64,000 nucleotides of DNA from NCBI RefSeq assembly GCF_900113875.1, contig NZ_FORA01000004.1:1-64000 (forward strand), given 5' to 3'. The translations under genes were made by a program, and so were the position numbers. Below are positions 1-64,000 of the stretch, one piece after another; the stretch's first letter is position 1; each line of letters starts with the position of its first letter. This stretch comes from Jannaschia pohangensis. GTDB taxonomy: Bacteria > Pseudomonadota > Alphaproteobacteria > Rhodobacterales > Rhodobacteraceae. The notes under the pieces are model-generated. The model worked only from the letters and a program-made list of their open reading frames with translations. It had not been told where the DNA came from and searched no databases.

Positions 1-875
1 GGAGCAATGGGCGAGCAGCGGAACGCTTCCGTTTCGTGGAGCTGATCGCCCATTGCGGTGAGTTGGGCGGCGAATGCCGCAGGCGTTTGGTAGTCGAGGG
101 CTGAATGTGGGCGCGCGAGGTTGTAGTCGGCCACCCAGCGGGCGACGGCCTCGCGGGCGTGATCCAGTCCGAAGAACAGCGTCTCGTTCAGGAGTTCGTC
201 CCGCATCTTCGAATTGAAGGCCTCGCAGATTCCGTTCGGCATCGGCTTGCCTGGGGCGATGAAATGCCAAGGCACGCCCGTCTCCTCGCTCCAGGCCAGC
301 ATCGCGTTCGAGGTGAACTCGGTGCCGTGGTCGCTGACGATGAGGTCGGGCTTGCCGCGCCGGGCGATCAGCGCCGTCAGTTCCCGCGCGACGCGGCGGC
401 CCGAGATCGAGGTGTCGACCACCGCGGCGAGGCATTCCTTCGTCACGTCGTCAATCACGTTGAAGATCCGGAACCGCCGGCCTTGGGCGAACTGGTCGTG
501 GACGAAATCGACCGACCAGCGCGCGTTCGGCGTGGCCACAGTCAGGAGCGGCGCCCGCGTCCCGGTCGCCTTCTTCCGCCCCCGCCGCTTGCGCACGGTG
601 AGGCCTTCCTCGCGGTAGAGCCGTTGGGTCTTCTTGCGGTTCACGACATGTCCCTCCCGCCTGAGCAGAACGTGCAGCCTCCGGTAGCCGAACCGGCGGC
701 GCTCAGAGGCCAGCGCCCGCAGGCGCTCGCGCAGATCGTGGTCATCGGGTCGTCGGCTGCGGTAGCGGATCGAGGTCCGGTCTGCGCCGATCACGGCACA
801 CGCCCGCCGCTCGCTCATCTCGTGCTTCTCCACGAGGATCGCGACGGCTTCGCGCCTGGCGGCGGGCGTTACCAC
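1..875 (-). CDS. IS3-family transposase OrfB (DDE integrase domain), truncated by the window edge
   Basis: This is the catalytic transposase subunit, with an rve/DDE fold. The chosen start is a GTG at 875 that overlaps the orfA stop, so the protein opens with [11 protein letters not shown]; this implies translational coupling or a -1 frameshift fusion with OrfA. The three acidic residues are visible: Asp in SVDFVHD, Asp in VSDHGTEF, and Glu in GICEAFNSK. Exactly 35 residues separate the last two, which is the DD(35)E signature. The reading frame is still open at base 1, after about 291 codons, so only the last few residues should be missing. No internal stop was seen, so the transposase may be intact. 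Confidence 0.9.
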
Positions 876-1135
876 TTTCGCGACAGGAGATCCTTCAGCG
901 CGGCCTGATCAAGCAGGGATTCCGCCAGCAGCCGCTTCAGACGGCCATTCTCCTCCTCGAGCGCCTTCAGCCGCTTCGCGTCCGACACGTCCATGCCGCC
1001 GAACTTGGCCTTCCAGGCGTAAAAGGTCGCGCTGCTGATCCCATGCCGACGGCACAGCTCCGCCGTCTTCGCACCGGCTTCCTGCTCCCGCAGAATGCCG
1101 ATGATCTGCTCTTCCGTGAACTTCGATCTCTTCAT
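869..1135 (-). CDS. IS3-family transposase OrfA (helix-turn-helix)
   Basis: This 88-aa protein starts [17 protein letters not shown] and belongs to the HTH_Tnp_1 family that binds the IS ends. A helix-turn-helix ([20 protein letters not shown]) is followed by a leucine-zipper-like segment ([17 protein letters not shown]) that mediates multimerisation in IS3 elements. The stop overlaps the GTG of orfB by a few bases. The gene is full length for the IS407 group. The distance from its start to the IS end at 1199 is about 64 bp, as expected for the promoter-bearing left end. Confidence 0.93.
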
Positions 1136-1177
1136 GGTCCGGTCCTCTTCTCGGGCCGGACTCCAGTATCAGATGGA

Positions 1178-1199
1178 GGAACTATCGGGGGTCAGAGCA
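1178..1199 (-). repeat. Terminal inverted repeat of the IS element
   Basis: Read on the minus strand, this end begins TGCTCTGACCCCCGATAGTT. It has the 5'-TG terminus and the CCCCC block common in IS407-group ends. The partner repeat is outside the window, so the pairing cannot be checked here. Confidence 0.7.
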
Positions 1200-2105
1200 G
1201 CGGATAGTGGTGAAGTGCCCGCATTTGCCTCACTCGAGAGCCTCCACAGTTTCTCTCAGGTCGTTATGATATGCCTTCACTACGCGCAGACTGGTGAAAT
1301 CCGTCGCCGGAAATTTAAGGAACTAGATATAGATCTTCGTCTTGTGAATACGCGTGAGGGATCGTTTGAAGCTATTTTCGATTTCGCGCAGTTTGCTCCT
1401 TACTTTGTCGAAGCGTATGGAAAGGGAGCTGCTCAGGCAAGTTGGGCGCTGATTGAAACAATCATCTCTCGTGCCACAGGCGGTCGTGGAGATGCTGATA
1501 TTGAGGAGCTTGAAGCGAAGGGAGTCATACCACCCGGAGATATAGGTGCTGCTGTACAGGCGGTAGAACCGTCACTTCGAAAGTCTCATGCGATAATAAA
1601 TCATGGTGCGAATAACGTTAACATCTTTATACAGGGAGATGGAAACAATGTTGTTTTAGACGGTGCTAGTAAGGAGTACATGTATTAAAATATCTTTAAC
1701 GAAGACTTGCGTTCTCAACGGTTCATCGTGACCAGCTATGATGGACGAAACCGGTCTGGCCGTCTTTTCAATTTTGACGAGGAGCAAGCCTATACATTTG
1801 ATCTTGTCGCCGGAACACCTCGAGCCTCGCTTATAGCCATCGCTGACGCTGCGCGTGCCTACGCTTTACGTCAGCAAGGTCAGTTCGATAGTGAAACAGA
1901 AGTTGTGTGCGCTTTCACATCCATTGATGCACCTGACGGTCGCAAGAAGCGTCTTAAAATCTTCGCGGCAGGCAAAGACTTTGAAGATATTGATGTTAAT
2001 GAAGTATTGCGTCTCCAAAGGGCCGCGGGGCAGTTTTCTGTCGCGCCGTCGCGTAGGCTCGTAGAGAAGCTACAGGACGATTCTGAGGATGATTTGCTCG
2101 AGTAG
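1200..2105 (+). pseudogene. Unknown gene, 5' end lost to the IS and broken by an in-frame TAA
   Basis: The frame runs from the IS junction through residues such as FAQFAPYFVEAYGKGAAQ and NVNIFIQGDGNNVV to a TAA at 1686-1688. It then resumes in the same frame (NIFNEDLRSQRFIVTSYDG) to a TAG at 2103-2105. One codon change (for example GAA to TAA) would explain the break. The two halves read as one protein of about 300 residues: a helical N-terminal part, a short Asn/Gly-rich strand segment, and a C-terminal beta-rich part. The alternative is a second gene starting at TTG 1707. I do not recognise the family with certainty. Base composition is clearly less GC-rich than the neighbours, which suggests acquired DNA. 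Confidence 0.6.
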
Positions 2106-2180
2106 TTTGAAACGCTACAAGCGACGTGCTCTTAGTCACGCTGAGCACGGCAACACGCAACACATTTACCTAACAATAGT

Positions 2181-2290
2181 GTCGGACGCAGATCACCCGC
2201 AGATCACCCGTAAAATCCACGCTGTTCCACCCACCCCGTGACCCCACTCTATCCCCCCAAACGGCCCCATCGGCAGCCCCGGTTTCGTCC
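2181..2290 (+). repeat. Imperfect direct repeat, copy A
   Basis: This copy starts GTCGGACGCAGATCACCCG and contains the 17-base block AAACGGCCCCATCGGCA at 2259-2275 followed by CCCCGG-TTCGTCC. The same order of blocks recurs at 3595-3727. The terminal hairpin found in copy B is degraded here: the right arm reads CCAAGGC instead of TCCGGGGC. Confidence 0.7.
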
Positions 2291-2349
2291 AAGGCCTAGT
2301 CGCGCAAGAACCTTCTCCAAAGCGGGGGCGCGGACGCCACCTGCATCCT

Positions 2350-3447
2350 TCATTCCGTCGGCATCACCCTCCCCGTGGGCACAGCGTCGGCGTCCACGAC
2401 CACGTCAAAAGACACCTCCGCGGAAGGCTCTCCGGCGCGCATCTTGTCGGTTGCGATGAATGTGAGCGTGTAGCTTCCCGGGTCCCCCAGGTTCACGCCC
2501 GCCGTGATGCTGTTCCAGAACTGCGTCTCGTCCACCGGATAGAGCAGGGTCGAGGGCGCGGTGTAGGTGTGCAGCTTGACCCGCCCGAGCACCTCATCGG
2601 CGTCGTCGCGCACCTCCATGTGCAGGTCGAACTCGAAGGTCATCTCCATCGTCCCCGGCAGGCCGCGCGCCACGTTCTCGAGGTAGCCGCGCAGGAAGAT
2701 CTCCTCGCCGGGCGCATAGACATTGCTGTCGCGCGCCAGGTAACGCCCCCGGTCGTCCCGCCGGTCCTTGTGGGCGAGATAGGCGGAGTGGAAGGCGATG
2801 GGCGGCATCGTCTCCTGCATCGCGATGGTCTGGGCATCGATATACACCGGCGCAATGCGCGCCCCGCTCTCGTCGCGCCCCGAGGCGTAATAGGCGATGG
2901 CCATGCGGTAGCAGAAGACCTGCGCATAGACCTCGTCCATGACGGCCAGAAGGGCGGTTGGCGCGGGCTCGTCGCCGGAAGGGGGCCGTTCGTAAAGGAC
3001 GCACATCGGCAGGTTCAGGGCGACCTGCCAGCCCATCTGCGCATTCTGTTCCAGGACATTCGCGTCGATCTGCTGGCGGATCGGATCGAAGGCGCTGGAG
3101 TTTGCCGCCGGCACGTTGAAGGTCTGCAGGATCACGGTGTTTTCGGGCGTGCCCACGTCCGTCGCTGCCTGTGCGGCGGTCTGTGCGGCGTTCGGGTCGG
3201 TCACGGGGACCACGGTCAGCACCTCGGCCCGCGACTGGCCCAGGGCCTCCTCCCAGGCCTGTGGGTTGACGGGGGCCGCGCCGTCCCGCTGGTCCAGGAT
3301 GATCGCGACGGGGGTGGGATCAGCGGTCGAGGCGGTGTCGGCCTGCTGCGCGGATGCCGTCGCCGCGCAGGCCACGACCGTGACCGCAGCCAGCCACTTG
3401 GGCATCGCCATTGGCGCCCTCAGCGGGGTCTTGAACATCGGGGCCAC
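2350..3447 (-). CDS. Exported protein of unknown function (365 aa)
   Basis: The N-terminus has a basic start and a hydrophobic core ending in ATASAQQ, a typical Sec signal peptide with an Ala-x-Ala cleavage site near residue 33. If translation starts at Met13 or Met15 (MAMPKWLAAVTVV), the signal is a standard ~20 residues, so the true start may be 36-42 bases downstream. The mature part has no enzyme motif that I recognise. The C-terminal third is rich in beta-type sequence (TMEMTFEFDLHMEVRD, GSYTLTFIATDKM) and resembles an Ig-like or calcium-independent beta-sandwich. The gene lies antisense to the ribosomal operon and is flanked by the two direct repeats, so it looks like an insertion between rplW (expected left of the window) and rplB. 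Confidence 0.8.
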   Translation of the reverse strand: MAPMFKTPLRAPMAMPKWLAAVTVVACAATASAQQADTASTADPTPVAIILDQRDGAAPVNPQAWEEALGQSRAEVLTVVPVTDPNAAQTAAQAATDVGTPENTVILQTFNVPAANSSAFDPIRQQIDANVLEQNAQMGWQVALNLPMCVLYERPPSGDEPAPTALLAVMDEVYAQVFCYRMAIAYYASGRDESGARIAPVYIDAQTIAMQETMPPIAFHSAYLAHKDRRDDRGRYLARDSNVYAPGEEIFLRGYLENVARGLPGTMEMTFEFDLHMEVRDDADEVLGRVKLHTYTAPSTLLYPVDETQFWNSITAGVNLGDPGSYTLTFIATDKMRAGEPSAEVSFDVVVDADAVPTGRVMPTE

Positions 3448-3594
3448 CTCCGGTCGGCAGGCGGGGCTTTCGCCCGCGCTGACCAGATACTAGCGACCCG
3501 CTGTTCCGCCCCGGAGTCAATTGAGCGGGGCGGCGGCCCTCGGCTGGATGCTGCCGATCGGTCCGGATCGTCGTCTGCGTCACCCCCGCGCAAC

Positions 3595-3727
3595 GTCCGA
3601 CGTGGATCACCCGTTGGTCACCCGCGCATCACCCGTTGAATTCGGAACCCCCATGCGCCCCCTTGACCCCATCCCGCAGCCCCCCTAAACGGCCCCATCG
3701 GCACAGGCCCCGGATTCGTCCGGGGCT
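3595..3727 (+). repeat. Imperfect direct repeat, copy B
   Basis: This copy starts GTCCGACGTGGATCACCCG (16 of 19 bases as in copy A) and shares the exact block AAACGGCCCCATCGGCA (3687-3703). It ends in an intact hairpin. Together with copy A it brackets the exported-protein gene. The 389-bp gap 3448-3836 otherwise holds only this repeat, its terminator and the rplB leader. Confidence 0.7.
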
Positions 3728-3736
3728 TTGCCTTTG
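3707..3736 (+). terminator. Hairpin terminator before rplB
   Basis: The 8-bp stem GCCCCGGA/TCCGGGGC closes a TTCG loop (3707-3726) and is followed by TTTGCCTTTG. It would end or attenuate transcription coming from upstream before rplB. Confidence 0.65.
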
Positions 3737-3836
3737 TTCTTCGGAGCATATCACCGGGGACCTTCGGGGCCCTTACATCCAGGGCGGAGTTCGTTTGATC
3801 GGGGCCGTCCGACACACAACGGAAGACAGGTAAACT

Positions 3837-4679
3837 ATGGCACTCAAGTCGTATAAGCCGACGACGCCGGGCCAGCGTGGGCTGGTACTGATCGACCGTT
3901 CGGAGCTGTGGAAAGGTCGCCCCGTCAAGGCGCTGACCGAAGGTCTCACCAAGAATGGTGGCCGCAACAACACCGGACGGATCACGATGCGCCGCAAGGG
4001 CGGGGGCGCCAAGCGCCTCTATCGGATCGTCGATTTTAAGCGCAACAAACTGGACGTGCAGGCAAACGTGGAACGGATCGAATATGACCCGAACCGCACG
4101 GCCTTCATCGCACTGATCCGCTACACCGATGGCGAAGCCGCCTACATCCTGGCGCCGCAGCGTCTGGCAATCGGTGACCGCGTCGTGGCCGCCGCCCGCG
4201 CCGACATCAAGCCGGGCAACGCGATGCCGTTCTCGGGGATGCCGATCGGGACGATCGTTCACAACATCGAGCTCAAGCCCGGCAAAGGCGGCCAGATCGC
4301 CCGTGCCGCCGGCACCTATGCCCAGTTCGTCGGCCGGGACGGGGGCTATGCCCAGATCCGCCTGTCGTCGGGCGAACTGCGCCTCGTGCGTCAGGAATGC
4401 ATGGCCACGGTTGGCGCGGTGTCGAACCCCGACAACTCGAACCAGAACATCGGTAAAGCCGGTCGCAACCGCCACAAGGGCATCCGCCCGAGCGTTCGCG
4501 GCGTCGTGATGAACCCGATCGACCACCCGCACGGCGGTGGTGAAGGTCGGACCTCGGGTGGTCGTCACCCGGTCACGCCCTGGGGCAAGCCGACCAAGGG
4601 TGCCAAGACCCGCAACAAGAACAAGGCGTCGCAGAAGCTGATCATCCGCTCGCGTCACGCCAAGAAGAAAGGCCGCTGA
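3837..4679 (+). CDS. rplB: 50S ribosomal protein L2
   Basis: This 280-aa protein matches L2 over its whole length and carries the conserved C-terminal His/Gly-rich region ([20 protein letters not shown]), which lies near the peptidyl-transferase centre. L2 is needed for 50S assembly and subunit joining. It is the first of five tightly spaced S10-operon genes here (rplB-rpsS-rplV-rpsC-rplP). The upstream members rpsJ, rplC, rplD and rplW are not in the window, and the region before rplB has a terminator, so this block probably has its own promoter or depends on read-through. Confidence 0.98.
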
Positions 4680-4681
4680 GT

Positions 4682-4960
4682 ATGAGCCGTTCCGTATGGA
4701 AAGGGCCTTTCGTGGACGCCTATGTCCTCAAGAAGGCCGAAGCCGCGCGCGAAAGCGGGCGCAACGACGTGATCAAGATCTGGTCGCGCCGCTCCACCAT
4801 CCTGCCGCAGTTCGTGGGTCTCACCTTCGGTGTGTACAACGGGCACAAGCACATCCCCGTCAATGTCTCCGAAGACATGATCGGCCAGAAGTTCGGGGAA
4901 TATTCCCCGACGCGGACCTACTACGGTCACGCCGCCGATAAAAAAGCCAAGAGGAAGTAA
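4682..4960 (+). CDS. rpsS: 30S ribosomal protein S19
   Basis: This 92-aa protein starts [18 protein letters not shown] and has the S19 signature around [18 protein letters not shown]-like sequence (here [20 protein letters not shown]). It binds 16S rRNA in the 30S head together with S13. It begins 2 bases after the rplB stop, so the two are translationally coupled. Confidence 0.98.
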
Positions 4961-4963
4961 GTC

Positions 4964-5344
4964 ATGGGCAAGGAAAAAAATCCCCGCCGCGTGGCTGACA
5001 ACGAGGCCATGGCCAAGCTGCGCTCGCTGCGCACAAGCCCGCAGAAGCTGAACCTGGTTGCCGCCATGATCCGCGGCAAGAAGGTCGAGAAGGCAATCGC
5101 CGACCTGACCTTCTCCAAGAAGCGGATCGCCATCGACGTGCGCAAGTGCCTCCAGTCGGCCATCGCGAACGCCGAGAACAACCACAACCTGGACGTCGAC
5201 GCGTTGATCGTGGCCGAAGCCTGGGTCGGGAAAAACCTGACCATGAAGCGGGGCCGCCCGCGGGCCCGTGGTCGTTTCGGCAAGATCGTGAAGCCCTTTG
5301 CGGAGCTGACGATCAAGGTGCGTCAAGTCGAGGAGCAAGCATAA
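4964..5344 (+). CDS. rplV: 50S ribosomal protein L22
   Basis: This 126-aa protein has the L22 core ([20 protein letters not shown]) and the C-terminal beta-hairpin ([17 protein letters not shown]) that lines the peptide exit tunnel. It overlaps the rpsC start by one base. Confidence 0.98.
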
Positions 5345-6081
5345 TGGGTCAGAAGGTCAATCCGATCGGTATGCGCCTCCAGGTCAACCGCACCTGGGAC
5401 AGCCGCTGGTACGCCGACACCAAGGACTACGGCAATCTGCTGCTCGAGGATCTGCGCATGCGCAAGTTCATCGAGGAAGAGTGCAAGCAGTCCGGCGTCA
5501 GCCGTGTCATCATCGAACGCCCGCACCGCAAGTGCCGCGTCACCATCCACGCCGCCCGTCCGGGTGTCATCATCGGCAAGAAAGGTGCGGACATCGAAGG
5601 TCTGCGCAAGAAGCTGGCCGCGATGACCGACAGCGAGCTGCACCTCAATATCGTTGAAGTGCGCAAACCCGAGCTGGACGCCGCCCTGGTCGGTGAGAGC
5701 ATCGCACAGCAGCTGGAGCGTCGTGTGTCGTTCCGCCGCGCCATGAAGCGGGCCGTTCAGAACGCCATGCGCATGGGGGCCCTGGGTATCCGGGTCAACA
5801 TGGCAGGTCGTCTGGGCGGCGCCGAAATCGCGCGGACCGAATGGTACCGCGAGGGTCGGGTTCCGCTGCACACGCTGCGCGCCGATATCGATTACGCGCA
5901 TAGCGAAGCCGCGACGCCCTATGGCATCATCGGGATCAAGGTCTGGATCTTCAAAGGCGAGATCATGGAGCACGATCCCTCGGCACGTGACCGCAAGGCC
6001 CAGGAAATGCAGGACGGACCCGCCCCCCGTGGTGCCGGTGGCCGTCGTGATGACCGCGGCCCCCGCGGCCCGCGCCGGTAA
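5344..6081 (+). CDS. rpsC: 30S ribosomal protein S3
   Basis: This 245-aa protein starts at the ATG that shares its A with the rplV stop codon ([20 protein letters not shown]). The KH domain with the GxxG-type loop ([20 protein letters not shown]) is at about residues 73-95, and the C-terminal S3 domain follows ([21 protein letters not shown]). The tail is Arg/Gly/Asp-rich ([13 protein letters not shown]). S3 forms part of the mRNA entry site. A longer reading that starts inside rplV was not used because it lacks S3 homology. Confidence 0.98.
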
Positions 6082-6093
6082 GGAGTAGAGCAG

Positions 6094-6507
6094 ATGTTGC
6101 AACCGAAACGGACGAAGTTCCGCAAGCAGTTCAAGGGCTCCATCAAGGGTGAAGCGAAGGGCGGGTCTGACCTGAACTTCGGCACCTACGGCCTGAAGGC
6201 GATCCAGCCGGAGCGCGTCACCGCGCGCCAGATCGAAGCCGCCCGCCGGGCCATGACGCGTCACATGAAGCGTCAGGGTCGCGTCTGGATCCGGATCTTC
6301 CCGGATGTGCCCGTCACATCCAAGCCCGTCGAAGTTCGTATGGGTAAGGGCAAGGGTTCGGTCGATTACTGGGCCTGCAAGGTCAAGCCCGGCCGGATGA
6401 TGTTCGAGATCGACGGTGTCACCGAAGCCGTCGCGCGCGAGGCCCTGCGCCTGGCTGCGATGAAGCTGCCGATCAAGACCCGCACCGTGGTGCGCGAAGA
6501 CTGGTAA
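6094..6507 (+). CDS. rplP: 50S ribosomal protein L16
   Basis: This 137-aa protein starts [19 protein letters not shown] and has the L16 signatures [21 protein letters not shown] and [19 protein letters not shown]16 helps position the acceptor arm of tRNA. rpmC normally follows at once, but here a terminator and two unrelated genes come between. Confidence 0.98.
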
Positions 6508-6551
6508 GAATGGGTCTCATCCCGGTTCGCAAGGATCGGGAAAGGTTCCGG

Positions 6552-6580
6552 AAGGCGGGGGGAAACCTCCGCCTTTTGCC
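6552..6580 (+). terminator. Terminator after rplP
   Basis: The stem AAGGCGGGGG/CCTCCGCCTT (one G-U pair) closes a GAAA loop and is followed by TTTTGCCG. It ends the S10-type block just after rplP. Confidence 0.75.
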
Positions 6581-6603
6581 GTTTCACGGACCTGTCCCCG
6601 ATG

Positions 6604-6843
6604 TCACCCCTTCGACAGGACCGCCGCGATCCGATCCTTCAGGCGCAGCCGCTGTTTTCGCATCTCGGTCATGTGGTCGTCCGACGTCGGCTCCACATCC
6701 GTCTCGGCTCTGTGAACGGCCCGATTGATGTCGTGGTATTCGTCCGCCAGCCGGGCAAAGTGAGCGTCGGATTGACGCAAGTCATGGATCTTCTGCGTAT
6801 GCTCGGGAAATTCTTCGGCAAGTTCGTGGGGTGTGTGGGACAT
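6604..6843 (-). CDS. YdcH family protein (DUF465)
   Basis: This is a 79-aa all-helical protein with the pattern HxxxxxFPExxxxIxxLRxSDxHFxxLxxEYHxINRxxHRxE that defines DUF465 (Pfam PF04325). Its C-terminal helix reads MRKQRLRLKDRIAAVL. The molecular function of the family is unknown; members are small, cytosolic and probably form coiled coils. The gene runs against the ribosomal genes and sits in the rplP-rpmC insertion beside the oxygenase. Confidence 0.9.
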   Translation of the reverse strand: MSHTPHELAEEFPEHTQKIHDLRQSDAHFARLADEYHDINRAVHRAETDVEPTSDDHMTEMRKQRLRLKDRIAAVLSKG

Positions 6844-6959
6844 GCTTCGCTCCTGCTTGTCGGTCAGAGCCTAGGCGCTCAGGTGCGGTATCTGCCTTGA
6901 CCGAGATCAAGCACGTCCGCCCTCTCGCCAAGGTGCCGGGCCTGCGATATCACGCGGTC

Positions 6960-7580
6960 ATGTCGGACATTCGCTCTCTCTTCGTGACCCGCCTCTATCG
7001 GTCTGCCCTTGCGGCCCAGTCCCCCGCCGTCGATCCGGCGGAGCTTGCGGCGTCGTGCCTCTCCATCGCCGAAGATGACGAGGCGGGGCAGGCGTGGTGC
7101 GAGGCCAATGATTTCCCGGGCTACACGTCCTATGCCTCGCTGACCGATCTGCCCTGGCGCTTTCCGATCTTCGCCGATGTGGTCAAGGCGCTCGACAAGC
7201 ATGTGGCCGCCTTTGCCGAGGATCTGGCCTTCGATCTGGGCGACAAGCGCCTGACGCTCGAGGATCTGTGGATCAACATCCTGCCCTATGGCGGCATCCA
7301 CACCGGACATCTGCACCCGCATTCCGTTATCTCCGGCACGACCTATGTGGCGATGCCCAAGGGGACGAGCGCCATCAAGTTCGAAGACCCCCGCCTGCCC
7401 ATGATGATGGCCGCCCCGACCCGGCTGAAGGACGCGCCCGAGGGCCTGCGCACCTTCACCTATGTCGCGCCAGAGGTGGGGGATGTCCTGCTGTGGGAAT
7501 CGTGGCTGCGCCACGAGGTGCCGATGAACATGGCCGAAGAAGACCGGATATCGGTGAGTTTCAACTACGGCTGGACCTGA
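6960..7580 (+). CDS. Putative 2-oxoglutarate/Fe(II) oxygenase, TIGR02466 family
   Basis: This 206-aa protein is read from the ATG at 6960 (MSDIRSLFVTRLYRS). A longer frame that starts at 6831 would overlap ydcH on the other strand and is not supported. A double-stranded beta-helix core is suggested by WINILPYGGIHTGHLHPHS (putative metal-binding His) and by VLLWESWLRHEVPMN with the following RISVSFNY, which gives the distal His and the Arg that would hold 2-oxoglutarate. This matches the 2OG-FeII_Oxy_5/TIGR02466 family. The substrate is unknown. Confidence 0.85.
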   Translation: MSDIRSLFVTRLYRSALAAQSPAVDPAELAASCLSIAEDDEAGQAWCEANDFPGYTSYASLTDLPWRFPIFADVVKALDKHVAAFAEDLAFDLGDKRLTLEDLWINILPYGGIHTGHLHPHSVISGTTYVAMPKGTSAIKFEDPRLPMMMAAPTRLKDAPEGLRTFTYVAPEVGDVLLWESWLRHEVPMNMAEEDRISVSFNYGWT

Positions 7581-8006
7581 TGGAAGGTCGGGCGTCCGTG
7601 CATTCGGATGGACGCACAAAGGCCGCGATCGAGACAACCACCCGCAAGGTCGGCAATGCTGCCGCGATCATTGTCGTCAGTCACGACCGACAGGGCGCGC
7701 GCAAAGCCCGCGCGGCGGCGTCTTGGTCCGGCCGAATCCGGGGTCGGGTGACCCGATGACCGGTAGACCCGGCACGGGACGCGGTGACCGAAAGAGATAG
7801 CCCAACAGGCGGGAACAGGCATCGACCGTTGAAGGTTTGCAGCGTGTCCTGATCCGCATCTCGCCCTTTGTTGCCGAGGCAGGATCAAACCCCTTGCGCC
7901 CTGTCGGAACCTCGTCTAGAGGGCGCACTCTACGTTGATCTCCACCGGAATCAGTCGTGACCTGCGCCACGCAGAGCGGCCCGGTGATGTTGCAAAGGAA
8001 TATGGC
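7581..8006 (+). other. Non-coding gap between the oxygenase and rpmC
   Basis: The 426-base stretch has no convincing gene on either strand. Short open frames in it show neither a ribosome-binding site nor recognisable sequence. It contains a weak dyad (GCGTCC/GGACGC near 7590-7615) and the promoter-like pair listed at 7894, so its likely role is to hold the promoter and leader for rpmC-rpsQ. Confidence 0.5.
7894..7922 (+). promoter_or_regulatory. Possible promoter for rpmC-rpsQ
   Basis: TTGCGC is followed after 17 bases by TAGAGG, about 85 bases before the rpmC start. The -35 is reasonable for an alphaproteobacterium and the -10 is weak. A promoter is expected somewhere here because rplP is followed by a terminator. 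Confidence 0.35.
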
Positions 8007-8213
8007 ATGGATGCCAGCGAACTCCGGGGCAAGAGCCCCGATGAGCTCCGTACGGAGTTGACCAATCTCAAGAAGGAAGCGTTCAACCTGCGCTTCCAGG
8101 CGGCGACCAACCAGCTCGAGAACACCGCCCGCGTGCGGGCCGTCAAGCGGTCCATCGCCCGCGTGAACACCATTCTGAACGAAAAGGCGCGTGGCGCCGA
8201 AGCGGAGGCGTAA
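8007..8213 (+). CDS. rpmC: 50S ribosomal protein L29
   Basis: This is a 68-aa protein from the ATG at 8007 ([20 protein letters not shown]). The upstream in-frame codons (from 7935) have no L29 homology, and AAGGAA lies correctly spaced before 8007, so the shorter start is chosen. The two-helix L29 hairpin includes the signature [21 protein letters not shown]29 borders the tunnel exit where SRP and trigger factor dock. Confidence 0.97.
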
Positions 8214-8214
8214 G

Positions 8215-8445
8215 ATGCCCAAGCGTATCCTCCAGGGCGTCGTGACGTCCAACCAGAACGCCCAGACCGTGACCGTGTCGATCGAGCGTCGCTTCAAGCA
8301 CCCGCTGCTCCAGAAGACCGTCCGGAAGTCCAAGAAGTACCGCGCCCACGACGAGAACAACCAGTACCAGGTTGGCGACGTCGTGCGCATCCAGGAATGC
8401 CCGCCCCGGTCCAAGACCAAGCGGTGGGAGGTCATTGCCGACTAG
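8215..8445 (+). CDS. rpsQ: 30S ribosomal protein S17
   Basis: This is a 76-aa protein from the ATG at 8215, one base after the rpmC stop ([20 protein letters not shown]). The OB-fold S17 signature [11 protein letters not shown] is present at about residues 43-53. An upstream in-frame start inside rpmC is rejected for lack of homology. Confidence 0.98.
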
Positions 8446-8546
8446 GCAGTGACCGATGGTTCGCCCGAATGACCGGGTTCGCCACGAATAATTCGAAACC
8501 CTGGGGATAAGGCACGCATCGCCGCCCCAAAGGTCGGGAGAAACCA

Positions 8547-8915
8547 ATGATCCAGATGCAAACCAACCTGGATGTTGCTGACAACAGCGGCGCTCGCCGT
8601 GTTCAGTGCATCAAGGTCTTGGGCGGGTCCAAGCGGAAGTACGCTTCTGTTGGCGACATCATCGTGGTGTCCGTCAAGGAAGCCATTCCGCGGGGCAAAG
8701 TGAAGAAAGGGGACGTCCGCAAGGCCGTCGTCGTTCGCACCGCCAAGGAAGTCCGCCGTGATGACGGGACCGCGATCCGCTTTGACCGGAACGCCGCCGT
8801 CATCCTCAACAACAACAACGAACCGGTCGGCACCCGTATCTTCGGGCCGGTGGTTCGTGAGCTGCGCGCGAAGAACTTCATGAAGATCATCTCGCTCGCG
8901 CCGGAGGTGCTGTGA
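8547..8915 (+). CDS. rplN: 50S ribosomal protein L14
   Basis: This 122-aa protein starts [20 protein letters not shown] and is full length. The L14 signature ([20 protein letters not shown]-like) is clear. It contacts 16S rRNA in an intersubunit bridge and is the docking site for the silencing factor RsfS. A 101-bp gap without obvious signals separates it from rpsQ. A GGGAG ribosome-binding site precedes the start. Confidence 0.98.
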
Positions 8916-9220
8916 TGGCCGCAAAACTCCGCAAGGGTGACAAGGTCGTCGTGCTTTCGGGCCGCGACAAGGGCAAGGAAGGCGAGATCGTCTCCGTTGA
9001 CCCCAAGGCCGGCAAGGCCGTGGTCGATGGCGTGAACATCGCGATCCGCCACACCCGTCAGAGCCAGGCAAGCCAGGGGGGACGTATCCCCAAGGCGCTG
9101 CCCATCGATCTGTCGAACCTCGCCGTCCTCGACGGCAACGGCAAGGCAACCCGCGTCGGCTTCCGCATGGATGGCGACAAGAAGGTTCGCTTCGCCAAGA
9201 CCACGGGAGACGTGATCTGA
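8915..9220 (+). CDS. rplX: 50S ribosomal protein L24
   Basis: This is a 101-aa protein from the ATG at 8915, whose A is the last base of the rplN stop (TGATGG). It carries a KOW motif ([20 protein letters not shown]) at the N-terminus. L24 is an assembly initiator of the 50S subunit. A GTG three bases earlier is possible but less likely. Confidence 0.97.
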
Positions 9221-9783
9221 TGCTTGACCAAGCAAATTATACCCCCCGTCTCCGCAGCTTCTTCGAGCAGACCGTCAAGGCCGCGATGAAGGAAGAGTTC
9301 GGCTACAAGAACGACATGCAGATCCCGCGTCTGGAAAAGATCGTTCTGAACATCGGCTGCGGTGCCGAAGCCGTGCGTGACAGCAAGAAGGCCAAATCGG
9401 CGCAGGAAGACCTGTCGGCGATTGCGGGCCAGAAGGCCGTCGTGACGAACGCCAAGAAATCCATCGCCGGCTTCCGGGTCCGCGAAGGCATGCCCCTGGG
9501 CACCAAGGTGACGCTGCGCGGCGCCCGGATGTACGAATTCCTGGACCGTCTGATCACCGTCGCAATGCCCCGCATCCGTGACTTCCGCGGCGTGTCCGGC
9601 AAGAGCTTCGACGGCCGTGGCAACTATGCCATGGGCATGAAGGAGCATATCGTCTTCCCCGAGATCAACTTCGACAAGGTCGATGAGGTCTGGGGCATGG
9701 ACATCATCATCTGCACCACCGCCAAGACGGATGCAGAGGCGAAGTCGCTGCTCAAGCACTTCAACATGCCGTTCAACAGCTGA
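9220..9783 (+). CDS. rplE: 50S ribosomal protein L5
   Basis: This 187-aa full-length L5 contains the signature around [17 protein letters not shown] and the conserved [19 protein letters not shown]. It binds 5S rRNA and contacts P-site tRNA. The start overlaps the rplX stop by one base. Confidence 0.98.
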
Positions 9784-9793
9784 GGGATTAGAC

Positions 9794-10099
9794 ATGGCAA
9801 AAGTATCCATGATCGAACGCCAGAAAAAGCGCGAGCGGCTGGTGAAGCAATACGCCGGCAAGCGCGCCGCTCTGAAAGAGATCGTCCGCGACGAGTCGAA
9901 GCCGATGGAAGAGCGGTTCAAGGCCACTCTGAAACTGGCCGGGTTGCCCCGCAACTCCGCCGCCGTCCGTCTTAACAACCGCTGCCAGCTGACCGGTCGC
10001 CCTCGGGCATATTACCGCAAGCTGAAACTCAGCCGGATCATGCTGCGCGAGCTGGCCTCGCAGGGGAAGATCCCCGGCATGGTCAAGTCGAGCTGGTAA
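9794..10099 (+). CDS. rpsN: 30S ribosomal protein S14 (zinc-independent form)
   Basis: This is a 101-aa protein from the ATG at 9794 ([20 protein letters not shown]). It carries the S14 signature [14 protein letters not shown] but lacks the two CxxC pairs of the zinc-binding form, so it is the long C-minus type usual in alphaproteobacteria. Longer readings that begin inside rplE are not supported. Confidence 0.98.
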
Positions 10100-10112
10100 G
10101 GGAGCACATACG

Positions 10113-10505
10113 ATGAATGATCCCATCGGCGACATGCTGACCCGCATCCGCAATGCGCAGATGCGTGGCAAGTCCACCGTAATCACCCCGGCGTCCAAGC
10201 TGCGGGCCCGTGTCCTGGATGTGATGGCCGACGAAGGCTACATCCGCGGCTACGAGTCCAAGACCGACAGCGCCGGTCACCCCACGATCGAAATCTCGCT
10301 CAAGTACTACGAGGGCATCCCGGTCATCCGCGAACTCAAGCGGGTCTCCAAGCCGGGCCGTCGCGTGTACCTCGGTGTGAGCGACATCCCGACGGTCCGT
10401 CAGGGCCTTGGTGTCTCGATTGTCTCGACGTCCCAGGGCGTCATGTCCGATGCAGCAGCACGCAACGCCAATGTCGGCGGCGAAGTGCTCTGCACAATCT
10501 TCTGA
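10113..10505 (+). CDS. rpsH: 30S ribosomal protein S8
   Basis: This 130-aa protein starts [20 protein letters not shown] and ends with the S8 signature [31 protein letters not shown]-type block (10402-10502). In other bacteria S8 binds its own spc-operon mRNA and represses translation. I did not identify that site here. Confidence 0.98.
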
Positions 10506-10515
10506 GGAGGGTCTG

Positions 10516-11049
10516 ATGTCTCGTATCGGCAAAAAACCCGTCGACCTGCCGTCCGGCGTCGAAGTCTCGGTTTCGGGCCAGACGATCTCGATCAAGGGTC
10601 CCAAGGGCACCCGGCAGTTCACCGCAACGGACGACGTCGACCTGAAGGTCGCCGACGGTGCCGTCTCGGTCGAACCGCGCGGCAAGTCCAAGCGCGCCCG
10701 TCAGCAGTGGGGCATGTCCCGCACCATGGTTCAGAACCTGGTGACGGGCGTGACCGAAGGCTTCAAGAAAGAGCTCGAGATCACCGGCGTCGGCTACCGC
10801 GCCCAGATGCAGGGCAACACCCTGAAGCTGGCGCTCGGCTACAGCCATGACGTCAATTTTGAAGTGCCCGATGGTGTGACCGTCACTGCGCCCAAGCAGA
10901 CCGAGATCACCGTCGAAGGTATCGATCAACAACTCGTCGGCCAGGTCGCGGCCAACATCCGCGAATGGCGTTCGCCCGAGCCCTACAAGGGCAAGGGCAT
11001 CCGCTATAAGGGCGAGTATATCTTCCGCAAGGAAGGCAAGAAGAAGTAA
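10516..11049 (+). CDS. rplF: 50S ribosomal protein L6
   Basis: This is a 177-aa protein from the ATG at 10516, preceded by GAGGAGGG ([20 protein letters not shown]). The duplicated L6 fold ends in the signature [17 protein letters not shown]6 lies near the sarcin-ricin loop and the factor-binding site. The upstream extension inside rpsH is rejected. Confidence 0.98.
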
Positions 11050-11060
11050 GGACCAGTCAG

Positions 11061-11420
11061 ATGGCAAACAGCAAACGGGATCTGTTCCTCAAGCGCCGCC
11101 TGCGCGTCCGGAACAAGCTTCGCAAGATGAACGCCGGGCGCCTGCGCCTGTCGGTTCATCGGTCGAACAAGAACATCAGCGTGCAGCTGATCGACGATGT
11201 GGCGGGCAAGACGCTCGCCGCTGCCTCCACCCTCGAGAAAGCTCTGGGCGTGGTCGGCAAGAACAACATCGAAGCTGCAACCAAGGTCGGCACGGCGATC
11301 GCCGAGCGGGCCAAGAAGGCGGGCGTCGAGGAAGTGTACTTCGACCGCGGCGGCTTTCTCTTTCACGGGAAGGTCAAGGCCCTGGCCGACGCCGCCCGCG
11401 AGGGTGGTCTGAAGTTCTGA
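11061..11420 (+). CDS. rplR: 50S ribosomal protein L18
   Basis: This 119-aa protein starts [20 protein letters not shown] and has the typical [21 protein letters not shown]-terminus. It binds 5S rRNA with L5. A 167-bp spacer follows before rpsE. Confidence 0.98.
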
Positions 11421-11587
11421 TCGTCGATGTCGGCGTTTCGGCGCCTGCGCGACACAGGTGAATTTAGGGTGGGCAGTGATTGCCCACCTTTCTTGCAGAC
11501 GGGAACCCCCGTCTCGATGATCCGGGAGCAGTGGCTCACCAAGGATCGCGCAAACGGCCCGAGGGCCCCGATAGATGGAGATGCCGC

Positions 11588-12178
11588 ATGGCAGAACGTG
11601 ACAACCAGCGTGGGGGCGGCCGTGGCCGTGGCCGCGACCGTGAAGAAGCAACCCCGGAGTTCGCCGACCGCCTTGTCGCGATTAACCGCGTCTCCAAGAC
11701 GGTCAAGGGCGGCAAGCGCTTCGGTTTCGCGGCGCTCGTCGTCGTCGGTGACCAGAAGGGCCGTGTCGGCTTCGGCAAGGGCAAGGCCAAGGAGGTCCCC
11801 GAGGCCATCCGCAAGGCCACCGAGCAGGCCAAGCGCCAGATGATCCGCGTCGCCCTGCGCGACGGTCGCACCCTGCATCACGACATGGAAGGTCGCCACG
11901 GCGCCGGTCGCGTCGTCATGCGCGCCGCTCCAGAAGGCACCGGGATCATCGCCGGTGGTCCGATGCGCGCGGTGTTCGAGATGCTGGGCGTCAATGACGT
12001 CGTGTCGAAGTCCATCGGGTCGCAGAACCCCTACAACATGATCCGCGCCACGCTCGACGGCCTGCGCAAGGAATCGAGCCCCCGTTCGGTCGCGCAGCGT
12101 CGCGGCAAGAAGGTCGCCGACATCCTGCGCAAGGGCAACGAAGCCCCCGCCGCGGCAACCGAGACCGAGGAGGCCTGA
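11588..12178 (+). CDS. rpsE: 30S ribosomal protein S5
   Basis: This is a 196-aa protein from the ATG at 11588, which is preceded by a GGAG motif. The N-terminus is a charged Gly/Arg tract ([15 protein letters not shown]), then the S5 double-stranded-RNA-binding domain with [20 protein letters not shown], and the C-terminal domain with the [18 protein letters not shown] block. S5 acts in translational fidelity. The C-terminus is a short Ala/Glu tail. The upstream in-frame extension (from 11480) has no homology. Confidence 0.98.
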
Positions 12179-12181
12179 TCC

Positions 12182-12370
12182 ATGGCTAAAACGATTGTCG
12201 TCAAGCAGATCGGCTCTCCGATCCGCCGCCCCGCCGATCAGCGCGCGACGCTGGTGGGTCTGGGCCTGAACAAGATGCACAAGACCCGCGAGCTGGAAGA
12301 CACGCCCTCCGTCCGCGGCATGGTCAACAAAATCCCGCATCTGGTGGAAATCATCGAAGAGCGCGGCTGA
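12182..12370 (+). CDS. rpmD: 50S ribosomal protein L30
   Basis: This 62-aa protein starts [20 protein letters not shown] and carries the L30 signature [20 protein letters not shown]. It begins 3 bases after the rpsE stop. It is followed by two hairpins, and rplO, its usual partner, is displaced by two inserted genes. Confidence 0.97.
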
Positions 12371-12378
12371 GCCCGTAG

Positions 12379-12399
12379 GGTGCGTGCTTGTCACGCACC
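12379..12399 (+). repeat. Perfect 8-bp inverted repeat after rpmD
   Basis: GGTGCGTG and CACGCACC flank a CTTGT loop. It has no T-tract of its own and lies just before the real terminator. It may stabilise the mRNA 3' end. Confidence 0.5.
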
Positions 12400-12416
12400 G
12401 CGCGTCAGACACATGC

Positions 12417-12447
12417 GCCCCGGTCAGAAATGGCCGGGGCGTTTTTG
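12417..12447 (+). terminator. Terminator after rpmD
   Basis: GCCCCGG pairs with CCGGGGC across a 10-base loop (12417-12440) and is followed by GTTTTTG. It also sits at the 3' end of the convergent VWA gene. Confidence 0.8.
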
Positions 12448-12462
12448 TTGGTGGTCACCCGG

Positions 12463-13149
12463 TCAAAGCCGCCCCACCAACGCACACCCCAAAGTCGCCC
12501 GCAAAGCCTCGACCAATTCGTCGACCGTGTCGGTTGCCACGAATTGCCCACCGGTCGTGTCCGACAGGCATTTGGCCACCGTATCGCCCCGCGCCACTTC
12601 GTCGGCTTCGGGGTTGTCCCAACTGAAGAAATCGCTCTCAGCCTTGTAGCCGATGACATGCACGGTCAGGTCCGCGCCGGTGGCTTCCAACGCGCGGCCC
12701 AAAGCGCAGGGGCGGCCGCCGCAGGTTTCGTTGCCGTCCGTGACCAGAACCACGATGGCGGGTTTCAGGCGGTAGTCCAGGACCTCAGCCGCCCGCTCCA
12801 CCGCATCGGTGAGCGGGGTCAGGCCAGTCGGTTCCAAGGCGTCGATTTCCGCGATCATCCGGGCGGCGGCGGACTCGATGGGCGGAAAGCGCAGGCGGAT
12901 CCCCTCGCAGGAGCCTTCGGGGCCGGGGCCATAGGTGACCAGTCCGATGCGGCGGAAATCCTCGACGTCGGGCATCACCCGGGCCATGGCCGCGCGGGCG
13001 TCGGTGATCCGGTTCGTCTCCCCGGTGTCGAAGCCGATTTCCGCCATGGAGGCCGAACCGTCGAAGACCACCATCGCATCGGTCGAACAGGGTGCCTGCG
13101 CCCAGGCGGGCAGGGCGAGCGAGCAGGTCAGGGCAAGGGCGATGCGCAT
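12463..13149 (-). CDS. Exported von Willebrand factor type A domain protein
   Basis: This is a 228-aa protein from the ATG at 13149 (MRIALALTCSLALPAWAQA), which gives a clean signal peptide; the longer frame to 13191 would place residues ahead of it. The VWA fold has all MIDAS elements: VVFDGSASM (DxSxS), GLTPLTDAVERAA (Thr), and VLVTDGNETCGG (Asp). Several Cys pairs suggest disulphides in the periplasm. Such proteins bind metal-dependent ligands; the partner here is unknown. The gene is convergent to rpmD and divergent from the isomerase-like gene. Confidence 0.88.
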   Translation of the reverse strand: MRIALALTCSLALPAWAQAPCSTDAMVVFDGSASMAEIGFDTGETNRITDARAAMARVMPDVEDFRRIGLVTYGPGPEGSCEGIRLRFPPIESAAARMIAEIDALEPTGLTPLTDAVERAAEVLDYRLKPAIVVLVTDGNETCGGRPCALGRALEATGADLTVHVIGYKAESDFFSWDNPEADEVARGDTVAKCLSDTTGGQFVATDTVDELVEALRATLGCALVGRL

Positions 13150-13208
13150 GGTCGATCCTTGCAGTCGCCGGGGGTTTGGGCAAGCTGCCACCCCAAGGGG
13201 GCCGTCAC

Positions 13209-13847
13209 ATGCACGTCATCGAATATTTCTACTCCGCCCATTCCGCCTTCGCCTACCTCGGCCACGCGCGCTTGTGCGACATCTGCCTGGCCGAGGGCGC
13301 GACATTGGTCCACCGCCCGATCCCGCTCTCGCCCGTGGTCGAGGCACAGGGCAGCCTGCCGTTTGCCGCAAGGACTCAGGCCCATGTGGACTATTTCTTC
13401 GGGCGGGAAATCGAACGATGGGCCGAAGAGCGGGATCGCCCGGTCGTGCCCTATCGCCCGACCCATCATGACGCCGACTATGCGCTGGCCTCCGGCCTCA
13501 TCATGGCGCTCGGGGATCGGGGGGACGCTGTGGATGCCATGGCCGACGCCGTTCTGACCGCGCACTGGCGGGACGATGCGGACCTGTCCGACCGGGTCAC
13601 ATTGGCGAAGATCGCGACGGCGCAGGGACAGGATGCAGAAGCCCTTCTTGCACTGGCCACCGGACCCGAAGTGGCGGAGCGCTATGCGGCGAATGCGGCG
13701 GAGGCCATCGCGCGCGGTGTGCTTGGCTCACCCACCTATTTCGTGAACGGCGACCCCTTTTACGGGCAGGACCGGCTCGCGATGGTGGCGCGCGCCTTGC
13801 GCCAGCCGTTCGCCCCGACCCGCTGGACAAATCCGTCCGTCGGATGA
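13209..13847 (+). CDS. 2-hydroxychromene-2-carboxylate isomerase / DsbA-like thioredoxin-fold protein
   Basis: This is a 212-aa protein from the ATG at 13209 (MHVIEYFYSAHSAFAYLGHA). The DsbA-fold pattern of the HCCA isomerase/NahD group is visible: the N-terminal YFYSxHSxFAYLG with Ser in place of the redox Cys, an all-helical insertion, and the cis-Pro motif GVLGSPTYFVNGDPFYGQDRL near the C-terminus. The family performs glutathione-dependent isomerisation. No aromatic-degradation genes are nearby, so the true substrate is open. Confidence 0.85.
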   Translation: MHVIEYFYSAHSAFAYLGHARLCDICLAEGATLVHRPIPLSPVVEAQGSLPFAARTQAHVDYFFGREIERWAEERDRPVVPYRPTHHDADYALASGLIMALGDRGDAVDAMADAVLTAHWRDDADLSDRVTLAKIATAQGQDAEALLALATGPEVAERYAANAAEAIARGVLGSPTYFVNGDPFYGQDRLAMVARALRQPFAPTRWTNPSVG

Positions 13848-13981
13848 CGTCCATTCCCCTTGCGCGGGGGTCACCCCCCATGTAGGACCGCGCGGTGCCC
13901 AAGGGCGCATTCAGAATCAAGAAACGCCGTGTTCGTCCCATCTCGCTTCCGGGGACGCTTCCGGCCAGTAGGAGAAGCGAA

Positions 13982-14449
13982 ATGAAACTCAACGAACTGC
14001 GCGACAATCCCGGCGCCTCCAAGAAGCCGAAGCGGGTCGGCCGCGGTGCCGGTTCTGGCATGGGCAAGACCGGTGGTCGCGGGATCAAGGGTCAGAAATC
14101 CCGCTCGGGCGTGGCCATCAATGGCTACGAGGGCGGCCAGATGCCGCTCTACCAGCGTCTGCCCAAGCGCGGCTTCACCAAGCCGAACCGCAAATCCTAT
14201 GCCGTCGTCAACCTGGGCAAGCTTCAGGAGTTCATCGACGCGGGCAAGCTCGACGCCAAGTCGATCACCGAGGACAGTCTGGTCGAAAGCGGCCTGGTGC
14301 GTCGCAAGCTGGACGGCATCCGCCTTCTGGCCAAGGGCGATCTGACTGCGAAAGCCACGATTGCCGTCACCGGCGCCTCCAAGGGCGCGGTCGAGGCGGT
14401 CGAAAAGGCTGGCGGTTCGGTCACGGTCGCGGCAGTCGCGGCGGAATGA
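13982..14449 (+). CDS. rplO: 50S ribosomal protein L15
   Basis: This is a 155-aa protein from the ATG at 13982, preceded by AGGAGAAGCGA ([20 protein letters not shown]). It has the Gly-rich N-terminal extension [20 protein letters not shown] and the C-terminal L15 domain. A longer frame from 13895 lacks homology. It stands at the head of the second half of the spc operon. Confidence 0.98.
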
Positions 14450-14501
14450 TCGGTTGAAGGCAGGGTCCGCCCTGCTTAGATGGGTCTAAGTTTTCCAAAC
14501 G

Positions 14502-14536
14502 CCGCCTGATCGGAAAACCGGTCAGGCGGTGTTTTA
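14502..14536 (+). terminator. Strong hairpin between rplO and secY
   Basis: A ~12-bp stem (CCGCCTGATCGG with CCGGTCAGGCGG, one G-U pair) has an AAAA loop and is followed by TGTTTTA. It could partly terminate transcription so that secY is made at a lower level than the ribosomal proteins. Confidence 0.75.
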
Positions 14537-14554
14537 CTTGAAAGAGGGGCTTTC

Positions 14555-15909
<1,355 letters not shown>

Positions 15910-15913
<4 letters not shown>

Positions 15914-16554
15914 ATATCATACTTCTGGGGCCGCCTGGCGCGGGAAAGGGAACCCAGGCGCGCAGGCTGACCGAGGATCGGGGGATGATCCAGCTCAGCA
16001 CCGGGGACATGCTGCGGGATGCACGGTCTTCGGGCACCGAAATGGGCAACAAGGTCGCCGCGATCATGGATGCCGGAGAGCTTGTGACCGATGACATCGT
16101 CATCGGCCTGATCGAGGAGAAGCTGGAGGGGGACCACGCAGGCGGTTTCATCTTCGACGGCTTTCCACGCACGCTGGCCCAGGCGGACGCCCTGGGCGCA
16201 CTGCTGGGCAAGCACGGCAGCAAGCTCGATGCGGTGGTCGAGATGCGCGTCGATGACGGCGCGCTCGTCAACCGGATCACCGCGCGGGCGACCTGCGCGT
16301 CCTGTGGCGAGGTCTACAACGACCTGACCAAGCCCATCCCGGCCGATGGGACCTGCACCAACTGCGGCGGGACCGAGTTCAAGCGCCGCGCCGACGACAA
16401 CCCCGAAAGCCTGCGCACGCGGCTGATGGAATACTACAAGAAGACCTCGCCGCTGATCGGTTACTACTATGCCAAGGGCGACCTAAAATCGGTCGACGGT
16501 CTGGGCGAGATCGAGGAAGTGGCCAAGGCCATTTCCAAGGTTCTGTCGGACTGA
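15910..16554 (+). CDS. adk: Adenylate kinase
   Basis: This 214-aa protein has the P-loop [11 protein letters not shown] at residues 7-17, the AMP-binding [14 protein letters not shown], and a LID with four Cys (CASC...CTNC), so this is a zinc-binding long-form enzyme. It catalyses ATP + AMP = 2 ADP. The ATGA overlap with secY indicates coupled translation. Confidence 0.98.
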
Positions 16555-16586
16555 CAGATTTCTCTTGACAGGTGCGCGTCCTGTGC

Positions 16587-16615
16587 TTGACGCGCCTGTC
16601 AAGACCCCCTAAGTC
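16587..16615 (+). promoter_or_regulatory. Probable promoter of the alpha operon (rpsM-rpsK-rpoA-rplQ)
   Basis: TTGACG is followed by a 17-base spacer and TAAGTC, about 120 bases before rpsM. The -35 is embedded in a long imperfect dyad (TTGACAGG...CCTGTCAA, 16565-16603). It is a good match to alphaproteobacterial sigma-70 promoters, apart from the middling -10. Confidence 0.45.
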
Positions 16616-16625
16616 GCAATCTCCG

Positions 16626-16659
16626 CCGGGAATCGACCGATTCCCGGTGGTCTGTTTTT
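16626..16659 (+). terminator. Hairpin in the rpsM leader / adk terminator
   Basis: CCGGGAAT pairs with ATTCCCGG around CGACCG (with two further C-G pairs possible) and is followed by TGGTCTGTTTTTG. It lies downstream of the probable promoter, so it may attenuate the alpha operon as well as end the adk transcript. Confidence 0.6.
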
Positions 16660-16736
16660 GCCTGGTCTGAATCGAACCGGGCGTTGTGAAAAAAGGTTCT
16701 GGTGCTACGGAACCGCAACGAAGAAGGAAGCTGCAT

Positions 16737-17105
16737 TTGGCTCGTATCTCTGGCGTCAACATTCCGACGGGAAAGCGCGTTCCGATCGCCCTGACCTACA
16801 TCACGGGAATCGGCTCATCCAAGGCGAAGGAAATCATCGACGCGGTCGGCATCGATGCCACCCGCCGGGTGAATGAACTCTCGGATGCCGAAGTCCTCGC
16901 GATCCGCGAATACATCGACGCAAACCTGATGGTCGAAGGCGATCTGCGCCGCGAGCGTCAGATGAACATCAAGCGCCTGATGGACCTGGGCTGCTACCGG
17001 GGCCTGCGCCATCGTCGCAACCTGCCCGTCCGCGGTCAGCGCACCCACACCAATGCACGCACGCGCAAGGGCCCCGCAAAGGCCATCGCCGGCAAGAAGA
17101 AGTAA
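16737..17105 (+). CDS. rpsM: 30S ribosomal protein S13 (TTG start)
   Basis: This is a 122-aa protein. Homology begins exactly at a TTG codon at 16737, read as Met (then [20 protein letters not shown]), and AAGGAAG sits 7 bases before it. An in-frame upstream ATG-like extension from 16686 would add 17 residues foreign to S13. The C-terminal signature is [21 protein letters not shown]13 contacts both S19 and tRNA in the 30S head. A TTG start on a ribosomal protein gene is uncommon and may limit its translation. Confidence 0.95.
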
Positions 17106-17118
17106 GGGAGCGTAGACA

Positions 17119-17511
17119 ATGGCACGTGAAACCCGTCGCGCCCCCAAGCGCAAGGAACGCAAGAACATCGCCGCCGGTGTGGCGCATGTGAACTCGTCCT
17201 TCAACAACACCAAGATCCTGATCTCCGACGTTCAGGGCAACGCCATCAGCTGGTCCTCGGCCGGTACGATGGGCTTCAAGGGCTCGCGCAAGTCGACGCC
17301 CTATGCCGCCCAGATGGCCGCCGAAGATGCTGCCAAGAAGGCGCAGGAGCACGGCATGAAGACCCTCGAGGTCGAAGTGCAGGGCCCCGGTTCGGGTCGC
17401 GAAAGCGCCCTGCGTGCCCTGGCCGCCGTCGGTCTGCAGATCACCGCGATCCGCGACGTGACGCCGATTGCGCACAACGGCTGCCGCCCGCCGAAGCGCC
17501 GCCGGGTCTGA
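17119..17511 (+). CDS. rpsK: 30S ribosomal protein S11
   Basis: This 130-aa protein has the S11 signature [20 protein letters not shown] and the C-terminus [12 protein letters not shown]. It forms part of the 30S platform at the mRNA exit. It lies 13 bases after rpsM. Confidence 0.98.
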
Positions 17512-17629
17512 TCCGCTTTCACACGACAGGGCAGGGGCCGCACCGCGTGGTCCCTGCCTCGCCGATTTCAACCTCGGGGGTCTCCGCCATCCGCCCCGGC
17601 GTGAGACAGGAATGGAGGGACAGGGCAAG

Positions 17630-18646
17630 ATGATCCACAAGAATTGGCAAGAGCTGATCAAGCCGTCGCAGCTTGAGGTGCGTCCGGGGAACAACCCCGC
17701 CCGTCAGGCAACCATGGTTGCCGAACCGCTCGAGCGCGGCTTCGGTCTGACGCTCGGCAATGCGCTGCGCCGTGTGCTGATGTCGTCGCTTCAGGGCGCC
17801 GCCATCACCAGCGTCCAGATCGACAACGTCCTGCACGAGTTCAGCAGCGTGTCCGGCGTCCGCGAGGACGTGACCGACATCATCCTGAACCTCAAGGGTG
17901 TCAGCCTGAAGATGGAAGTCGAGGGGCCCAAGCGCCTGTCGATTTCGGCCAAGGGTCCGATGGTCGTCACCGCCGGTGACATCAGCGAATCCAACGGCAT
18001 CGAGGTTCTGAACCGCGACCACGTGATCTGTCACCTGGACGACGGCGCCGACCTCTACATGGAGCTGATGGTCAACACCGGCAAAGGCTACGTCTCGGCT
18101 GACAAGAACAAGCCCGAGGATGCGCCCATCGGTCTGATCCCGATCGACGCGATCTATTCGCCGGTCAAGAAGGTGTCCTACGAAGTGCAGCCGACCCGCG
18201 AAGGTCAGGTGCTCGACTATGACAAGCTGACGCTGAAGCTGGAAACCGACGGGTCCATCGCGCCCGACGATGCCGTGGCCTATGCCGCCCGCATCCTTCA
18301 GGATCAGTTGCAGGTCTTCGTCAACTTCGACGAGCCCGAGGCCGCCCGCGGGTCCGAAACCGCCGACGATCTGGAGTTCAATCCGCTTCTGCTGAAGAAG
18401 GTCGACGAGCTGGAGCTTTCGGTTCGGTCCGCCAACTGCCTGAAGAACGACAACATCGTCTATATCGGGGATCTGATCCAGAAAACCGAAGCCGAGATGC
18501 TGCGCACGCCGAACTTCGGCCGCAAGTCCTTGAACGAGATCAAGGAAGTGCTGTCGGGCATGGGTCTGCACCTGGGCATGGATATCGTCGATTGGCCCCC
18601 CGAGAACATCGAGGATCTGGCCAAGAAGTTCGAAAACGAATTCTGA
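17630..18646 (+). CDS. rpoA: DNA-directed RNA polymerase subunit alpha
   Basis: This is a 338-aa protein from the ATG at 17630 ([20 protein letters not shown]), with GGAGGG about 10 bases upstream. An in-frame ATG 18 bases earlier is possible. The N-terminal dimerisation domain contains [20 protein letters not shown]. The C-terminal domain, which binds UP elements and activators, contains [20 protein letters not shown] and the helix [17 protein letters not shown]. Confidence 0.97.
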
Positions 18647-18784
18647 TCTACGGCACCCCGTCCCACGGGTCGGGGTGCTGAAAATGCCCGCATCTGGCGG
18701 GGAACATAAGGGCAAAAGCCCCAAGGTGAGGGTCCCGCCACGCATGGGACCCCGGACAAAGCAAAAGCATCAGGAGATAGACCC

Positions 18785-19204
18785 ATGCGTCACGCCCGCG
18801 GATACCGCCGCCTCAACCGGACCCATGAGCATCGCAAGGCGATGTTCGCGAACATGGCCGGCTCGCTCATTGAACACGAGCAGATCAAGACCACCCTGCC
18901 GAAGGCCAAGGAATTGCGCCCGATCATCGAAAAGATGGTAACGCTGGCCGGTCGTGGCGATCTGCACGCCCGTCGCCTGCTGCGCTCGCGCCTCAAGGAA
19001 GACCGTCACCTGGCCAAGCTGATGGACATCCTCGGGCCGCGTTACAAGGACCGCGCGGGCGGCTATGTGCGCATCATGCGCGCGGGCTTCCGCTATGGTG
19101 ACATGGCGCCCATGGCGATCATCGAATTTGTCGAGCGCGACGTCGATGCCAAGGGTGCCGCTGACCGCGCCCGCCTCGAGGCCGAGGACGCCGCCGAGGC
19201 CTGA
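18785..19204 (+). CDS. rplQ: 50S ribosomal protein L17
   Basis: This 139-aa protein starts [20 protein letters not shown] and has the conserved [15 protein letters not shown] region. A short acidic C-terminal tail (AEDAAEA) is usual for the group. It is the last gene of the alpha operon and is followed at once by a strong terminator. Confidence 0.98.
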
Positions 19205-19229
19205 GTTTCCCGGCACATCAGTTTTGCAG

Positions 19230-19256
19230 GCCCCGCTGGAAACAGCGGGGCTTTTT
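19230..19256 (+). terminator. Strong terminator of the ribosomal block
   Basis: The 9-bp stem GCCCCGCTG/CAGCGGGGC closes a GAAA tetraloop and is followed directly by TTTTT. Confidence 0.92.
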
Positions 19257-19445
19257 CGTTTCGAAGATCGAACGCCTGATATTTCAACGATAGATTTCTG
19301 CAAACGCAGATTCGGCGGTGCGGTCCGAGAATCCGTCTGGCAATCGATTGATCCAACGCCATTATTCATCATTCGTTAACTAATCCCGGTCCATTTCGAA
19401 AGGGAAGGTCGTTGACGATCGTGCCGACACCTTGTCCTATAAGCC

Positions 19446-20060
19446 ATGTCAGAGAGACGCCGCCTGATGTTCCGCTACCTGCAACGATTGGAAGAACTGG
19501 CCCCCATGGGATACCAGGCCGGAGTCCATATCCGCTTCGCGTCGCCGCTGTTCATGCGCAGCACCTATCCGCAGGAATGGCAGGAACTCTATTCTGCCCA
19601 GAACTATGCGCTGCGCGATCCACTGGTCTTCTGGGGCGTCAGCCGCAGTGGTGCCATCCGCTGGAGCGAGATCACCCTTCCCGATCCCTTCGGCGTGATG
19701 CAGAAGGCCGCCGATTTCGGTCTGACCTATGGTGTCGTCGTCTCATGCGGCAAGATCACCTCTCGCACCATTGTCGGTGTCGCAAGGGCGGACCGGGAAT
19801 TCACCGATGGCGAAATCGCGGAGGTGTCGGCGATCGCCGACGCCCTGCACGAAGTTGCCGAACCTCCCCAGGACATGACGCCCGAACTGCTGGAGGCGCT
19901 GCGCCTCGCTGGCTTGGGCGTCAACCAGGTGGCGGCGGCAGAGCAGGTTGGAATTTCGGAGGGCACGATGAAATCGCGTCTTTCGACTGCGCGCGTTCTT
20001 TTGGGCGCAACCACCACGGCCGAGGCGATAAAAATGGCGAAAGAATATCGGCTGATCTAG
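19446..20060 (+). CDS. LuxR-family quorum-sensing transcriptional regulator
   Basis: This is a 204-aa protein. The autoinducer-binding domain shows W45, Y49, D58, P59 and W73, spaced exactly like TraR W57, Y61, D70, P71 and W85. A GerE-type helix-turn-helix follows (LAGLGVNQVAAAEQVGISEGTMKSRLS), with somewhat divergent flanking residues. It is about 30 residues shorter than TraR/LuxR. It lies 74 bp before a luxI gene in the same direction, so it is the likely receptor for that signal. No clear lux box was found in the short spacer. Confidence 0.93.
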   Translation: MSERRRLMFRYLQRLEELAPMGYQAGVHIRFASPLFMRSTYPQEWQELYSAQNYALRDPLVFWGVSRSGAIRWSEITLPDPFGVMQKAADFGLTYGVVVSCGKITSRTIVGVARADREFTDGEIAEVSAIADALHEVAEPPQDMTPELLEALRLAGLGVNQVAAAEQVGISEGTMKSRLSTARVLLGATTTAEAIKMAKEYRLI

Positions 20061-20134
20061 CCACGCAGTCCCACATCGCGAGTACCCAAGGCCCCTGGTG
20101 TCAATGACAACCCGGCAGAGGAAGAATTCCCAAA

Positions 20135-20722
20135 ATGCAAGTCACGACCCTATCTTTCCAGAACATCCACACCCACGGCCCCCTGTTCGCAGATCTGCTG
20201 CGGGCCCGGCATCGCACCTTCATCGAACAGGCGAAATGGGACCTGCCCGCCGCCGACGGGATGGAGTTCGACCAGTATGACACCCCGGCCAGCCGGTGGG
20301 TCGCGGTGCACGAATACGGGCGCATTCTGGCCGGCGTCCGGCTGACGCCCACGACACATCGGTGCGGCATCTATTCCTACATGATCCGCGACGCCCAGAA
20401 GGGCCTGTTGGACACGATCCCGAAAGAGCTTCTCTACGGCGAGGCGCCGGTCGCCCCCCACGTCTGGGAATCGAGCCGGGTCTTCGTCTGCGATGACGTG
20501 CCTGCCGCCATGCGCCTGCGCGTCCAGATGCAGCTCATCGCCGAGATGGTGCGGGCGGCCCGCGACCTCGGGGCCAGTTCGGTGCTTGGCCTGATCCCCG
20601 CGACGTCGCCGCGCCTTGCACGGCGGGTCGGCCTCGATTGCGAAGCGGCGGGTCCGGTCCTCGACATCGGCGGTTCGGCCAGCGTCTGCGTCAACATCTC
20701 GATGGCGACGAAGATGCATTAA
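20135..20722 (+). CDS. Acyl-homoserine-lactone synthase (LuxI family)
   Basis: This is a 195-aa protein. Conserved LuxI residues are present: R25, F29, W35, E44, D46 and D49 in the N-terminal half, and the WESSRVFV segment that holds the conserved Glu-x-x-Arg. The enzyme makes an N-acyl-homoserine lactone from S-adenosylmethionine and acyl-ACP. Acyl length cannot be read from the sequence. It is paired with the upstream luxR. Placement behind rplQ and ahead of rarA-crcB is a known roseobacter arrangement. Confidence 0.95.
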   Translation: MQVTTLSFQNIHTHGPLFADLLRARHRTFIEQAKWDLPAADGMEFDQYDTPASRWVAVHEYGRILAGVRLTPTTHRCGIYSYMIRDAQKGLLDTIPKELLYGEAPVAPHVWESSRVFVCDDVPAAMRLRVQMQLIAEMVRAARDLGASSVLGLIPATSPRLARRVGLDCEAAGPVLDIGGSASVCVNISMATKMH

Positions 20723-20772
20723 CCACGCCAGCGCGGCTTGCTGGAAGGTCATGGGGCGCGCATATGTGCCCC

Positions 20773-22089
20773 ATGGCTGATCTTTTCGACACCGCCGCAT
20801 CCGAGTCCGGCCCCCGCGCCGAACGCCCCGCGCCGCTGGCCGAACGGCTGCGCCCGGCGACGCTCGACGATGTCATCGGACAAACCCATCTTCTGGGGCC
20901 GGAGGGATCGTTGCGGGTCATGCTGGACGGTGCGCTGCCCAGCCTGATCTTCTGGGGGCCGCCCGGTGTCGGCAAGACGACCATCGCGCGGCTTCTGGCC
21001 GACCGGACGGGCCTGCACTTCGTGCAGATCAGCGCGATCTTCACCGGCGTGGCCGACCTTCGCAAGGTGTTCGAGACCGCGCGCAATCGCCGCGCGAACG
21101 GGCAGGGCACGCTTCTGTTCGTGGACGAGATCCACCGCTTCAACAAGGCGCAGCAGGACGGCTTTTTGCCGCATATGGAGGACGGGACGATCACGCTGGT
21201 CGGGGCCACGACCGAGAACCCGTCCTTTGAGTTGAATGCTGCCCTCATGTCGCGCGCCCAGGTCCTGACGCTGGAGCGGTTGTCGCTGCGTGATATGGAA
21301 CTGCTGGTCCAGCGGGCCGAAAAGGAGTTGGGCAAGAAGCTCCCGCTCGACGGCCCCGCCCGCGAGGCGCTGCAAGAGATGGCCGATGGCGACGGGCGCG
21401 CGCTTCTGAACCTGGTCGAACAGGTGGCCGCTTGGGGGGCTACCGAATCCGTGGACCGCGACATGCTGGCCAAGCGGCTGCAACGGCGGGCGGCCCAATA
21501 CGACAAATCCGGCGACAGCCACTACAACCTGATCTCCGCGCTGCACAAATCGGTCCGCGGCAGCGACCCGGACGCCGCCCTCTATTGGCTGGCGCGGATG
21601 CTGAAGGGGGGCGAAGACCCGCGCTATCTGGCCCGGCGCATCACCCGCATGGCGGTCGAGGATATCGCCCTGGCCGACCCGCAGGCCCAGACAGTCTGCC
21701 TGCAAGCCTGGGAAATGTACGAACGCATGGGCTCGCCCGAGGGGGAATTGGCACTGGCCAATGCCGTCGTCTATCTGGCCCTGGCCCCGAAATCGAACGC
21801 CGCCTACGCCGCCTACAAGGCTGCGATGCGTCAGGCGGGGGAAACCGGGTCGGAACCGCCGCCCAAGCATATCCTGAACGCGCCCACGAAACTGATGAAG
21901 GATCAGGGGTACGGCGCGGGCTATGCCTATGATCACGATCAGGCGGATGGCTTCTCGGGCCAGAACTACTTCCCCGACGGCATGAAGCGCCCGGTCTATT
22001 ACGTGCCCGTCGATCGCGGGTTCGAACGGGAACTGGGCCGACGGCTCGACTGGTTCGTGGAACAGCGCGCCAAGCGCGGCAAAGGTTGA
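20773..22089 (+). CDS. rarA: Replication-associated recombination protein A (RarA/MgsA AAA+ ATPase)
   Basis: This 438-aa protein has Walker A GPPGVGKTT, Walker B LLFVDEIHRFNK, sensor-1 TLVGATTENPSF, and the C-terminal tetramerisation region with the AAYAAYKAAMRQA pattern. The family acts at stalled replication forks. The start is taken at MADLFDTAAS; MCPMADL, 9 bases earlier, is an alternative. Still longer frames that overlap luxI are not supported. Confidence 0.95.
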   Translation: MADLFDTAASESGPRAERPAPLAERLRPATLDDVIGQTHLLGPEGSLRVMLDGALPSLIFWGPPGVGKTTIARLLADRTGLHFVQISAIFTGVADLRKVFETARNRRANGQGTLLFVDEIHRFNKAQQDGFLPHMEDGTITLVGATTENPSFELNAALMSRAQVLTLERLSLRDMELLVQRAEKELGKKLPLDGPAREALQEMADGDGRALLNLVEQVAAWGATESVDRDMLAKRLQRRAAQYDKSGDSHYNLISALHKSVRGSDPDAALYWLARMLKGGEDPRYLARRITRMAVEDIALADPQAQTVCLQAWEMYERMGSPEGELALANAVVYLALAPKSNAAYAAYKAAMRQAGETGSEPPPKHILNAPTKLMKDQGYGAGYAYDHDQADGFSGQNYFPDGMKRPVYYVPVDRGFERELGRRLDWFVEQRAKRGKG

Positions 22090-22120
22090 CTCGGGCGGCG
22101 CGGTGAAGGACAGGCCAGCG

Positions 22121-22483
22121 ATGATGTTCACCACCTTGCAGGTCGCCCTGGGCGGCGCGATCGGAGCCGCGCTCCGCTTCCTCCTGGGCATGGCCCTGCT
22201 GCGCCCGGGCTTTCCCGTCGGCGTGCTGACGGCGAATGTCGTGGGGTCCTTCCTGATGGGGCTGGCTGTCGTCTATCTTGGCCGCAATGCGCCCGGATGG
22301 CAGCCCTTCGTCCTGACCGGGGTCCTTGGCGGCTTCACCACCTTTTCGGCGTTCTCGCTGGAAACTCTCACGCTGATCGAGCGCGGCGACACGGGTCAGG
22401 CCCTGTCCTATGTCGCGCTCTCGGTCGGCCTTTCGCTGGCGGCCATCTGGCTCGGCGTCACATTTGCAAGGAGCCTCGCATGA
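22121..22483 (+). CDS. crcB: Fluoride ion exporter CrcB/Fluc
   Basis: This is a ~120-aa protein with four transmembrane segments and the Fluc signature GGFTTFSAFSLET (residues ~72-84). Dual-topology dimers export fluoride. The start is an ATG at 22121 (or 22124). The 31-base gap after rarA is too short for a fluoride riboswitch, so the gene is not controlled that way here. It overlaps rluC by 4 bases. Confidence 0.95.
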   Translation: MMFTTLQVALGGAIGAALRFLLGMALLRPGFPVGVLTANVVGSFLMGLAVVYLGRNAPGWQPFVLTGVLGGFTTFSAFSLETLTLIERGDTGQALSYVALSVGLSLAAIWLGVTFARSLA

Positions 22484-23523
22484 GCGGCGTCCAGACGATC
22501 ATCGTGGAACCGGGCGAGGGCGGCCAACGGCTGGACCGTTGGCTCAAGCGGCGTTTCCCGCAACTCAATCAGGGCAACGTCGAGAAGATGTGCCGCAAGG
22601 GCGAGATTCGCGTCGAAGGTGGCCGGGTCAAGGCCAATACCCGCGTGGACGAAGGTCAGGAGGTGCGGATTCCGCCGCTGCCCGAAGACCGCGCCCCCGC
22701 CGCTCCGCGCCGCGACAAGGTGCTGGCCGCCGACGCGGAGATGATCCGGTCCTGCGTCATCTATCGCGACGAGCATATCCTGGCCCTGAACAAGCCGCCG
22801 GGCCTAGCCAGTCAGGGCGGGTCGGGCCAGACGCGGCACGTCGACGGCCTTGGCGACGCGCTGCGCTTCGACAGCGATGAACAACCCCGCCTTGTCCACC
22901 GGCTCGACAAGGACACCTCCGGGGTCATGCTGATGGCGCGCAACCGTCTGACGGCGGTGCAATTGTCCGAAGCCATCCGCGACCGCGAAACCCGCAAGAT
23001 CTATTGGGCGGCCGTCGCGGGCGTGCCCTATCCGCGCATGGGCACGATCCGCTATGGCCTCATCAAATCCGGCGGCAGCGGGGACGGCGGTGAGAAGATG
23101 CGCGCCATCCATCCGAACGAGATCGAGGAGGTGAAGGGCGCCAAACGCGCGGTCAGCGATTATGCCGTGCTGGAGGCCCTGGGCAGTCGGGGCGCCTGGG
23201 TTGCCCTTGTTCCGGTCACCGGGCGCACGCACCAGCTCCGCGTCCACATGGCCGAGATCGGGCATCCGATTGTCGGGGATGGCAAATACGGCGGCTCCGC
23301 GCAGGAAAATCAGGGCGACGGATGGGGCGCATCCTTCGGGGGCGAGATCAGCCGGAAACTGCATCTGCACGCCCGCTCCATGACCTTGACCCACCCGATC
23401 ACCGACGCGAGGTTGCACCTGACCGCCCCCCTGCCGGAGCATATGAAGCGCACCTGGGACATGATGGGCTGGTCCGATCTGGATGTTCCCGCCGACCCCT
23501 TCGACGAAGACGAGCTTGGCTGA
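22480..23523 (+). CDS. rluC: RluA-family pseudouridine synthase
   Basis: This 347-aa protein starts at the ATG overlapping the crcB stop. It has an N-terminal S4 RNA-binding domain (about residues 15-75, QRLDRWLKRRFPQLNQGNVE) and the catalytic motif HRLDKDTSGVML with the active Asp, then GRTHQLRVHMAEIGHPIVGD. It is of RluC type by domain content, so it probably modifies 23S rRNA; the exact sites are inferred. Confidence 0.92.
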   Translation: MSGVQTIIVEPGEGGQRLDRWLKRRFPQLNQGNVEKMCRKGEIRVEGGRVKANTRVDEGQEVRIPPLPEDRAPAAPRRDKVLAADAEMIRSCVIYRDEHILALNKPPGLASQGGSGQTRHVDGLGDALRFDSDEQPRLVHRLDKDTSGVMLMARNRLTAVQLSEAIRDRETRKIYWAAVAGVPYPRMGTIRYGLIKSGGSGDGGEKMRAIHPNEIEEVKGAKRAVSDYAVLEALGSRGAWVALVPVTGRTHQLRVHMAEIGHPIVGDGKYGGSAQENQGDGWGASFGGEISRKLHLHARSMTLTHPITDARLHLTAPLPEHMKRTWDMMGWSDLDVPADPFDEDELG

Positions 23524-23524
23524 C

Positions 23525-24193
23525 ATGCGTCAGGGTGATTTTCTGGCGCTGTTCGACGTGGATGGCACGCTGATCGACAGCCGCGATGTCATCGTGCGCA
23601 CGATGCAGGAGGCCTGCGAATGGGCCGACGTGTCGGCGCCGACATCGGCGCGGATCACCGAACTGGTGGGCCTGTCGCTTCCCGTGATGATCGCGCGGCT
23701 GTTGCCCGACGCCACTGCGGACGGGCGAGATGCTGTCCTCGCGGGCTATCGCGAGCGGTTCTGCGGCAATGCCGAGGCGGCGGGAGAGGCGTTGCTCTAC
23801 CCCGGTGTGTCCGAAGGCCTGCGACGGCTGCGCGACGGGGGCATCATGCTCGGGGTGGCGACGGGCAAGAACCGGCGCGGTCTGGACCGGCTGATCGGGC
23901 ACTACGGCTGGGAAGAGCTTTTCGTGACGCTGCAATGCGCCGATGCCCACCCCTCCAAACCGGATCCCTCGATGGTGCATCGCGCGGTCGAGGAGACGGG
24001 TGTGGATCGGTCGCGCGCCGCCATGATCGGGGACACGGTCTTTGACATGGATATGGCCCGCGCGGGTGGCATGGCCGCCATCGGTGTGGCCTGGGGCTAT
24101 CATCCCGAAGACGCTTTGCGCGGGGCAGGGGCCACGCCCGTGGCACAGGATTTCGCCGCCCTGGTGCAAGAGATCGAGCGGAGAGCACGATGA
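23525..24193 (+). CDS. HAD-superfamily phosphatase, phosphoglycolate-phosphatase-like
   Basis: This is a 222-aa protein from the ATG at 23525. HAD motif I is FDVDGTLIDS, motif II lies in GVATGKNRRG, motif III in HPSKPDPSM, and motif IV in MIGDTVFDMDMARAGG. The cap is helical (type C1). The ATGA junction with the next gene shows that it belongs to the crcB-rluC-HAD-ATP12 operon. The substrate is unproven; the family includes Gph and phosphatases for damaged metabolites. Confidence 0.9.
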   Translation: MRQGDFLALFDVDGTLIDSRDVIVRTMQEACEWADVSAPTSARITELVGLSLPVMIARLLPDATADGRDAVLAGYRERFCGNAEAAGEALLYPGVSEGLRRLRDGGIMLGVATGKNRRGLDRLIGHYGWEELFVTLQCADAHPSKPDPSMVHRAVEETGVDRSRAAMIGDTVFDMDMARAGGMAAIGVAWGYHPEDALRGAGATPVAQDFAALVQEIERRAR

Positions 24194-24900
24194 GCGAATG
24201 GAAAGCACGCCGGTTCTGGACCGCCGCCACGACCGAGGATGTCGACGGCGGCCATGCCGTTCGTCTGGACGGCCGACCCGTACGCACCCCTCTGAAGACC
24301 GAACTGATCGTGCCGTCGCGTGCCCTGGCCCAAGCCATCGCCCTCGAATGGGACGCGCAGGAGGAGGTGATCCGCCCGGCGTCGATGCCCCTGACGCGGG
24401 CGGCGAATTCCACGCTCGACAAGGTCAGGCCGCAGCGTGAGGCGGTGATCGCCGATCTGGCGGGATATGGCGGCACCGATCTGCTCTGCTACCGTGCCAG
24501 CGCGCCCGAATCCCTCGTGATGCGCCAGAACGCGGAATGGGACCCGCTGATCGACTGGGCCGCGACCGCTTTGGGGGCCAGGCTCGTGGTGACGACGGGC
24601 GTGATTCCGGTCGAACAGCCGAAGGCCGCAACGGATGCGTTGCGCGCGCGGGTTGATGCGCTCAGCAACTGGGAAGTGACCGCGCTGTCCGAGTTCGTCA
24701 CCTTGTCCGGCTCGCTGGTTCTAGCGCTGGCGGTCATGGAGGGGCGGCCTGCGGCGGACATCTGGCCGCTGAGTCGGTTGGATGAGGATTGGCAGGCCGA
24801 ACAATGGGGCCACGACGAAGACGAGGCCGCGCGCATCGCCATCAAGCGCGAGGCATTTCTGCAGGCCGAGCGATATCTGGGGCTTGTGCGCGCCGGGTGA
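24190..24900 (+). CDS. ATP12 family F1-ATPase assembly chaperone
   Basis: This is a 236-aa protein matching the ATP12 fold (PF07542): RRFWTAATTEDVDGG at the N-terminus, LDGRPVRTPLKTELIVPS, and the DLLCYRASAPESLVMRQNAEWDP core with the conserved ALxEW and Glu-rich segments. In mitochondria Atp12 binds the F1 alpha subunit before assembly; the alphaproteobacterial form is presumed to do the same. Confidence 0.92.
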   Translation: MSEWKARRFWTAATTEDVDGGHAVRLDGRPVRTPLKTELIVPSRALAQAIALEWDAQEEVIRPASMPLTRAANSTLDKVRPQREAVIADLAGYGGTDLLCYRASAPESLVMRQNAEWDPLIDWAATALGARLVVTTGVIPVEQPKAATDALRARVDALSNWEVTALSEFVTLSGSLVLALAVMEGRPAADIWPLSRLDEDWQAEQWGHDEDEAARIAIKREAFLQAERYLGLVRAG

Positions 24901-25126
24901 TCCCGCCACTGCCGCCGTGTCGGGCACTGACCGCGCTCAACCGTCGATGAATTGGGCAATTGCCTCAAAATCCGGCTTCATCCCTTGACGTTCCGGCCCC
25001 CATCTGGCCTCTTTCATGGCAGTGAGGGGGGTGAACATCCTCACAGGAAAACGAACCGCTCCGACAAACGGGGAGGTGCCGCGTGTGCGTTGACCTGCTG
25101 CGTGGTTCATCAGGAAGAGGTTAGAA

Positions 25127-26146
25127 ATGAATAAATCCGTACTTTTCGGCACGCTGGCTTTCGCTGGTTTGGCCGCTGCGGGTGCTTCGGCGGCGACGCT
25201 GGACGATGTTAAGGCACGCGGAACGCTGAACTGCGGCGTGACCACCGGCGTTCCCGGCTTTGCAGAGCCCGACTCCGACGGTGTGTGGCAGGGCTTCGAC
25301 GTTGCCGTCTGCCGTGCCGTCGCTGCTGCCGTTCTGGGCGATTCCGACGCGGTGACCTTCGTGCCGACGACCGGCAAGACGCGTTTCACGTCGCTCGCAT
25401 CGGGCGAAATCGACATGCTGGCCCGGAACACCACCTGGACCTTCTCGCGCGACACCGACCTGAAGTTCGACTTCACGGGCGTCAACTACTACGACGGTCA
25501 GGGCTTCATGGTTCCGACCGATCTGGGCGTTGCCTCGGCGACCGAACTCGATGGCGCGACCGTCTGCATCCAGACCGGCACCACGACCGAGCTGAACCTG
25601 GCCGACTATTTCCGCATCAACGGTATGTCCTATGAGCCGGTTCCGATCGAAACCGGTGCCGAGGCCGTCCAGCAGTTCCTGGCTGGCGCCTGCGACGTCT
25701 ACACCACCGACCGTTCGGCCCTGGCCGCACAGCGTGCAGGCTTCGAGAATCCCGACAACTACATGCTGCTGCCCGAAGTCGTTTCGAAGGAGCCGCTCGG
25801 CCCCCTCGTGCGTCATGGCGACAGCGAGTGGTTCGACATCGTCAAGTGGACGCTCTATGCCCTGATCGCCGCCGAAGAATATGGCGTGACGCAGGCGAAC
25901 GTCGAAGAGCTGGCCTCCGCTCCGGGCGACAACCCCGAAGTGAACCGCCTGCTCGGCACCGAGGGTGAACTGGGCGCCATGATGGGCGTCAGCAACTCCT
26001 GGGCCAAGGACGCGATCGCTGCCGTCGGCAACTTCGGCGAGATCTTCGATACCACCATCGGTGAGTCGACGGCTATCGGCCTCGCCCGCGGTCTGAACGC
26101 GCAGTACACGGACGGTGGTCTGATGTACGCACCGCCGTTCCGCTAA
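25127..26146 (+). CDS. bztA: Polar amino-acid ABC transporter, periplasmic binding protein
   Basis: This 339-aa protein has a signal peptide ending in AGASAATLDD. It is a type-2 periplasmic binding fold with GTLNCGVTTGVPGFAEPDSDG, FDVAVCRAVAAAVLGD and TGKTRFTSLASGEIDML typical of AapJ/BztA, which capture glutamate, glutamine, aspartate and asparagine. It is followed by a strong hairpin and then the permease and ATPase genes. Roseobacters usually express this protein strongly. Confidence 0.93.
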   Translation: MNKSVLFGTLAFAGLAAAGASAATLDDVKARGTLNCGVTTGVPGFAEPDSDGVWQGFDVAVCRAVAAAVLGDSDAVTFVPTTGKTRFTSLASGEIDMLARNTTWTFSRDTDLKFDFTGVNYYDGQGFMVPTDLGVASATELDGATVCIQTGTTTELNLADYFRINGMSYEPVPIETGAEAVQQFLAGACDVYTTDRSALAAQRAGFENPDNYMLLPEVVSKEPLGPLVRHGDSEWFDIVKWTLYALIAAEEYGVTQANVEELASAPGDNPEVNRLLGTEGELGAMMGVSNSWAKDAIAAVGNFGEIFDTTIGESTAIGLARGLNAQYTDGGLMYAPPFR

Positions 26147-26158
26147 GACACGAACGGA

Positions 26159-26190
26159 GAAGGGCGCGGGCTGGTCCCGCGCCCTTCTTC
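26159..26190 (+). terminator. 12-bp hairpin between bztA and bztB
   Basis: GAAGGGCGCGGG pairs perfectly with CCCGCGCCCTTC around CTGGT. Only TTCC follows, so it is a weak terminator or an mRNA-stabilising hairpin. Either would give more binding protein than permease. Confidence 0.7.
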
Positions 26191-26301
26191 CATCAAGACG
26201 TTCTATAATTCGACGGATCAACGACAGGGCGACAAACGACCCTGCGGACACCGGCCCGATGTGGCCGTGTCACATCGCCGTCGGGCCACGGGGAAAAGCA
26301 A

Positions 26302-27531
26302 ATGACCACGATGACCGACCCGCCCAAGGCGGAAGGCTTCCGCATCGGGCAACTGATCAACGACACGCGATACCGGTCCTATACGTTCCAGTTTATCGCC
26401 ATCGTCGCCCTGATCTTCGCCTTCAGCTGGCTCGCCTACAATGCGTCCCAGAACGAGCAGCTTCAGGCCAACGGCTTCAGCTACGAGTTCATGTCCGCCC
26501 CCGCAGGCTACGACATCAACCAGCAGCCGATCTCCTACGACAGCCAGGACACCCACCTGCGGGCAACCGTCATCGGCGCGATCAACACGCTGATCGTCGC
26601 CTTCCTGGCCTGCGTCACGGCAACGGTTTTCGGGGTCATCGCGGGTGTGCTCCGCCTGTCGAACAACTGGATCATTTCCAAGTTGATGGCCGTCTATGTG
26701 GAAATCTTCCGCAACATCCCGGTCCTGATCTGGATCATCATCATCTTCACCGTGGCTGCGAACACCTTCCCGCCCATGTCCGAATTCCGATTGCCACGCG
26801 ACGGATCCGATCCGACCCGCACGCTGTTGTTCGGCATGTTCGCGGCAACGAACCAGGGCGTCTATGTCCCCCGCCTGACTTTGGGCGACACCGGCTGGAT
26901 CGTGATCGCCACATTCCTTGCGTCGATCGCCGGCGTTTTCGGAATGCGGAGCTTTGCCCGCAAGAAGCTCTATGACGAGGGCAAGGTCGTCCCCGTTCTC
27001 TGGCCCTCCATCGCGATCCTGATCGTCCCCGCCGTCCTGATGCAGTTCATCCTCGGAAGCCCTCTCGGCGTGGAGAACCCCGAAATGGGCCGGTTCAGCT
27101 TTGACGGCGGCATCCTGCTGCGTCCCTCGCTGATCGCCCTCTGGTTTGCCCTGTCGATCTACACGGGCGCCTTCATCGCCGAGAACGTGCGCGCGGGCAT
27201 CCTCGCCATCTCGCGCGGCCAGTCCGAGGCGGCTGCCGCCCTGGGCCTGCGCCCGGGTCGGATCATGTCGCTTGTGGTCCTGCCGCAGGCCCTGCGCGTC
27301 ATCATCCCGCCGCTGATCTCCCAGTACCTCAACATCACCAAGAACACGTCGCTCGCCATCGCCGTGGGCTACATGGACCTGACCGCGACCCTCGGGGGCA
27401 TCACCCTGAACCAGACCGGGCGTGCGCTGGAATGCATCCTGCTGCTGATGCTGTTCTACCTCACGTTCAGCCTGATCATTTCGGCGGTGATGAACGTCTA
27501 CAACAATTCCGTAGCCCTGAAGGAGCGCTGA
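26302..27531 (+). CDS. bztB: Polar amino-acid ABC transporter permease 1
   Basis: This 409-aa protein has several transmembrane segments. The permease EAA loop (SEAAAALGLRPGRIMSLVVLPQALRVI) is near the C-terminus, and the YVEIFRNIPVLIWI motif typical of His/Glu/Gln permeases lies nearer the middle. The length fits BztB/AapQ. GGGGAAAAG precedes the ATG. It ends 3 bases before bztC. Confidence 0.93.
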   Translation: MTTMTDPPKAEGFRIGQLINDTRYRSYTFQFIAIVALIFAFSWLAYNASQNEQLQANGFSYEFMSAPAGYDINQQPISYDSQDTHLRATVIGAINTLIVAFLACVTATVFGVIAGVLRLSNNWIISKLMAVYVEIFRNIPVLIWIIIIFTVAANTFPPMSEFRLPRDGSDPTRTLLFGMFAATNQGVYVPRLTLGDTGWIVIATFLASIAGVFGMRSFARKKLYDEGKVVPVLWPSIAILIVPAVLMQFILGSPLGVENPEMGRFSFDGGILLRPSLIALWFALSIYTGAFIAENVRAGILAISRGQSEAAAALGLRPGRIMSLVVLPQALRVIIPPLISQYLNITKNTSLAIAVGYMDLTATLGGITLNQTGRALECILLLMLFYLTFSLIISAVMNVYNNSVALKER

Positions 27532-27534
27532 GCG

Positions 27535-28833
27535 ATGAGTGAAGTACACGCACATACGGTCGCCTTCGTCCGGACAAGCGAGATCCCCGCGTCGCCACCA
27601 CCCGTGGCCGAGGCGGGGGCGGTCAAGTGGATCAAAGACAACCTGATCTCGGGGCCGTTCAACACGATCATGACGATCCTGGGCATTCTGGTCGTCGCCT
27701 ATCTTCTGGCCGGACTGATCCCCTGGATCGCCAACGGAACGTGGACAGGCGCGGACATCCGTGAATGCCGTGAAATCCTGCAAGGCAGCGGGGGCGGTTG
27801 CTTTGCCGTCATCGCCGAACGCTGGCCGCAGCTGCTGTTCGGGTTCCAGTATCCCGACTACCTGCGCTGGCGTCCGACCCTGGCCTTCGTCCTGCTGTTC
27901 CTTGCGGTGCCACCCGCGCTCTTCGTGATGTTCCTGCCGCGTTGGACGCTGATCGTGACGGCGATCTACCCCTTCGTGGCCTATTGGCTGATCTGGGGCG
28001 GCACGATCCTGTCGCCCATCGTCGCGGCCGTCGGCTTTCTGGTGGGCTATCTGGTGTTCACCAAGGTCGAGAAGCGGGGCTTCGTTCAGGGCCTTGCAGC
28101 GGGCATCGTGGCCGCCGTCGCGGTCTGGTGGATCGGTGGTGTGATCGCCGAGGAGTTCAGCCGCGTCGGCGCGCTGGAAGTGGTCGAAAGCCGGGCCCTG
28201 GGTGGCTTCATGCTCAACCTGATTCTCGGGGTCGTCTGCGTCTCGCTCTCGATCCCGCTCGGAATCGTTCTGGCGCTCGGGCGGCAATCGAAGCTGCCCA
28301 TCGTCAAGGGCTTCTGCGTGGTTTTCATCGAGTTTGTGCGGGGCGTGCCGCTCATCACGCTGCTGTTCGTGGCGAACGTGGTCCTGGCCTATTTCTTCCC
28401 GCCGAACTCCAACCCTGACCTGATCATCCGCGTGATCATCATGATCACCATGTTCTCTTCGGCCTATATCGCCGAGGTGATCCGGGGTGGCCTCGCCGCC
28501 CTGCCCAAGGGTCAGTACGAGGCGGGTGACAGCCTGGGGCTCGACTATCCCCAATCGATGCGGCTGATCATCCTGCCGCAGGCGCTCAAGATTTCCATCC
28601 CGGGGATCGTGAACGTGGCCGTGGGTCTCTTCAAGGATACGACGCTGGTCTCGGTCATCTCGATGTTCGACCTTGTCGGCATGATCCGGGGCCCGATCCT
28701 GTCGTCGACCGACTGGACCGGGGTCTATTGGGAATTGTGGGCGGCTGCCTGCGTCCTGTTCTTCATCGTCTGCTACGGCATTTCGCAATATTCGCAGTGG
28801 CTCGAACGCCAGCTGCGGACCGACCATCGTTAA
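27535..28833 (+). CDS. bztC: Polar amino-acid ABC transporter permease 2
   Basis: This 432-aa protein has about eight to ten transmembrane segments. The [20 protein letters not shown] motif and the EAA loop ([25 protein letters not shown]) identify the second permease half, BztC/AapM. It pairs with BztB in the membrane. Confidence 0.93.
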
Positions 28834-28844
28834 GGAGATCAGAC

Positions 28845-29624
28845 ATGGCTATGGCTGACACCAACCCGCAAGGCATGACCGTCTCTGACGAGGTGGCCAT
28901 CGAAATCAAGGGCATGAACAAGTGGTACGGACAGTTCCACGTTCTGCGCGACATCGACCTGACCGTTCAGCGCGGCGAACGCATCGTCATCTGCGGACCT
29001 TCCGGGTCCGGCAAATCGACGCTGATCCGCTGCATCAACGCGCTGGAAGAGCATCAGCAGGGTAGCATCGTGGTCGACGGCGTGCCGCTCTCTTCGGATC
29101 TCAAGAACATCGACAAGATCCGGTCCGAGGTCGGGATGTGCTTTCAGCACTTCAACCTCTTCCCCCATCTGACGATTCTCGAGAATTGCACGCTGGCGCC
29201 GATCTGGGTGCGCAAGACGCCCAAGAAGGAAGCCGAGGATACGGCGATGTATTTCCTCGAAAAGGTGAAGATCCCCGATCAGGCCAACAAATACCCGGGC
29301 CAGCTTTCGGGCGGTCAGCAACAGCGTGTCGCCATCGCGCGGTCGCTTTGCATGCGGCCCCGGATCATGCTTTTCGACGAGCCGACCTCCGCCCTCGACC
29401 CCGAGATGATCAAGGAGGTGCTCGACACCATGATCCAGCTCGCCGAAGAGGGGATGACCATGCTCTGCGTGACCCACGAGATGGGCTTTGCCCGTCAGGT
29501 CGCCAACCGAGTCATCTTCATGGACGCCGGTCAGATCGTGGAACAGAACGAGCCCGAGAGCTTCTTCCTCAACCCGCAGAATGAGCGGACCAAACTGTTC
29601 CTGAGCCAGATCCTCGGGCACTGA
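28845..29624 (+). CDS. bztD: Polar amino-acid ABC transporter ATPase
   Basis: This is a 259-aa protein from the ATG at 28845 (preceded by TAAGGAGATC). It has Walker [11 protein letters not shown]-loop [12 protein letters not shown], signature LSGGQQQR, Walker [15 protein letters not shown], and H-loop [12 protein letters not shown]. It powers the BztBC channel. It closes the four-gene operon and is followed by a terminator. Confidence 0.95.
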
Positions 29625-29647
29625 TCCCCGCAAGGGTGGCGATTTCG

Positions 29648-29682
29648 GGGCGCGCGGGTCGAAGGGTTCGCGCGCCCTTTTT
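29648..29682 (+). terminator. Terminator of the bzt operon
   Basis: GGGCGCGCG pairs with CGCGCGCCC across a 12-base loop and is followed by TTTTTG. Confidence 0.88.
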
Positions 29683-29850
29683 GTTGGCTGCGCACGCATT
29701 CCGTCTTCTCGCTCTGGTGAGCGAGATTGGAGCGCTTGGGTGGTAAAAACGGCGGGTTTTCGCGGTTTTCCCGTAGCGTCAGCGGCCCGGTAATTAATTC
29801 TTGGGACTGTTGGCTTATGGTCCGATAATGGTCCGGATGGTCACCCCCGC

Positions 29851-30924
29851 ATGAGCACGCAGCTCTCGAATGCCGTCGCTGTGAACATCAGCGAAACGAC
29901 GGCGCAGTTTTCCTTTGTCGGGGGCACATTTACCCTCGGTTCCGGGCCGTTCACGGACAGATCGTTGAGCGTGCAGGACAACGATTCCAATTTCGACTCC
30001 TTCAGCCCGCGCCCTGACGAAACGCAAGGCGCCGGCCGACAGACCGCGCAGCTTTTCGACGGGGCCGGGGGCCTCAGCCAGAGCGGGGTCGCATCACTTC
30101 AGCAGGTCATCACCCTGACCCACCCCGACACGGGGGCGACCGTTCAGGTTGGCGTCGTCCGGGTCAGCATCGACGACGGTTCGTTCGGTAATGGCGCGAC
30201 GCTGGCCGAGGTGTTCATTTTCGACGGACCGATCGATCCGACGGTCACCTATTCCGTCACCGCGATTAATTATTCGCCGGGTAACGGGCCATCGAATACC
30301 TATGCTTACAGCACGTTTTCGGATGGCGCCGTGCAGAGCGGAGGCGTGGTCTGCTTTGTCGCGGGCACGCTGATCCGGACGGCGCGCGGCGAGGTTCCCG
30401 TGCAATCCATCAGGCCGGGCGACCGTGTTCAAACCGTCGATCACGGTTTGCACGAGGTTCTGTGGTGCGGCAATCGGCGGTTCGACCATCTGCAACTGGT
30501 CCGGACCCCGCGTCTGCGCCCCGTTCGCATTGCCGAGGGGATGGTCGGAAATGACCGGCCTCTGCTCGTCTCACCGCAGCATCGGATCGTCGTTGGCGAT
30601 TATTTCGTCAAGGCCTGCGACCTGCCCCGAATTGCCGGACTGTCCGCGCGGATCGCGCGGGGCGTCGCGCATGTCTGGTACGTTCACCTTCTGCTTGAGG
30701 ACCATCAGGTCCTGCTGGCCAATGGGGCGCAGGCGGAAAGCCTGCTTTTGGGGCCGATGTCGCGGCGAATCATTGGGTCGGGTGGCATGTCGCACGTGAT
30801 ACCGACGGACGCGCCGCGTGTACGCGGTCTGGTGCACCGGATCTGTCGGCCCATGCTGCCGAGGGGTCATCTGTCGGACATGCGGCGAGCCTTGCCAGAG
30901 CCCGCGAATGGCATTCGGTCCTAG
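29851..30924 (+). CDS. Hint-domain (Hedgehog/intein-type) protein
   Basis: This is a 357-aa protein without a standard signal peptide. Residues 1-165 are Gly/Ser/Thr-rich beta-type sequence with acidic stretches. From Cys168 it has the Hint_2 pattern CFVAGTLIRTARGEVPVQSI...PGDRVQTVDHG, then VLWCGNRRFD, SPQHRIVV with the block-B-like His, and ANGAQAESLLLGP. Such domains can self-cleave at the Cys through a thioester. Roseobacters carry several of these proteins, often suspected to be secreted; the role is unknown. It overlaps the convergent DUF6151 gene by 4 bases. Confidence 0.9.
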   Translation: MSTQLSNAVAVNISETTAQFSFVGGTFTLGSGPFTDRSLSVQDNDSNFDSFSPRPDETQGAGRQTAQLFDGAGGLSQSGVASLQQVITLTHPDTGATVQVGVVRVSIDDGSFGNGATLAEVFIFDGPIDPTVTYSVTAINYSPGNGPSNTYAYSTFSDGAVQSGGVVCFVAGTLIRTARGEVPVQSIRPGDRVQTVDHGLHEVLWCGNRRFDHLQLVRTPRLRPVRIAEGMVGNDRPLLVSPQHRIVVGDYFVKACDLPRIAGLSARIARGVAHVWYVHLLLEDHQVLLANGAQAESLLLGPMSRRIIGSGGMSHVIPTDAPRVRGLVHRICRPMLPRGHLSDMRRALPEPANGIRS

Positions 30925-31496
30925 CTGACACCCATCAGGGCGGCCGCCCGCTCCTCGCGCGATAACACCTTCGGGGCCACGGCAGGCGCCCCGGTATCGT
31001 CAAAGAACGGCGTATCGCGCCATTCGCCCGAGATGTTCTTGGCGGCCATGCGGCTGACCATGCGGGTCAGCATGGTGCCCAGGCCCTTGTTCCCCTGCTT
31101 GCCACCCGGCTTCGGGATGAAGGCTTCGGCCACGTGCGGGCCAATGGCGGCAGGGTCGGTCAGGCGGTCGGTGTTCATGCCGACATGGACCAACCGTCCC
31201 TTCAGGGGGGTGTAGAACAGCGGCGTGTCACAGCAGGTCGCGTACCAACGCAGCGCGCCCTTGGGTGTGTGCCGAAACACCCGGAGGTTTTCACCTCCCT
31301 GGGTGATCTTCACCCGGTCCTGCGTGGTTTGCAGGATACCGACCTTCTTGGGGTCGGCATGACCCAGATGGGTATAGGCGGCGCGGCAGTCCTTGCAGTG
31401 ACAGACGATGTGGGTGAAGGCGGCCGGCCCGGCATCGGTGATCTGGCCCCGCAGTTCCCCGCAGGTGCAGGCGAAATCGAGCGTCTCGCCCGCCAT
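30921..31496 (-). CDS. DUF6151 family protein (GFA-like zinc-binding fold)
   Basis: This 191-aa protein has Cys pairs CTCGEL, CHCKDC and the later CCDTPLFYT, which resemble the zinc ligands of the glutathione-dependent formaldehyde-activating (GFA/CENP-V) fold. I assign it to DUF6151 from overall pattern. Its start directly abuts the phaZ stop, so it is co-transcribed with the PHB depolymerase. No function is known. Confidence 0.8.
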   Translation of the reverse strand: MAGETLDFACTCGELRGQITDAGPAAFTHIVCHCKDCRAAYTHLGHADPKKVGILQTTQDRVKITQGGENLRVFRHTPKGALRWYATCCDTPLFYTPLKGRLVHVGMNTDRLTDPAAIGPHVAEAFIPKPGGKQGNKGLGTMLTRMVSRMAAKNISGEWRDTPFFDDTGAPAVAPKVLSREERAAALMGVS

Positions 31497-32774
31497 CTAC
31501 TTGACGGCCTTCAGTTTGCGCCCCCGCTTGACCGGTGCGGCCCCGCCCGAATTCGCGTCGATGAAGTCCAGCACGAGCGGCCGGATATTCTTGCGCCAGC
31601 TGCCCCCGGCGAAGATGCCGTAGTGGCCCGCCTCGGGTTCGATGTAATTGGCCTTCTTGCTGTCGGGCAGGCCGGTCAGCATGTCGAGCGCCGCGACACA
31701 TTGGCCGGGCGCAGAGATGTCGTCCTTGCCGCCCTCGACCGTCTTGACGGCGACCTGGGTAATCTTGCCGATGTCGACCTGATGGCCGTCGACAACGAAG
31801 CGGTTCTGGGCGATTTCCAGATCCTTGAAGATGCGTTCCACCGTCGAGAGGTAGAACTCGGCCGGCATGTCCATCACGGCCAGGTATTCGTCATAGAACT
31901 TGTTGTGCTTGTCGTGGTCCGACGCCTCGCCGTTGGCGATGGCGATCATCTGGTTGGTAAAGGCCTTGCCATGCGTTTCGGCGTTCATCGAGATGAAGGA
32001 CGACAGTTGAAGAAGGCCTGGATAGACCATCCGGCCCACGCCCGCGTATTGGAAGCCGACCCGCTGAACCATGCTCTGCTCAAGCTGGCCCATGGTGACG
32101 CGGCGGCCGAAATCCGTGACGTCGGTCGCGGCGGCATCGGGGTCGACCGGCCCGCCGATCAGGGTCAGGGTGCGCGGCTGCGCCTCCGGGTCCTGTTCGG
32201 CCAGAAGGGCCGTGGCGGCCAGGGTCAGGGGGGCAGGCTGGCACACGGCGATGACGTTGATGTCGGGGCCGAGCGCCTTCATGAAGTCGACAAGATAGAG
32301 GGTGTAGTCTTCGATATCGAACTTTCCCGCGCTGACGGGAATGTCGCGGGCGTTGTGCCAGTCGGTCACCCAGACGTCGGCGTCGGGCAGAAGGCTGACG
32401 ACCGTGGAGCGCAGGAGGGTGGCGTAGTGACCGGACATCGGCGCCACCAGCAGGATGCGGCGGGCCATGGGCGCGCGGCCCTGCACCTTGAAGCGGATCA
32501 AGTCGCCGAAGGGGCGCTCCAACTCTTTCTTGACCACGACGCTGTGGTCGGTCTGATCGTCCCCAGGCAGGGCTGCGATGTTCCAGTCGGGTTTGACCAC
32601 CATGCGGTTGAAGCTGCGCTCCATCACCTCGCCCCAGGCGGCCAGCATCTTGAACCCGGGGTGCGGGGCCAGGGCCGTGAGGGGATAGCTGCCCATCGTG
32701 CGCGCGGTCGCGCCGAGCCAGGCGTTGGTGTTGCGGGCGGTTTCCATCAGATCGTAAGCAGCCATAAAGCGCAT
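31497..32774 (-). CDS. phaZ: Intracellular polyhydroxyalkanoate depolymerase
   Basis: This is a 425-aa protein read from the ATG at 32774 (MRFMAAYDLMETARNTNAWL), the family's usual N-terminus; an upstream ATG at 32828 adds 18 unrelated residues. The alpha/beta-hydrolase core has the lipase-box-like VCQPAPLTL in which Cys is the expected nucleophile, as in PhaZa1 of Ralstonia. The C-terminal PHB_depo_C region is complete. The enzyme mobilises stored PHB. It is divergent from phaC, so synthesis and breakdown genes share one intergenic region. Confidence 0.94.
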   Translation of the reverse strand: MRFMAAYDLMETARNTNAWLGATARTMGSYPLTALAPHPGFKMLAAWGEVMERSFNRMVVKPDWNIAALPGDDQTDHSVVVKKELERPFGDLIRFKVQGRAPMARRILLVAPMSGHYATLLRSTVVSLLPDADVWVTDWHNARDIPVSAGKFDIEDYTLYLVDFMKALGPDINVIAVCQPAPLTLAATALLAEQDPEAQPRTLTLIGGPVDPDAAATDVTDFGRRVTMGQLEQSMVQRVGFQYAGVGRMVYPGLLQLSSFISMNAETHGKAFTNQMIAIANGEASDHDKHNKFYDEYLAVMDMPAEFYLSTVERIFKDLEIAQNRFVVDGHQVDIGKITQVAVKTVEGGKDDISAPGQCVAALDMLTGLPDSKKANYIEPEAGHYGIFAGGSWRKNIRPLVLDFIDANSGGAAPVKRGRKLKAVK

Positions 32775-32839
32775 GTGCGGACCTTCCGTCGGGCAAACAG
32801 GAAACGGCATACCATTTCCCTGTCGCAATTGGTCAATTC

Positions 32840-32855
32840 GGCTATTGTAATAGCC
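32840..32855. promoter_or_regulatory. Inverted repeat in the phaZ-phaC intergenic region
   Basis: GGCTATT-GT-AATAGCC is a perfect 7-bp inverted repeat in the middle of the 125-bp divergent region. It is a candidate regulator-binding site for either gene. Confidence 0.4.
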
Positions 32856-32867
32856 AAAGGTTACTTA

Positions 32868-32879
32868 GCAGTTGCAGCA
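32868..32879. promoter_or_regulatory. Weak PhaR-type site before phaC
   Basis: GCAGTTGCAGCATG closely resembles the second phaP site GCAGTGCAGCATG with one extra T. It lies 20 bases before the chosen phaC start. Confidence 0.4.
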
Positions 32880-32899
32880 TGACTGCGGGAAGGCAAGAG

Positions 32900-34723
32900 A
32901 TGAGCGCTGGCGATCACGGAAACGATGAAGCTCGTGACCCTGCCGACACGGGCGATGAGGCTTTGAGCAGGTTGAATGCCAATCTGGAACGGATGGAGGC
33001 GCTGACCAAACGCCTTGTGGCCGCCCTGTCGTCAAAACGCACATCGGATCAAGGGCTTCAAGGGCCGGGGCCGGAACTCTATGCCAAGGCGATGGCCGCC
33101 TATTGGGCTGAGATGGCGGCGAATCCGGCTAAGTTGATCGAAAAGCAGGTCGGCTATTGGGGCCAGGCCCTGAAACATGCAGTCGAAGCGCAGACGGCCC
33201 TGACGTCGGGCAAACCCGTGGCCCCGCCCGACCATCAGCCCGCCGACCGGCGGTTCGCGAACTCGCTCTGGACCGATCATCCCTATTACAACTTCCTCAA
33301 GCAGCAGTATCAGATCAGCGCCAATGCGATCCGCGATACGGTGGCCGACCTGGAGGGGTTGGACGCTGCCGACAAGCGGCGCGTGTCGTTCTTCAGCCAG
33401 CAGATCGTGGACCTGTTCGCGCCGACAAACTTCCTGGCCACGAACCCCGAAGCGATGCAGCGCGCCGTCGACACCGAGGGCGACAGCCTGGTGAAGGGAC
33501 TCGAAAACCTGGTTCGCGACATCGAGGCGAACAAGGGCGACTGGCTGGTCACCCTGGCCGACCCCGAGGCGTTTCAGGTCGGCGGCAATATCGCCACCAC
33601 CGAAGGCAGCGTCGTCTTCCGGGGCCGCATGTTCGAGCTGATCCAGTACAAGCCCACGACCAAGCAGGTGTTCGAAAGGCCCGTGGTTCTCTTCCCGCCC
33701 TGGATCAACAAGTTCTACGTGCTGGATCTCAAGCCCGCCAACAGCCTGATCAAGTGGATCGTCGATCAGGGCTATACGCTCTTCGTGGTCAGCTGGGTCA
33801 ACCCGGACGAATCCCATTCGGACGTGACGATGGCCGATTACGTCGATGGCGGATACCTGACGGCCATCGATGTCGCCAAGGAGATCACGGGACAGGATCA
33901 GGTCAACGCCATCGGCTATTGCATCGCGGGCACGACGCTCGCCGCCACGCTGGCCCTGATGGCGCGGCGCGGGGACACCTCGGTCAAGTCGGCGACCTTC
34001 CTGACGACGCTGGCCGATTTCGAGGATCCGGGCGAAATGGGCGTCTTCCTGGACGAGGATTTCATCGACGGGATCGAGCGGGAGGGGAAGGCCAAGGGCT
34101 ACCTGGACAAGTTCTTCATGGGGCGCACGTTCAGCTATCTGCGGTCCAACGATCTGGTCTACGGACCGGCCATCAAATCCTACATGCTGGGCGAGGCGCC
34201 GCCGGCCTTCGACCTGCTCTATTGGAACGGGGACGGGACGAACCTGCCCGGGCCGATGGTGACGGAATACCTCCGCAAGCTCTGCCTTCGCAACGAACTG
34301 GCCACCACCGGCTTCGACCTGATGGGCGAACGCGGCCTGACCCTGGCGGATGTGAAGGTGCCGCTCTGCGATATCGCCTGCGAGACGGACCACATCGCCC
34401 ATTGGCGCGGCGCGTGGCAGACGGCGAAGCAGCTGGGGTCGGACGACAAGACCTTCATCCTGTCGCAGTCGGGGCATATCGCGGGCATCGTGAACCCCCC
34501 CGCCCGCAACAAGTATGGCCACTACGTGAACCCCGACATGGATGTGGCGACGGCCGACGACTGGTTCGCGGGCGCAACCTTCCACGAAGGCTCCTGGTGG
34601 CCGCGGTGGGAGGAGTGGGTGCGGCCCTTCTCGGGCAAGAAGGTGAAGGCCCGCAAACCCGGCGGCCCCGATCACCCCGTGCTGGAGGCGGCCCCGGGCA
34701 CCTACGTGCTGCCCAAACCCTGA
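32900..34723 (+). CDS. phaC: Class I polyhydroxyalkanoate synthase
   Basis: This is a 607-aa protein from the ATG at 32900, which has GGGAAGG 6-7 bases upstream; an in-frame ATG at 32879 lacks a ribosome-binding site and overlaps the PhaR-like site. A variable N-terminal region is followed by PhaC_N and an alpha/beta-hydrolase core with the lipase-like box GYCIAG (catalytic Cys near residue 341). The catalytic Asp lies in ETDHIAHW and His in SQSGHIAGIVNPP. It polymerises (R)-3-hydroxyacyl-CoA on the PHA granule. The C-terminus ends in ETYVLPKP-like sequence typical of the class. Confidence 0.95.
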   Translation: MSAGDHGNDEARDPADTGDEALSRLNANLERMEALTKRLVAALSSKRTSDQGLQGPGPELYAKAMAAYWAEMAANPAKLIEKQVGYWGQALKHAVEAQTALTSGKPVAPPDHQPADRRFANSLWTDHPYYNFLKQQYQISANAIRDTVADLEGLDAADKRRVSFFSQQIVDLFAPTNFLATNPEAMQRAVDTEGDSLVKGLENLVRDIEANKGDWLVTLADPEAFQVGGNIATTEGSVVFRGRMFELIQYKPTTKQVFERPVVLFPPWINKFYVLDLKPANSLIKWIVDQGYTLFVVSWVNPDESHSDVTMADYVDGGYLTAIDVAKEITGQDQVNAIGYCIAGTTLAATLALMARRGDTSVKSATFLTTLADFEDPGEMGVFLDEDFIDGIEREGKAKGYLDKFFMGRTFSYLRSNDLVYGPAIKSYMLGEAPPAFDLLYWNGDGTNLPGPMVTEYLRKLCLRNELATTGFDLMGERGLTLADVKVPLCDIACETDHIAHWRGAWQTAKQLGSDDKTFILSQSGHIAGIVNPPARNKYGHYVNPDMDVATADDWFAGATFHEGSWWPRWEEWVRPFSGKKVKARKPGGPDHPVLEAAPGTYVLPKP

Positions 34724-34824
34724 ATCACGGCCTGTCGAGTCGGGTTTCCCTTACTTCGGCCCTGACCGCCTGCGCGATAGGGTGACTTTACGTCATTTTA
34801 TCCACCGCATTCGGAGAGAGCCCC

Positions 34825-36192
34825 ATGGCCAAGTCACAGTCCCCCGCCGCGCACGGAATGGTGTCCGGCATTACCGTCGCCATCAAATACGCCTGCCACG
34901 ACATGCAGAAGGGCACCCAGACCCTCCAGGGATGGGAGAAAGTCCACGCCGGAACCGAGCAGGCCGCACAGATGCGGGCGCAGCAGACCTTCGGGCGGCT
35001 GTTCGACGCCCAGGCCCTCAACACGCAGCCCACGGCGGACCAGATCAAGCAATTGGCCCAGGGCATGGCCGAGGGTCCGGACGATCCGCAGGATGGCCCC
35101 GCCGATGCGGGCACGGCGTTCTTCGGTCAGTTCATCGACCATGACCTGACGCTGGACGCGACCACCATGCTGGGGGCGGCCAGTGGCGACGTCGCTGCCG
35201 TCCCGAACTTCCGCACGCCGCGCTTTGACCTCGACTCGGTTCTGGGTCACGGGCCCGAAGTCGACCCCTGGCTCTACGGTCAGGGCGGGCGCAGTCACGC
35301 GCTGGTCTTCGGCTCGGCCGACGGGGCGGGGGTCAATGCGAACCCGCTCGACCTGCAACGCAACCGCAACGCCCGTGCCCTGATCGGCGACCCGCGCAAC
35401 GACGAGAACCTCTTCATCAGCCAGATCCACGGACGCCAGTTCGTCGATGCCTTCAACGGGCATATCGAGACCCATGGCAACGCCTTCGAGCCTGCCGCCG
35501 ACGATCTGCGCCACGCCTATCAGCGCCGCGTCTGCGAAGAGTTCCTGCCGCAGGTCGTCGCCGAGGACGTGCTGTCGCCGCTTCTGTCACAGGCCCGCCA
35601 CGGCAGCCTCAAGGGGCCAATCAACTGGGACTGCGCGCCCGATATGCCGGTCGAGTTCGCCGCCGCCGCCTTCCGTTTCGGCCATTCCATGATCCGGCAG
35701 AGCTATTCGCTCAACGACCGGTTCCCGGATGTGGAGCTGTTCTCGGAGGCGCATCGCGGGTTCAGCCCCGTGCCCGAATGGTTCAACCTCGACTTCGATC
35801 GCTTCTTCGGACCGTCGGCGCAGAAGTCGCGCCCGATCAACACCAAGCTGGTCGCGGACCTGATCAACCTGCCCGGTCGGATCGTGCCCGACACGCCCAA
35901 CCTGGCCGAGCGCAACATGCTGCGTGGTCAGCACACCTTCTGCCTGCCCTCGGGCGAGCGGGCGGCGGCATCGCTCGGGTTCGACGTTCTGGATCCGCAT
36001 GACGACATCAAGGCCCTGGGCCTGACCGGGAACACGCCCCTGTGGTTTTATATCCTCTGGGAGGCGGAATGCGCCGGTGGCAAGTTGGGCCAACTGGGCG
36101 GAACGCTGGTTGCCGGCACGCTTCTGAACCTGATGCTGCGAGACAGCAATTCGATCTTCAACAGTGGCGAGAGCGACAGCCTGGCCGCATGA
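34825..36192 (+). CDS. Animal-type heme peroxidase
   Basis: This is a 455-aa protein of the An_peroxidase superfamily (PF03098). The distal motif is FFGQFIDHDLTLD with His106, and the proximal His is in FRFGHSMIRQSY (about residue 287). The conserved calcium-site and substrate-side motifs RTPRFDLDSVLG, RNARALIGDPRNDEN and NLPGRIVPDTPNL are also present. No signal peptide is seen. Such bacterial peroxidases use H2O2 to oxidise halides or organic substrates. The gene stands alone between phaC and phaP and has its own terminator. Confidence 0.92.
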   Translation: MAKSQSPAAHGMVSGITVAIKYACHDMQKGTQTLQGWEKVHAGTEQAAQMRAQQTFGRLFDAQALNTQPTADQIKQLAQGMAEGPDDPQDGPADAGTAFFGQFIDHDLTLDATTMLGAASGDVAAVPNFRTPRFDLDSVLGHGPEVDPWLYGQGGRSHALVFGSADGAGVNANPLDLQRNRNARALIGDPRNDENLFISQIHGRQFVDAFNGHIETHGNAFEPAADDLRHAYQRRVCEEFLPQVVAEDVLSPLLSQARHGSLKGPINWDCAPDMPVEFAAAAFRFGHSMIRQSYSLNDRFPDVELFSEAHRGFSPVPEWFNLDFDRFFGPSAQKSRPINTKLVADLINLPGRIVPDTPNLAERNMLRGQHTFCLPSGERAAASLGFDVLDPHDDIKALGLTGNTPLWFYILWEAECAGGKLGQLGGTLVAGTLLNLMLRDSNSIFNSGESDSLAA

Positions 36193-36214
36193 TCCACCAA
36201 CCGGAAAAGCAGGA

Positions 36215-36239
36215 GAGGGGGCTTCGGCCCCCTCTTTTT
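36215..36239 (+). terminator. Terminator after the heme peroxidase
   Basis: The 8-bp stem GAGGGGGC/GCCCCCTC closes a TTCG tetraloop and is followed by TTTTTA. Confidence 0.92.
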
Positions 36240-36249
36240 ATGACTCGCG

Positions 36250-36270
36250 CCATGGTTCATTGAACCATGG
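36250..36270. promoter_or_regulatory. Perfect 21-bp palindrome upstream of phaP
   Basis: CCATGGTTCA-T-TGAACCATGG has 10-bp arms around a single centre base. There is no T-tract, so it looks more like an operator than a terminator. Confidence 0.45.
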
Positions 36271-36310
36271 GCCGCGCAACCCGGTCAGTTTCCGCTACGG
36301 AAATTTTTTA

Positions 36311-36323
36311 TGCTGCAGTGCAG
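36311..36323. promoter_or_regulatory. PhaR-binding site 1 of phaP
   Basis: TGCTGCAGTGCAG contains CTGC-AGT-GCAG, an exact match to the CTGC-N3-GCAG pattern reported for PhaR of Paracoccus. Confidence 0.75.
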
Positions 36324-36331
36324 AAAGACCC

Positions 36332-36360
36332 TTGCAATGCCGCAGTGCAGCATGTAGATG
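36332..36360 (+). promoter_or_regulatory. Probable phaP promoter
   Basis: TTGCAA, a 17-base spacer and TAGATG. The spacer contains PhaR site 2, so bound repressor would block RNA polymerase. Confidence 0.5.
36341..36353. promoter_or_regulatory. PhaR-binding site 2 of phaP
   Basis: CGCAGTGCAGCAT is the reverse complement of a site-1-like sequence (ATGCTGCACTGCG). It lies inside the probable phaP promoter spacer. Confidence 0.7.
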
Positions 36361-36427
36361 AGTGTCAGCCGCGGAGGAACCCGCCCGATGGTCGGGCAGA
36401 CCACGCGACACGAACCGGAGATAGAGA

Positions 36428-36871
36428 ATGACCAAGCAAGCTGATTTCACCAAGTACATGACCGACATGATGGGTTCGTTCCCCGTCGACACCTCGGCCA
36501 TGACCGAAGCCTTCAAGACCCAGGCCGCCTTCGCCGAGAAGATGTCCAAGGTCGCTCTGGCCGCTGCCGAGCAGTCCGCCGAAGTGTCCCACAAGTGGAC
36601 CCGCGAGACCCTGTCGAAGATGGCCCCCGTCGCCACCGTCAAGGGTGAGCCGGCCGACTACGCCAAGTCCATGACGGATTTCGCCTCGGCTTCCGCCGAA
36701 GTCGCCGCCGAGAACATGGCCGCTTTCGCCGAGATCGCCAAGAAAGTTCAGATGGAAACCGTCGAACTGATGATGGCTGCCGGTAAGGAAGTCCAGGAAG
36801 ACGCAACCGCCGCCGTCAAGAAGGCCACCGCCGAAGTGACGACCGCGACGAAGAAAGCCACCTCCAAGTAA
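36428..36871 (+). CDS. phaP: Phasin (PHA-granule surface protein)
   Basis: This is a 147-aa all-helical, Ala/Lys/Glu-rich protein with the phasin pattern (FKTQAAFAEKMSKVALAAAEQSAEVSHKW) and an Ala/Thr/Lys-rich C-terminal tail. It coats PHB granules and limits their size. GGAGATAGAG precedes the ATG. Two PhaR-type sites lie in its promoter region. Confidence 0.93.
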   Translation: MTKQADFTKYMTDMMGSFPVDTSAMTEAFKTQAAFAEKMSKVALAAAEQSAEVSHKWTRETLSKMAPVATVKGEPADYAKSMTDFASASAEVAAENMAAFAEIAKKVQMETVELMMAAGKEVQEDATAAVKKATAEVTTATKKATSK

Positions 36872-36897
36872 GAGGCAGCTTTGGTTTCACAACTAAG

Positions 36898-36925
36898 GGG
36901 CGGGTCCGATGGGCCCGCCCTTTTT
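36898..36925 (+). terminator. Terminator of phaP
   Basis: GGGCGGG pairs with CCCGCCC (36898-36920) and is followed by TTTTT. Confidence 0.88.
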
Positions 36926-37007
36926 CCGTTCCAATCCGGACATCGCCACGCCCGACTTTCCTGCGATGATCGACCCTTGATGTCGAGGTTGGACGTGGAA
37001 GACGTGA

Positions 37008-37454
37008 ATGCGCGACTATGATCCGAAGATGCACCGGCGGGGCGGCCTGATTGCACTTGTCGGATTTCTTGCCCTTTTTGGTGCACCGGTCGGCTTTGCC
37101 TTTCTGGTGGAGATCGACGGGGTCTGGTCCCTGACGGAACTGACGATGTTGGTGGTGACGGCCCTCGGACTGGTCGCAACGATCTGGGGCGTCGTGATCA
37201 GCAAGCGGTCCGGGGCTACGATGTCGCGCGGCTTCAACCCCGATGGCACACCCCAACCGGCCAGCGCGCAATGGGCGGCCGTCACCATCGTGACGGGATT
37301 TGCCCTGGGCGGGCTGTTCATCCTGCGGGCCATGAACGGAACTCTTGGGGAAAGCACGACCCTGGTTGTCGGGGCCCTCGCACTTCCGCTGTTCGCCTGG
37401 CTCTGGTTCCGGGCCGTCCGCGACGAACGCGCGGGGCGTGACACCGACCGCTGA
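37008..37454 (+). CDS. Small inner-membrane protein, unknown
   Basis: This is a 148-aa protein with about four hydrophobic segments (GGLIALVGFLALFGAPVGFA; LTMLVVTALGLVATIWGVVI; AAVTIVTGFALGGLFIL; TTLVVGALALPLFAWLWF). The C-terminus is charged. I recognise no family. It stands between phaP and phaR and is in the same direction, but it may be independent of them. Confidence 0.7.
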   Translation: MRDYDPKMHRRGGLIALVGFLALFGAPVGFAFLVEIDGVWSLTELTMLVVTALGLVATIWGVVISKRSGATMSRGFNPDGTPQPASAQWAAVTIVTGFALGGLFILRAMNGTLGESTTLVVGALALPLFAWLWFRAVRDERAGRDTDR

Positions 37455-37523
37455 CCCCCGCCGCTTGCCCCGGCGTCGCCCGTGCCCTTTTCCTTTGCGC
37501 TTTCGCCGCAGCGCGCTACGGTT

Positions 37524-37537
37524 GTGCTGCACTGCAA
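37524..37537. promoter_or_regulatory. PhaR-type site before phaR (autoregulation)
   Basis: GTGCTGCACTGCAA shares CTGCACTGC with the reverse complement of phaP site 2 and overlaps the phaR leader, 20 bases before the start. Confidence 0.7.
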
Positions 37538-37556
37538 AAATGGGGAGGGATCGGTC

Positions 37557-38135
37557 ATGACGGACGACATGAAGCCGCTGCTGATCAAGCGCTACGCGAG
37601 CCGCAGGCTCTACAACACCGAGACCAGCGACTACGTGACGCTCGAGGATATCGCCGGGTTCATCCGCGCGGGCCGCGAGGTGCAGATCGTCGATCTCAAA
37701 TCCGGGGATGACCTGACGCGGTCCTACCTGTTGCAGATCATCGCGGAACACGAATCCAAGGGCGAGTCGGTCCTGCCCCTTGGCGTGCTGACCGACCTCG
37801 TCCGATCCTACACCGGGACGGCGCAATCGGTGGTACCCGAATTCCTTGCCTCCAGCTTCGAGATGCTGCGCTCGGGCCAATCGAAGATCGTCGAGAATAT
37901 GACGGCCCTGAACCCCATGGCACAGATGCCCGGCTTCAAGGCGATGCAGGAACAGCAGGCCGCGTTCTTCAAGGCCATGACCCGGGGCTGGACACCGCCG
38001 TCCGAGCGCGCCGCCGACGCGCCGGAAGCGCCGCCGACCGCGACCGCAGGCGACGATACCTCCAAGGAAGAATTGGACGCGATCCGAAAGCAGCTGGCCG
38101 AGATGCAGGCCATGCTGTCGAAAATGAACAAGTAG
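37557..38135 (+). CDS. phaR: Polyhydroxyalkanoate synthesis repressor PhaR
   Basis: This is a 192-aa protein from the ATG at 37557 (GGGGAGGG upstream). The N-terminal PHB_acc_N DNA-binding domain is well conserved (LLIKRYASRRLYNTETSDYV, TLEDIAGFIRAGREVQIVD), and the PHB_acc region follows with a C-terminal coiled coil (KEELDAIRKQLAEMQAMLSK). PhaR represses phaP and itself and is released when it binds nascent PHB. A longer frame from 37482 is not supported. Confidence 0.95.
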   Translation: MTDDMKPLLIKRYASRRLYNTETSDYVTLEDIAGFIRAGREVQIVDLKSGDDLTRSYLLQIIAEHESKGESVLPLGVLTDLVRSYTGTAQSVVPEFLASSFEMLRSGQSKIVENMTALNPMAQMPGFKAMQEQQAAFFKAMTRGWTPPSERAADAPEAPPTATAGDDTSKEELDAIRKQLAEMQAMLSKMNK

Positions 38136-38158
38136 ATCCCGCGCATCCAGACAGAAAA

Positions 38159-38196
38159 ACGGCCGCGCCCGGGACAGGCGCGGCCGTTCGTGTTTT
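38159..38196. terminator. Bidirectional terminator between phaR and the PPC protein
   Basis: An 11-bp perfect stem (ACGGCCGCGCC/GGCGCGGCCGT) is flanked by AAAAA on the left and TGTTTT on the right, so it can serve both converging genes. Confidence 0.88.
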
Positions 38197-38202
38197 CAGA
38201 CG

Positions 38203-39444
38203 TCACTGGGCGGGAACGTAGCGCTCCATCAGCAGGCGAACGCTGCCGCCGTTGCCGTCCCCGACCAGGCGGACGGCGATGGTATAGGTGCCCGGCAGCA
38301 GACGGTTGACCATGAAACTGTCCAGACCGTCAGGGCCGTCATCGTTCTCGCCCACGCGGCGTCCGACCCGGTCGAACAGCGTCACGATGGGATCGTTGCC
38401 GTTGCCAATCACTTCGGTCACCAGCAGGCCCCCCGCAGGCAGCGAGAAGGTGAACCACTGCGCGGCCTGTGTCGCGGGCAGTTCGCGCAGCAGCGCGGTC
38501 TCCAGCGCGCCCAGGTCGGTGATCGTCACGGAATCGGTCGAGGTCGGCGCAAACTCCGCCTCGTTCAGGCGCCGCAGGCGGTCGGCCGACGGATCGAAGA
38601 TGTCGAGGCCTACGGTGATCTCGTTGTCCGCGCCGTTCAGATCCTCGACCTCGATGCAGTATTCCCCCGACGCCAGCGGCGTGGTGAGGTCGATCTGGCT
38701 GTCGAGGCCGTCGTAGTCGTCGTTCTCCGCGATGGTCGTGCCCGACCGATCCAGGATGCGGATCAATGGATCGCCGTCCTGGCTGGTCGCGGTGATGATC
38801 ATCGGGCTCGCCTCGCCCACCACAAGGCCATAAGCCGGGAACTGCGCCGCGGTGCCGCTGGCGCGCACGCCCTGCGTCAGCTCCGCAATCCCGAGGTTAC
38901 CAGACAGCATCGGCGTGTCGGCGGCAAAGCATCCGGCGCCGGTGCCGCCTGCACTCGGAGCGGCCGCGGGCGGGCTGACACCGCCGTTGCCTCCGGCGTC
39001 GGGCCAATCGTGATCGCCGCGTCCGATGCGGACGGTCACATCCGTCACACCGCTTTCATAGCTGCGGGCGGCCAGGCAATAGGTCCCGGCACCCAGGGTC
39101 GACTGGATCTGGCTACCGAAATTGCCGCCGGAATCGTCGTCCGCCGCCACCTCGGTGCCCGCCGCGTCATAGACGGAGATATAGGGATCGCCCGCCGGGA
39201 CGGCATCCACATCGATGCGGATGTCGGTGTCGCCCGACAGGGTGAACATGCGCACCAGATGGCCCGCAATCGGCACCTGCCCATCCGCGTCGAAGGGGGC
39301 GTCGGCCTCGGTCAGATCCGATCCGGCCTCATCTCCACCAACCCATTCGCCCACCAGGCTGATCCCGCCGCAGATCGGGGCCTGTGCGAAGGCCGGCGCG
39401 GCACAGGTCAAAAGCAGGGCGGTGCCCGTCAAGATGGATTTCAT
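38203..39444 (-). CDS. Exported protein with three PPC-like domains
   Basis: This 413-aa protein has a signal peptide ending in APAFAQAP. Three repeats of the bacterial pre-peptidase C-terminal (PPC) type follow, each with an acidic pattern such as YISVYDAAGTEVAADDDSGG, LIRILDRSGTTIAENDDYDG and IVTLFDRVGRRVGENDDGPD, each followed by AGTYCLAA, SGEYCIEV or PGTYTIAV. A Pro/Gly-rich linker lies near residue 160. No catalytic domain is present, so it probably binds a surface ligand or stabilises a partner. Its ribosome-binding site lies inside a 10-bp hairpin (see 39449-39479). Confidence 0.85.
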   Translation of the reverse strand: MKSILTGTALLLTCAAPAFAQAPICGGISLVGEWVGGDEAGSDLTEADAPFDADGQVPIAGHLVRMFTLSGDTDIRIDVDAVPAGDPYISVYDAAGTEVAADDDSGGNFGSQIQSTLGAGTYCLAARSYESGVTDVTVRIGRGDHDWPDAGGNGGVSPPAAAPSAGGTGAGCFAADTPMLSGNLGIAELTQGVRASGTAAQFPAYGLVVGEASPMIITATSQDGDPLIRILDRSGTTIAENDDYDGLDSQIDLTTPLASGEYCIEVEDLNGADNEITVGLDIFDPSADRLRRLNEAEFAPTSTDSVTITDLGALETALLRELPATQAAQWFTFSLPAGGLLVTEVIGNGNDPIVTLFDRVGRRVGENDDGPDGLDSFMVNRLLPGTYTIAVRLVGDGNGGSVRLLMERYVPAQ

Positions 39445-39448
39445 GGAA

Positions 39449-39479
39449 TACCCTCCGCATTGAAGTCACGCGGAGGGTA
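39449..39479 (-). promoter_or_regulatory. Hairpin that sequesters the ribosome-binding site of the PPC gene
   Basis: On the minus strand TACCCTCCGC pairs with GCGGAGGGTA (10 bp, 11-base loop). The right arm holds GGAGGG, which lies exactly 6 bases before the ATG at 39444. There is no T-tract, so control of translation is more likely than termination. Confidence 0.6.
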
Positions 39480-39508
39480 GGGGGCGTCAGCGACAAGGGC
39501 AACCGGGA

Positions 39509-40879
39509 TCAGGCGACTTCCGCAAAGACCTGGGCCAGGGCGGCCGAGAGTTTGTCGAACATCTCGTCCATCTGCGCATCGGTCATGATGAAGGGTGGGC
39601 AGAGCACGATGGACTGGCCGAGCGGGCGACAGATCAGCCCGTGGTCGGTGCAGGTGTTGGCGATCCGCTCGGACACCGACAGATGCCCCTCGAACGGCTT
39701 CTTTGTGGCCTTGTCGCGCACCGCTTCCAACGCCCCCATCAACCCGCGTCCGCGCCATTCGCCGATGTGGTCCTGATCGGCCAACTTGGCCATTCCGGCC
39801 TCGAACCGGGGGATCAGCCGCTGGACGTTTTCCATCAGCCCGCCATTCAGGACAAGGTCGATGGAGGCCAGCGCGATGGCGCATCCCACCGGGTGACCCG
39901 AGGCGGTGAAGCCGTGGGGAAACTCCTCGATGGCATCGGTGGCGCGCTGCAACCTGTCCGACAGTTCCGGACCCAGGATGACAGCGCCCATGGGAAAGAA
40001 GCCCGCCGTCAACGCCTTGGAGCTGATGATGGCGTCGGGCAGGAACCCATAGCTTTCGCATCCCCAGACCGACCCGGTGCGCCCGAAGCCGGTGATGACC
40101 TCGTCGGCGATGACCGGGATGCCGTGCTTGCGCAGCACCGGCAGGATCGCGTCGAAATAGCCGTCGACCGGGGGGATCACGCCGCCCGCACCCTGCACCG
40201 GTTCGGCAAAGAAGCCGGCGATTGTGTCGGCACCCTCTCGGGCGATCATTTCTTCCAGTTCGGCCACCAAACGCGCAAGGAAGTCGGCGGCACTTTCGCC
40301 CTCCCGCCCTTCGCGCCAGTAGTGCGGACAAGTCAGGCGCAGGAAGCCCGGCAGCGGCAGGCCGAAGACCGAATTATAGGGCTTGCCCGTCATCGACGCG
40401 CTGACCGCCGTCACCCCGTGATAGGCATTGCCCCGGGTGATGATCTTGCGCGCATTGGGGCGGCCTTCGGCGGCATGCAGGAACCACAGCATTTTGACCA
40501 TGGTGTCGTTCGCCTCGGACCCGGAGTTGGTATAGAACACCTTTCCGTCTGCAAAGGGCGACACCTCCACCAGCTTCTCGGACAGCATGACGGCCTGGTC
40601 GGACATCCGCCCGAAGAAGGCGTGATAGCCGGGGAAGCGGGCGTACTGATCTTGCGCCGCCTTGATGAGGGCAGGGTGGTCGAACCCCGCGATCATGTTC
40701 CAGAGCCCCGAGTTTCCGTCGAGATAGCGGCGACCTTCGGTGTCGACCACATAGGGCCCCTCGCCGTGGGTCAGGATCACCGTCCCGCGCTCGTTGATCG
40801 AGGGAAGATCCGTGAAGCCGAAAAAGCTGTTCTGCTTTGCGCGGGCATCCCAGGAGTTGGGCAGGGTCGTGTCGGGCAT
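39509..40879 (-). CDS. Class III PLP-dependent aminotransferase (omega-transaminase type)
   Basis: This is a 456-aa protein. The PLP-binding region shows FYTNSGSEANDTMVK, the DEVITGFGRTG motif with the cofactor Asp, and the Schiff-base Lys in SSKALTAGFFPMGAV. It resembles beta-alanine/pyruvate-type or GABA-type transaminases. The substrate cannot be fixed. It is divergent from otnK with a 167-bp spacer and co-directional with the PPC gene. Confidence 0.9.
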   Translation of the reverse strand: MPDTTLPNSWDARAKQNSFFGFTDLPSINERGTVILTHGEGPYVVDTEGRRYLDGNSGLWNMIAGFDHPALIKAAQDQYARFPGYHAFFGRMSDQAVMLSEKLVEVSPFADGKVFYTNSGSEANDTMVKMLWFLHAAEGRPNARKIITRGNAYHGVTAVSASMTGKPYNSVFGLPLPGFLRLTCPHYWREGREGESAADFLARLVAELEEMIAREGADTIAGFFAEPVQGAGGVIPPVDGYFDAILPVLRKHGIPVIADEVITGFGRTGSVWGCESYGFLPDAIISSKALTAGFFPMGAVILGPELSDRLQRATDAIEEFPHGFTASGHPVGCAIALASIDLVLNGGLMENVQRLIPRFEAGMAKLADQDHIGEWRGRGLMGALEAVRDKATKKPFEGHLSVSERIANTCTDHGLICRPLGQSIVLCPPFIMTDAQMDEMFDKLSAALAQVFAEVA

Positions 40880-41046
40880 GGTGCACCTCGTGAATGATGG
40901 ATCACGCTATCCCGCGCCGGGGTCGGCGTCCATCCGGAGCGCGACCTTCGTGCATCACCCGGCACAGAAAAACCGACCCCGGACACCTCCCCCGCTTTCA
41001 ACCCCGCAATCGGTCGGGGCAGGGTGGTCGCGGGGGGCTATTTGCC

Positions 41047-42318
41047 ATGACAAACACCTTTTTCGGTGCGATTGCAGACGATTTCACGGGCGCGACCGAT
41101 CTTGCGGCGATGTTGTCGCGCGCGGGCGTGCCGGTCACCCTGCGGATCGGTCTGCCCGACGAGGCGCGCGCGGGCGAGGCCACGGCCTTCGAAGTCATCG
41201 CGCTCAAGATCCGAACCAACCCGGTCGAGGATGCCGTGGCCGAAGCGCGGGCCGCGTTGCGCTGGCTTCGGGCGCGGGGCGCACGGCGGATCTTCTGGAA
41301 ATACTGCTCCACTTTCGATTCCACGGCGCGCGGCAATATCGGCCCCGTCGCCGACGCCCTGATGAGCGATCTGCGCGTCGACCGCACCGTCCATTGCCCG
41401 GCCTTCCCCGAAAACGGGCGGCGGGTCTTCATGGGCAACCTCTTCGTGGGCGATCAGCCGCTGAACGAAAGCCCGATGAAGGATCACCCGCTGACCCCGA
41501 TGCGCGATGCCAACCTGATGCGCCTGCTCACCCCGCAGGTGCAGCGCCAGACCGGCCTGATCCCCTTCCCGACCGTGCGGCAGGGCTCGGAGGTGGTGCG
41601 GGACGCGCTCGAGAAACTGGCGGGACACATCGTGCTGGATGCCGTCGACGACGCCGACCTCGTTACCCTGGCCGAGGCGATTCATGACATGCCGCTGATC
41701 TGCGGCGGCTCCGCCATCGCGCAGCCCTTGCCCGCACTCTGGGCCGAGACGGGCTCCATGGGCGCCTTGCCCGATCTCGACCTGCCCGAGGTTCCGACCG
41801 GCCGCATCGTCCTGTCGGGCAGCTGCTCGGCCATGACCCGCGCGCAGGTCAGCGCCTATCTCGACGCGGGCGCGCTCGGCTACCGGCTCGACCCGCTCGA
41901 ACTGGCCCGTGACGGGGTGGCCGACGCGCGCAGCTGGCTGTCGGGGCAAAGCCCGGACCGCCCCAAGATCATCTTCGCCACCGCCGAGCCGAAGTCCGTC
42001 GCCGCCGCGCAGGAGGCCCTCGGCGTGTCGCGCGCGGGCGCCCTGGTCGAGGACGCGCTGGCGCAGCTGGCACAGGACGCGCGCGCCATGGGCATCGGCC
42101 AGATCGTCGTTGCGGGCGGCGAGACGTCGGGCGCCGTGACCCGCGCCCTTGGCGTCGACCGCCTGCGGATCGGGCCGGAAGTCGCGCCGGGCGTGCCGTG
42201 GTGCTTTGCGGGCGACAACACGGCGCTTGCCCTCAAGTCCGGGAACTTCGGGGCTCAAAGCTTCTTCAGCGATGCCTTCGACCTTCTGCAAAAGTCGTTT
42301 GTCGAGAAGGCCGGCTAA
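41047..42318 (+). CDS. otnK: 3-oxo-tetronate kinase / four-carbon acid sugar kinase
   Basis: This is a 423-aa protein from the ATG at 41047. It matches the OtnK/DUF1537 family: N-terminal GAIADDFTGATDLAAML, KYCSTFDSTARGNIGPV, VHCPAFPENGRRVFMGNLFV, and C-terminal nucleotide-binding VVAGGETSGAVTRALGV and PGVPWCFAGDNTALALKSGN. The family phosphorylates 3-oxo-tetronate. The usual partners (otnC decarboxylase, otnI isomerase, a dehydrogenase) are not next to it. It ends 16 bases before the DUF4178 operon and may share its transcript. Confidence 0.9.
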   Translation: MTNTFFGAIADDFTGATDLAAMLSRAGVPVTLRIGLPDEARAGEATAFEVIALKIRTNPVEDAVAEARAALRWLRARGARRIFWKYCSTFDSTARGNIGPVADALMSDLRVDRTVHCPAFPENGRRVFMGNLFVGDQPLNESPMKDHPLTPMRDANLMRLLTPQVQRQTGLIPFPTVRQGSEVVRDALEKLAGHIVLDAVDDADLVTLAEAIHDMPLICGGSAIAQPLPALWAETGSMGALPDLDLPEVPTGRIVLSGSCSAMTRAQVSAYLDAGALGYRLDPLELARDGVADARSWLSGQSPDRPKIIFATAEPKSVAAAQEALGVSRAGALVEDALAQLAQDARAMGIGQIVVAGGETSGAVTRALGVDRLRIGPEVAPGVPWCFAGDNTALALKSGNFGAQSFFSDAFDLLQKSFVEKAG

Positions 42319-42334
42319 GGGGTAGGTCATCACG

Positions 42335-42931
42335 ATGACACAACGATCCTGCCCCAATTGCGGTGCCGCGCTGCCCGAGATGCTGGCCCACGCCCGCATG
42401 ATCAATTGCGAGTTCTGCGGGTCTTCGGTGGTTCTGGACGACGATGTCCTGCGCAAGGCGGGCGAGGCGGGCGAAATGCTCGACGCGCCCGAACTGGTCA
42501 CCATCGGTCGCGCTGTCCGCCTGCCGCAGGGACAGTTCACCGCCTGGGGCCATGTGCGCTATGACTACGGTCTGGGCCACTGGGACGAATACTACGGCGA
42601 GCTGAACGGCGACTGGTGCTGGCTCTCGGTCGACGAGGGCGACATTGCCTTGCAATTCAAGGTCGAAGGGAAAGGCCTTGTCGCCACCGATTTCCGGCCC
42701 CTGGCCCAGGTCGAGATCGGGGGCACCAAATACACCTGCACCGAAACCGACCACGCCACGGCCATCGCCTTTCGCGGCCAGTTGCCGGAACCCGTTGCCA
42801 TCGGGGACACGCACCGCTACGCCAACTTCCAGGGGGTCGGAGCCCGCATCGCCTCGGCCGAGATGTGGGATGGCGGGCATGCGCTCTTTGTCGGCGAATG
42901 GATCGATCCCTTCGACCTGAGGCCCGCATGA
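42335..42931 (+). CDS. Zinc-ribbon DUF4178 protein 1
   Basis: This is a 198-aa protein. An N-terminal zinc ribbon (CPNCGAALPE ... CEFCGSSV) is followed by a DUF4178-type beta-rich domain (WGHVRYDYGLGHWDEYYGEL, WCWLSVDEGDIALQFKVEG). No transmembrane segment is seen. The family is of unknown function but recurs with DUF350 and polyamine enzymes in stress-type operons. Its stop overlaps the next start by 4 bases. Confidence 0.88.
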   Translation: MTQRSCPNCGAALPEMLAHARMINCEFCGSSVVLDDDVLRKAGEAGEMLDAPELVTIGRAVRLPQGQFTAWGHVRYDYGLGHWDEYYGELNGDWCWLSVDEGDIALQFKVEGKGLVATDFRPLAQVEIGGTKYTCTETDHATAIAFRGQLPEPVAIGDTHRYANFQGVGARIASAEMWDGGHALFVGEWIDPFDLRPA

Positions 42932-44205
42932 CCGGCCACATCAAATCCATCAACTGCACCAACTGCGGTGCGGGCCTCGAGGTGATCGGCGGCGGCCGGG
43001 TGACGACCAAGGTCTGCTCCTATTGCGGGGCCGCGCTGGATGCCACCGACGCCTTCAAGGTGCTGGAAGTCTTCAGCGAGATGAAGCGCCCCGACAGCCC
43101 CTTCCGGCTTGGCATGCAGGGCGACTGGAACGGCGTCACCTTCACCATCATCGGGACCATCGGCCAGCAGGAATCCTATGGCGGCCAGACCTGGACCTGG
43201 GTGGATCATCAGCTCTATTCCCCGACCCATGGTTATGCCTGGCTTACCGTCGAGGACGGGCACACCATCATCACCCGCAAGGTTCGCGACTGGCCACAGC
43301 GGCAGTTCATCACCGAACATGTCGTTGAAAACGCGGAAAATCCGCCGAATTCCTATTGGCGGCAGCAACGCTTCACCTACTACAGTTCGTCCAATTGGCA
43401 GACGGTCTTCGTCGAGGGCGAATTCAACTGGCGCCCGCGCAGGGGCGCCCTCGGCTATACCGCCAGCCTGCTCAACAACGGCGATGACCTGGCAATGCTG
43501 CATTACGTCTCGCCGATCTCCGAAGGTGCGCGCGCCGAGCGCGAACTCGAGGTCTCCTACTATTGGCCCGAAGCCGCCGCCGCCTTCGGCGTCCGCACCA
43601 TCCCCGTCCCCAAGGTCCACCCCCTGCAACCCTACGATGACAAGGCGGCGACAGGCATTCTGAAAGTCTGGTTCGCGGCGCTTTGCGTGGCGACCGTGGC
43701 GCTGGCCATCTGGATCTCGTCCCTGCAACCGCCCGGTCAGGCGATCTATTCGGGGATGCCAGGCGACTTGCCGCCCCTGATGACCTTCACCATCACCGAT
43801 CCGACGCGACCCGCCCAGATCGCCTTGCGGCAGGACCTGAGCAATGCCTTCGCCTTCTACACGGTGAAGATGACCGGCCCCGACGGGACCGTCATGGCGG
43901 AAACCGGGCGCGAGGTCAGCTATTATTCCGGCGGCTCTGGCGATGACGCCTGGTCGGAGGGCAGCCGTCGCAGCACCCTCAACTTCGTCCCGCCCGTCGC
44001 CGGGGAATACAAGCTGACCCTGACACCCGATCCCTCGGGCACCCTGGACGCGCCACTGAAGGTTTCGGTGGCGGAAGGTCGGCGCAATGCACTCTGGCTC
44101 TGGCTGGCGCTGCCGGTCTTCCTGCTCTGCCTCGCCTGGCAGTGGACGGGGCGGATACGGCACAACAAGGCCCGGTGGGCCGGCACAGATTGGTATGATG
44201 ACTGA
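42928..44205 (+). CDS. Zinc-ribbon DUF4178 membrane protein 2
   Basis: This is a 425-aa paralogue with an N-terminal zinc ribbon (CTNCGAGLEV ... CSYCGAAL) and a DUF4178 domain (FTIIGTIGQQESYGGQTWTW, YAWLTVEDGHTIITRK). One membrane segment follows near residues 250-268, then an extracytoplasmic beta-type domain, and a second membrane segment near the C-terminus (LWLWLALPVFLLCLAWQW). The longer frame starting at 42616 is rejected because it runs across protein 1 in another frame. The ribbon faces the cytoplasm by inference. Confidence 0.88.
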   Translation: MTGHIKSINCTNCGAGLEVIGGGRVTTKVCSYCGAALDATDAFKVLEVFSEMKRPDSPFRLGMQGDWNGVTFTIIGTIGQQESYGGQTWTWVDHQLYSPTHGYAWLTVEDGHTIITRKVRDWPQRQFITEHVVENAENPPNSYWRQQRFTYYSSSNWQTVFVEGEFNWRPRRGALGYTASLLNNGDDLAMLHYVSPISEGARAERELEVSYYWPEAAAAFGVRTIPVPKVHPLQPYDDKAATGILKVWFAALCVATVALAIWISSLQPPGQAIYSGMPGDLPPLMTFTITDPTRPAQIALRQDLSNAFAFYTVKMTGPDGTVMAETGREVSYYSGGSGDDAWSEGSRRSTLNFVPPVAGEYKLTLTPDPSGTLDAPLKVSVAEGRRNALWLWLALPVFLLCLAWQWTGRIRHNKARWAGTDWYDD

Positions 44206-44402
44206 TGTTTCTGCGTGCTGTCGCCATGATCCTATCCGCTGGCCTCTTTATCGGGGCGGCCAACGCCAGCCTCAACAGTTGGGGCCTTGGCGCCGACCGC
44301 GACCTTCGCGGCCTTGGCACGCCCACGGCCTTCAGTCGAAGCCCGTCCATCCGCACGGGATCGGGCAGCAACGGAACCACACGCCGCCTCAGCGTGAAAT
44401 AA
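44205..44402 (+). CDS. Small exported peptide (65 aa), unknown
   Basis: The start shares its A with the stop of DUF4178 protein 2 (TGATG). A signal peptide (MFLRAVAMILSAGLFIGAANAS) leaves a mature part of about 43 residues rich in Gly, Ser, Thr and Arg, with no Cys. It is conserved in position within the operon here, but I know no family. Confidence 0.65.
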   Translation: MFLRAVAMILSAGLFIGAANASLNSWGLGADRDLRGLGTPTAFSRSPSIRTGSGSNGTTRRLSVK

Positions 44403-44418
44403 CCCAAGGGAGCACCCC

Positions 44419-44643
44419 ATGACCGCCTTTGACGGAATCCTCTTCTCCGAAGTCGTCTCGACCGTCTTCTACACCTTCTTCGGGCTGGCGCTTCTGCTGG
44501 CCTGCTGGTGGCTGATCGAGCTGGTCACCCCCTTCTCGCTCCGCAAGGAGCTGGAGGAAGACCAGAACACCGCCATCGCCATCGTGATGGGGGCGCTGTT
44601 CCTGTCGCTCGCCATCATCATCGCGGCGATCCTGCGGGTGTGA
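44419..44643 (+). CDS. DUF350 family membrane protein
   Basis: This 74-aa protein has two transmembrane segments (VSTVFYTFFGLALLLACWWLIE and AIAIVMGALFLSLAIIIAAIL), with the polar LRKELEEDQNTA link typical of DUF350/YjfL (PF03994). In E. coli the relative YjfL lies in an operon with a PspA-like protein and a glutathionylspermidine-synthetase-like protein. Its stop overlaps the GTG start of the next gene by 4 bases. Confidence 0.88.
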   Translation: MTAFDGILFSEVVSTVFYTFFGLALLLACWWLIELVTPFSLRKELEEDQNTAIAIVMGALFLSLAIIIAAILRV

Positions 44644-46169
44644 ACCACCCCCTGTCGACGCGGACCCTGTCGCCGCGGGGCACGGAGCTTTGGTTGCTCG
44701 GCACGACACTGGTCGTCGCCGTGGCGGGCCTCATCTACGAGCTGATCGCGGCCACGGTGTCGTCCTATCTTCTGGGCGATTCCATCCGGCAATTCAGCTT
44801 TGTCATCGGTGTCTTCCTGTCGGCCATGGGGGTTGGCGCCTTCCTGTCGCGGTTTGTCCACGACGCGGTGACGGGCTTCGTGCGTGCGCAGATCGGTCTG
44901 GGCCTGGTCGGCGGGTTCGCCGCCCTGATGACCTTCTCCAGCTATGCCATGGCCGAGGCGGTCGCCGTTCCGCTCTATGGCTCGCTCATCGTGGTGGGGG
45001 CCCTGTCGGGCATGGAAATCCCCCTGCTGGCCCGCATCCTCAAGACCATCGGCGCGGGCCGTTTCCGTTTCGAGAACGTGCTCAGCTTCGACTACCTCGG
45101 CTCGCTCCTCGCCTCACTGGCCTTCCCCGTGCTGATCGTGCCCAACCTCGGTCTGATCTCTGCGGGGCTTGCCTTCGGCTTGCTCAACCTCGCCGTCGCG
45201 GGCGGCACGCTCTGGGTGTTTCGCGACCACCTGGGGTGGGGCACGCGCGCGGCCTGGGGGCTGGCGACGGCCTTGGTCGCGGCGGCCCTGATCTGGTCGG
45301 GGCCCATGGCTTCCGCCCTCGATGCGCGGCTTTACGAGGATGAAATCATCTTCAACACCCGCACCGAGTATCAGCAGGTCACCGTCACGCGCCACCGCGG
45401 CCAGACCCGCTTGATGCTGGATGCGTCGATCCAGTTCGATACCCTGGACGAAGCGCGCTATCACGAACCGCTGGTCCATCCGGCCATGGCGCAGGCCGCG
45501 CGCCGTGCCGACATCCTGATCCTGGGGGGCGGCGACGGCATGGCCACCCGCGAGGTCCTGCGCTGGCCCGATGTAGAACGCATCACGCTGGTCGATCTGG
45601 ACCCCGCCGTCACCACCCTCTTTCGCGACCGCGACAGCCTGGCTGCCCTCAACGATTTCGCCCTGCGCGATCCGCGCGTCACCATCGTGAACGCCGATGC
45701 CTTCACATATGTGCGCGACGGAGAGGGGGCCTTCGATGTGGCGATCCTCGATCTGCCGGACCCCAAGAACCTGTCGCTCTCCAAGCTCTACACCGTCGAA
45801 TTCTATCGCCTTCTTAAACGTCGCATGTCGGCCCAAGGCATCGTCGTGACCCAGGCGGGCTCCCCGCTCTTTGCGACCGATGCCTTCTGGATCACCGCCA
45901 CGACGGTTGGCACCGAATGGTCAACGGTCCCTTACCAATCCTACGTACCCAGTTTCGGCCTCTGGGGCTTCGTCATGGGCCTGCCCGAGGGGATGCGTCC
46001 ACGCGCCGACCCGTTGCCGGACGGCCTGCGCTATCTGACACCCGGGGTCTGGCAGGCCGCGCAGGCCTTCGATGCGGGGATCGGCCCGCGTGACGTTCCG
46101 GTCAACACGCTCTCGACCCATCCGCTGCCGCGCGCCTACGAGGCGGGGTGGAAGGCCTGGTACGAATAG
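44640..46169 (+). CDS. Membrane-fused spermidine-synthase-like aminopropyltransferase
   Basis: This is a 509-aa protein from a GTG at 44640 inside the DUF350 stop (GTGA). The N-terminal ~210 residues hold about seven membrane segments. The C-terminal domain is a SpeE fold with the decarboxylated-SAM motif LILGGGDGMATREVLRW (about residue 295) and the catalytic-type DLPDP (about 371). The catalytic residues look intact, so activity is plausible. It probably acts at the membrane on a polyamine or an unknown acceptor. It ends 1 base before the convergent speD. Confidence 0.9.
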   Translation: MNHPLSTRTLSPRGTELWLLGTTLVVAVAGLIYELIAATVSSYLLGDSIRQFSFVIGVFLSAMGVGAFLSRFVHDAVTGFVRAQIGLGLVGGFAALMTFSSYAMAEAVAVPLYGSLIVVGALSGMEIPLLARILKTIGAGRFRFENVLSFDYLGSLLASLAFPVLIVPNLGLISAGLAFGLLNLAVAGGTLWVFRDHLGWGTRAAWGLATALVAAALIWSGPMASALDARLYEDEIIFNTRTEYQQVTVTRHRGQTRLMLDASIQFDTLDEARYHEPLVHPAMAQAARRADILILGGGDGMATREVLRWPDVERITLVDLDPAVTTLFRDRDSLAALNDFALRDPRVTIVNADAFTYVRDGEGAFDVAILDLPDPKNLSLSKLYTVEFYRLLKRRMSAQGIVVTQAGSPLFATDAFWITATTVGTEWSTVPYQSYVPSFGLWGFVMGLPEGMRPRADPLPDGLRYLTPGVWQAAQAFDAGIGPRDVPVNTLSTHPLPRAYEAGWKAWYE

Positions 46170-46170
46170 G

Positions 46171-46500
46171 TCAGGCGGGCACGCCGCGCGGCACGATCTG
46201 TCGGCTGGTCCGCGCCGGGGCCAGCGCCGCGTCCAGATGATCCGCCGCCGCCTCGACCGGCGCATCGCCACACATGAACAGGTCAAGCGCAGCGTAGCCG
46301 TGTTCGGGCCAGGTGTGCACCGTGACATGGCTCTCGGCCAGCATCAGGACGCCGGTTACGCCGCCGCCCTCGAAGGGATGGAAATGCCGCGACAACACGG
46401 TGGCCCCCGCCGCGACCGCCGCCGCCTCCATCGCCTCGGCCAGCGTCTCCGGGTCCAGATTGCCGCCCCAGTGTTCCAGGATCAGGTGCCGTCCGATCAT
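46171..46500 (-). CDS. speD: S-adenosylmethionine decarboxylase proenzyme
   Basis: This 109-aa protein is of the short bacterial SpeD class. Self-cleavage occurs at Glu56-Ser57 in LAESHVTVHTWPEHG, and His62 and Cys77 are at the same spacing as Ser63/His68/Cys83 of the Thermotoga enzyme. It makes decarboxylated SAM, the aminopropyl donor for the convergent SpeE-like gene. It lies 4 bases after dtd and ends the minus-strand operon. Confidence 0.92.
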   Translation of the reverse strand: MIGRHLILEHWGGNLDPETLAEAMEAAAVAAGATVLSRHFHPFEGGGVTGVLMLAESHVTVHTWPEHGYAALDLFMCGDAPVEAAADHLDAALAPARTSRQIVPRGVPA

Positions 46501-46504
46501 CGCC

Positions 46505-46942
46505 TCAGCGCTCCATCGGGATGGTCACGGGGCCATCGTTGACCAGATGCACGGCCATGTCCGCACCGAACCGCCCGGTCTGCGTCGCGATGCCAAGGTC
46601 GCGCAGGCAGGTAACGAAATGCTCATACAGCGCCTCGCCCACCTCGGGCCGGGCCGCCGTCGAAAAGCCGGGCCGGTTGCCGCGCGACGTATCGGCGGCC
46701 AGCGTGAACTGACTGACCACCAGCGCCTCGCCGCCGACATCCGTGATTGCCCGGTTCATCTTGCCCGCCTCGTCCACGAAGATGCGCAGCTTCGCGACCC
46801 GCTCGGCCAGCGCCCGGGCGTTGTCTTCGGTATCGCCCTCCATCGCGCAGACCAGGATCATCAGCCCCGTGCCACAGCGCCCGACCGTCACGCCGTCGAT
46901 ATCGACGCGAGCTTCGGTCACGCGCTGGATGACGGCCTTCAC
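46505..46942 (-). CDS. dtd: D-aminoacyl-tRNA deacylase
   Basis: This 145-aa protein has the DTD signature [17 protein letters not shown] with the nucleophilic Thr/Gln environment and the C-terminal [11 protein letters not shown]. It removes D-amino acids wrongly charged to tRNA. It overlaps pfkB by 4 bases. Confidence 0.95.
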
Positions 46943-47820
46943 AATTCCCGGTCCCAGGGCGGGTTCGCGCCCGCGCGGCTAACCGTGATGGCCGCCGCCG
47001 CGACGCCGAGTTTAAGCGCCTCGCTCAACGCGTCATGCGGGGGCAGGCCCTTGGTCAACGCCTTGGCGCGGTGCAGTCCGGCCAGAAAGCCCGCGTTGAA
47101 CGTGTCTCCCGCGCCCACGGTATCGACCACATCCACCTTGCGGGCGGCGACATGAACCTCGTCCGTCCGGGTGATGGCGCGCACGCCTTCGGCCCCCTTC
47201 GTCAGGCACAGAACCTTCGGCCCAAGGTCCAGCACATCGCCCGCCGACATGCCAAGCCACTCCATATCCTCGTCCGACAGCTTGACGATATCGGCCAGCC
47301 CCAACAGACGGGTCAGCCGCGCGCGGAAGCGATCCTCGTCGCGGATGAAGCCGGGGCGGATATTTGGGTCGATCATGATCGGCAGGTGCCGGTTGTCGAG
47401 CGCCAGCGCCGCATAGGCCTCGGCGCAGGGCTCCACCGCAAGGCTGATCCCGCCGATGAACAGCGCGGTGACCCCGTCCATGTCCGGCGCCTCTGCATGG
47501 GTCAGCATCCGGCCCGCCGTGCCCTCGTCATAAAAGGCGTATTCCGCGTGCCCATCCGTCAGCGTCACAAAGGCCAGCGTCGTGGGCCGGTCCGACAGGG
47601 CCGCGCGGTTGCCGACGCGGGACGCCGACATGGCCTCCGACAACCGTTGACCGAACAGATCGGTCGACAGACCGGTGTGCAGCGCCACCGGCGCGCCAAG
47701 CCGCCCCAGGGCGATGGCCGTGTTGAACACCGCGCCGCCCGTCGCCGGATAGAACCCCGGCCCGTCGGAGGTCTCGCGGGGCAGCATGTCGATCAGGGCT
47801 TCGCCTGCACAAAGGATCAT
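46939..47820 (-). CDS. PfkB-family carbohydrate kinase (fructokinase-like)
   Basis: This is a 293-aa protein. PfkB motif 1 is [15 protein letters not shown] and motif 2 is [17 protein letters not shown] with the catalytic Asp. It is most similar to fructokinases in layout, but no sugar genes are nearby. Its place inside the TelA/SPFH/SpeD run may be chance or may link it to nucleoside or sugar chemistry. Confidence 0.9.
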
Positions 47821-47833
47821 GGTCGGGGTCCGT

Positions 47834-48928
47834 TCATTGCGATTGCGCGGCGATGTAGCCGACGATGGCCGCCGCGATCAACGCCGCGATGACGGCGAAG
47901 GCGATCTTCCACTTGGACCAGGGCCGTTCGCCCTGCACCCGGCCGGTTTGCCCATTGACGACGAAGCGATAGGACGTGCCGCGGTATTTGTAGGCCGCGA
48001 CCCAGACCGGCAGCAGGACATGCTTGAACGTCACGTCGCTGATCCGCGTGTCGATCCGGTCGATCCGCTGCTGGTCGCCGCCGATGTCCATGCGCACGTC
48101 GCGGGCGATCACGGCATCCATATGCGCGCGCGCCTCCGTCAGGCCGTCGGCCAGTTCGACTTGATAGGCTTCGGCCCGGAATCCGGCCAGGAAGTGCGGC
48201 GCATAGGGCGACAGGGCCGACATGTCCCAGGGTTCCAGCGCGTCGGTGTGCCGTTTGGGCAGCGACCGGGACGCAAGGACGACCACATCGTCGAAGAATC
48301 GCGCGACCCGTCCCCGGCGCGGGGTCCAGCGGATCTTGGCGACCTGCACCTGCTGGCGCTTGCCGTCGCGCACCACGGTCTGCGTCTCCCAATAGGTGTC
48401 GCCGCGCTGGCCGGAATAGGTGCTCTCGGTCTGGGCGTCGAAGGTCCAGAAGGGCACATAGATGCCCGACAGCTTGCGACCCTTCTTGGCGTAGTCCTGC
48501 AATCCGCCGGGGGCGAACCACAGGTTTCCCAGCCACTCCGACATGGCCTGATGGGCCTGGCGCTCCTCAAGCACGAAGGGGATGACACCCGCCGGCTTGA
48601 TGTGCCGGTTGGTGCCTGTGCCGGTCACCACGGGCGTGGCGCAGAACGGGCATTCGGCGGCGTGGATGTCGGGGTCGAACTCCACCTGCGCGCCGCAACT
48701 GGGGCAGTCGAGAACCCGGGTCTCCTCCTGCTCTGCCGCGCCGCCACGGGCGTCCAGCCCTTCCTCGATGGCGATTTCGCGGATCGTGTCGCGCGTCGCG
48801 GGCAGGCTTTCGGTATTGCCGCAATGGTCGCAGATCAGCCGGTTGTCGCCCGGATCGAACCGCATGTCGCTGCCGCAGTTGGCGCAGGGAAAGCGGTGTT
48901 CCTCGGGGGCGGGGGGCGGCGTGGTCAT
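47834..48928 (-). CDS. Double zinc-ribbon protein with a C-terminal membrane anchor
   Basis: This is a 364-aa protein from the ATG at 48928. Two TFIIB-type zinc ribbons are at the N-terminus (CANCGSD...CDHCGN, about residues 15-37, and CPSCGAQ...CPFCATP, about 74-97). A conserved middle domain contains SGIYVPFWTFDAQTESTYSG and GRVARFFDDVVVLASRSLP, and one hydrophobic segment follows at the end (IAFAVIAALIAAAIVGYIAA). It probably anchors a ribbon module to the membrane. The family recurs with SPFH/TelA genes. Confidence 0.82.
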   Translation of the reverse strand: MTTPPPAPEEHRFPCANCGSDMRFDPGDNRLICDHCGNTESLPATRDTIREIAIEEGLDARGGAAEQEETRVLDCPSCGAQVEFDPDIHAAECPFCATPVVTGTGTNRHIKPAGVIPFVLEERQAHQAMSEWLGNLWFAPGGLQDYAKKGRKLSGIYVPFWTFDAQTESTYSGQRGDTYWETQTVVRDGKRQQVQVAKIRWTPRRGRVARFFDDVVVLASRSLPKRHTDALEPWDMSALSPYAPHFLAGFRAEAYQVELADGLTEARAHMDAVIARDVRMDIGGDQQRIDRIDTRISDVTFKHVLLPVWVAAYKYRGTSYRFVVNGQTGRVQGERPWSKWKIAFAVIAALIAAAIVGYIAAQSQ

Positions 48929-49464
48929 AGAAACCTCTGGATGGACTTCGGCGCCATGATCCGCAGGGCGTTGTCCCGCAGACGGTAGTGGCGCCAGACA
49001 TGATAGGCGACGTGGAACACCACGATAACCGCAAGGCCATAGAATTCCACTGTGTGCAACGTCCCGGCCCAGGCATTCGCGGTCGGCAACCCGAGCGGTG
49101 GCGCAATCGGAAGGATGGTGCCCGCGAACAGGACCCGGCTGGCCGTCAGCCCCAGAAGGAAGCCGGTCAAGGCCACCCCGAACAGCCCCCAGATCAGCGT
49201 CAGGTGCAGCGGTCGATGGATCGCCCGCGCCCACCCCTGCAATTTCGGCCCGGGCCGGGAGGCCAGACCTGACCGCAGCAACCACCCCGTCCAGAGCAGC
49301 GCCATCGTCACGAAGATCAGGCCAAAGACGGAATGCAGCTTGACCCAGATCGACCCCCAGGCGGCGACATCGCGCGGCTCGACCAGCAGGAACCACACGA
49401 AGAACGGCACCATCGTCCAATGCAGCGCCTTGAGAAGGGCGCGCCGTGTCGGACGCGCGATCAT
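48925..49464 (-). CDS. Cytochrome b561-type membrane protein
   Basis: This is a 179-aa protein from the ATG at 49464. It has four transmembrane segments with His residues at positions suited to two b-hemes (LHWTMVPFFVW, KLHSVFGLIF, HRPLHLTLIWG, HTVEFYGLAVIVVFHVAYHVW). It would pass electrons between quinol and an unknown partner. It overlaps its neighbours on both sides by 4 bases. Confidence 0.85.
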   Translation of the reverse strand: MIARPTRRALLKALHWTMVPFFVWFLLVEPRDVAAWGSIWVKLHSVFGLIFVTMALLWTGWLLRSGLASRPGPKLQGWARAIHRPLHLTLIWGLFGVALTGFLLGLTASRVLFAGTILPIAPPLGLPTANAWAGTLHTVEFYGLAVIVVFHVAYHVWRHYRLRDNALRIMAPKSIQRFL

Positions 49465-49796
49465 TCCGCGTGGGTGTCGAAACACCCGGCGCGTTCGGCC
49501 AGCAGGGGCATCCCCGTCTCCATCCACCAGCGCAGCGACACCCATCCCGCCGACATGCCCGGTCCCTCGTCGATGACGGCGGTCAGGCGCATGCGCGTCG
49601 GGTCGACCGGGCAGGGCAGGGCGGTGTCGGTCACTGCCAGGAATACCCCGCGCAGCAATTGGTAGCGGTCCGCCACGTCCGTCGGCACCGGGTGCCCCTC
49701 CAGCGCCGCCGCCATCCGTTGCCAGACGGGGCGGTCGCCGCGCAGGCCCCAGGCCACAGGCTCGGGGTCGAAGACCGCGTCCCAGGCAAAGGCCAT
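49461..49796 (-). CDS. Unknown small cytosolic protein (111 aa)
   Basis: This is the shorter reading of a long open frame. The start at 49796 shares one base with the SPFH stop and gives MAFAWDAVFDPEPVAWGLRG. The remaining sequence contains RYQLLRGVFLAVTD, VDPTRMRLTAVIDEGPG and WVSLRWWMETGMPLLAERAG. It has no signal or membrane segment, and I recognise no family. Coupling at both ends shows that it is a real operon member. Confidence 0.72.
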   Translation of the reverse strand: MAFAWDAVFDPEPVAWGLRGDRPVWQRMAAALEGHPVPTDVADRYQLLRGVFLAVTDTALPCPVDPTRMRLTAVIDEGPGMSAGWVSLRWWMETGMPLLAERAGCFDTHAE

Positions 49797-50914
49797 CAGA
49801 TGCCGGGCGGGGGCGGGGGCGGCATGACGGTGAACAGCTGCGCCAACTCGTCCACGTCCCCGGCCTTCAGCCAGCCATCCTGACCTTGGGTCCAGACATG
49901 GGTGTCGCGCTTGACCTCGCCCGCGCTGACCATGCGGCCCAGGGCGGCCTTGCTGAACGGGCCCTTGGTCTCGCCGTTCTCGGCCACGTGCCAGACATGC
50001 TCCACGGGCGGGGGCGGGGGTGCTGCGGGGGCGGCGTGATGCTGCGGCTGCGCCCCCCAGGGCCCCGCGGCCCCGGCGATGCCTTGCGCCATGCCCATGC
50101 CCATCCCCATGCCAAGCCCCGCGCCCATTCCCGAATTGGGCGTGGCGGCGGCGGTCTGCATCGCCTCGGCGGTGGCGTATTGCTGATACTTCGACAGATC
50201 GCCCAGAACCCCCATCGACGTGCGCTTGTCCAGCGCCTCCTCGACGGCGGGCGGCAGCGAGATGTTCTCGATATACAGCTCGGGCACCGCGATGCCGTAG
50301 TCGGCGGTCGTCACCGTCACCTGATCGGCCACGATCTTGCCCAACCCGTCGGTATTCGCCGCCATGTCGAGCACCGGGATATTGCTCCCCGCCAGCGCCC
50401 GGCTCGCCGATTGCACGATCATGTTGCGCAGCTGGAACTGCACCTCGTCCTGGGTGAACTCGCCGTCGGTGCCCACGATCTCGGTCAGGAACTTGCCCGG
50501 GTCCGACACCTTGATCGCATAGGTCCCGAACGCGCGCAGCCGCACCGGCCCGAACTCCGGATCGCGCAGGGTGATCGGGTTCTTGGTGCCCCACTTCAGG
50601 TCGGTGAACCGCCGTGTGGCGACGAAATAGATCTCGGACTTGAAGGGCGACTTGAAGCCGTGATCCCAATGCTGAAGCGAGGTCATGATCGGCATGTTGT
50701 TCGTCTCGAGCATGTAGAGCCCGGGCATGAACACATCGGCCAGCTGGCCCTCGTGGATGAAGACGGCGGCCTGCCCTTCGCGCACGGTCAGCTTGGCGCC
50801 ATACTTGATCTCGTGCCCATAGCGGTCGAACCGATAGACCATCGTGTCGCGGGTATCGTCCGTCCATTCGATGACGTCGATGAACTGGCCGGAAAGGAAA
50901 TCGAGAATGGACAT
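49796..50914 (-). CDS. SPFH-domain protein with a C-terminal GYF_2 domain (YdjI/virion-core-like)
   Basis: This is a 372-aa protein. The N-terminal ~240 residues are the SPFH/band-7-like YdjI type (RYGHEIKYGAKLTVREGQAAVFIHEG, FMPGLYMLETNNMPI, VRLRAFGTYAIKVSDPGKFL). A Met/Gly-rich then Pro/Ala/His-rich linker follows (about residues 262-305), then a GYF_2 domain (WHVAENGETKGPFSKAALGR ... THVWTQGQDGWLKAGDV), and the end is proline-rich. GYF domains bind proline-rich segments, so the tail could self-associate. It has no membrane segment and is probably peripheral to the membrane. Confidence 0.9.
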   Translation of the reverse strand: MSILDFLSGQFIDVIEWTDDTRDTMVYRFDRYGHEIKYGAKLTVREGQAAVFIHEGQLADVFMPGLYMLETNNMPIMTSLQHWDHGFKSPFKSEIYFVATRRFTDLKWGTKNPITLRDPEFGPVRLRAFGTYAIKVSDPGKFLTEIVGTDGEFTQDEVQFQLRNMIVQSASRALAGSNIPVLDMAANTDGLGKIVADQVTVTTADYGIAVPELYIENISLPPAVEEALDKRTSMGVLGDLSKYQQYATAEAMQTAAATPNSGMGAGLGMGMGMGMAQGIAGAAGPWGAQPQHHAAPAAPPPPPVEHVWHVAENGETKGPFSKAALGRMVSAGEVKRDTHVWTQGQDGWLKAGDVDELAQLFTVMPPPPPPGI

Positions 50915-51087
50915 GAAGGGCCTCCGTTAGGACTTCAGAAAAATGCGGGCGGGCTCTACCGGTCGCCGCTTGCGCATCAGAATTGCACATATAGGGGCTG
51001 TGTGTCGCCTTTTGCATCCCGCAGATGGGGGATGGCGGGCGACCGGGGCCTTGCGGGCCGGATTGGCGGTGGAAATCCGGATGTCGG

Positions 51088-51642
51088 TCACGATACCCCA
51101 CCCCCGAGGAAAGATCGCAAGGGGCGACCGTCGCGGTGCCCCCAGAGGTCGATCATCACACCACAAAACGCGCCGTCCGCATCGTTCAGGCGCAGCGCCG
51201 TAAACCTGTCGTCCGCCGCGCTCCCGCAGAGCCCGCTGGCCAGGTCGAACCAGCCATGTGGCCCGGTCGGAAAGGCAAAGACGCCGCCCGGCGCCCCGAC
51301 CCATCCCGCCGAATACTGCGCAACCTCCGTCACCACGGCGTCGCCGCTGCCCAGGGTCAAATGCGCGCCCCGGGTTTCCACCGTCACGCTTTCGACGGCT
51401 GTCATCGGACAGGCTGTCGACGCCTCTCCCCAGATGACCTGAGGCTCGAACCCCGGCGTGGCCTTGGTAAAGACGCGCAGTCCTGTCGTCTCCAATGCCA
51501 GTGTCACCGCACCGCCCGCACCGCCGACCGGGGCGAAGCCAAGGCAGCCAGACGTCAGGATCAGCGGCCCGTGATCTGTCCAGACACCCGAACGCTCGCT
51601 GATCCGGTCGATCCATGCGCGCCCACCCGTCTGATCCGACAT
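51088..51642 (-). CDS. Unknown protein (184 aa)
   Basis: This is a beta-rich, Gly/Ala-rich soluble protein (MSDQTGGRAWIDRISERSGVW ... WVGAPGGVFAFPTGPHGWFDLASG). It has two isolated Cys and no signal peptide. It starts 3 bases after DUF2927. A 173-bp gap with no clear hairpin separates it from the SPFH gene, so a second promoter may lie there. I do not recognise the family. Confidence 0.65.
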   Translation of the reverse strand: MSDQTGGRAWIDRISERSGVWTDHGPLILTSGCLGFAPVGGAGGAVTLALETTGLRVFTKATPGFEPQVIWGEASTACPMTAVESVTVETRGAHLTLGSGDAVVTEVAQYSAGWVGAPGGVFAFPTGPHGWFDLASGLCGSAADDRFTALRLNDADGAFCGVMIDLWGHRDGRPLRSFLGGGVS

Positions 51643-51645
51643 ACC

Positions 51646-52599
51646 CTAGACCGGCCCCGCGTCGCGCAACTCGGCGGCGATTTGCGCCACGATGGGCCGG
51701 GCTTCCTCGGCGGTCATGCCGATGCGCAAGCGACGATCATAGAGCATCCGCAGCAAAAGCTCGTCATGTCCGGTCAAGAGCGCGAATTCCTCGTCATCGT
51801 TGAAGATCGACGGGCGCGCCGCAGGGCTGTCATTGGCCAGGCCCAATCCTTGGGCGATCTCTTCGTGATAGCACGACAGGCGGAACAGGTCGGGATGTTC
51901 GGAGCGCACGAAGGCGATGGCCGAGATATAGGCGTTCGGTCGTTCCGACGACGACGAGGCGTAGACCGCGCAATAGGTGGAACTGCCCAAGCTGGTGATC
52001 TCGCGGATGGTCTGCCGCCCCAGGGCCGGCTCGACGGCGGCGATCTGGGGACCAAGGGCCCGCTGCTCGTCCACCGAGGCCACGAAGATGTGGTAATTGC
52101 CGCCCCCGTTCACCAGCGAGATGGGGTGACCGCTGATCCGGCGCAGCCGGGCGACATAGGCCGCGATCCGCGACCGGTCCTCGCGCTGCGTCTCGGCGTC
52201 GACGGAGGCGCCGAAATGCAGCTGGATGCGCACCGGGCGCTCCCACCGACGCAGCTGCGCGCGGCTCTGCCGGGCCACATAGCGCCCGTTGATCTGCACA
52301 TATTCGGAAAACAGCGCCACCCGCTCGAAGTTGCGCGCCAGTTCTGCGGGGCCAAACGGCGTGTCGGGTCCGCCGCCATCGACCCGCATCAGCCCATCCG
52401 CCAGCAGACGCCGCTCCAGCCGCGCATAGAACAGCCGCGCCGACCGGCTTTCCGCCGAGACCTCCGGGCTCGACACCTCGGGACGGGCCACAGGCGGGGT
52501 CGGGGCCGCGTCCACAGGCGGTGGTGCGGTCTGGCTTACGGGCTGACATGCGGCAAGGCCGACGGCCAGGGCCGCCACGAGGAGAGCTTTGAAGTGCAT
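51646..52599 (-). CDS. DUF2927 lipoprotein
   Basis: This 317-aa protein has a lipoprotein signal (MHFKALLVAALAVGLAAC, lipobox LAAC), a Pro-rich linker, and a DUF2927 domain. That domain has a metzincin-like CYHEEIAQGLGLANDSPAARPSIFNDDEEFA segment, which suggests a metal-binding or relict protease site. It would sit on the periplasmic face of a membrane. Its start shares one base with the telA stop. Confidence 0.87.
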   Translation of the reverse strand: MHFKALLVAALAVGLAACQPVSQTAPPPVDAAPTPPVARPEVSSPEVSAESRSARLFYARLERRLLADGLMRVDGGGPDTPFGPAELARNFERVALFSEYVQINGRYVARQSRAQLRRWERPVRIQLHFGASVDAETQREDRSRIAAYVARLRRISGHPISLVNGGGNYHIFVASVDEQRALGPQIAAVEPALGRQTIREITSLGSSTYCAVYASSSSERPNAYISAIAFVRSEHPDLFRLSCYHEEIAQGLGLANDSPAARPSIFNDDEEFALLTGHDELLLRMLYDRRLRIGMTAEEARPIVAQIAAELRDAGPV

Positions 52600-53786
52600 C
52601 AGGCTGTCGGAACAGACGCCCCGGCGTCGCTGGAGGCATCTCGCGCCTTGGCCGAGGCGAGCGTCTCGCGCAGTTCCTTCTCCATGTGCTCCAGTTCCTT
52701 TTCGGCCTCGGCGCGGCGGGCCTTGCCCTCGTCCGCGATCTGCAGGCTTTCGTTGATCGTCGCCACCAGATCCTCGTTGGCCTGCCGCACGGCCTCGATA
52801 TCGAAGACGCCGCGCTCCATTTCCGTGCGCACCACCGCATTGGCCTCGCGCAGGTTCTTGGCATTCGCGGTCAGCAATTCGTTGGTCAGGTCGTTGGCGT
52901 CTCGCACCGCCTCGGCGGCCTCGCGCGACCGCTGGATGGTCACGGCCTGCGCCAACTGCGTCTCCCAGAGGGGCACCGTGTTCACGAGGGTCGAGTTGAT
53001 CTTGGTGACCAGGCTCTTGTCGTTCTCCTGCACCAGCCGGATCGAGGGGAGCGACTGCATCGTCACCTGCCGCGTCAGCTTCAGGTCGTGAACCCGGCGC
53101 TCCAAGTCGTCGCGGGCCGCGCGCATGTCGCGCAGCTCCTGACTGCCGATCATCTTGTCGTCCTCGGGCAGGGCGGCCACGGCGGCTTCCTTGGCGGGGA
53201 TGGTCGTCGCATCCAGCTCGGCCAGCTTTGCCTCGCCCGCCGAGATATAAAGCCCAAGCTCCTCGTAGAAATCGAGGGTCTTCTCATAGAGCATGTCCAG
53301 CGACTTGATGTCCTTGAGCAGCACATGTTCGTGCTTCAACAGATCGTCGGTCACCTTGTCGATCTGGCTCTGCACGTTTTCGAATTTCGCCAGGAAGTTG
53401 GAAAAGGGCGCGGCCTTCCCCGTCAGCTTTTCCCACCAGGACCGCTTGCGCCGCACGTCCAGTTCGCTGACCGAAAAGCCGCGAATGGTGCTGACGATGC
53501 CGCGCAGACTGTCGCCCGCCGGTCCCACGTCCTTGTTCTTCACGTCCGCCAGCATGGCCTGGCTGATCTGCTGCAATTCCGCCTGCGCCGCCGATCCGAA
53601 GCTGATGATCGACTGGGTGTTCGTCATGTCCAGCTCGTCCATCCGCTTGCGGATCGCCTCGGCGACCGGGGCCGGGGCCGCCTCCAGTGCGACAAGCTCC
53701 GTGCCCGGCTCGCGCAGGGGGATGGCGGCGACCTCGGCGATCTCGGCGGTGGCAAGCTCGGCCTGCTGGCGGATAGTGGTGTCCAT
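52599..53786 (-). CDS. telA: Toxic-anion (tellurite) resistance protein TelA
   Basis: This 395-aa protein is all-helical and typical of PF05816: SIISFGSAAQAELQQISQAML, KRSWWEKLTGKAAPFSNFLAK, the DMLYEKTLDFYEELGLYISA core, and the conserved LPSIRLVQENDKSLVTKINS and TVPLWETQLAQAV motifs. The C-terminus is a long coiled coil. The family is linked to tellurite and envelope-stress tolerance. It is two bases from xpaC and the pair is almost always together. Confidence 0.93.
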   Translation of the reverse strand: MDTTIRQQAELATAEIAEVAAIPLREPGTELVALEAAPAPVAEAIRKRMDELDMTNTQSIISFGSAAQAELQQISQAMLADVKNKDVGPAGDSLRGIVSTIRGFSVSELDVRRKRSWWEKLTGKAAPFSNFLAKFENVQSQIDKVTDDLLKHEHVLLKDIKSLDMLYEKTLDFYEELGLYISAGEAKLAELDATTIPAKEAAVAALPEDDKMIGSQELRDMRAARDDLERRVHDLKLTRQVTMQSLPSIRLVQENDKSLVTKINSTLVNTVPLWETQLAQAVTIQRSREAAEAVRDANDLTNELLTANAKNLREANAVVRTEMERGVFDIEAVRQANEDLVATINESLQIADEGKARRAEAEKELEHMEKELRETLASAKARDASSDAGASVPTA

Positions 53787-53788
53787 GG

Positions 53789-54679
53789 TCAGTCTCCCGT
53801 TGGCAGGCCGTCCGCTTTCAGACGGTCCCGCAAAACTTCGATTTCTACATCCAGATCGCTGCGGTCCGAAATCAGCAGCGTCTCGCGCTTGGCCTCGATC
53901 CCGCGTTGCAGATCGCCCAGAAGGTCCAGGTAATCCGCCTTGGCCTTCGCATCGCGCGTCGCGGCATAAAGGTCGGCGAACTTCACCGTCGCGTCGCGCG
54001 CCCCCATCAGGTAGACGCCCAGATACTTGCGCGCCGAGGTCAGGTCGCGCGGATCATCCTCGACCGTGCGGAACATGGCACGTGCCGTCGCGGCCACGCG
54101 GGCGACCTGTGCCTCGGCCTCGCGGTCCCTGGCGCGCAACACCGCATCCTGCATGGCGACCAGGTGCTTCTCGGCCTCCTCGATCGACCGGGCGACGCGC
54201 TCGGTCTGGAAGGTATCGACCCCTTCCATCCCCTTGTCCGACATCGGGTCCGCCCCGAAGGCCACCAGATGCAACGCCCCCGCCACCACGCCGTAGACCA
54301 CCGCGGGCAACAGCCCCGCCAAGCCCACCGTCGCGGCCAGCGTCACGCCGACGCCGGTCAGGACCGCCCCGGCGATCTTGCGCGGAAAGGCCGGGCGGCG
54401 GGCGATGCGCCGCTCGGCCCAGGCGGCCTCGGCCTTCAATCCCTCGCGGGTCAGCGCCGCACCCCCGAACAGGACCGCACCGGCCAAGAGGTTCACGGCC
54501 AGCGCCACGGCCCCGTCCTGAAAGAACGCCGTCACCACGGGCAACACGGCCAGCACCATCAGGATGCTCACCCGCGCGCGCCCCTTCAACGGCCGCTTCA
54601 ACCCGATCTTGGGGGGCGGCGGGGCCGACTTGTCGACCTTGCCCTCGGGGCTGAACTGACCCCCATAGCGCTGCGCCAT
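53789..54679 (-). CDS. xpaC: XpaC-family membrane protein (5-bromo-4-chloroindolyl phosphate hydrolysis family)
   Basis: This 296-aa protein has about three to four membrane segments in the first half (ARVSILMVLAVLPVVTAFF, AVALAVNLLAGAVLFGGAAL, KIAGAVLTGVGVTLAATVGLAGLLPAVVYGVVAG; positions about 35-145) and a coiled-coil C-terminal half of the XpaC type (PF10112). The family name reflects an early assay; the real role is unclear and is probably scaffolding with TelA. Confidence 0.9.
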   Translation of the reverse strand: MAQRYGGQFSPEGKVDKSAPPPPKIGLKRPLKGRARVSILMVLAVLPVVTAFFQDGAVALAVNLLAGAVLFGGAALTREGLKAEAAWAERRIARRPAFPRKIAGAVLTGVGVTLAATVGLAGLLPAVVYGVVAGALHLVAFGADPMSDKGMEGVDTFQTERVARSIEEAEKHLVAMQDAVLRARDREAEAQVARVAATARAMFRTVEDDPRDLTSARKYLGVYLMGARDATVKFADLYAATRDAKAKADYLDLLGDLQRGIEAKRETLLISDRSDLDVEIEVLRDRLKADGLPTGD

Positions 54680-54682
54680 GAC

Positions 54683-54778
54683 CTAGAGCCCCCCGCCGTC
54701 CAGCACGCCAAGGCCCGCCAGCGTCACAAGCACGCAGAGCGCGGCAAAGGCGATTTTCTGCACCCCGTCAGAACCCAT
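54683..54778 (-). CDS. 31-aa membrane microprotein upstream of xpaC
   Basis: The ATG at 54778 opens MGSDGVQKIAFAALCVLVTL and the stop is at 54683-54685, three bases before the xpaC ATG. Nearly the whole peptide is one membrane helix (IAFAALCVLVTLAGLGVL) with Gly-rich ends. CGGGGGA lies 7 bases upstream as a ribosome-binding site. No homologue can be named from memory, but spacing and composition argue that it is translated. Confidence 0.55.
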   Translation of the reverse strand: MGSDGVQKIAFAALCVLVTLAGLGVLDGGGL

Positions 54779-54855
54779 GTGTCATCCCCCGGTCACTCCG
54801 GCGCACCGTAAGACAGGTTGCCCGTCCGATGGAACCCCACGCGGCGGCAATCTGC

Positions 54856-55563
54856 CTAATCCTTGCCCCGAAACAGGCGGTCGTGCGCGTCTTTCGCCTG
54901 TGCCAGGTCGCCGCGCCGATCCGCATGCAGCGCGCGCCCCGCCACAACCCCGGGCCGTGCCCCCACCTCGGCCAGCCAGCGGGCCATGTGGGGCTTGTCG
55001 TCCAGCGTCTGCTGCTGACCTTCCCACAGCGACGCCCACCCCCAGACGCTCATGTCCGCGATCGAATAGAAATCGCCCGCGACATAGCGGTTGTTCGCCA
55101 ACTGCCGGTCCAGCACCCCGTAGAGCCGCGCCACCTCATTGCGATAGCGGTCCTTGGCATAGGGCAGGTCATTGGGCGGATCCATCGCGGGCGCATACTT
55201 GAGGAAATGATGCGCCTGACCCGCCATGGGCCCCAGGCCGCCCATCTGCCACATCAGCCATTGATCCACCGCGATCCGCTCCCGTTCGGTCGCACCACAG
55301 AACCGCCCCGTCTTGCGCGCCAGATACTGGAGGATCGCGCCGCTCTCGAAAATGGCGATCGGCGCGCCGTCGGGGCCGTCCGGGTCGACGATGGCGGGCA
55401 TCCGGTTGTTGGGGCTGATGGCCAGGAACTCCGGCTTGAACTGGTCGCCCGCGCCGATGTTCACCAGGTGAACCTCATAGGGCAGCCCGAACTCCTCCAG
55501 CGCGATGGACACCTTCCAGCCATTCGGTGTGGGCCAGAAATACAGATCGATGGGGTCCGACAT
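54856..55563 (-). CDS. Glutathione S-transferase (Ure2p/YghU-like)
   Basis: This is a 235-aa protein from the ATG at 55563. The N-terminal thioredoxin fold has LYFWPTPNGWKVSIALEEFG and the cis-Pro NNRMPAIVDPDG with FESGAILQYLARK. The C-terminal helical domain has RYVAGDFYSIADMSVWGW. Residues ahead of MSDPIDL in a longer frame are not conserved. It is likely a disulphide-bond-type oxidoreductase. It is divergent from metZ. Confidence 0.93.
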   Translation of the reverse strand: MSDPIDLYFWPTPNGWKVSIALEEFGLPYEVHLVNIGAGDQFKPEFLAISPNNRMPAIVDPDGPDGAPIAIFESGAILQYLARKTGRFCGATERERIAVDQWLMWQMGGLGPMAGQAHHFLKYAPAMDPPNDLPYAKDRYRNEVARLYGVLDRQLANNRYVAGDFYSIADMSVWGWASLWEGQQQTLDDKPHMARWLAEVGARPGVVAGRALHADRRGDLAQAKDAHDRLFRGKD

Positions 55564-55670
55564 GGGCGCGCTCCTTTTGCTCGGGGTCCACCTTTCGCAG
55601 GATCGCCTGCGCACACAAGGGCCGCTCACGCCGTCTTGACCGCGCTTTCCCCCCGCGCTACGCCCACCCC

Positions 55671-55718
55671 CGAGGGGATTTGAGCCAGCTTGCGGCCCTC
55701 GTTAAACAAACCGCTAAA
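55671..55718 (+). promoter_or_regulatory. SAM-II riboswitch upstream of metZ
   Basis: P1 pairs CGAGGG (55671-55676) with CCCTCG (55696-55701). The loop contains the conserved GATTTGA (55677-55683) and TTGC, and the 3' part is GTTAAACAAACCGCTAAA. The pseudoknot pairs GCGG (55692-55695) with CCGC (55711-55714), the hallmark of SAM-II. Its place ahead of a metZ gene is the textbook one: SAM binding should hide the translation start region. Confidence 0.92.
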
Positions 55719-55786
55719 TCGGTCCGGGGTCAGCCCCCTCTCCGAATATCTGGTGCGTCAATTCCGGTCCCTGAAGGAGGCCCGCC

Positions 55787-56977
55787 ATGAAAGATTCCGC
55801 GTCGCGCGCACATAAATCCCGCACCCTCGCCGTCCACGCAGGCACCCGGCGCAGCCAATACGGCGAGGTTTCCGAAGCGATGTTCCTGACCCAGGGCTTC
55901 GTCTACGACACCGCCGAAGCGGCCGAAGCGCGCTTTCTCGACGGGGGCCGCGAAGATTTCATCTACGCCCGCTACGGCAACCCCACCGTCGCCATGTTCG
56001 AAGACCGGATCGCCGCCATCGAGGGCACCGAAGACGCCTTCGCGACCGCGTCCGGCATGGCCGCCGTCAACGGCGCGATGATGTCGCTGCTTCGGGCCGG
56101 GGATCACGTGGTCGCCGCCCGCGCGCTCTTCGGCTCCTGCCTCTATATCCTCGAGGACGTGCTGCGCCGCTTCGGGGTCGAGGTGACGATCATCGACGGC
56201 ACCGACCTCGACGCCTGGCGCAGCGCGCTGCGCCCTGACACCAAGGTCGCCTTCTTCGAAACGATGTCGAACCCCACGCTGGAATTGATCGACATCCGCG
56301 CCGTGGCCGACCTCGCCCATGCCGTCGGGGCCACGGTCGTCGTCGACAATGTCTTCGCCACGCCCACCTATTCGCGCGCCCTCGATCTGGGCGCCGACGT
56401 CATCGTCTATTCGACCACCAAGCACATCGACGGGCAGGGGCGCTGTCTGGGCGGTGTCATCTGCGGGACGACCGAATACATCCGCAAGGTGGCCGAGCCG
56501 TATCTCAAACACACCGGCGGCTCCATGTCGCCCTTCAACGCCTGGGTCATGCTCAAGGGGCTGGAGCATATGGACCTGCGCGTCCATGCCCAGACCGAGA
56601 CGGCCGACCGCATCGCCCGCGCCCTTGACGGCCATGCCAAGCTGACCCGCGTGCTCTATCCGCACCTTGCCGGGCATCCGCAGCACGACCTCGCCCTGCG
56701 CCAGATGGAGCGTGGCGGCACCATGCTGGCCTTCGATCTGGGCAGCAAGGAGGCCGCCTATCGCTTCCTCAATGCGCTGGAAATCATCATCATTTCCAAC
56801 AACCTGGGCGACGCGAAATCCATTGCGACGCCACCCTACACGACGACCCACCAACGCCTGCCCGAGGCTCAGAAAGCCGCGCTCGGCATCACCCCCGGCC
56901 TGATCCGCCTGTCCTGCGGCCTGGAAGATCCCGACGACCTGCTGGCCGACATCCTGCGCGCCCTCGACCATGCCTGA
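55787..56977 (+). CDS. metZ: O-succinylhomoserine sulfhydrylase
   Basis: This is a 396-aa protein of the Cys/Met metabolism PLP family: the YGNPTVAMFEDRIAAIEGTE N-terminal PLP region, Tyr of AGDHVVAARALFGSC, and the Schiff-base Lys in VYSTTKHIDGQGRCLGG. It makes homocysteine from O-succinylhomoserine and sulphide. GAAGGAGG precedes the ATG. Control by the upstream SAM-II riboswitch fits its role in methionine synthesis. Confidence 0.95.
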   Translation: MKDSASRAHKSRTLAVHAGTRRSQYGEVSEAMFLTQGFVYDTAEAAEARFLDGGREDFIYARYGNPTVAMFEDRIAAIEGTEDAFATASGMAAVNGAMMSLLRAGDHVVAARALFGSCLYILEDVLRRFGVEVTIIDGTDLDAWRSALRPDTKVAFFETMSNPTLELIDIRAVADLAHAVGATVVVDNVFATPTYSRALDLGADVIVYSTTKHIDGQGRCLGGVICGTTEYIRKVAEPYLKHTGGSMSPFNAWVMLKGLEHMDLRVHAQTETADRIARALDGHAKLTRVLYPHLAGHPQHDLALRQMERGGTMLAFDLGSKEAAYRFLNALEIIIISNNLGDAKSIATPPYTTTHQRLPEAQKAALGITPGLIRLSCGLEDPDDLLADILRALDHA

Positions 56978-57432
56978 CCGGCAGGGACCAAGGCCGATGA
57001 CCGCACGGACCCGCCGCACAATTGCGGCGCGCCGGAGCGGCAGGAGGGCCAATGCGACCCCGCCGTCGCTCGGCACCCGGATGCCCGACGTCTCCCCAGC
57101 ATTCGCCGGATACGCCAAGGTCGCCGTGTCGACGGTGTTCGCCAGAGGTGACATCTCAACCGCATCTACGGCATTCGCCGTATCCGCCGCGCCGGCGACA
57201 TCGGCCCCGTCCACCGGCCGGACACCGACCACGGCAAGCCCCGCGACCCTCGCACAGGCCGCATCGGCCGGGGTCTCCGCACAGGCGGTTTTCACCGACC
57301 CTCTCGTGGCCGCCTCCGCCACCAAGGTCGCTATGCCCGCCGCGTTCCCGTCACGCGCCGTCATCCCGGCAATCCGATCCATCGGAAGCGCCGCCCTGTC
57401 AGGCCGGGTCCTCCGCGCGCCAGAGCAGACCC
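56978..57432 (+). other. 455-base stretch between metZ and the GNAT gene, unassigned
   Basis: A forward frame (ATG 56970 to 57440, 156 aa) overlaps metZ and reads as Ala/Thr/Ser/Pro-rich low-complexity sequence (STASTAFAVSAAPATSAPST). The reverse strand is also open. Short units related to ATTCGCCG and its variants recur. I see no ribosome-binding site or homology on either strand, so no gene is called. Confidence 0.4.
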
Positions 57433-57945
57433 ATGCGTGAGGTCCGCCCCTGCCGACCGGACGACCTCCCACAGCTCGCCACAATATTCTGGCGTGGCGT
57501 CCACGAAGGGGCCGCGCCGCGTTACACGCCCGCGCAGCGCCGCGCGTGGCTTCCCGCGCCGCCCGCGCCCGAGGCCTTCGCCAAGCGACTGTCCGACCAG
57601 ACCGTGTTCGTCGCCGAAGAGGCCGGGACCGTCACCGGCTTCATGACCCTGCGCGCCGATGGCACCCTCGACCTCGCCTATGTCCTGCCCGAAGTGCGCG
57701 GCTCCGGCACCGCCGATGCCTTGCTGGCGATGCTCGAAAACGCGGCACTGGCGCGGGGCACGACCCGTTTGACCACCCGCGCCAGCGCGATGGCTCAACC
57801 GTTCTTCGCCCGCCACGGCTGGCAGGTCGTGGCCCCCGCGCCGCAGCTGCGCGATGGCGTCACGATTCCGGCGGCTGACATGGCCCGCGATCTGAATTGC
57901 CCTGTCCTGACCTCCGCATCCGAAATCCTCTGCGCGCCATCCTGA
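57433..57945 (+). CDS. GNAT-family acetyltransferase
   Basis: This is a 170-aa protein from the ATG at 57433 (MREVRPCRPDDLPQLATIFW). The acetyl-CoA-binding region is visible in LAYVLPEVRGSGTADALLAMLENAAL, with AMAQPFFARHGWQVV as the beta-alpha end of the fold. The substrate is unknown. Frames that extend upstream through the low-complexity stretch are rejected. Confidence 0.88.
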   Translation: MREVRPCRPDDLPQLATIFWRGVHEGAAPRYTPAQRRAWLPAPPAPEAFAKRLSDQTVFVAEEAGTVTGFMTLRADGTLDLAYVLPEVRGSGTADALLAMLENAALARGTTRLTTRASAMAQPFFARHGWQVVAPAPQLRDGVTIPAADMARDLNCPVLTSASEILCAPS

Positions 57946-57986
57946 CGGCGAACGATTACGATCCGGTTAAGGCGCGCCGTTTGTCT

Positions 57987-58019
57987 GTACGGGGGGTGTA
58001 CGGGGGGCGTACCGGGGGT
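57987..58019 (+). repeat. Three 11-bp G-rich tandem repeats upstream of folE2
   Basis: GTACGGGGGGT, GTACGGGGGGC and GTACCGGGGGT follow each other without gaps. A fourth G-run follows (GACACGGG). The unit equals one helical turn. Confidence 0.7.
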
Positions 58020-58156
58020 GACACGGGTTTTGCCCTTGCCGGACAGCCCTGCGACGACCCCCGGCACAGTCGCCAAGATTTATTTTGATCGTCCTTGATC
58101 TCGCCCCCGAACGTGCCACCTATGGGCTCCATGCGAGAACCGAAGGGAGGGGCGAA

Positions 58157-59197
<1,041 letters not shown>

Positions 59198-59304
59198 CAC
59201 CGCACCCCGCACAGGTCTAGCCAATCCGTGCGGGGTCGCGAGCACCCCATCAGGCCTCGGCCCAAGCGTCGCATCCTTGTTACCGTTCATTCGGAGGATG
59301 CCTC

Positions 59305-59949
59305 ATGGCCCACCTTTCCACGTCGTCCAAGTCCCTTTCCGCCCATCTTCACCTGCCGGATGCGCCGCAGATCCTCGATCTGCGCGACCCCGCAGATGCC
59401 GCGGCCGATCCGCGCCGCATCCCCGGTGCGCGCCCGACCACCCTGGCCGAACTCGAGGCGTCGGACATTGCGTCCGGGAGTTTCGTCTGCGTCTGTCAAA
59501 AGGGCGGCAAATTCAGTCAGTTGGCCGCCGCCATCCTGCGCAGCACTGGGGCATCGGCGCAGTCGATGGACGGGGGACATCTTGCCTGGATCGCGGCCGA
59601 TCTGCCGCTGGTGGCATCGGGTCGTCTTGCGGAGCAGTGGGTTCTGCCGACCGACCCGACCTGGGATGAACTGACCTCCCTCTGGGTTCTGCGTCGGTTC
59701 ATCGACCGGCTCGCCCCGGTCATGCCGGTGACCCGGGACTGGCTGGACCAGTCCGCAGACGTCTGGAAGGCGCGCATTGTGCCGAACGAACCGTGCGACT
59801 TAGCGTCAGTTGCCCAACTCTCACATCCTCTCCTTGACGTTCTGAAGGGCGGCTCTGACCGATTAATCGCGGGACGTCTGACCCGGATCACTACGCCCCT
59901 GGATGCGCTGGACCTCGTCGACGACTGGCTTGCCGGAGAAGCGGCATGA
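59305..59949 (+). CDS. Rhodanese-like protein with a ChrB-type C-terminal part
   Basis: This 214-aa protein has a rhodanese-fold N-terminal domain (QILDLRDPADAAADPRRIPG) with the active-loop Cys in VCVCQKGGKFSQLAAAILR. The C-terminal region (LWVLRRFIDRLAPVMPVTRDW) recalls ChrB, the partner of ChrA. Its stop overlaps chrA by 4 bases, which supports a role in chromate response. It could be a sulphur-transfer sensor; this is inference. Confidence 0.7.
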   Translation: MAHLSTSSKSLSAHLHLPDAPQILDLRDPADAAADPRRIPGARPTTLAELEASDIASGSFVCVCQKGGKFSQLAAAILRSTGASAQSMDGGHLAWIAADLPLVASGRLAEQWVLPTDPTWDELTSLWVLRRFIDRLAPVMPVTRDWLDQSADVWKARIVPNEPCDLASVAQLSHPLLDVLKGGSDRLIAGRLTRITTPLDALDLVDDWLAGEAA

Positions 59950-61175
59950 CCCCCTCATGGGCCGAAATGGGGCGCGTTTTCGGGCGTATCGGTCTTCTGT
60001 CCTTCGGTGGGCCCGCGGCCCAGATCGCGTTGATGCACCGCGAACTGGTGGAAACCCGCGACTGGCTGGAGGAGGAGACGTTCCTGCGCGGCCTGGGCTT
60101 CTGCACCCTTCTGCCCGGACCCGAGGCGATGCAGCTGGCGACCTTCGCGGGCTGGCGTCTGCGCGGCACGGCTGGCGGGCTGCTGGCGGGTTTGCTTTTC
60201 GTGATCCCGGGCGCGTTGTGCATCATGGCCCTGTCGGCGCTTTACCTCGCCTATGGTCGCCTGCCTCTGGTCGAGGCTGCGTTTCTCGGCATCAAGGCCG
60301 CGACCCTCGCCATCGTCGCGGGCGCCTTGTGGAAGTTGCGCGCCAAGGCCCTGCGCGGCCCCCTTCCCATCGCGGTGGCCCTGGCCGCTTTTGTTGCGCT
60401 CTTCTTCCTGGCCCTTCCATTCTGGGCCGTCCTGCTGGCAGCGCTCGTTTTGGGGGCTGCCGTGCCCGAGGGCCGCCATGTCGCGGTGCCCGCCGCGCCA
60501 CCCGCCAGAACCGGGCAGACTGTCGTGCTCTGGCTCATCATCTGGTGGGCCCCGCTTCTGACGCTGATCGCCTTCGCCCCAAGGTCCGCGCCCGCCGAGG
60601 CGGGGCTGTTCTTCAGCTGGCTCGCCACGGTCAGTTTCGGCGGCGCCTATGCCGTATTGGCCGCGCTGGCGCAGACAGCGGTCGAGACGCAGGGCTGGCT
60701 TACACCGGACCAGATGGTCGATGGCCTGGGCCTTGCTGAAACCACGCCCGGCCCGCTGATCCTGGTGACGGTGTTCACCGCATGGCTCGGCGGCGCGCAG
60801 GTCGGCACAGGCACGGCAATCGCCACGGCCGTCGTGACGCTCTGGGCGACGTTTGTGCCCTGTTTTCTCTGGATTTTCGCGGGCGCTCCGCATCTGGAGC
60901 GGCTGACCGCCATGCCCCGGCTTCGCGGCGCTTTGGCAATGGTCTCGGCGGCGGTGGCGGGTGTGATCGCGAACCTGTCGCTGTGGTTCGCGGTCCACGT
61001 CCTGTTCGCGCGCGTCACGGACAGCCGCCCGCCCGTCCCTGACTGGAGCAGCCTCGACCCCGTGGCTTTGGCCCTCGCCGTCTTGGCAGCGGTCTGGTTG
61101 CTGGTGCTCAGGCGTGGCGTGCTGGAAACACTGGCGCTGGCCGCCCTCGGCGGAGCGGGGGTCGCGCTGTTCTGA
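59946..61175 (+). CDS. chrA: Chromate efflux transporter ChrA
   Basis: This 409-aa protein is the two-domain CHR family form with two homologous halves. Half one has GLLSFGGPAAQIALMHRELV and TLLPGPEAMQLATFAGWRL, half two has ATVSFGGAYAVLAALAQ and ETTPGPLILVTVFTAWLGG. About ten to twelve membrane segments are seen. It exports chromate with proton coupling. Confidence 0.93.
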   Translation: MTPSWAEMGRVFGRIGLLSFGGPAAQIALMHRELVETRDWLEEETFLRGLGFCTLLPGPEAMQLATFAGWRLRGTAGGLLAGLLFVIPGALCIMALSALYLAYGRLPLVEAAFLGIKAATLAIVAGALWKLRAKALRGPLPIAVALAAFVALFFLALPFWAVLLAALVLGAAVPEGRHVAVPAAPPARTGQTVVLWLIIWWAPLLTLIAFAPRSAPAEAGLFFSWLATVSFGGAYAVLAALAQTAVETQGWLTPDQMVDGLGLAETTPGPLILVTVFTAWLGGAQVGTGTAIATAVVTLWATFVPCFLWIFAGAPHLERLTAMPRLRGALAMVSAAVAGVIANLSLWFAVHVLFARVTDSRPPVPDWSSLDPVALALAVLAAVWLLVLRRGVLETLALAALGGAGVALF

Positions 61176-61205
61176 AGCGACCGATCTGGCTAAACGAGAA
61201 ACGCT

Positions 61206-62549
61206 CTAGACGGCGTCGCGCAGGGCGCTTGCCACGTCTTCGACCACCCTGTCCAAAAGCTCCGGGTCTTCGCATTCCGCCATGACCCGGATCAACGGCT
61301 CGGTCCCCGACGCCCGGATCAGCAGGCGGCCCTTGCCGGCCAGCTGGCCCTCGGCTTCGGCGATGGCGGCCTTCACCGACGCTGCGTCCAACGGCCGGGC
61401 CCCCGCAGCATAGCGCACGTTATCAAGACGTTGCGGGACGCGCTCGAAGGATTGCATCAGGTCGGCAGCCGATTTCCCGGTCCGCACCATCTCGGCCAGA
61501 AACTGCAACCCGGCGATCAACCCGTCGCCCGTGGTGGCATAGTCGGTCATGACGATATGGCCCGATTGCTCGCCGCCCAGGTTGAACCCCCCGGCGCGCA
61601 TCGCCTCGACCACATAGCGGTCGCCGACCTTGGTCCGGTGCAGCGCCAGGCCCTGACGTTGCAGATACCGCTCCAGCCCCAGGTTCGACATCACCGTCGC
61701 GACAAGGGTACCACCGCGCAACCGGTTTTCGCCGGCCCACCGGGTCGCGAAGAGGGCCATCAGCTGATCGCCGTCCGCCAACTGCCCCTGCGCATCCAGG
61801 ATCATGACGCGGTCCGCGTCACCATCCAGGGCGATGCCCACGTCCGCGCCATGTGCGACAACCGCCTGCGCGCAGGTATCGGTGTGGGTCGAGCCACAGT
61901 CGAGGTTGATGTTGCGCCCGTTCGGGTTGACCCCGACGGGGATCACGGTCGCGCCCAGTTCCGCCAGAACGTCTGGCGCCGCGCGATAGGCCGCCCCGTT
62001 GGCGCAATCGATCACCACCTTCAGCCCTTCCAGCGTCATGCCCGTCGGGATCGTCGTCTTGGCGTATTCGACATAGCGCCCGCGCCCGTCGTCGATGCGC
62101 TTGGCCCGCCCGATATTGGGCGCGTCGGCAAGATGCACGCCGGCATCGACCATGCGCGAAATCTCGGCTTCGGCCTCATCGCTCAGCTTGAAGCCGTCGG
62201 GGCCGAAGAACTTGATCCCATTGTCATCCGCCGGGTTGTGGCTGGCCGAAATCATCACGCCCAGGTCGGCGCGCATCGACCGCGCCAGAAGGCCCACGGC
62301 AGGCGTCGGCACCGGCCCGAGCAGCAGGACATTCATCCCCGTGCTGGTCAGCCCCGCCGTCAGCGCGTTTTCGAGCATATAGCCCGACTGCCGCGTGTCC
62401 TTGCCGATGACGACGCGGTGCGCAGCCATTCCCGTGCCCTCGCGGCGAAAGTAGCGACCCGCCGCCGCGCCGAGGCGCAGCGCCATTTCGGCGGTCATGT
62501 TGCCTTGATTGGCGCGTCCCCGCACGCCGTCAGTGCCAAACAGGCCCAT
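61206..62549 (-). CDS. glmM: Phosphoglucosamine mutase
   Basis: This is a 447-aa protein from the ATG at 62549 ([20 protein letters not shown]). It has the phosphoserine loop [18 protein letters not shown], the metal-binding [13 protein letters not shown], and the C-terminal [14 protein letters not shown]. It makes glucosamine-1-phosphate for peptidoglycan and LPS. It starts inside the folP 3' end, a 20-base overlap. Confidence 0.97.
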
Positions 62550-63522
62550 TCCAATCCCCCGTTTCCCGCCAGAGCGCGAGGCCCTGCGCCACCTCGGCCA
62601 CGTCATGGACCCGGTGCATCTGGATGCCTTGTGCCACGGCGGCGAGGGTGACCGCCAGTGTTCCCGGCATCCGGTCGGCGGCGGTCACGGCCCCGCCGAT
62701 ATCGCCGATGAACCGCTTGCGCGATGCACCCAGAAGGATGGGGACGCCAAGGCCGTGGAACAGGCCGATCCGGCGCAGCAGGGCCAGGTTATGGGCTTGC
62801 GTCTTGCCGAAACCGATGCCCGGGTCCGCGATGATCCGCGCGCGCGGGATGCCCGCCGCCTCTGCCGCCGCGATCCGTTCGGCCAGCGCGTCGAAGACAT
62901 CGAGCACGACGTCGTCGTAAGCGGGATTGTCCTGCATCGTCTGTGGCGTGCCCACGCTGTGCATCAGGCAGATCGGCGCGTTCGCCCGTGCCACCGCCTC
63001 TGCCATCGCCGGGTCGTGGGTCATGGCCGAGACGTCGTTGACCAAAGCCGCCCCCGCCTCCAGCGCCGCCCGCGCGACGTCCGCCTTGCGCGTGTCGATG
63101 GAGAGTTTGCGTCCCTTGAGCGCCGTCAGAACCGGCAGGACCCGGGCCGCCTCCTCCTCCGGCGACACCTCCTCTGCGCCGGGACGGGTGCTTTCGCCGC
63201 CGATATCCAGCAGGTCAGCGGCGGCCATGGCGCGCGCGCGGTCAAGTGCGGCTTCGGGGGTCAGGAACAGCCCGCCGTCCGAAAAGCTGTCGGGTGTGAC
63301 GTTCAGGATGCCCATAATGCGGGGGCGGTCGAAGGTCAGCCCCGCGATGTCGGGGCGGGCTGCGGTCAGCGGGGTCAGATCGGCGTCGCTCAGACGTCCG
63401 ACGGGGACGATCTCGGGCGCGGCTTGACGGGTCAGGACAGCGACGCGGTCGAACCGCAGCCAGCCAGCCGCGAGGCGGGGGCCGTCCGCATCCGGTCGGG
63501 GCAGGGGCATAAGGTAGCGCAT
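62530..63522 (-). CDS. folP: Dihydropteroate synthase
   Basis: This is a 330-aa protein from the ATG at 63522, which overlaps the preceding stop. The DHPS signatures are [15 protein letters not shown] and [20 protein letters not shown], and the pterin-binding [16 protein letters not shown] and [13 protein letters not shown]. An N-terminal extension of about 60 residues precedes the core, as is common in Rhodobacterales. It is the target of sulphonamides. Confidence 0.95.
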
Positions 63523-64000
63523 CAGATGTCGGCGATTGTCCGGGCGCTGCGCTCGGGCACGGGGCCTGCACCCGGGTCGTGCGGCGTGACCAATTCGACG
63601 GCATGGAAGGTTTCCGCGAACCAGCGGGCAAGTGTCAGCGGTGCTTCGTCGGTCGGGCCATGTGTCGCGTCGAGGACCAGGCGGGAGGGGGCCCAGACGG
63701 TCAGGCCGCCCCGTCGCATCGACCAGTCCAGTTCGGTCCGGCTGTCGACGACAACGCAGCGCCGGTCGCGTGCGGCCAGCCGCCATGCGGCCTGCTCCAC
63801 CGCCAGAAGGGAGACGCGGCGCTGCGCCATGGGGTTGGCTGCAGAGGGCGGGGTGAAATCCGGCGTGGCGATGAGGACCGTGGGCGCCGTATCCGCCGAG
63901 AGCCGGTCGAGAAGCGCAGAGAGGCCGTCGTCATCCTGAGCGCCCTTTGCCAGAAGGATGACGCGCGGTCGGGGGGCGTCCTTGGCCACGGCGATGGCGG
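63522..64000 (-). CDS. folB: Dihydroneopterin aldolase-type protein (C-terminal part, cut by the window edge)
   Basis: The frame is open at the right edge. The visible ~159 residues (RVSLLAVEQAAWRLAARDRRCVVVDSRTELDWSMRRGGLTVWAPSR) match the C-terminal extension that follows the FolB domain in Rhodobacterales. The FolB domain itself is off the window, so the name rests on the extension and on the operon folB-folP-glmM. Two Met/GTG codons near 63989 should not be taken as the start. Confidence 0.6.
   Translation of the reverse strand, partial: AIAVAKDAPRPRVILLAKGAQDDDGLSALLDRLSADTAPTVLIATPDFTPPSAANPMAQRRVSLLAVEQAAWRLAARDRRCVVVDSRTELDWSMRRGGLTVWAPSRLVLDATHGPTDEAPLTLARWFAETFHAVELVTPHDPGAGPVPERSARTIADI

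Follow-up and report, generated by a model that had tools for sequence, protein, structure and literature searches.

Two conserved gene modules and a lysine-tailed membrane protein encoded near a membrane-fused aminopropyltransferase in Jannaschia pohangensis

The window, that is, the whole stretch of DNA analyzed here (positions 1 to 64,000 of contig NZ_FORA01000004.1, Jannaschia pohangensis, GCF_900113875.1), contains two gene runs that constitute two independently conserved modules, A (42335-46500) and B (the TelA-SPFH run). The new element is an unannotated 65-aa gene of module A (44205-44402), whose counterparts nearly always end in lysine. We tentatively propose, with a probability of about 0.4, that the terminal Lys of this small membrane protein is the aminopropyl acceptor of 7-TM-SpeE, which would give a membrane-anchored polyamine in a patch organized by a scaffold. 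The list of open reading frames gave 16 genes in the two runs, all of them scanned with Pfam, five on the plus strand and 11 on the minus strand:

42335..42931, plus strand: DUF4178 protein a, N-terminal zinc ribbon, no TM by hydropathy (PF13785, 1.4e-16)
42928..44205, plus strand: DUF4178 protein b, zinc ribbon, DUF4178 and two TM (243-261, 388-406) (PF13785, 4.8e-9)
44205..44402, plus strand: 65-aa lysine-tailed membrane protein, C-terminus RRLSVK, candidate aminopropyl acceptor (Lys-ended counterparts at the same position in relatives)
44419..44643, plus strand: DUF350, two TM (PF03994, 1.6e-13)
44640..46169, plus strand: 7-TM domain fused to an aminopropyltransferase domain, GTG start (NF002956, 583.7 bits, cut-off 472; PF01564 Spermine_synth, 2.5e-32)
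46171..46500, minus strand: SpeD, class 1b AdoMet decarboxylase, partner of the SpeE run (PF02675 AdoMet_dc, 1.3e-29; TIGR03330, 106 bits, cut-off 75.65; 2iii alignment)
46505..46942, minus strand: dtd, D-aminoacyl-tRNA deacylase, bystander (PF02580)
46939..47820, minus strand: pfkB, PfkB sugar kinase, bystander (PF00294)
47834..48928, minus strand: zinc-ribbon membrane protein of the TelA run, C-terminal TM (zinc-ribbon matches below cut-off)
48925..49464, minus strand: cytochrome b561 (PF01292, 1.2e-10)
49461..49796, minus strand: 111-aa protein, no family in Pfam
49796..50914, minus strand: SPFH (Band_7_1) with C-terminal GYF (PF13421, 1.2e-100; PF14237 GYF_2, 4e-21)
51088..51642, minus strand: 184-aa protein, no family in Pfam
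51646..52599, minus strand: DUF2927 protein, lipobox-like N-terminus by eye (PF11150, 1.4e-61)
52599..53786, minus strand: TelA (PF05816, 1.6e-105, above cut-off)
53789..54679, minus strand: XpaC (Halogen_Hydrol) (PF10112, 3.1e-27)

The sequence-only reading of this region had counted seventeen genes; there are 16, and the last gene of the minus run ends at 54679. It had also omitted dtd and pfkB from the minus run and overlooked the small lysine-tailed protein. Its observation that speE and speD end one base apart (46169 and 46171) was correct, and all the families it named (DUF4178 twice, DUF350, SpeE-like, SpeD, SPFH-GYF, b561, DUF2927, TelA and XpaC) obtained Pfam matches. As for its zinc ribbons, the CxxC pairs can be seen by eye, but the Pfam matches are all below cut-off. 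The genes dtd and pfkB are considered bystanders since they are also present near many TelA runs without SpeD. Among the 16 window genes, Pfam gave no match to PspA, to CesT or to a glutathionylspermidine-synthetase-like ATP-grasp protein; the sole PspA match of the genome is on contig C7, and the window is on contig C8.

The same reading had taken both runs for one membrane-stress system. In a survey of 149 genomes of the family, TelA was found in 133 and DUF4178 in only 8, and in all of the other 7 genomes with DUF4178, TelA was located on a different contig. The neighborhood check it had suggested for related genomes gave a divided answer: the gene order of the plus run recurs in 7 more genomes of the family, in 12 more of the genus and also across phyla, but tblastn detected neither SpeE, SpeD, DUF4178 nor DUF350 at any of the 40 TelA loci inspected outside the genus (a sample of the 133, made up of the 7 other genomes with DUF4178 and 33 chosen largely because their contigs are long). 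The companions of TelA in these 40 loci were SPFH (39), the zinc-ribbon membrane protein (38), XpaC (38) and DUF2927 (37). Considering this distribution, the separate contigs and the TelA loci lacking the SpeE run, the view of both runs as one unit fails family-wide and was rejected.

The SpeE-like protein is a known 7-TM aminopropyltransferase (NCBIfam PRK03612), previously reported with SpeD, DUF350, DUF4178 and PspA. In an alignment of 57 sequences its N-terminus presents seven hydrophobic segments, and the QxxxxDExxYHE, GGGD and DxPDP residues of the SpeE active site are retained in 57/57; the solved aminopropyltransferase 7xif aligns across the same stretches, with GGGEG in place of GGGDG. 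The membrane segments contain acidic residues, E126 and D151 in 57/57 and E34 in 54/57. In the alignment with 2iii, SpeD retains AESH, HTWPE and CGD, stretches which we take to include the Ser cleavage site and the His and Cys of the active site. SpeD was present in all 11 genomes of the family with a full-length 7-TM SpeE compared to 22 of the 138 others (n = 149; Fisher 1.4e-8), and, within the genus, in 13/13 genomes with DUF4178 compared to 1/7 without it, this last one with an in-frame stop. It was not seen beside SpeE in six Campylobacterota loci. The window genome has a single SpeE-like match and none to NspC, which, together with the co-occurrence of SpeD, argues that both enzymes form a dedicated pair. 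SpeD belongs with the SpeE module and not with the TelA run.

The annotation as polyamine aminopropyltransferase would agree with an ordinary role, the plain synthesis of spermidine or a related polyamine by SpeD and the SpeE-like protein. We rejected this explanation as very improbable: the score against the speE equivalog TIGR00417 is 126.8 bits, far under the cut-off of 249.55, there is no NspC match in the genome, and, according to a 2025 paper (PMC12803844), experiments on fusion-type bacterial proteins have shown that they take no part in making Spd or Spm.

The 65-aa ORF has no Pfam or NCBIfam match, and the window's own copy was not called by the gene caller used for the survey; its position is, however, conserved across relatives. 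The counterparts are mostly single-TM proteins of 45-100 aa, and some are lipoproteins (L198 and L238 have this appearance) or tails fused to DUF4178. A C-terminal Lys was found in 116 of 118 distinct loci, a count that adds lysine-blind calls (75), the fused class (9) and the rest, picked by eye knowing the pattern; in one of the two remaining loci the tail was not found, and in the other it was unreadable. The lysine-blind calls, defined by position in the 118 loci, gave 76 small ORFs, of which the only one not ending in Lys is an unrelated-looking 99-aa protein. The nine loci with the tail fused to DUF4178 come in addition, this class being recognized by its Lys end. By tblastn, 20 of the 118 loci had no DUF4178 near SpeE, some of them having a more distant one by HMM, and 8 of these 20 were traced to further contigs of their genomes. 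The tail was also Lys-ended in 6/6 plasmid loci with a whole SpeE (7 of 13 plasmid records were taken, the other 6 being from the same genera, and L241 has a SpeE fragment only). No tail was found near either SpeE or DUF4178 in the L098/L233 genome, where both are present.

Among 67 tails, the median pairwise identity was 0.30, and only the final one of the last 15 positions was invariant. We rejected an artifact of start-stop overlap, since the last codon is AAA in 43 cases and AAG in 16, all three stops are in use, and the gap from the tail gene to DUF350 ranges from -4 to 125 nt. The N flank of the TM is more positive than the C flank in 57/67 tails (10/67 have no N-in bias), and in the fused forms a single TM is predicted between DUF4178 and the tail in 7/9 cases, the other 2/9 having two. 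These charge patterns suggest that the tail is located outside the cytoplasm, as probably is the catalytic domain.

In the mechanism that we propose, SpeD would make the decarboxylated AdoMet from which the 7-TM-fused SpeE domain moves the aminopropyl group onto an acceptor other than free putrescine, presumably the C-terminal Lys of the 44205-44402 protein. A terminal Lys on a flexible Gly/Ser-rich tail would resemble a tethered cadaverine and could fit the amine tunnel of the SpeE fold. The reaction would tether a polyamine to the surface of the membrane, altering its charge or packing locally. This patch may be sensed or organized by DUF350, by DUF4178, which is probably cytosolic, and by an exchangeable scaffold, PspA-CesT, SPFH or TelA depending on the lineage. 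Module B is an envelope module present in most of the family, and in the genus of the window it may supply the SPFH/TelA scaffold of A. If tail and SpeE domain both lie outside, decarboxylated AdoMet would have to pass through the membrane, a step for which we know of no precedent and for which the 7-TM domain is the candidate transporter; with a cytosolic SpeE domain, tail and enzyme are on opposite sides. A broader version, which we hold to be doubtful, is that bacterial protein-anchored polyamines outside the cytoplasm are widespread: the 7-TM domain, with the acidic residues of its membrane segments, would pass the cationic decarboxylated AdoMet to an outward-facing SpeE, aminopropyl units would be added onto the tail Lys, an exported amine oxidase, where present, would act on the product, and PspA-CesT, SPFH or TelA would organize the system from inside.

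It is also conceivable that SpeE acts on a lipid head group or a small amine, while the Lys tail docks to SpeE, DUF350, DUF4178 or anionic lipid, the charge of the membrane being changed via the modified lipid or metabolite. SpeE is membrane-fused, DUF350 is a membrane protein, and a docking tail likewise accounts for the invariant end; moreover, PMC11237479 proposes that these systems monitor polyamines or aminopropylate other substrates to alter membranes. However, in our judgement docking would seldom require an exact last residue when the rest of the tail is at a median identity of 0.30, and no recurrent lipid-handling gene was present among the clusters listed, where a minority of the neighbors had been scanned. 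We consider this alternative somewhat unlikely. The C-terminal Lys could also serve recognition, insertion or stability.

Several known systems resemble parts of this arrangement. Li et al. reportedly described in 2019 (Biochem J 476:2579) an MFS/7-TM-spermidine synthase-like fusion accompanied by AdoMetDC and DUF350, with an acceptor other than putrescine. These systems share with the window the fused membrane aminopropyltransferase, the class 1b SpeD, DUF350 and a non-putrescine acceptor, but are not known to include the lysine-tailed protein or the pair of zinc-ribbon DUF4178 genes. A small, unannotated partner with a nearly invariant C-terminal Lys makes the question of which substrate these membrane-fused enzymes use answerable by one mass-spectrometry experiment. 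The yjf operon of E. coli (YjfC ATP-grasp, DUF350, DUF1190 and the PspA-like YjfJ) is similar in having DUF350 alongside polyamine enzymes; unlike the window, it uses an ATP-grasp ligase. In hypusine and silaffin an amine chain is built on a protein lysine, as in the proposed modification, but on internal lysines and in soluble or eukaryotic systems. The second group of the PspA-CesT/Tir operons, as presented in PMC11237479 (mSystems 2024), has 7-TM-SpeE, DUF350 and DUF4178 in one operon, as the window does, and was read there as related to membrane stress; it differs in PspA and CesT, absent among the window genes. Aminopropyl modification of something besides free putrescine is already the view in that paper and, reportedly, in Li et al. 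We found no lysine-tailed substrate in the literature searched, where DUF4178 itself came up in one paper, and the main text of PMC11237479 has no word beginning with "lysine". Regarding module B, a Listeria telA mutant was reported as susceptible to nisin and tellurite in PMC12791056. As in the XpaC-TelA pair of Bacillus and Listeria, TelA adjoins XpaC in the window, here with DUF2927, SPFH-GYF and the zinc-ribbon membrane protein alongside, in which it differs from that pair. If the terminal Lys is indeed the acceptor, this would be a new protein modification and a new way of holding polyamines at the cell envelope, with a chemistry shared by PspA, SPFH and TelA operons.

With respect to the relation between A and B, part of the one-system claim was retained. 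The two runs are adjacent in 11/11 further genomes of the genus with both sides readable, adjacency being seen only in this genus. Besides L072, an SPFH protein of the same family lies beside DUF4178 or SpeE in 26 of 80 cross-phylum loci (best 80 of 584). TelA lies within the SpeE-SpeD-DUF4178-DUF350 run of an Alteromonas plasmid (L238) and within the SpeE run of L197, which comes from another class of the same phylum; in L228, a Nitrospinota genome, it adjoins SPFH-DUF4178 in divergent orientation. Since the proteins of L228 and L238 went into the TelA HMM, its scores for both follow by construction, Pfam being the independent test. The link is not pure chance, since SPFH frequently neighbors SpeE or DUF4178 elsewhere, and TelA does so at three loci.

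A plain adjacency, in which A arrived beside B a single time, in the ancestor of the genus, and has been inherited since with no functional tie, is a possible explanation that we lean against. It fits the one location beside OtnK that all 13 genomes of the genus carrying the module share (window included), and the unlinked modules elsewhere in the family sample; on the other hand, TelA and SPFH have independent associations in other lineages, and the three TelA cases exceed a rough chance expectation of 0.41 (P 0.009, with an approximate locus number). Cooperation by design of TelA, XpaC and SPFH with the SpeE run, as one membrane-stress system, would agree with the adjacency in the genus, the TelA genes of L238, L197 and L228, the SPFH of many operons and the grouping of the L097 SPFH-GYF. 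We find it quite improbable, however: most genomes of the family have TelA but no DUF4178, the two are not neighbors in 7/7 other genomes with both, and an HMM of the family XpaC recognized none in the operon loci, a set without a positive control. A zinc-ribbon HMM applied to these loci returned mostly SPFH zinc ribbons and antisense frames, and its result was set aside. In the SPFH tree (34 operon rows and 21 of the 40 TelA-run ones), operon and TelA-run proteins are separate, except for L097, an SPFH-GYF beside a gammaproteobacterial SpeE operon, which groups with the TelA-run SPFH on a long branch.

Open reading frames and Pfam searches confirmed nearly all the genes that a sequence-only reading had named in two convergent runs; the count is 16, dtd and pfkB among them, and not the 17 given there. 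The observation that the speE and speD genes end one base apart held (46169 and 46171). The parts that matter here are:

42335-46169, plus strand: two DUF4178 genes (a and b), a small ORF, DUF350 and a seven-transmembrane (7-TM) SpeE; together with SpeD, module A
44205-44402, plus strand: the small ORF, 65 aa, lying after DUF4178b and before DUF350, with no Pfam or NCBIfam match
47834-54679, minus strand: the XpaC-TelA-DUF2927-SPFH(GYF)-zinc-ribbon run (TelA run)

Two proteins of the TelA run (49461-49796 and 51088-51642) had no Pfam match. The window copy of the 65-aa ORF was not called by the gene caller, and its case is made by its position and its relatives. In a cross-phylum set formed by the best 80 of 584 related loci, with contents grouped by clustering, a small ORF preceded DUF350 in 60 of the 68 DUF350-bearing loci (8 of the 60 were chosen by eye among several ORFs); 59 of them ended in Lys and the remaining one was a contig-edge fragment. 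In six of the eight DUF350 loci without this ORF the DUF4178 protein itself ended in Lys behind a Gly/Ser-rich tail, as it likewise did in L102, at its contig start.

For a lysine-blind test, whichever small ORF the gene caller placed directly after DUF4178 was taken at each of 118 distinct SpeE loci. This gave 76 small ORFs, 75 of which ended in Lys; the exception, in L101, was an unrelated-looking 99-aa protein with an ORF ending GYSFGK nearby. Nine more loci carried fused forms, with the tail on DUF4178, recognised by their Lys, and in all 13 loci without a called small ORF (window included) a Lys-ending ORF was visible. Twenty loci had no nearby DUF4178 by tblastn; a Lys tail was present for 18 of these, either at the SpeE locus or at the same genome's DUF4178 locus, none was found for L098, and the DUF4178 locus of L149 ends at a contig end. 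Adding blind calls, Lys-recognised fused forms and visible ORFs, the Lys tail accompanied 116 of the 118 loci; the background of Lys-ending proteins was 158 of 1407 called proteins, tails included. When 67 tails were aligned, the last residue was Lys in every one and no other position in the last 15 was invariant (median pairwise identity, 0.30). Where SpeE stood alone, DUF4178 was present elsewhere in the genome (8/8). In a plasmid set not used before, the enzyme was found in 13 records; six of the seven compared carried a whole SpeE with module genes, all six with a Lys tail. The seventh, the Rhodovulum plasmid L241 (6007-6711), showed a C-terminal SpeE-7TM fragment only, with no module. In the literature searched, with the main text of PMC11237479 included, no description of the Lys-tailed partner was found.

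The window SpeE-like protein passed model NF002956 (PRK03612) with 583.7 against a cut-off of 472 and scored far under the speE model; four other members, drawn from operons of PspA type, TelA type and other kinds, passed NF002956 as well. Ten residues that belong to the SpeE active site (Q265, D270, Y274, H275, E276, D299, D321, D353, D371 and D374), were unchanged in 57 of 57 SpeE sequences, and 7xif aligned across the same stretches, with GGGEG in place of GGGDG. A membrane-fused aminopropyltransferase accompanied by SpeD, or else by DUF350, DUF4178 and PspA, is described between them by Li et al. (2019), reportedly, and by a 2024 mSystems article (PMC11237479). According to a 2025 article (PMC12803844), bacterial fusion proteins of this kind have been shown to take no part in Spd or Spm synthesis. 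The module A enzyme system belongs to a known class.

The evidence on topology comes from charge and motif rules, not from structures. In the 7-TM SpeE, Lys+Arg averaged 2.23, 3.40 and 3.02 per loop in loops 2-3, 4-5 and 6-7, and 0.21, 0.47 and 0.28 in loops 1-2, 3-4 and 5-6, with the bias in the same sense in 57/57; the seven segments were hydrophobic on average, the second being the least so. Because of this loop pattern with seven TMs, the SpeE domain is predicted to lie outside. Among the 67 tails, the N flank was more positive than the C flank in 57, equal in 9 and less in 1. In seven of the nine fused forms (L109, L123, L126, L142, L143, L148, L202), DUF4178 and the tail were separated by a single predicted TM; L201 and L207 had two. 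The tail proteins of L198 and of the Alteromonas plasmid L238 were lipoprotein-like.

The known part is that SpeD and the fused aminopropyltransferase serve an acceptor other than putrescine; we propose in addition that this acceptor may be the terminal lysine of the tail protein. The chemical logic is that the side chain of a C-terminal lysine is a tethered omega-amine.

SpeD goes with SpeE. In the family it was found in 33 of 149 genomes: in 11/11 with full-length 7-TM SpeE and in 22/138 of the others (Fisher 1.4e-8); in 20 of these 22 the SpeE-like match was confined to the catalytic domain. Within the genus, all 13 genomes with DUF4178 had SpeD, beside SpeE in 9 and elsewhere in 4. One of the seven genomes without DUF4178 had a SpeD match (G444 contig 11, 30512-30793), with one in-frame TGA, perhaps a relic. 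The window genome gave one SpeE-like match in total and no NspC match, which leaves its SpeD without another evident partner.

The two runs had been read as one system. In favour of this, they are adjacent in the genus and the scaffold link recurs elsewhere, but across the family sample they are unlinked. DUF4178 was present in 8 and TelA in 133 of the 149 family genomes. Conservation of the neighbourhood in related genomes stood for the plus run, as the other seven DUF4178 genomes kept the order DUF4178a, DUF4178b, DUF350, SpeE, together with the small ORF (7/7); in all seven TelA was on a separate contig. The TelA run itself (L023-L062) is widely conserved in the family, and a literature search on XpaC/TelA/SPFH found nothing on it. 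We compared 40 TelA loci, seven from DUF4178 genomes and 33 chosen mostly for long contigs; by tblastn, SPFH was present in 39, zinc-ribbon and XpaC in 38 each, DUF2927 in 37, and SpeE, SpeD, DUF4178 and DUF350 in none. In the genus, DUF4178 was found in 13 of 20 genomes, and the 12 besides that of the window all had it at the same site, beside OtnK; the TelA run was also visible in 11, and the twelfth locus ends at its contig end. Jannaschia seohaensis (L072; L158 is identical in sequence) is a named member of the genus. Adjacency of the two runs therefore characterises the genus and not the family.

The scaffold link recurs outside the genus. The Alteromonas plasmid has the order SpeE, SpeD, a 169-aa protein, TelA (1.1e-25), DUF4178, Lys-tailed lipoprotein, DUF350; L197, from another class of the same phylum, carries TelA (6.7e-15) within its SpeE run; and in L228 (Nitrospinota) TelA (1.9e-68) is divergent from SPFH-DUF4178. 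A rough chance expectation was 0.41, with P = 0.009 for three or more, an estimate that took 118 loci, not exactly the scanned set. XpaC had no Pfam match among the small proteins adjoining TelA in L238 and L228, and its HMM no match across the whole set of operon loci. In a tree, operon SPFH and TelA-run SPFH formed two groups, except for the operon SPFH of L097, which grouped with the TelA-run side (100/100; long branch).

In the best 80 of 584 loci, clusters comprised DUF4178b-type (68), DUF350 (68), DUF4178a (52), a flavin amine-oxidase-like protein (36, one member verified by Pfam), SPFH (27, one being the TelA run of L072), SpeD (27) and an NspC-like decarboxylase (6). The amine oxidase had a twin-Arg-like motif in 27/44 and a lipobox-like motif in 13/44. 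It is followed by a multi-TM-looking family, F9, in L110, L121, L131, L135, L139, L141, L150 and L151; the one F9 member checked had no Pfam family over the cut-off. DUF4178 was found in 26/398 of a Pseudomonadota sample, and in 4/289 in Alphaproteobacteria. We compared 19 further regions, PspA-CesT operons included: Pfam identified CesT and PspA in L195 and PspA in L198; L193, L194, L196 and L210 resemble PspA-CesT operons, judged from sequence ends only; and no SpeE was seen in L199. The PspA-type operon of L210 has two different Gly/Ser-rich ORFs, both ending in Lys. A second type of SpeE-7TM operon was observed in the family (L064, L065, L066), where DUF4178 was not found at the locus and the tail protein ends AGK; L065 also has a rhomboid-GNAT fusion. 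At six Campylobacterota loci (L090, L094, L095, L099, L100, L101), none of which showed a SpeD, SpeE-7TM is followed by an NspC-like PLP decarboxylase (296 to 375 bits in the three checked, under the 409 cut-off). There, a carboxylated group might be moved and then decarboxylated, which would yield the same aminopropyl.
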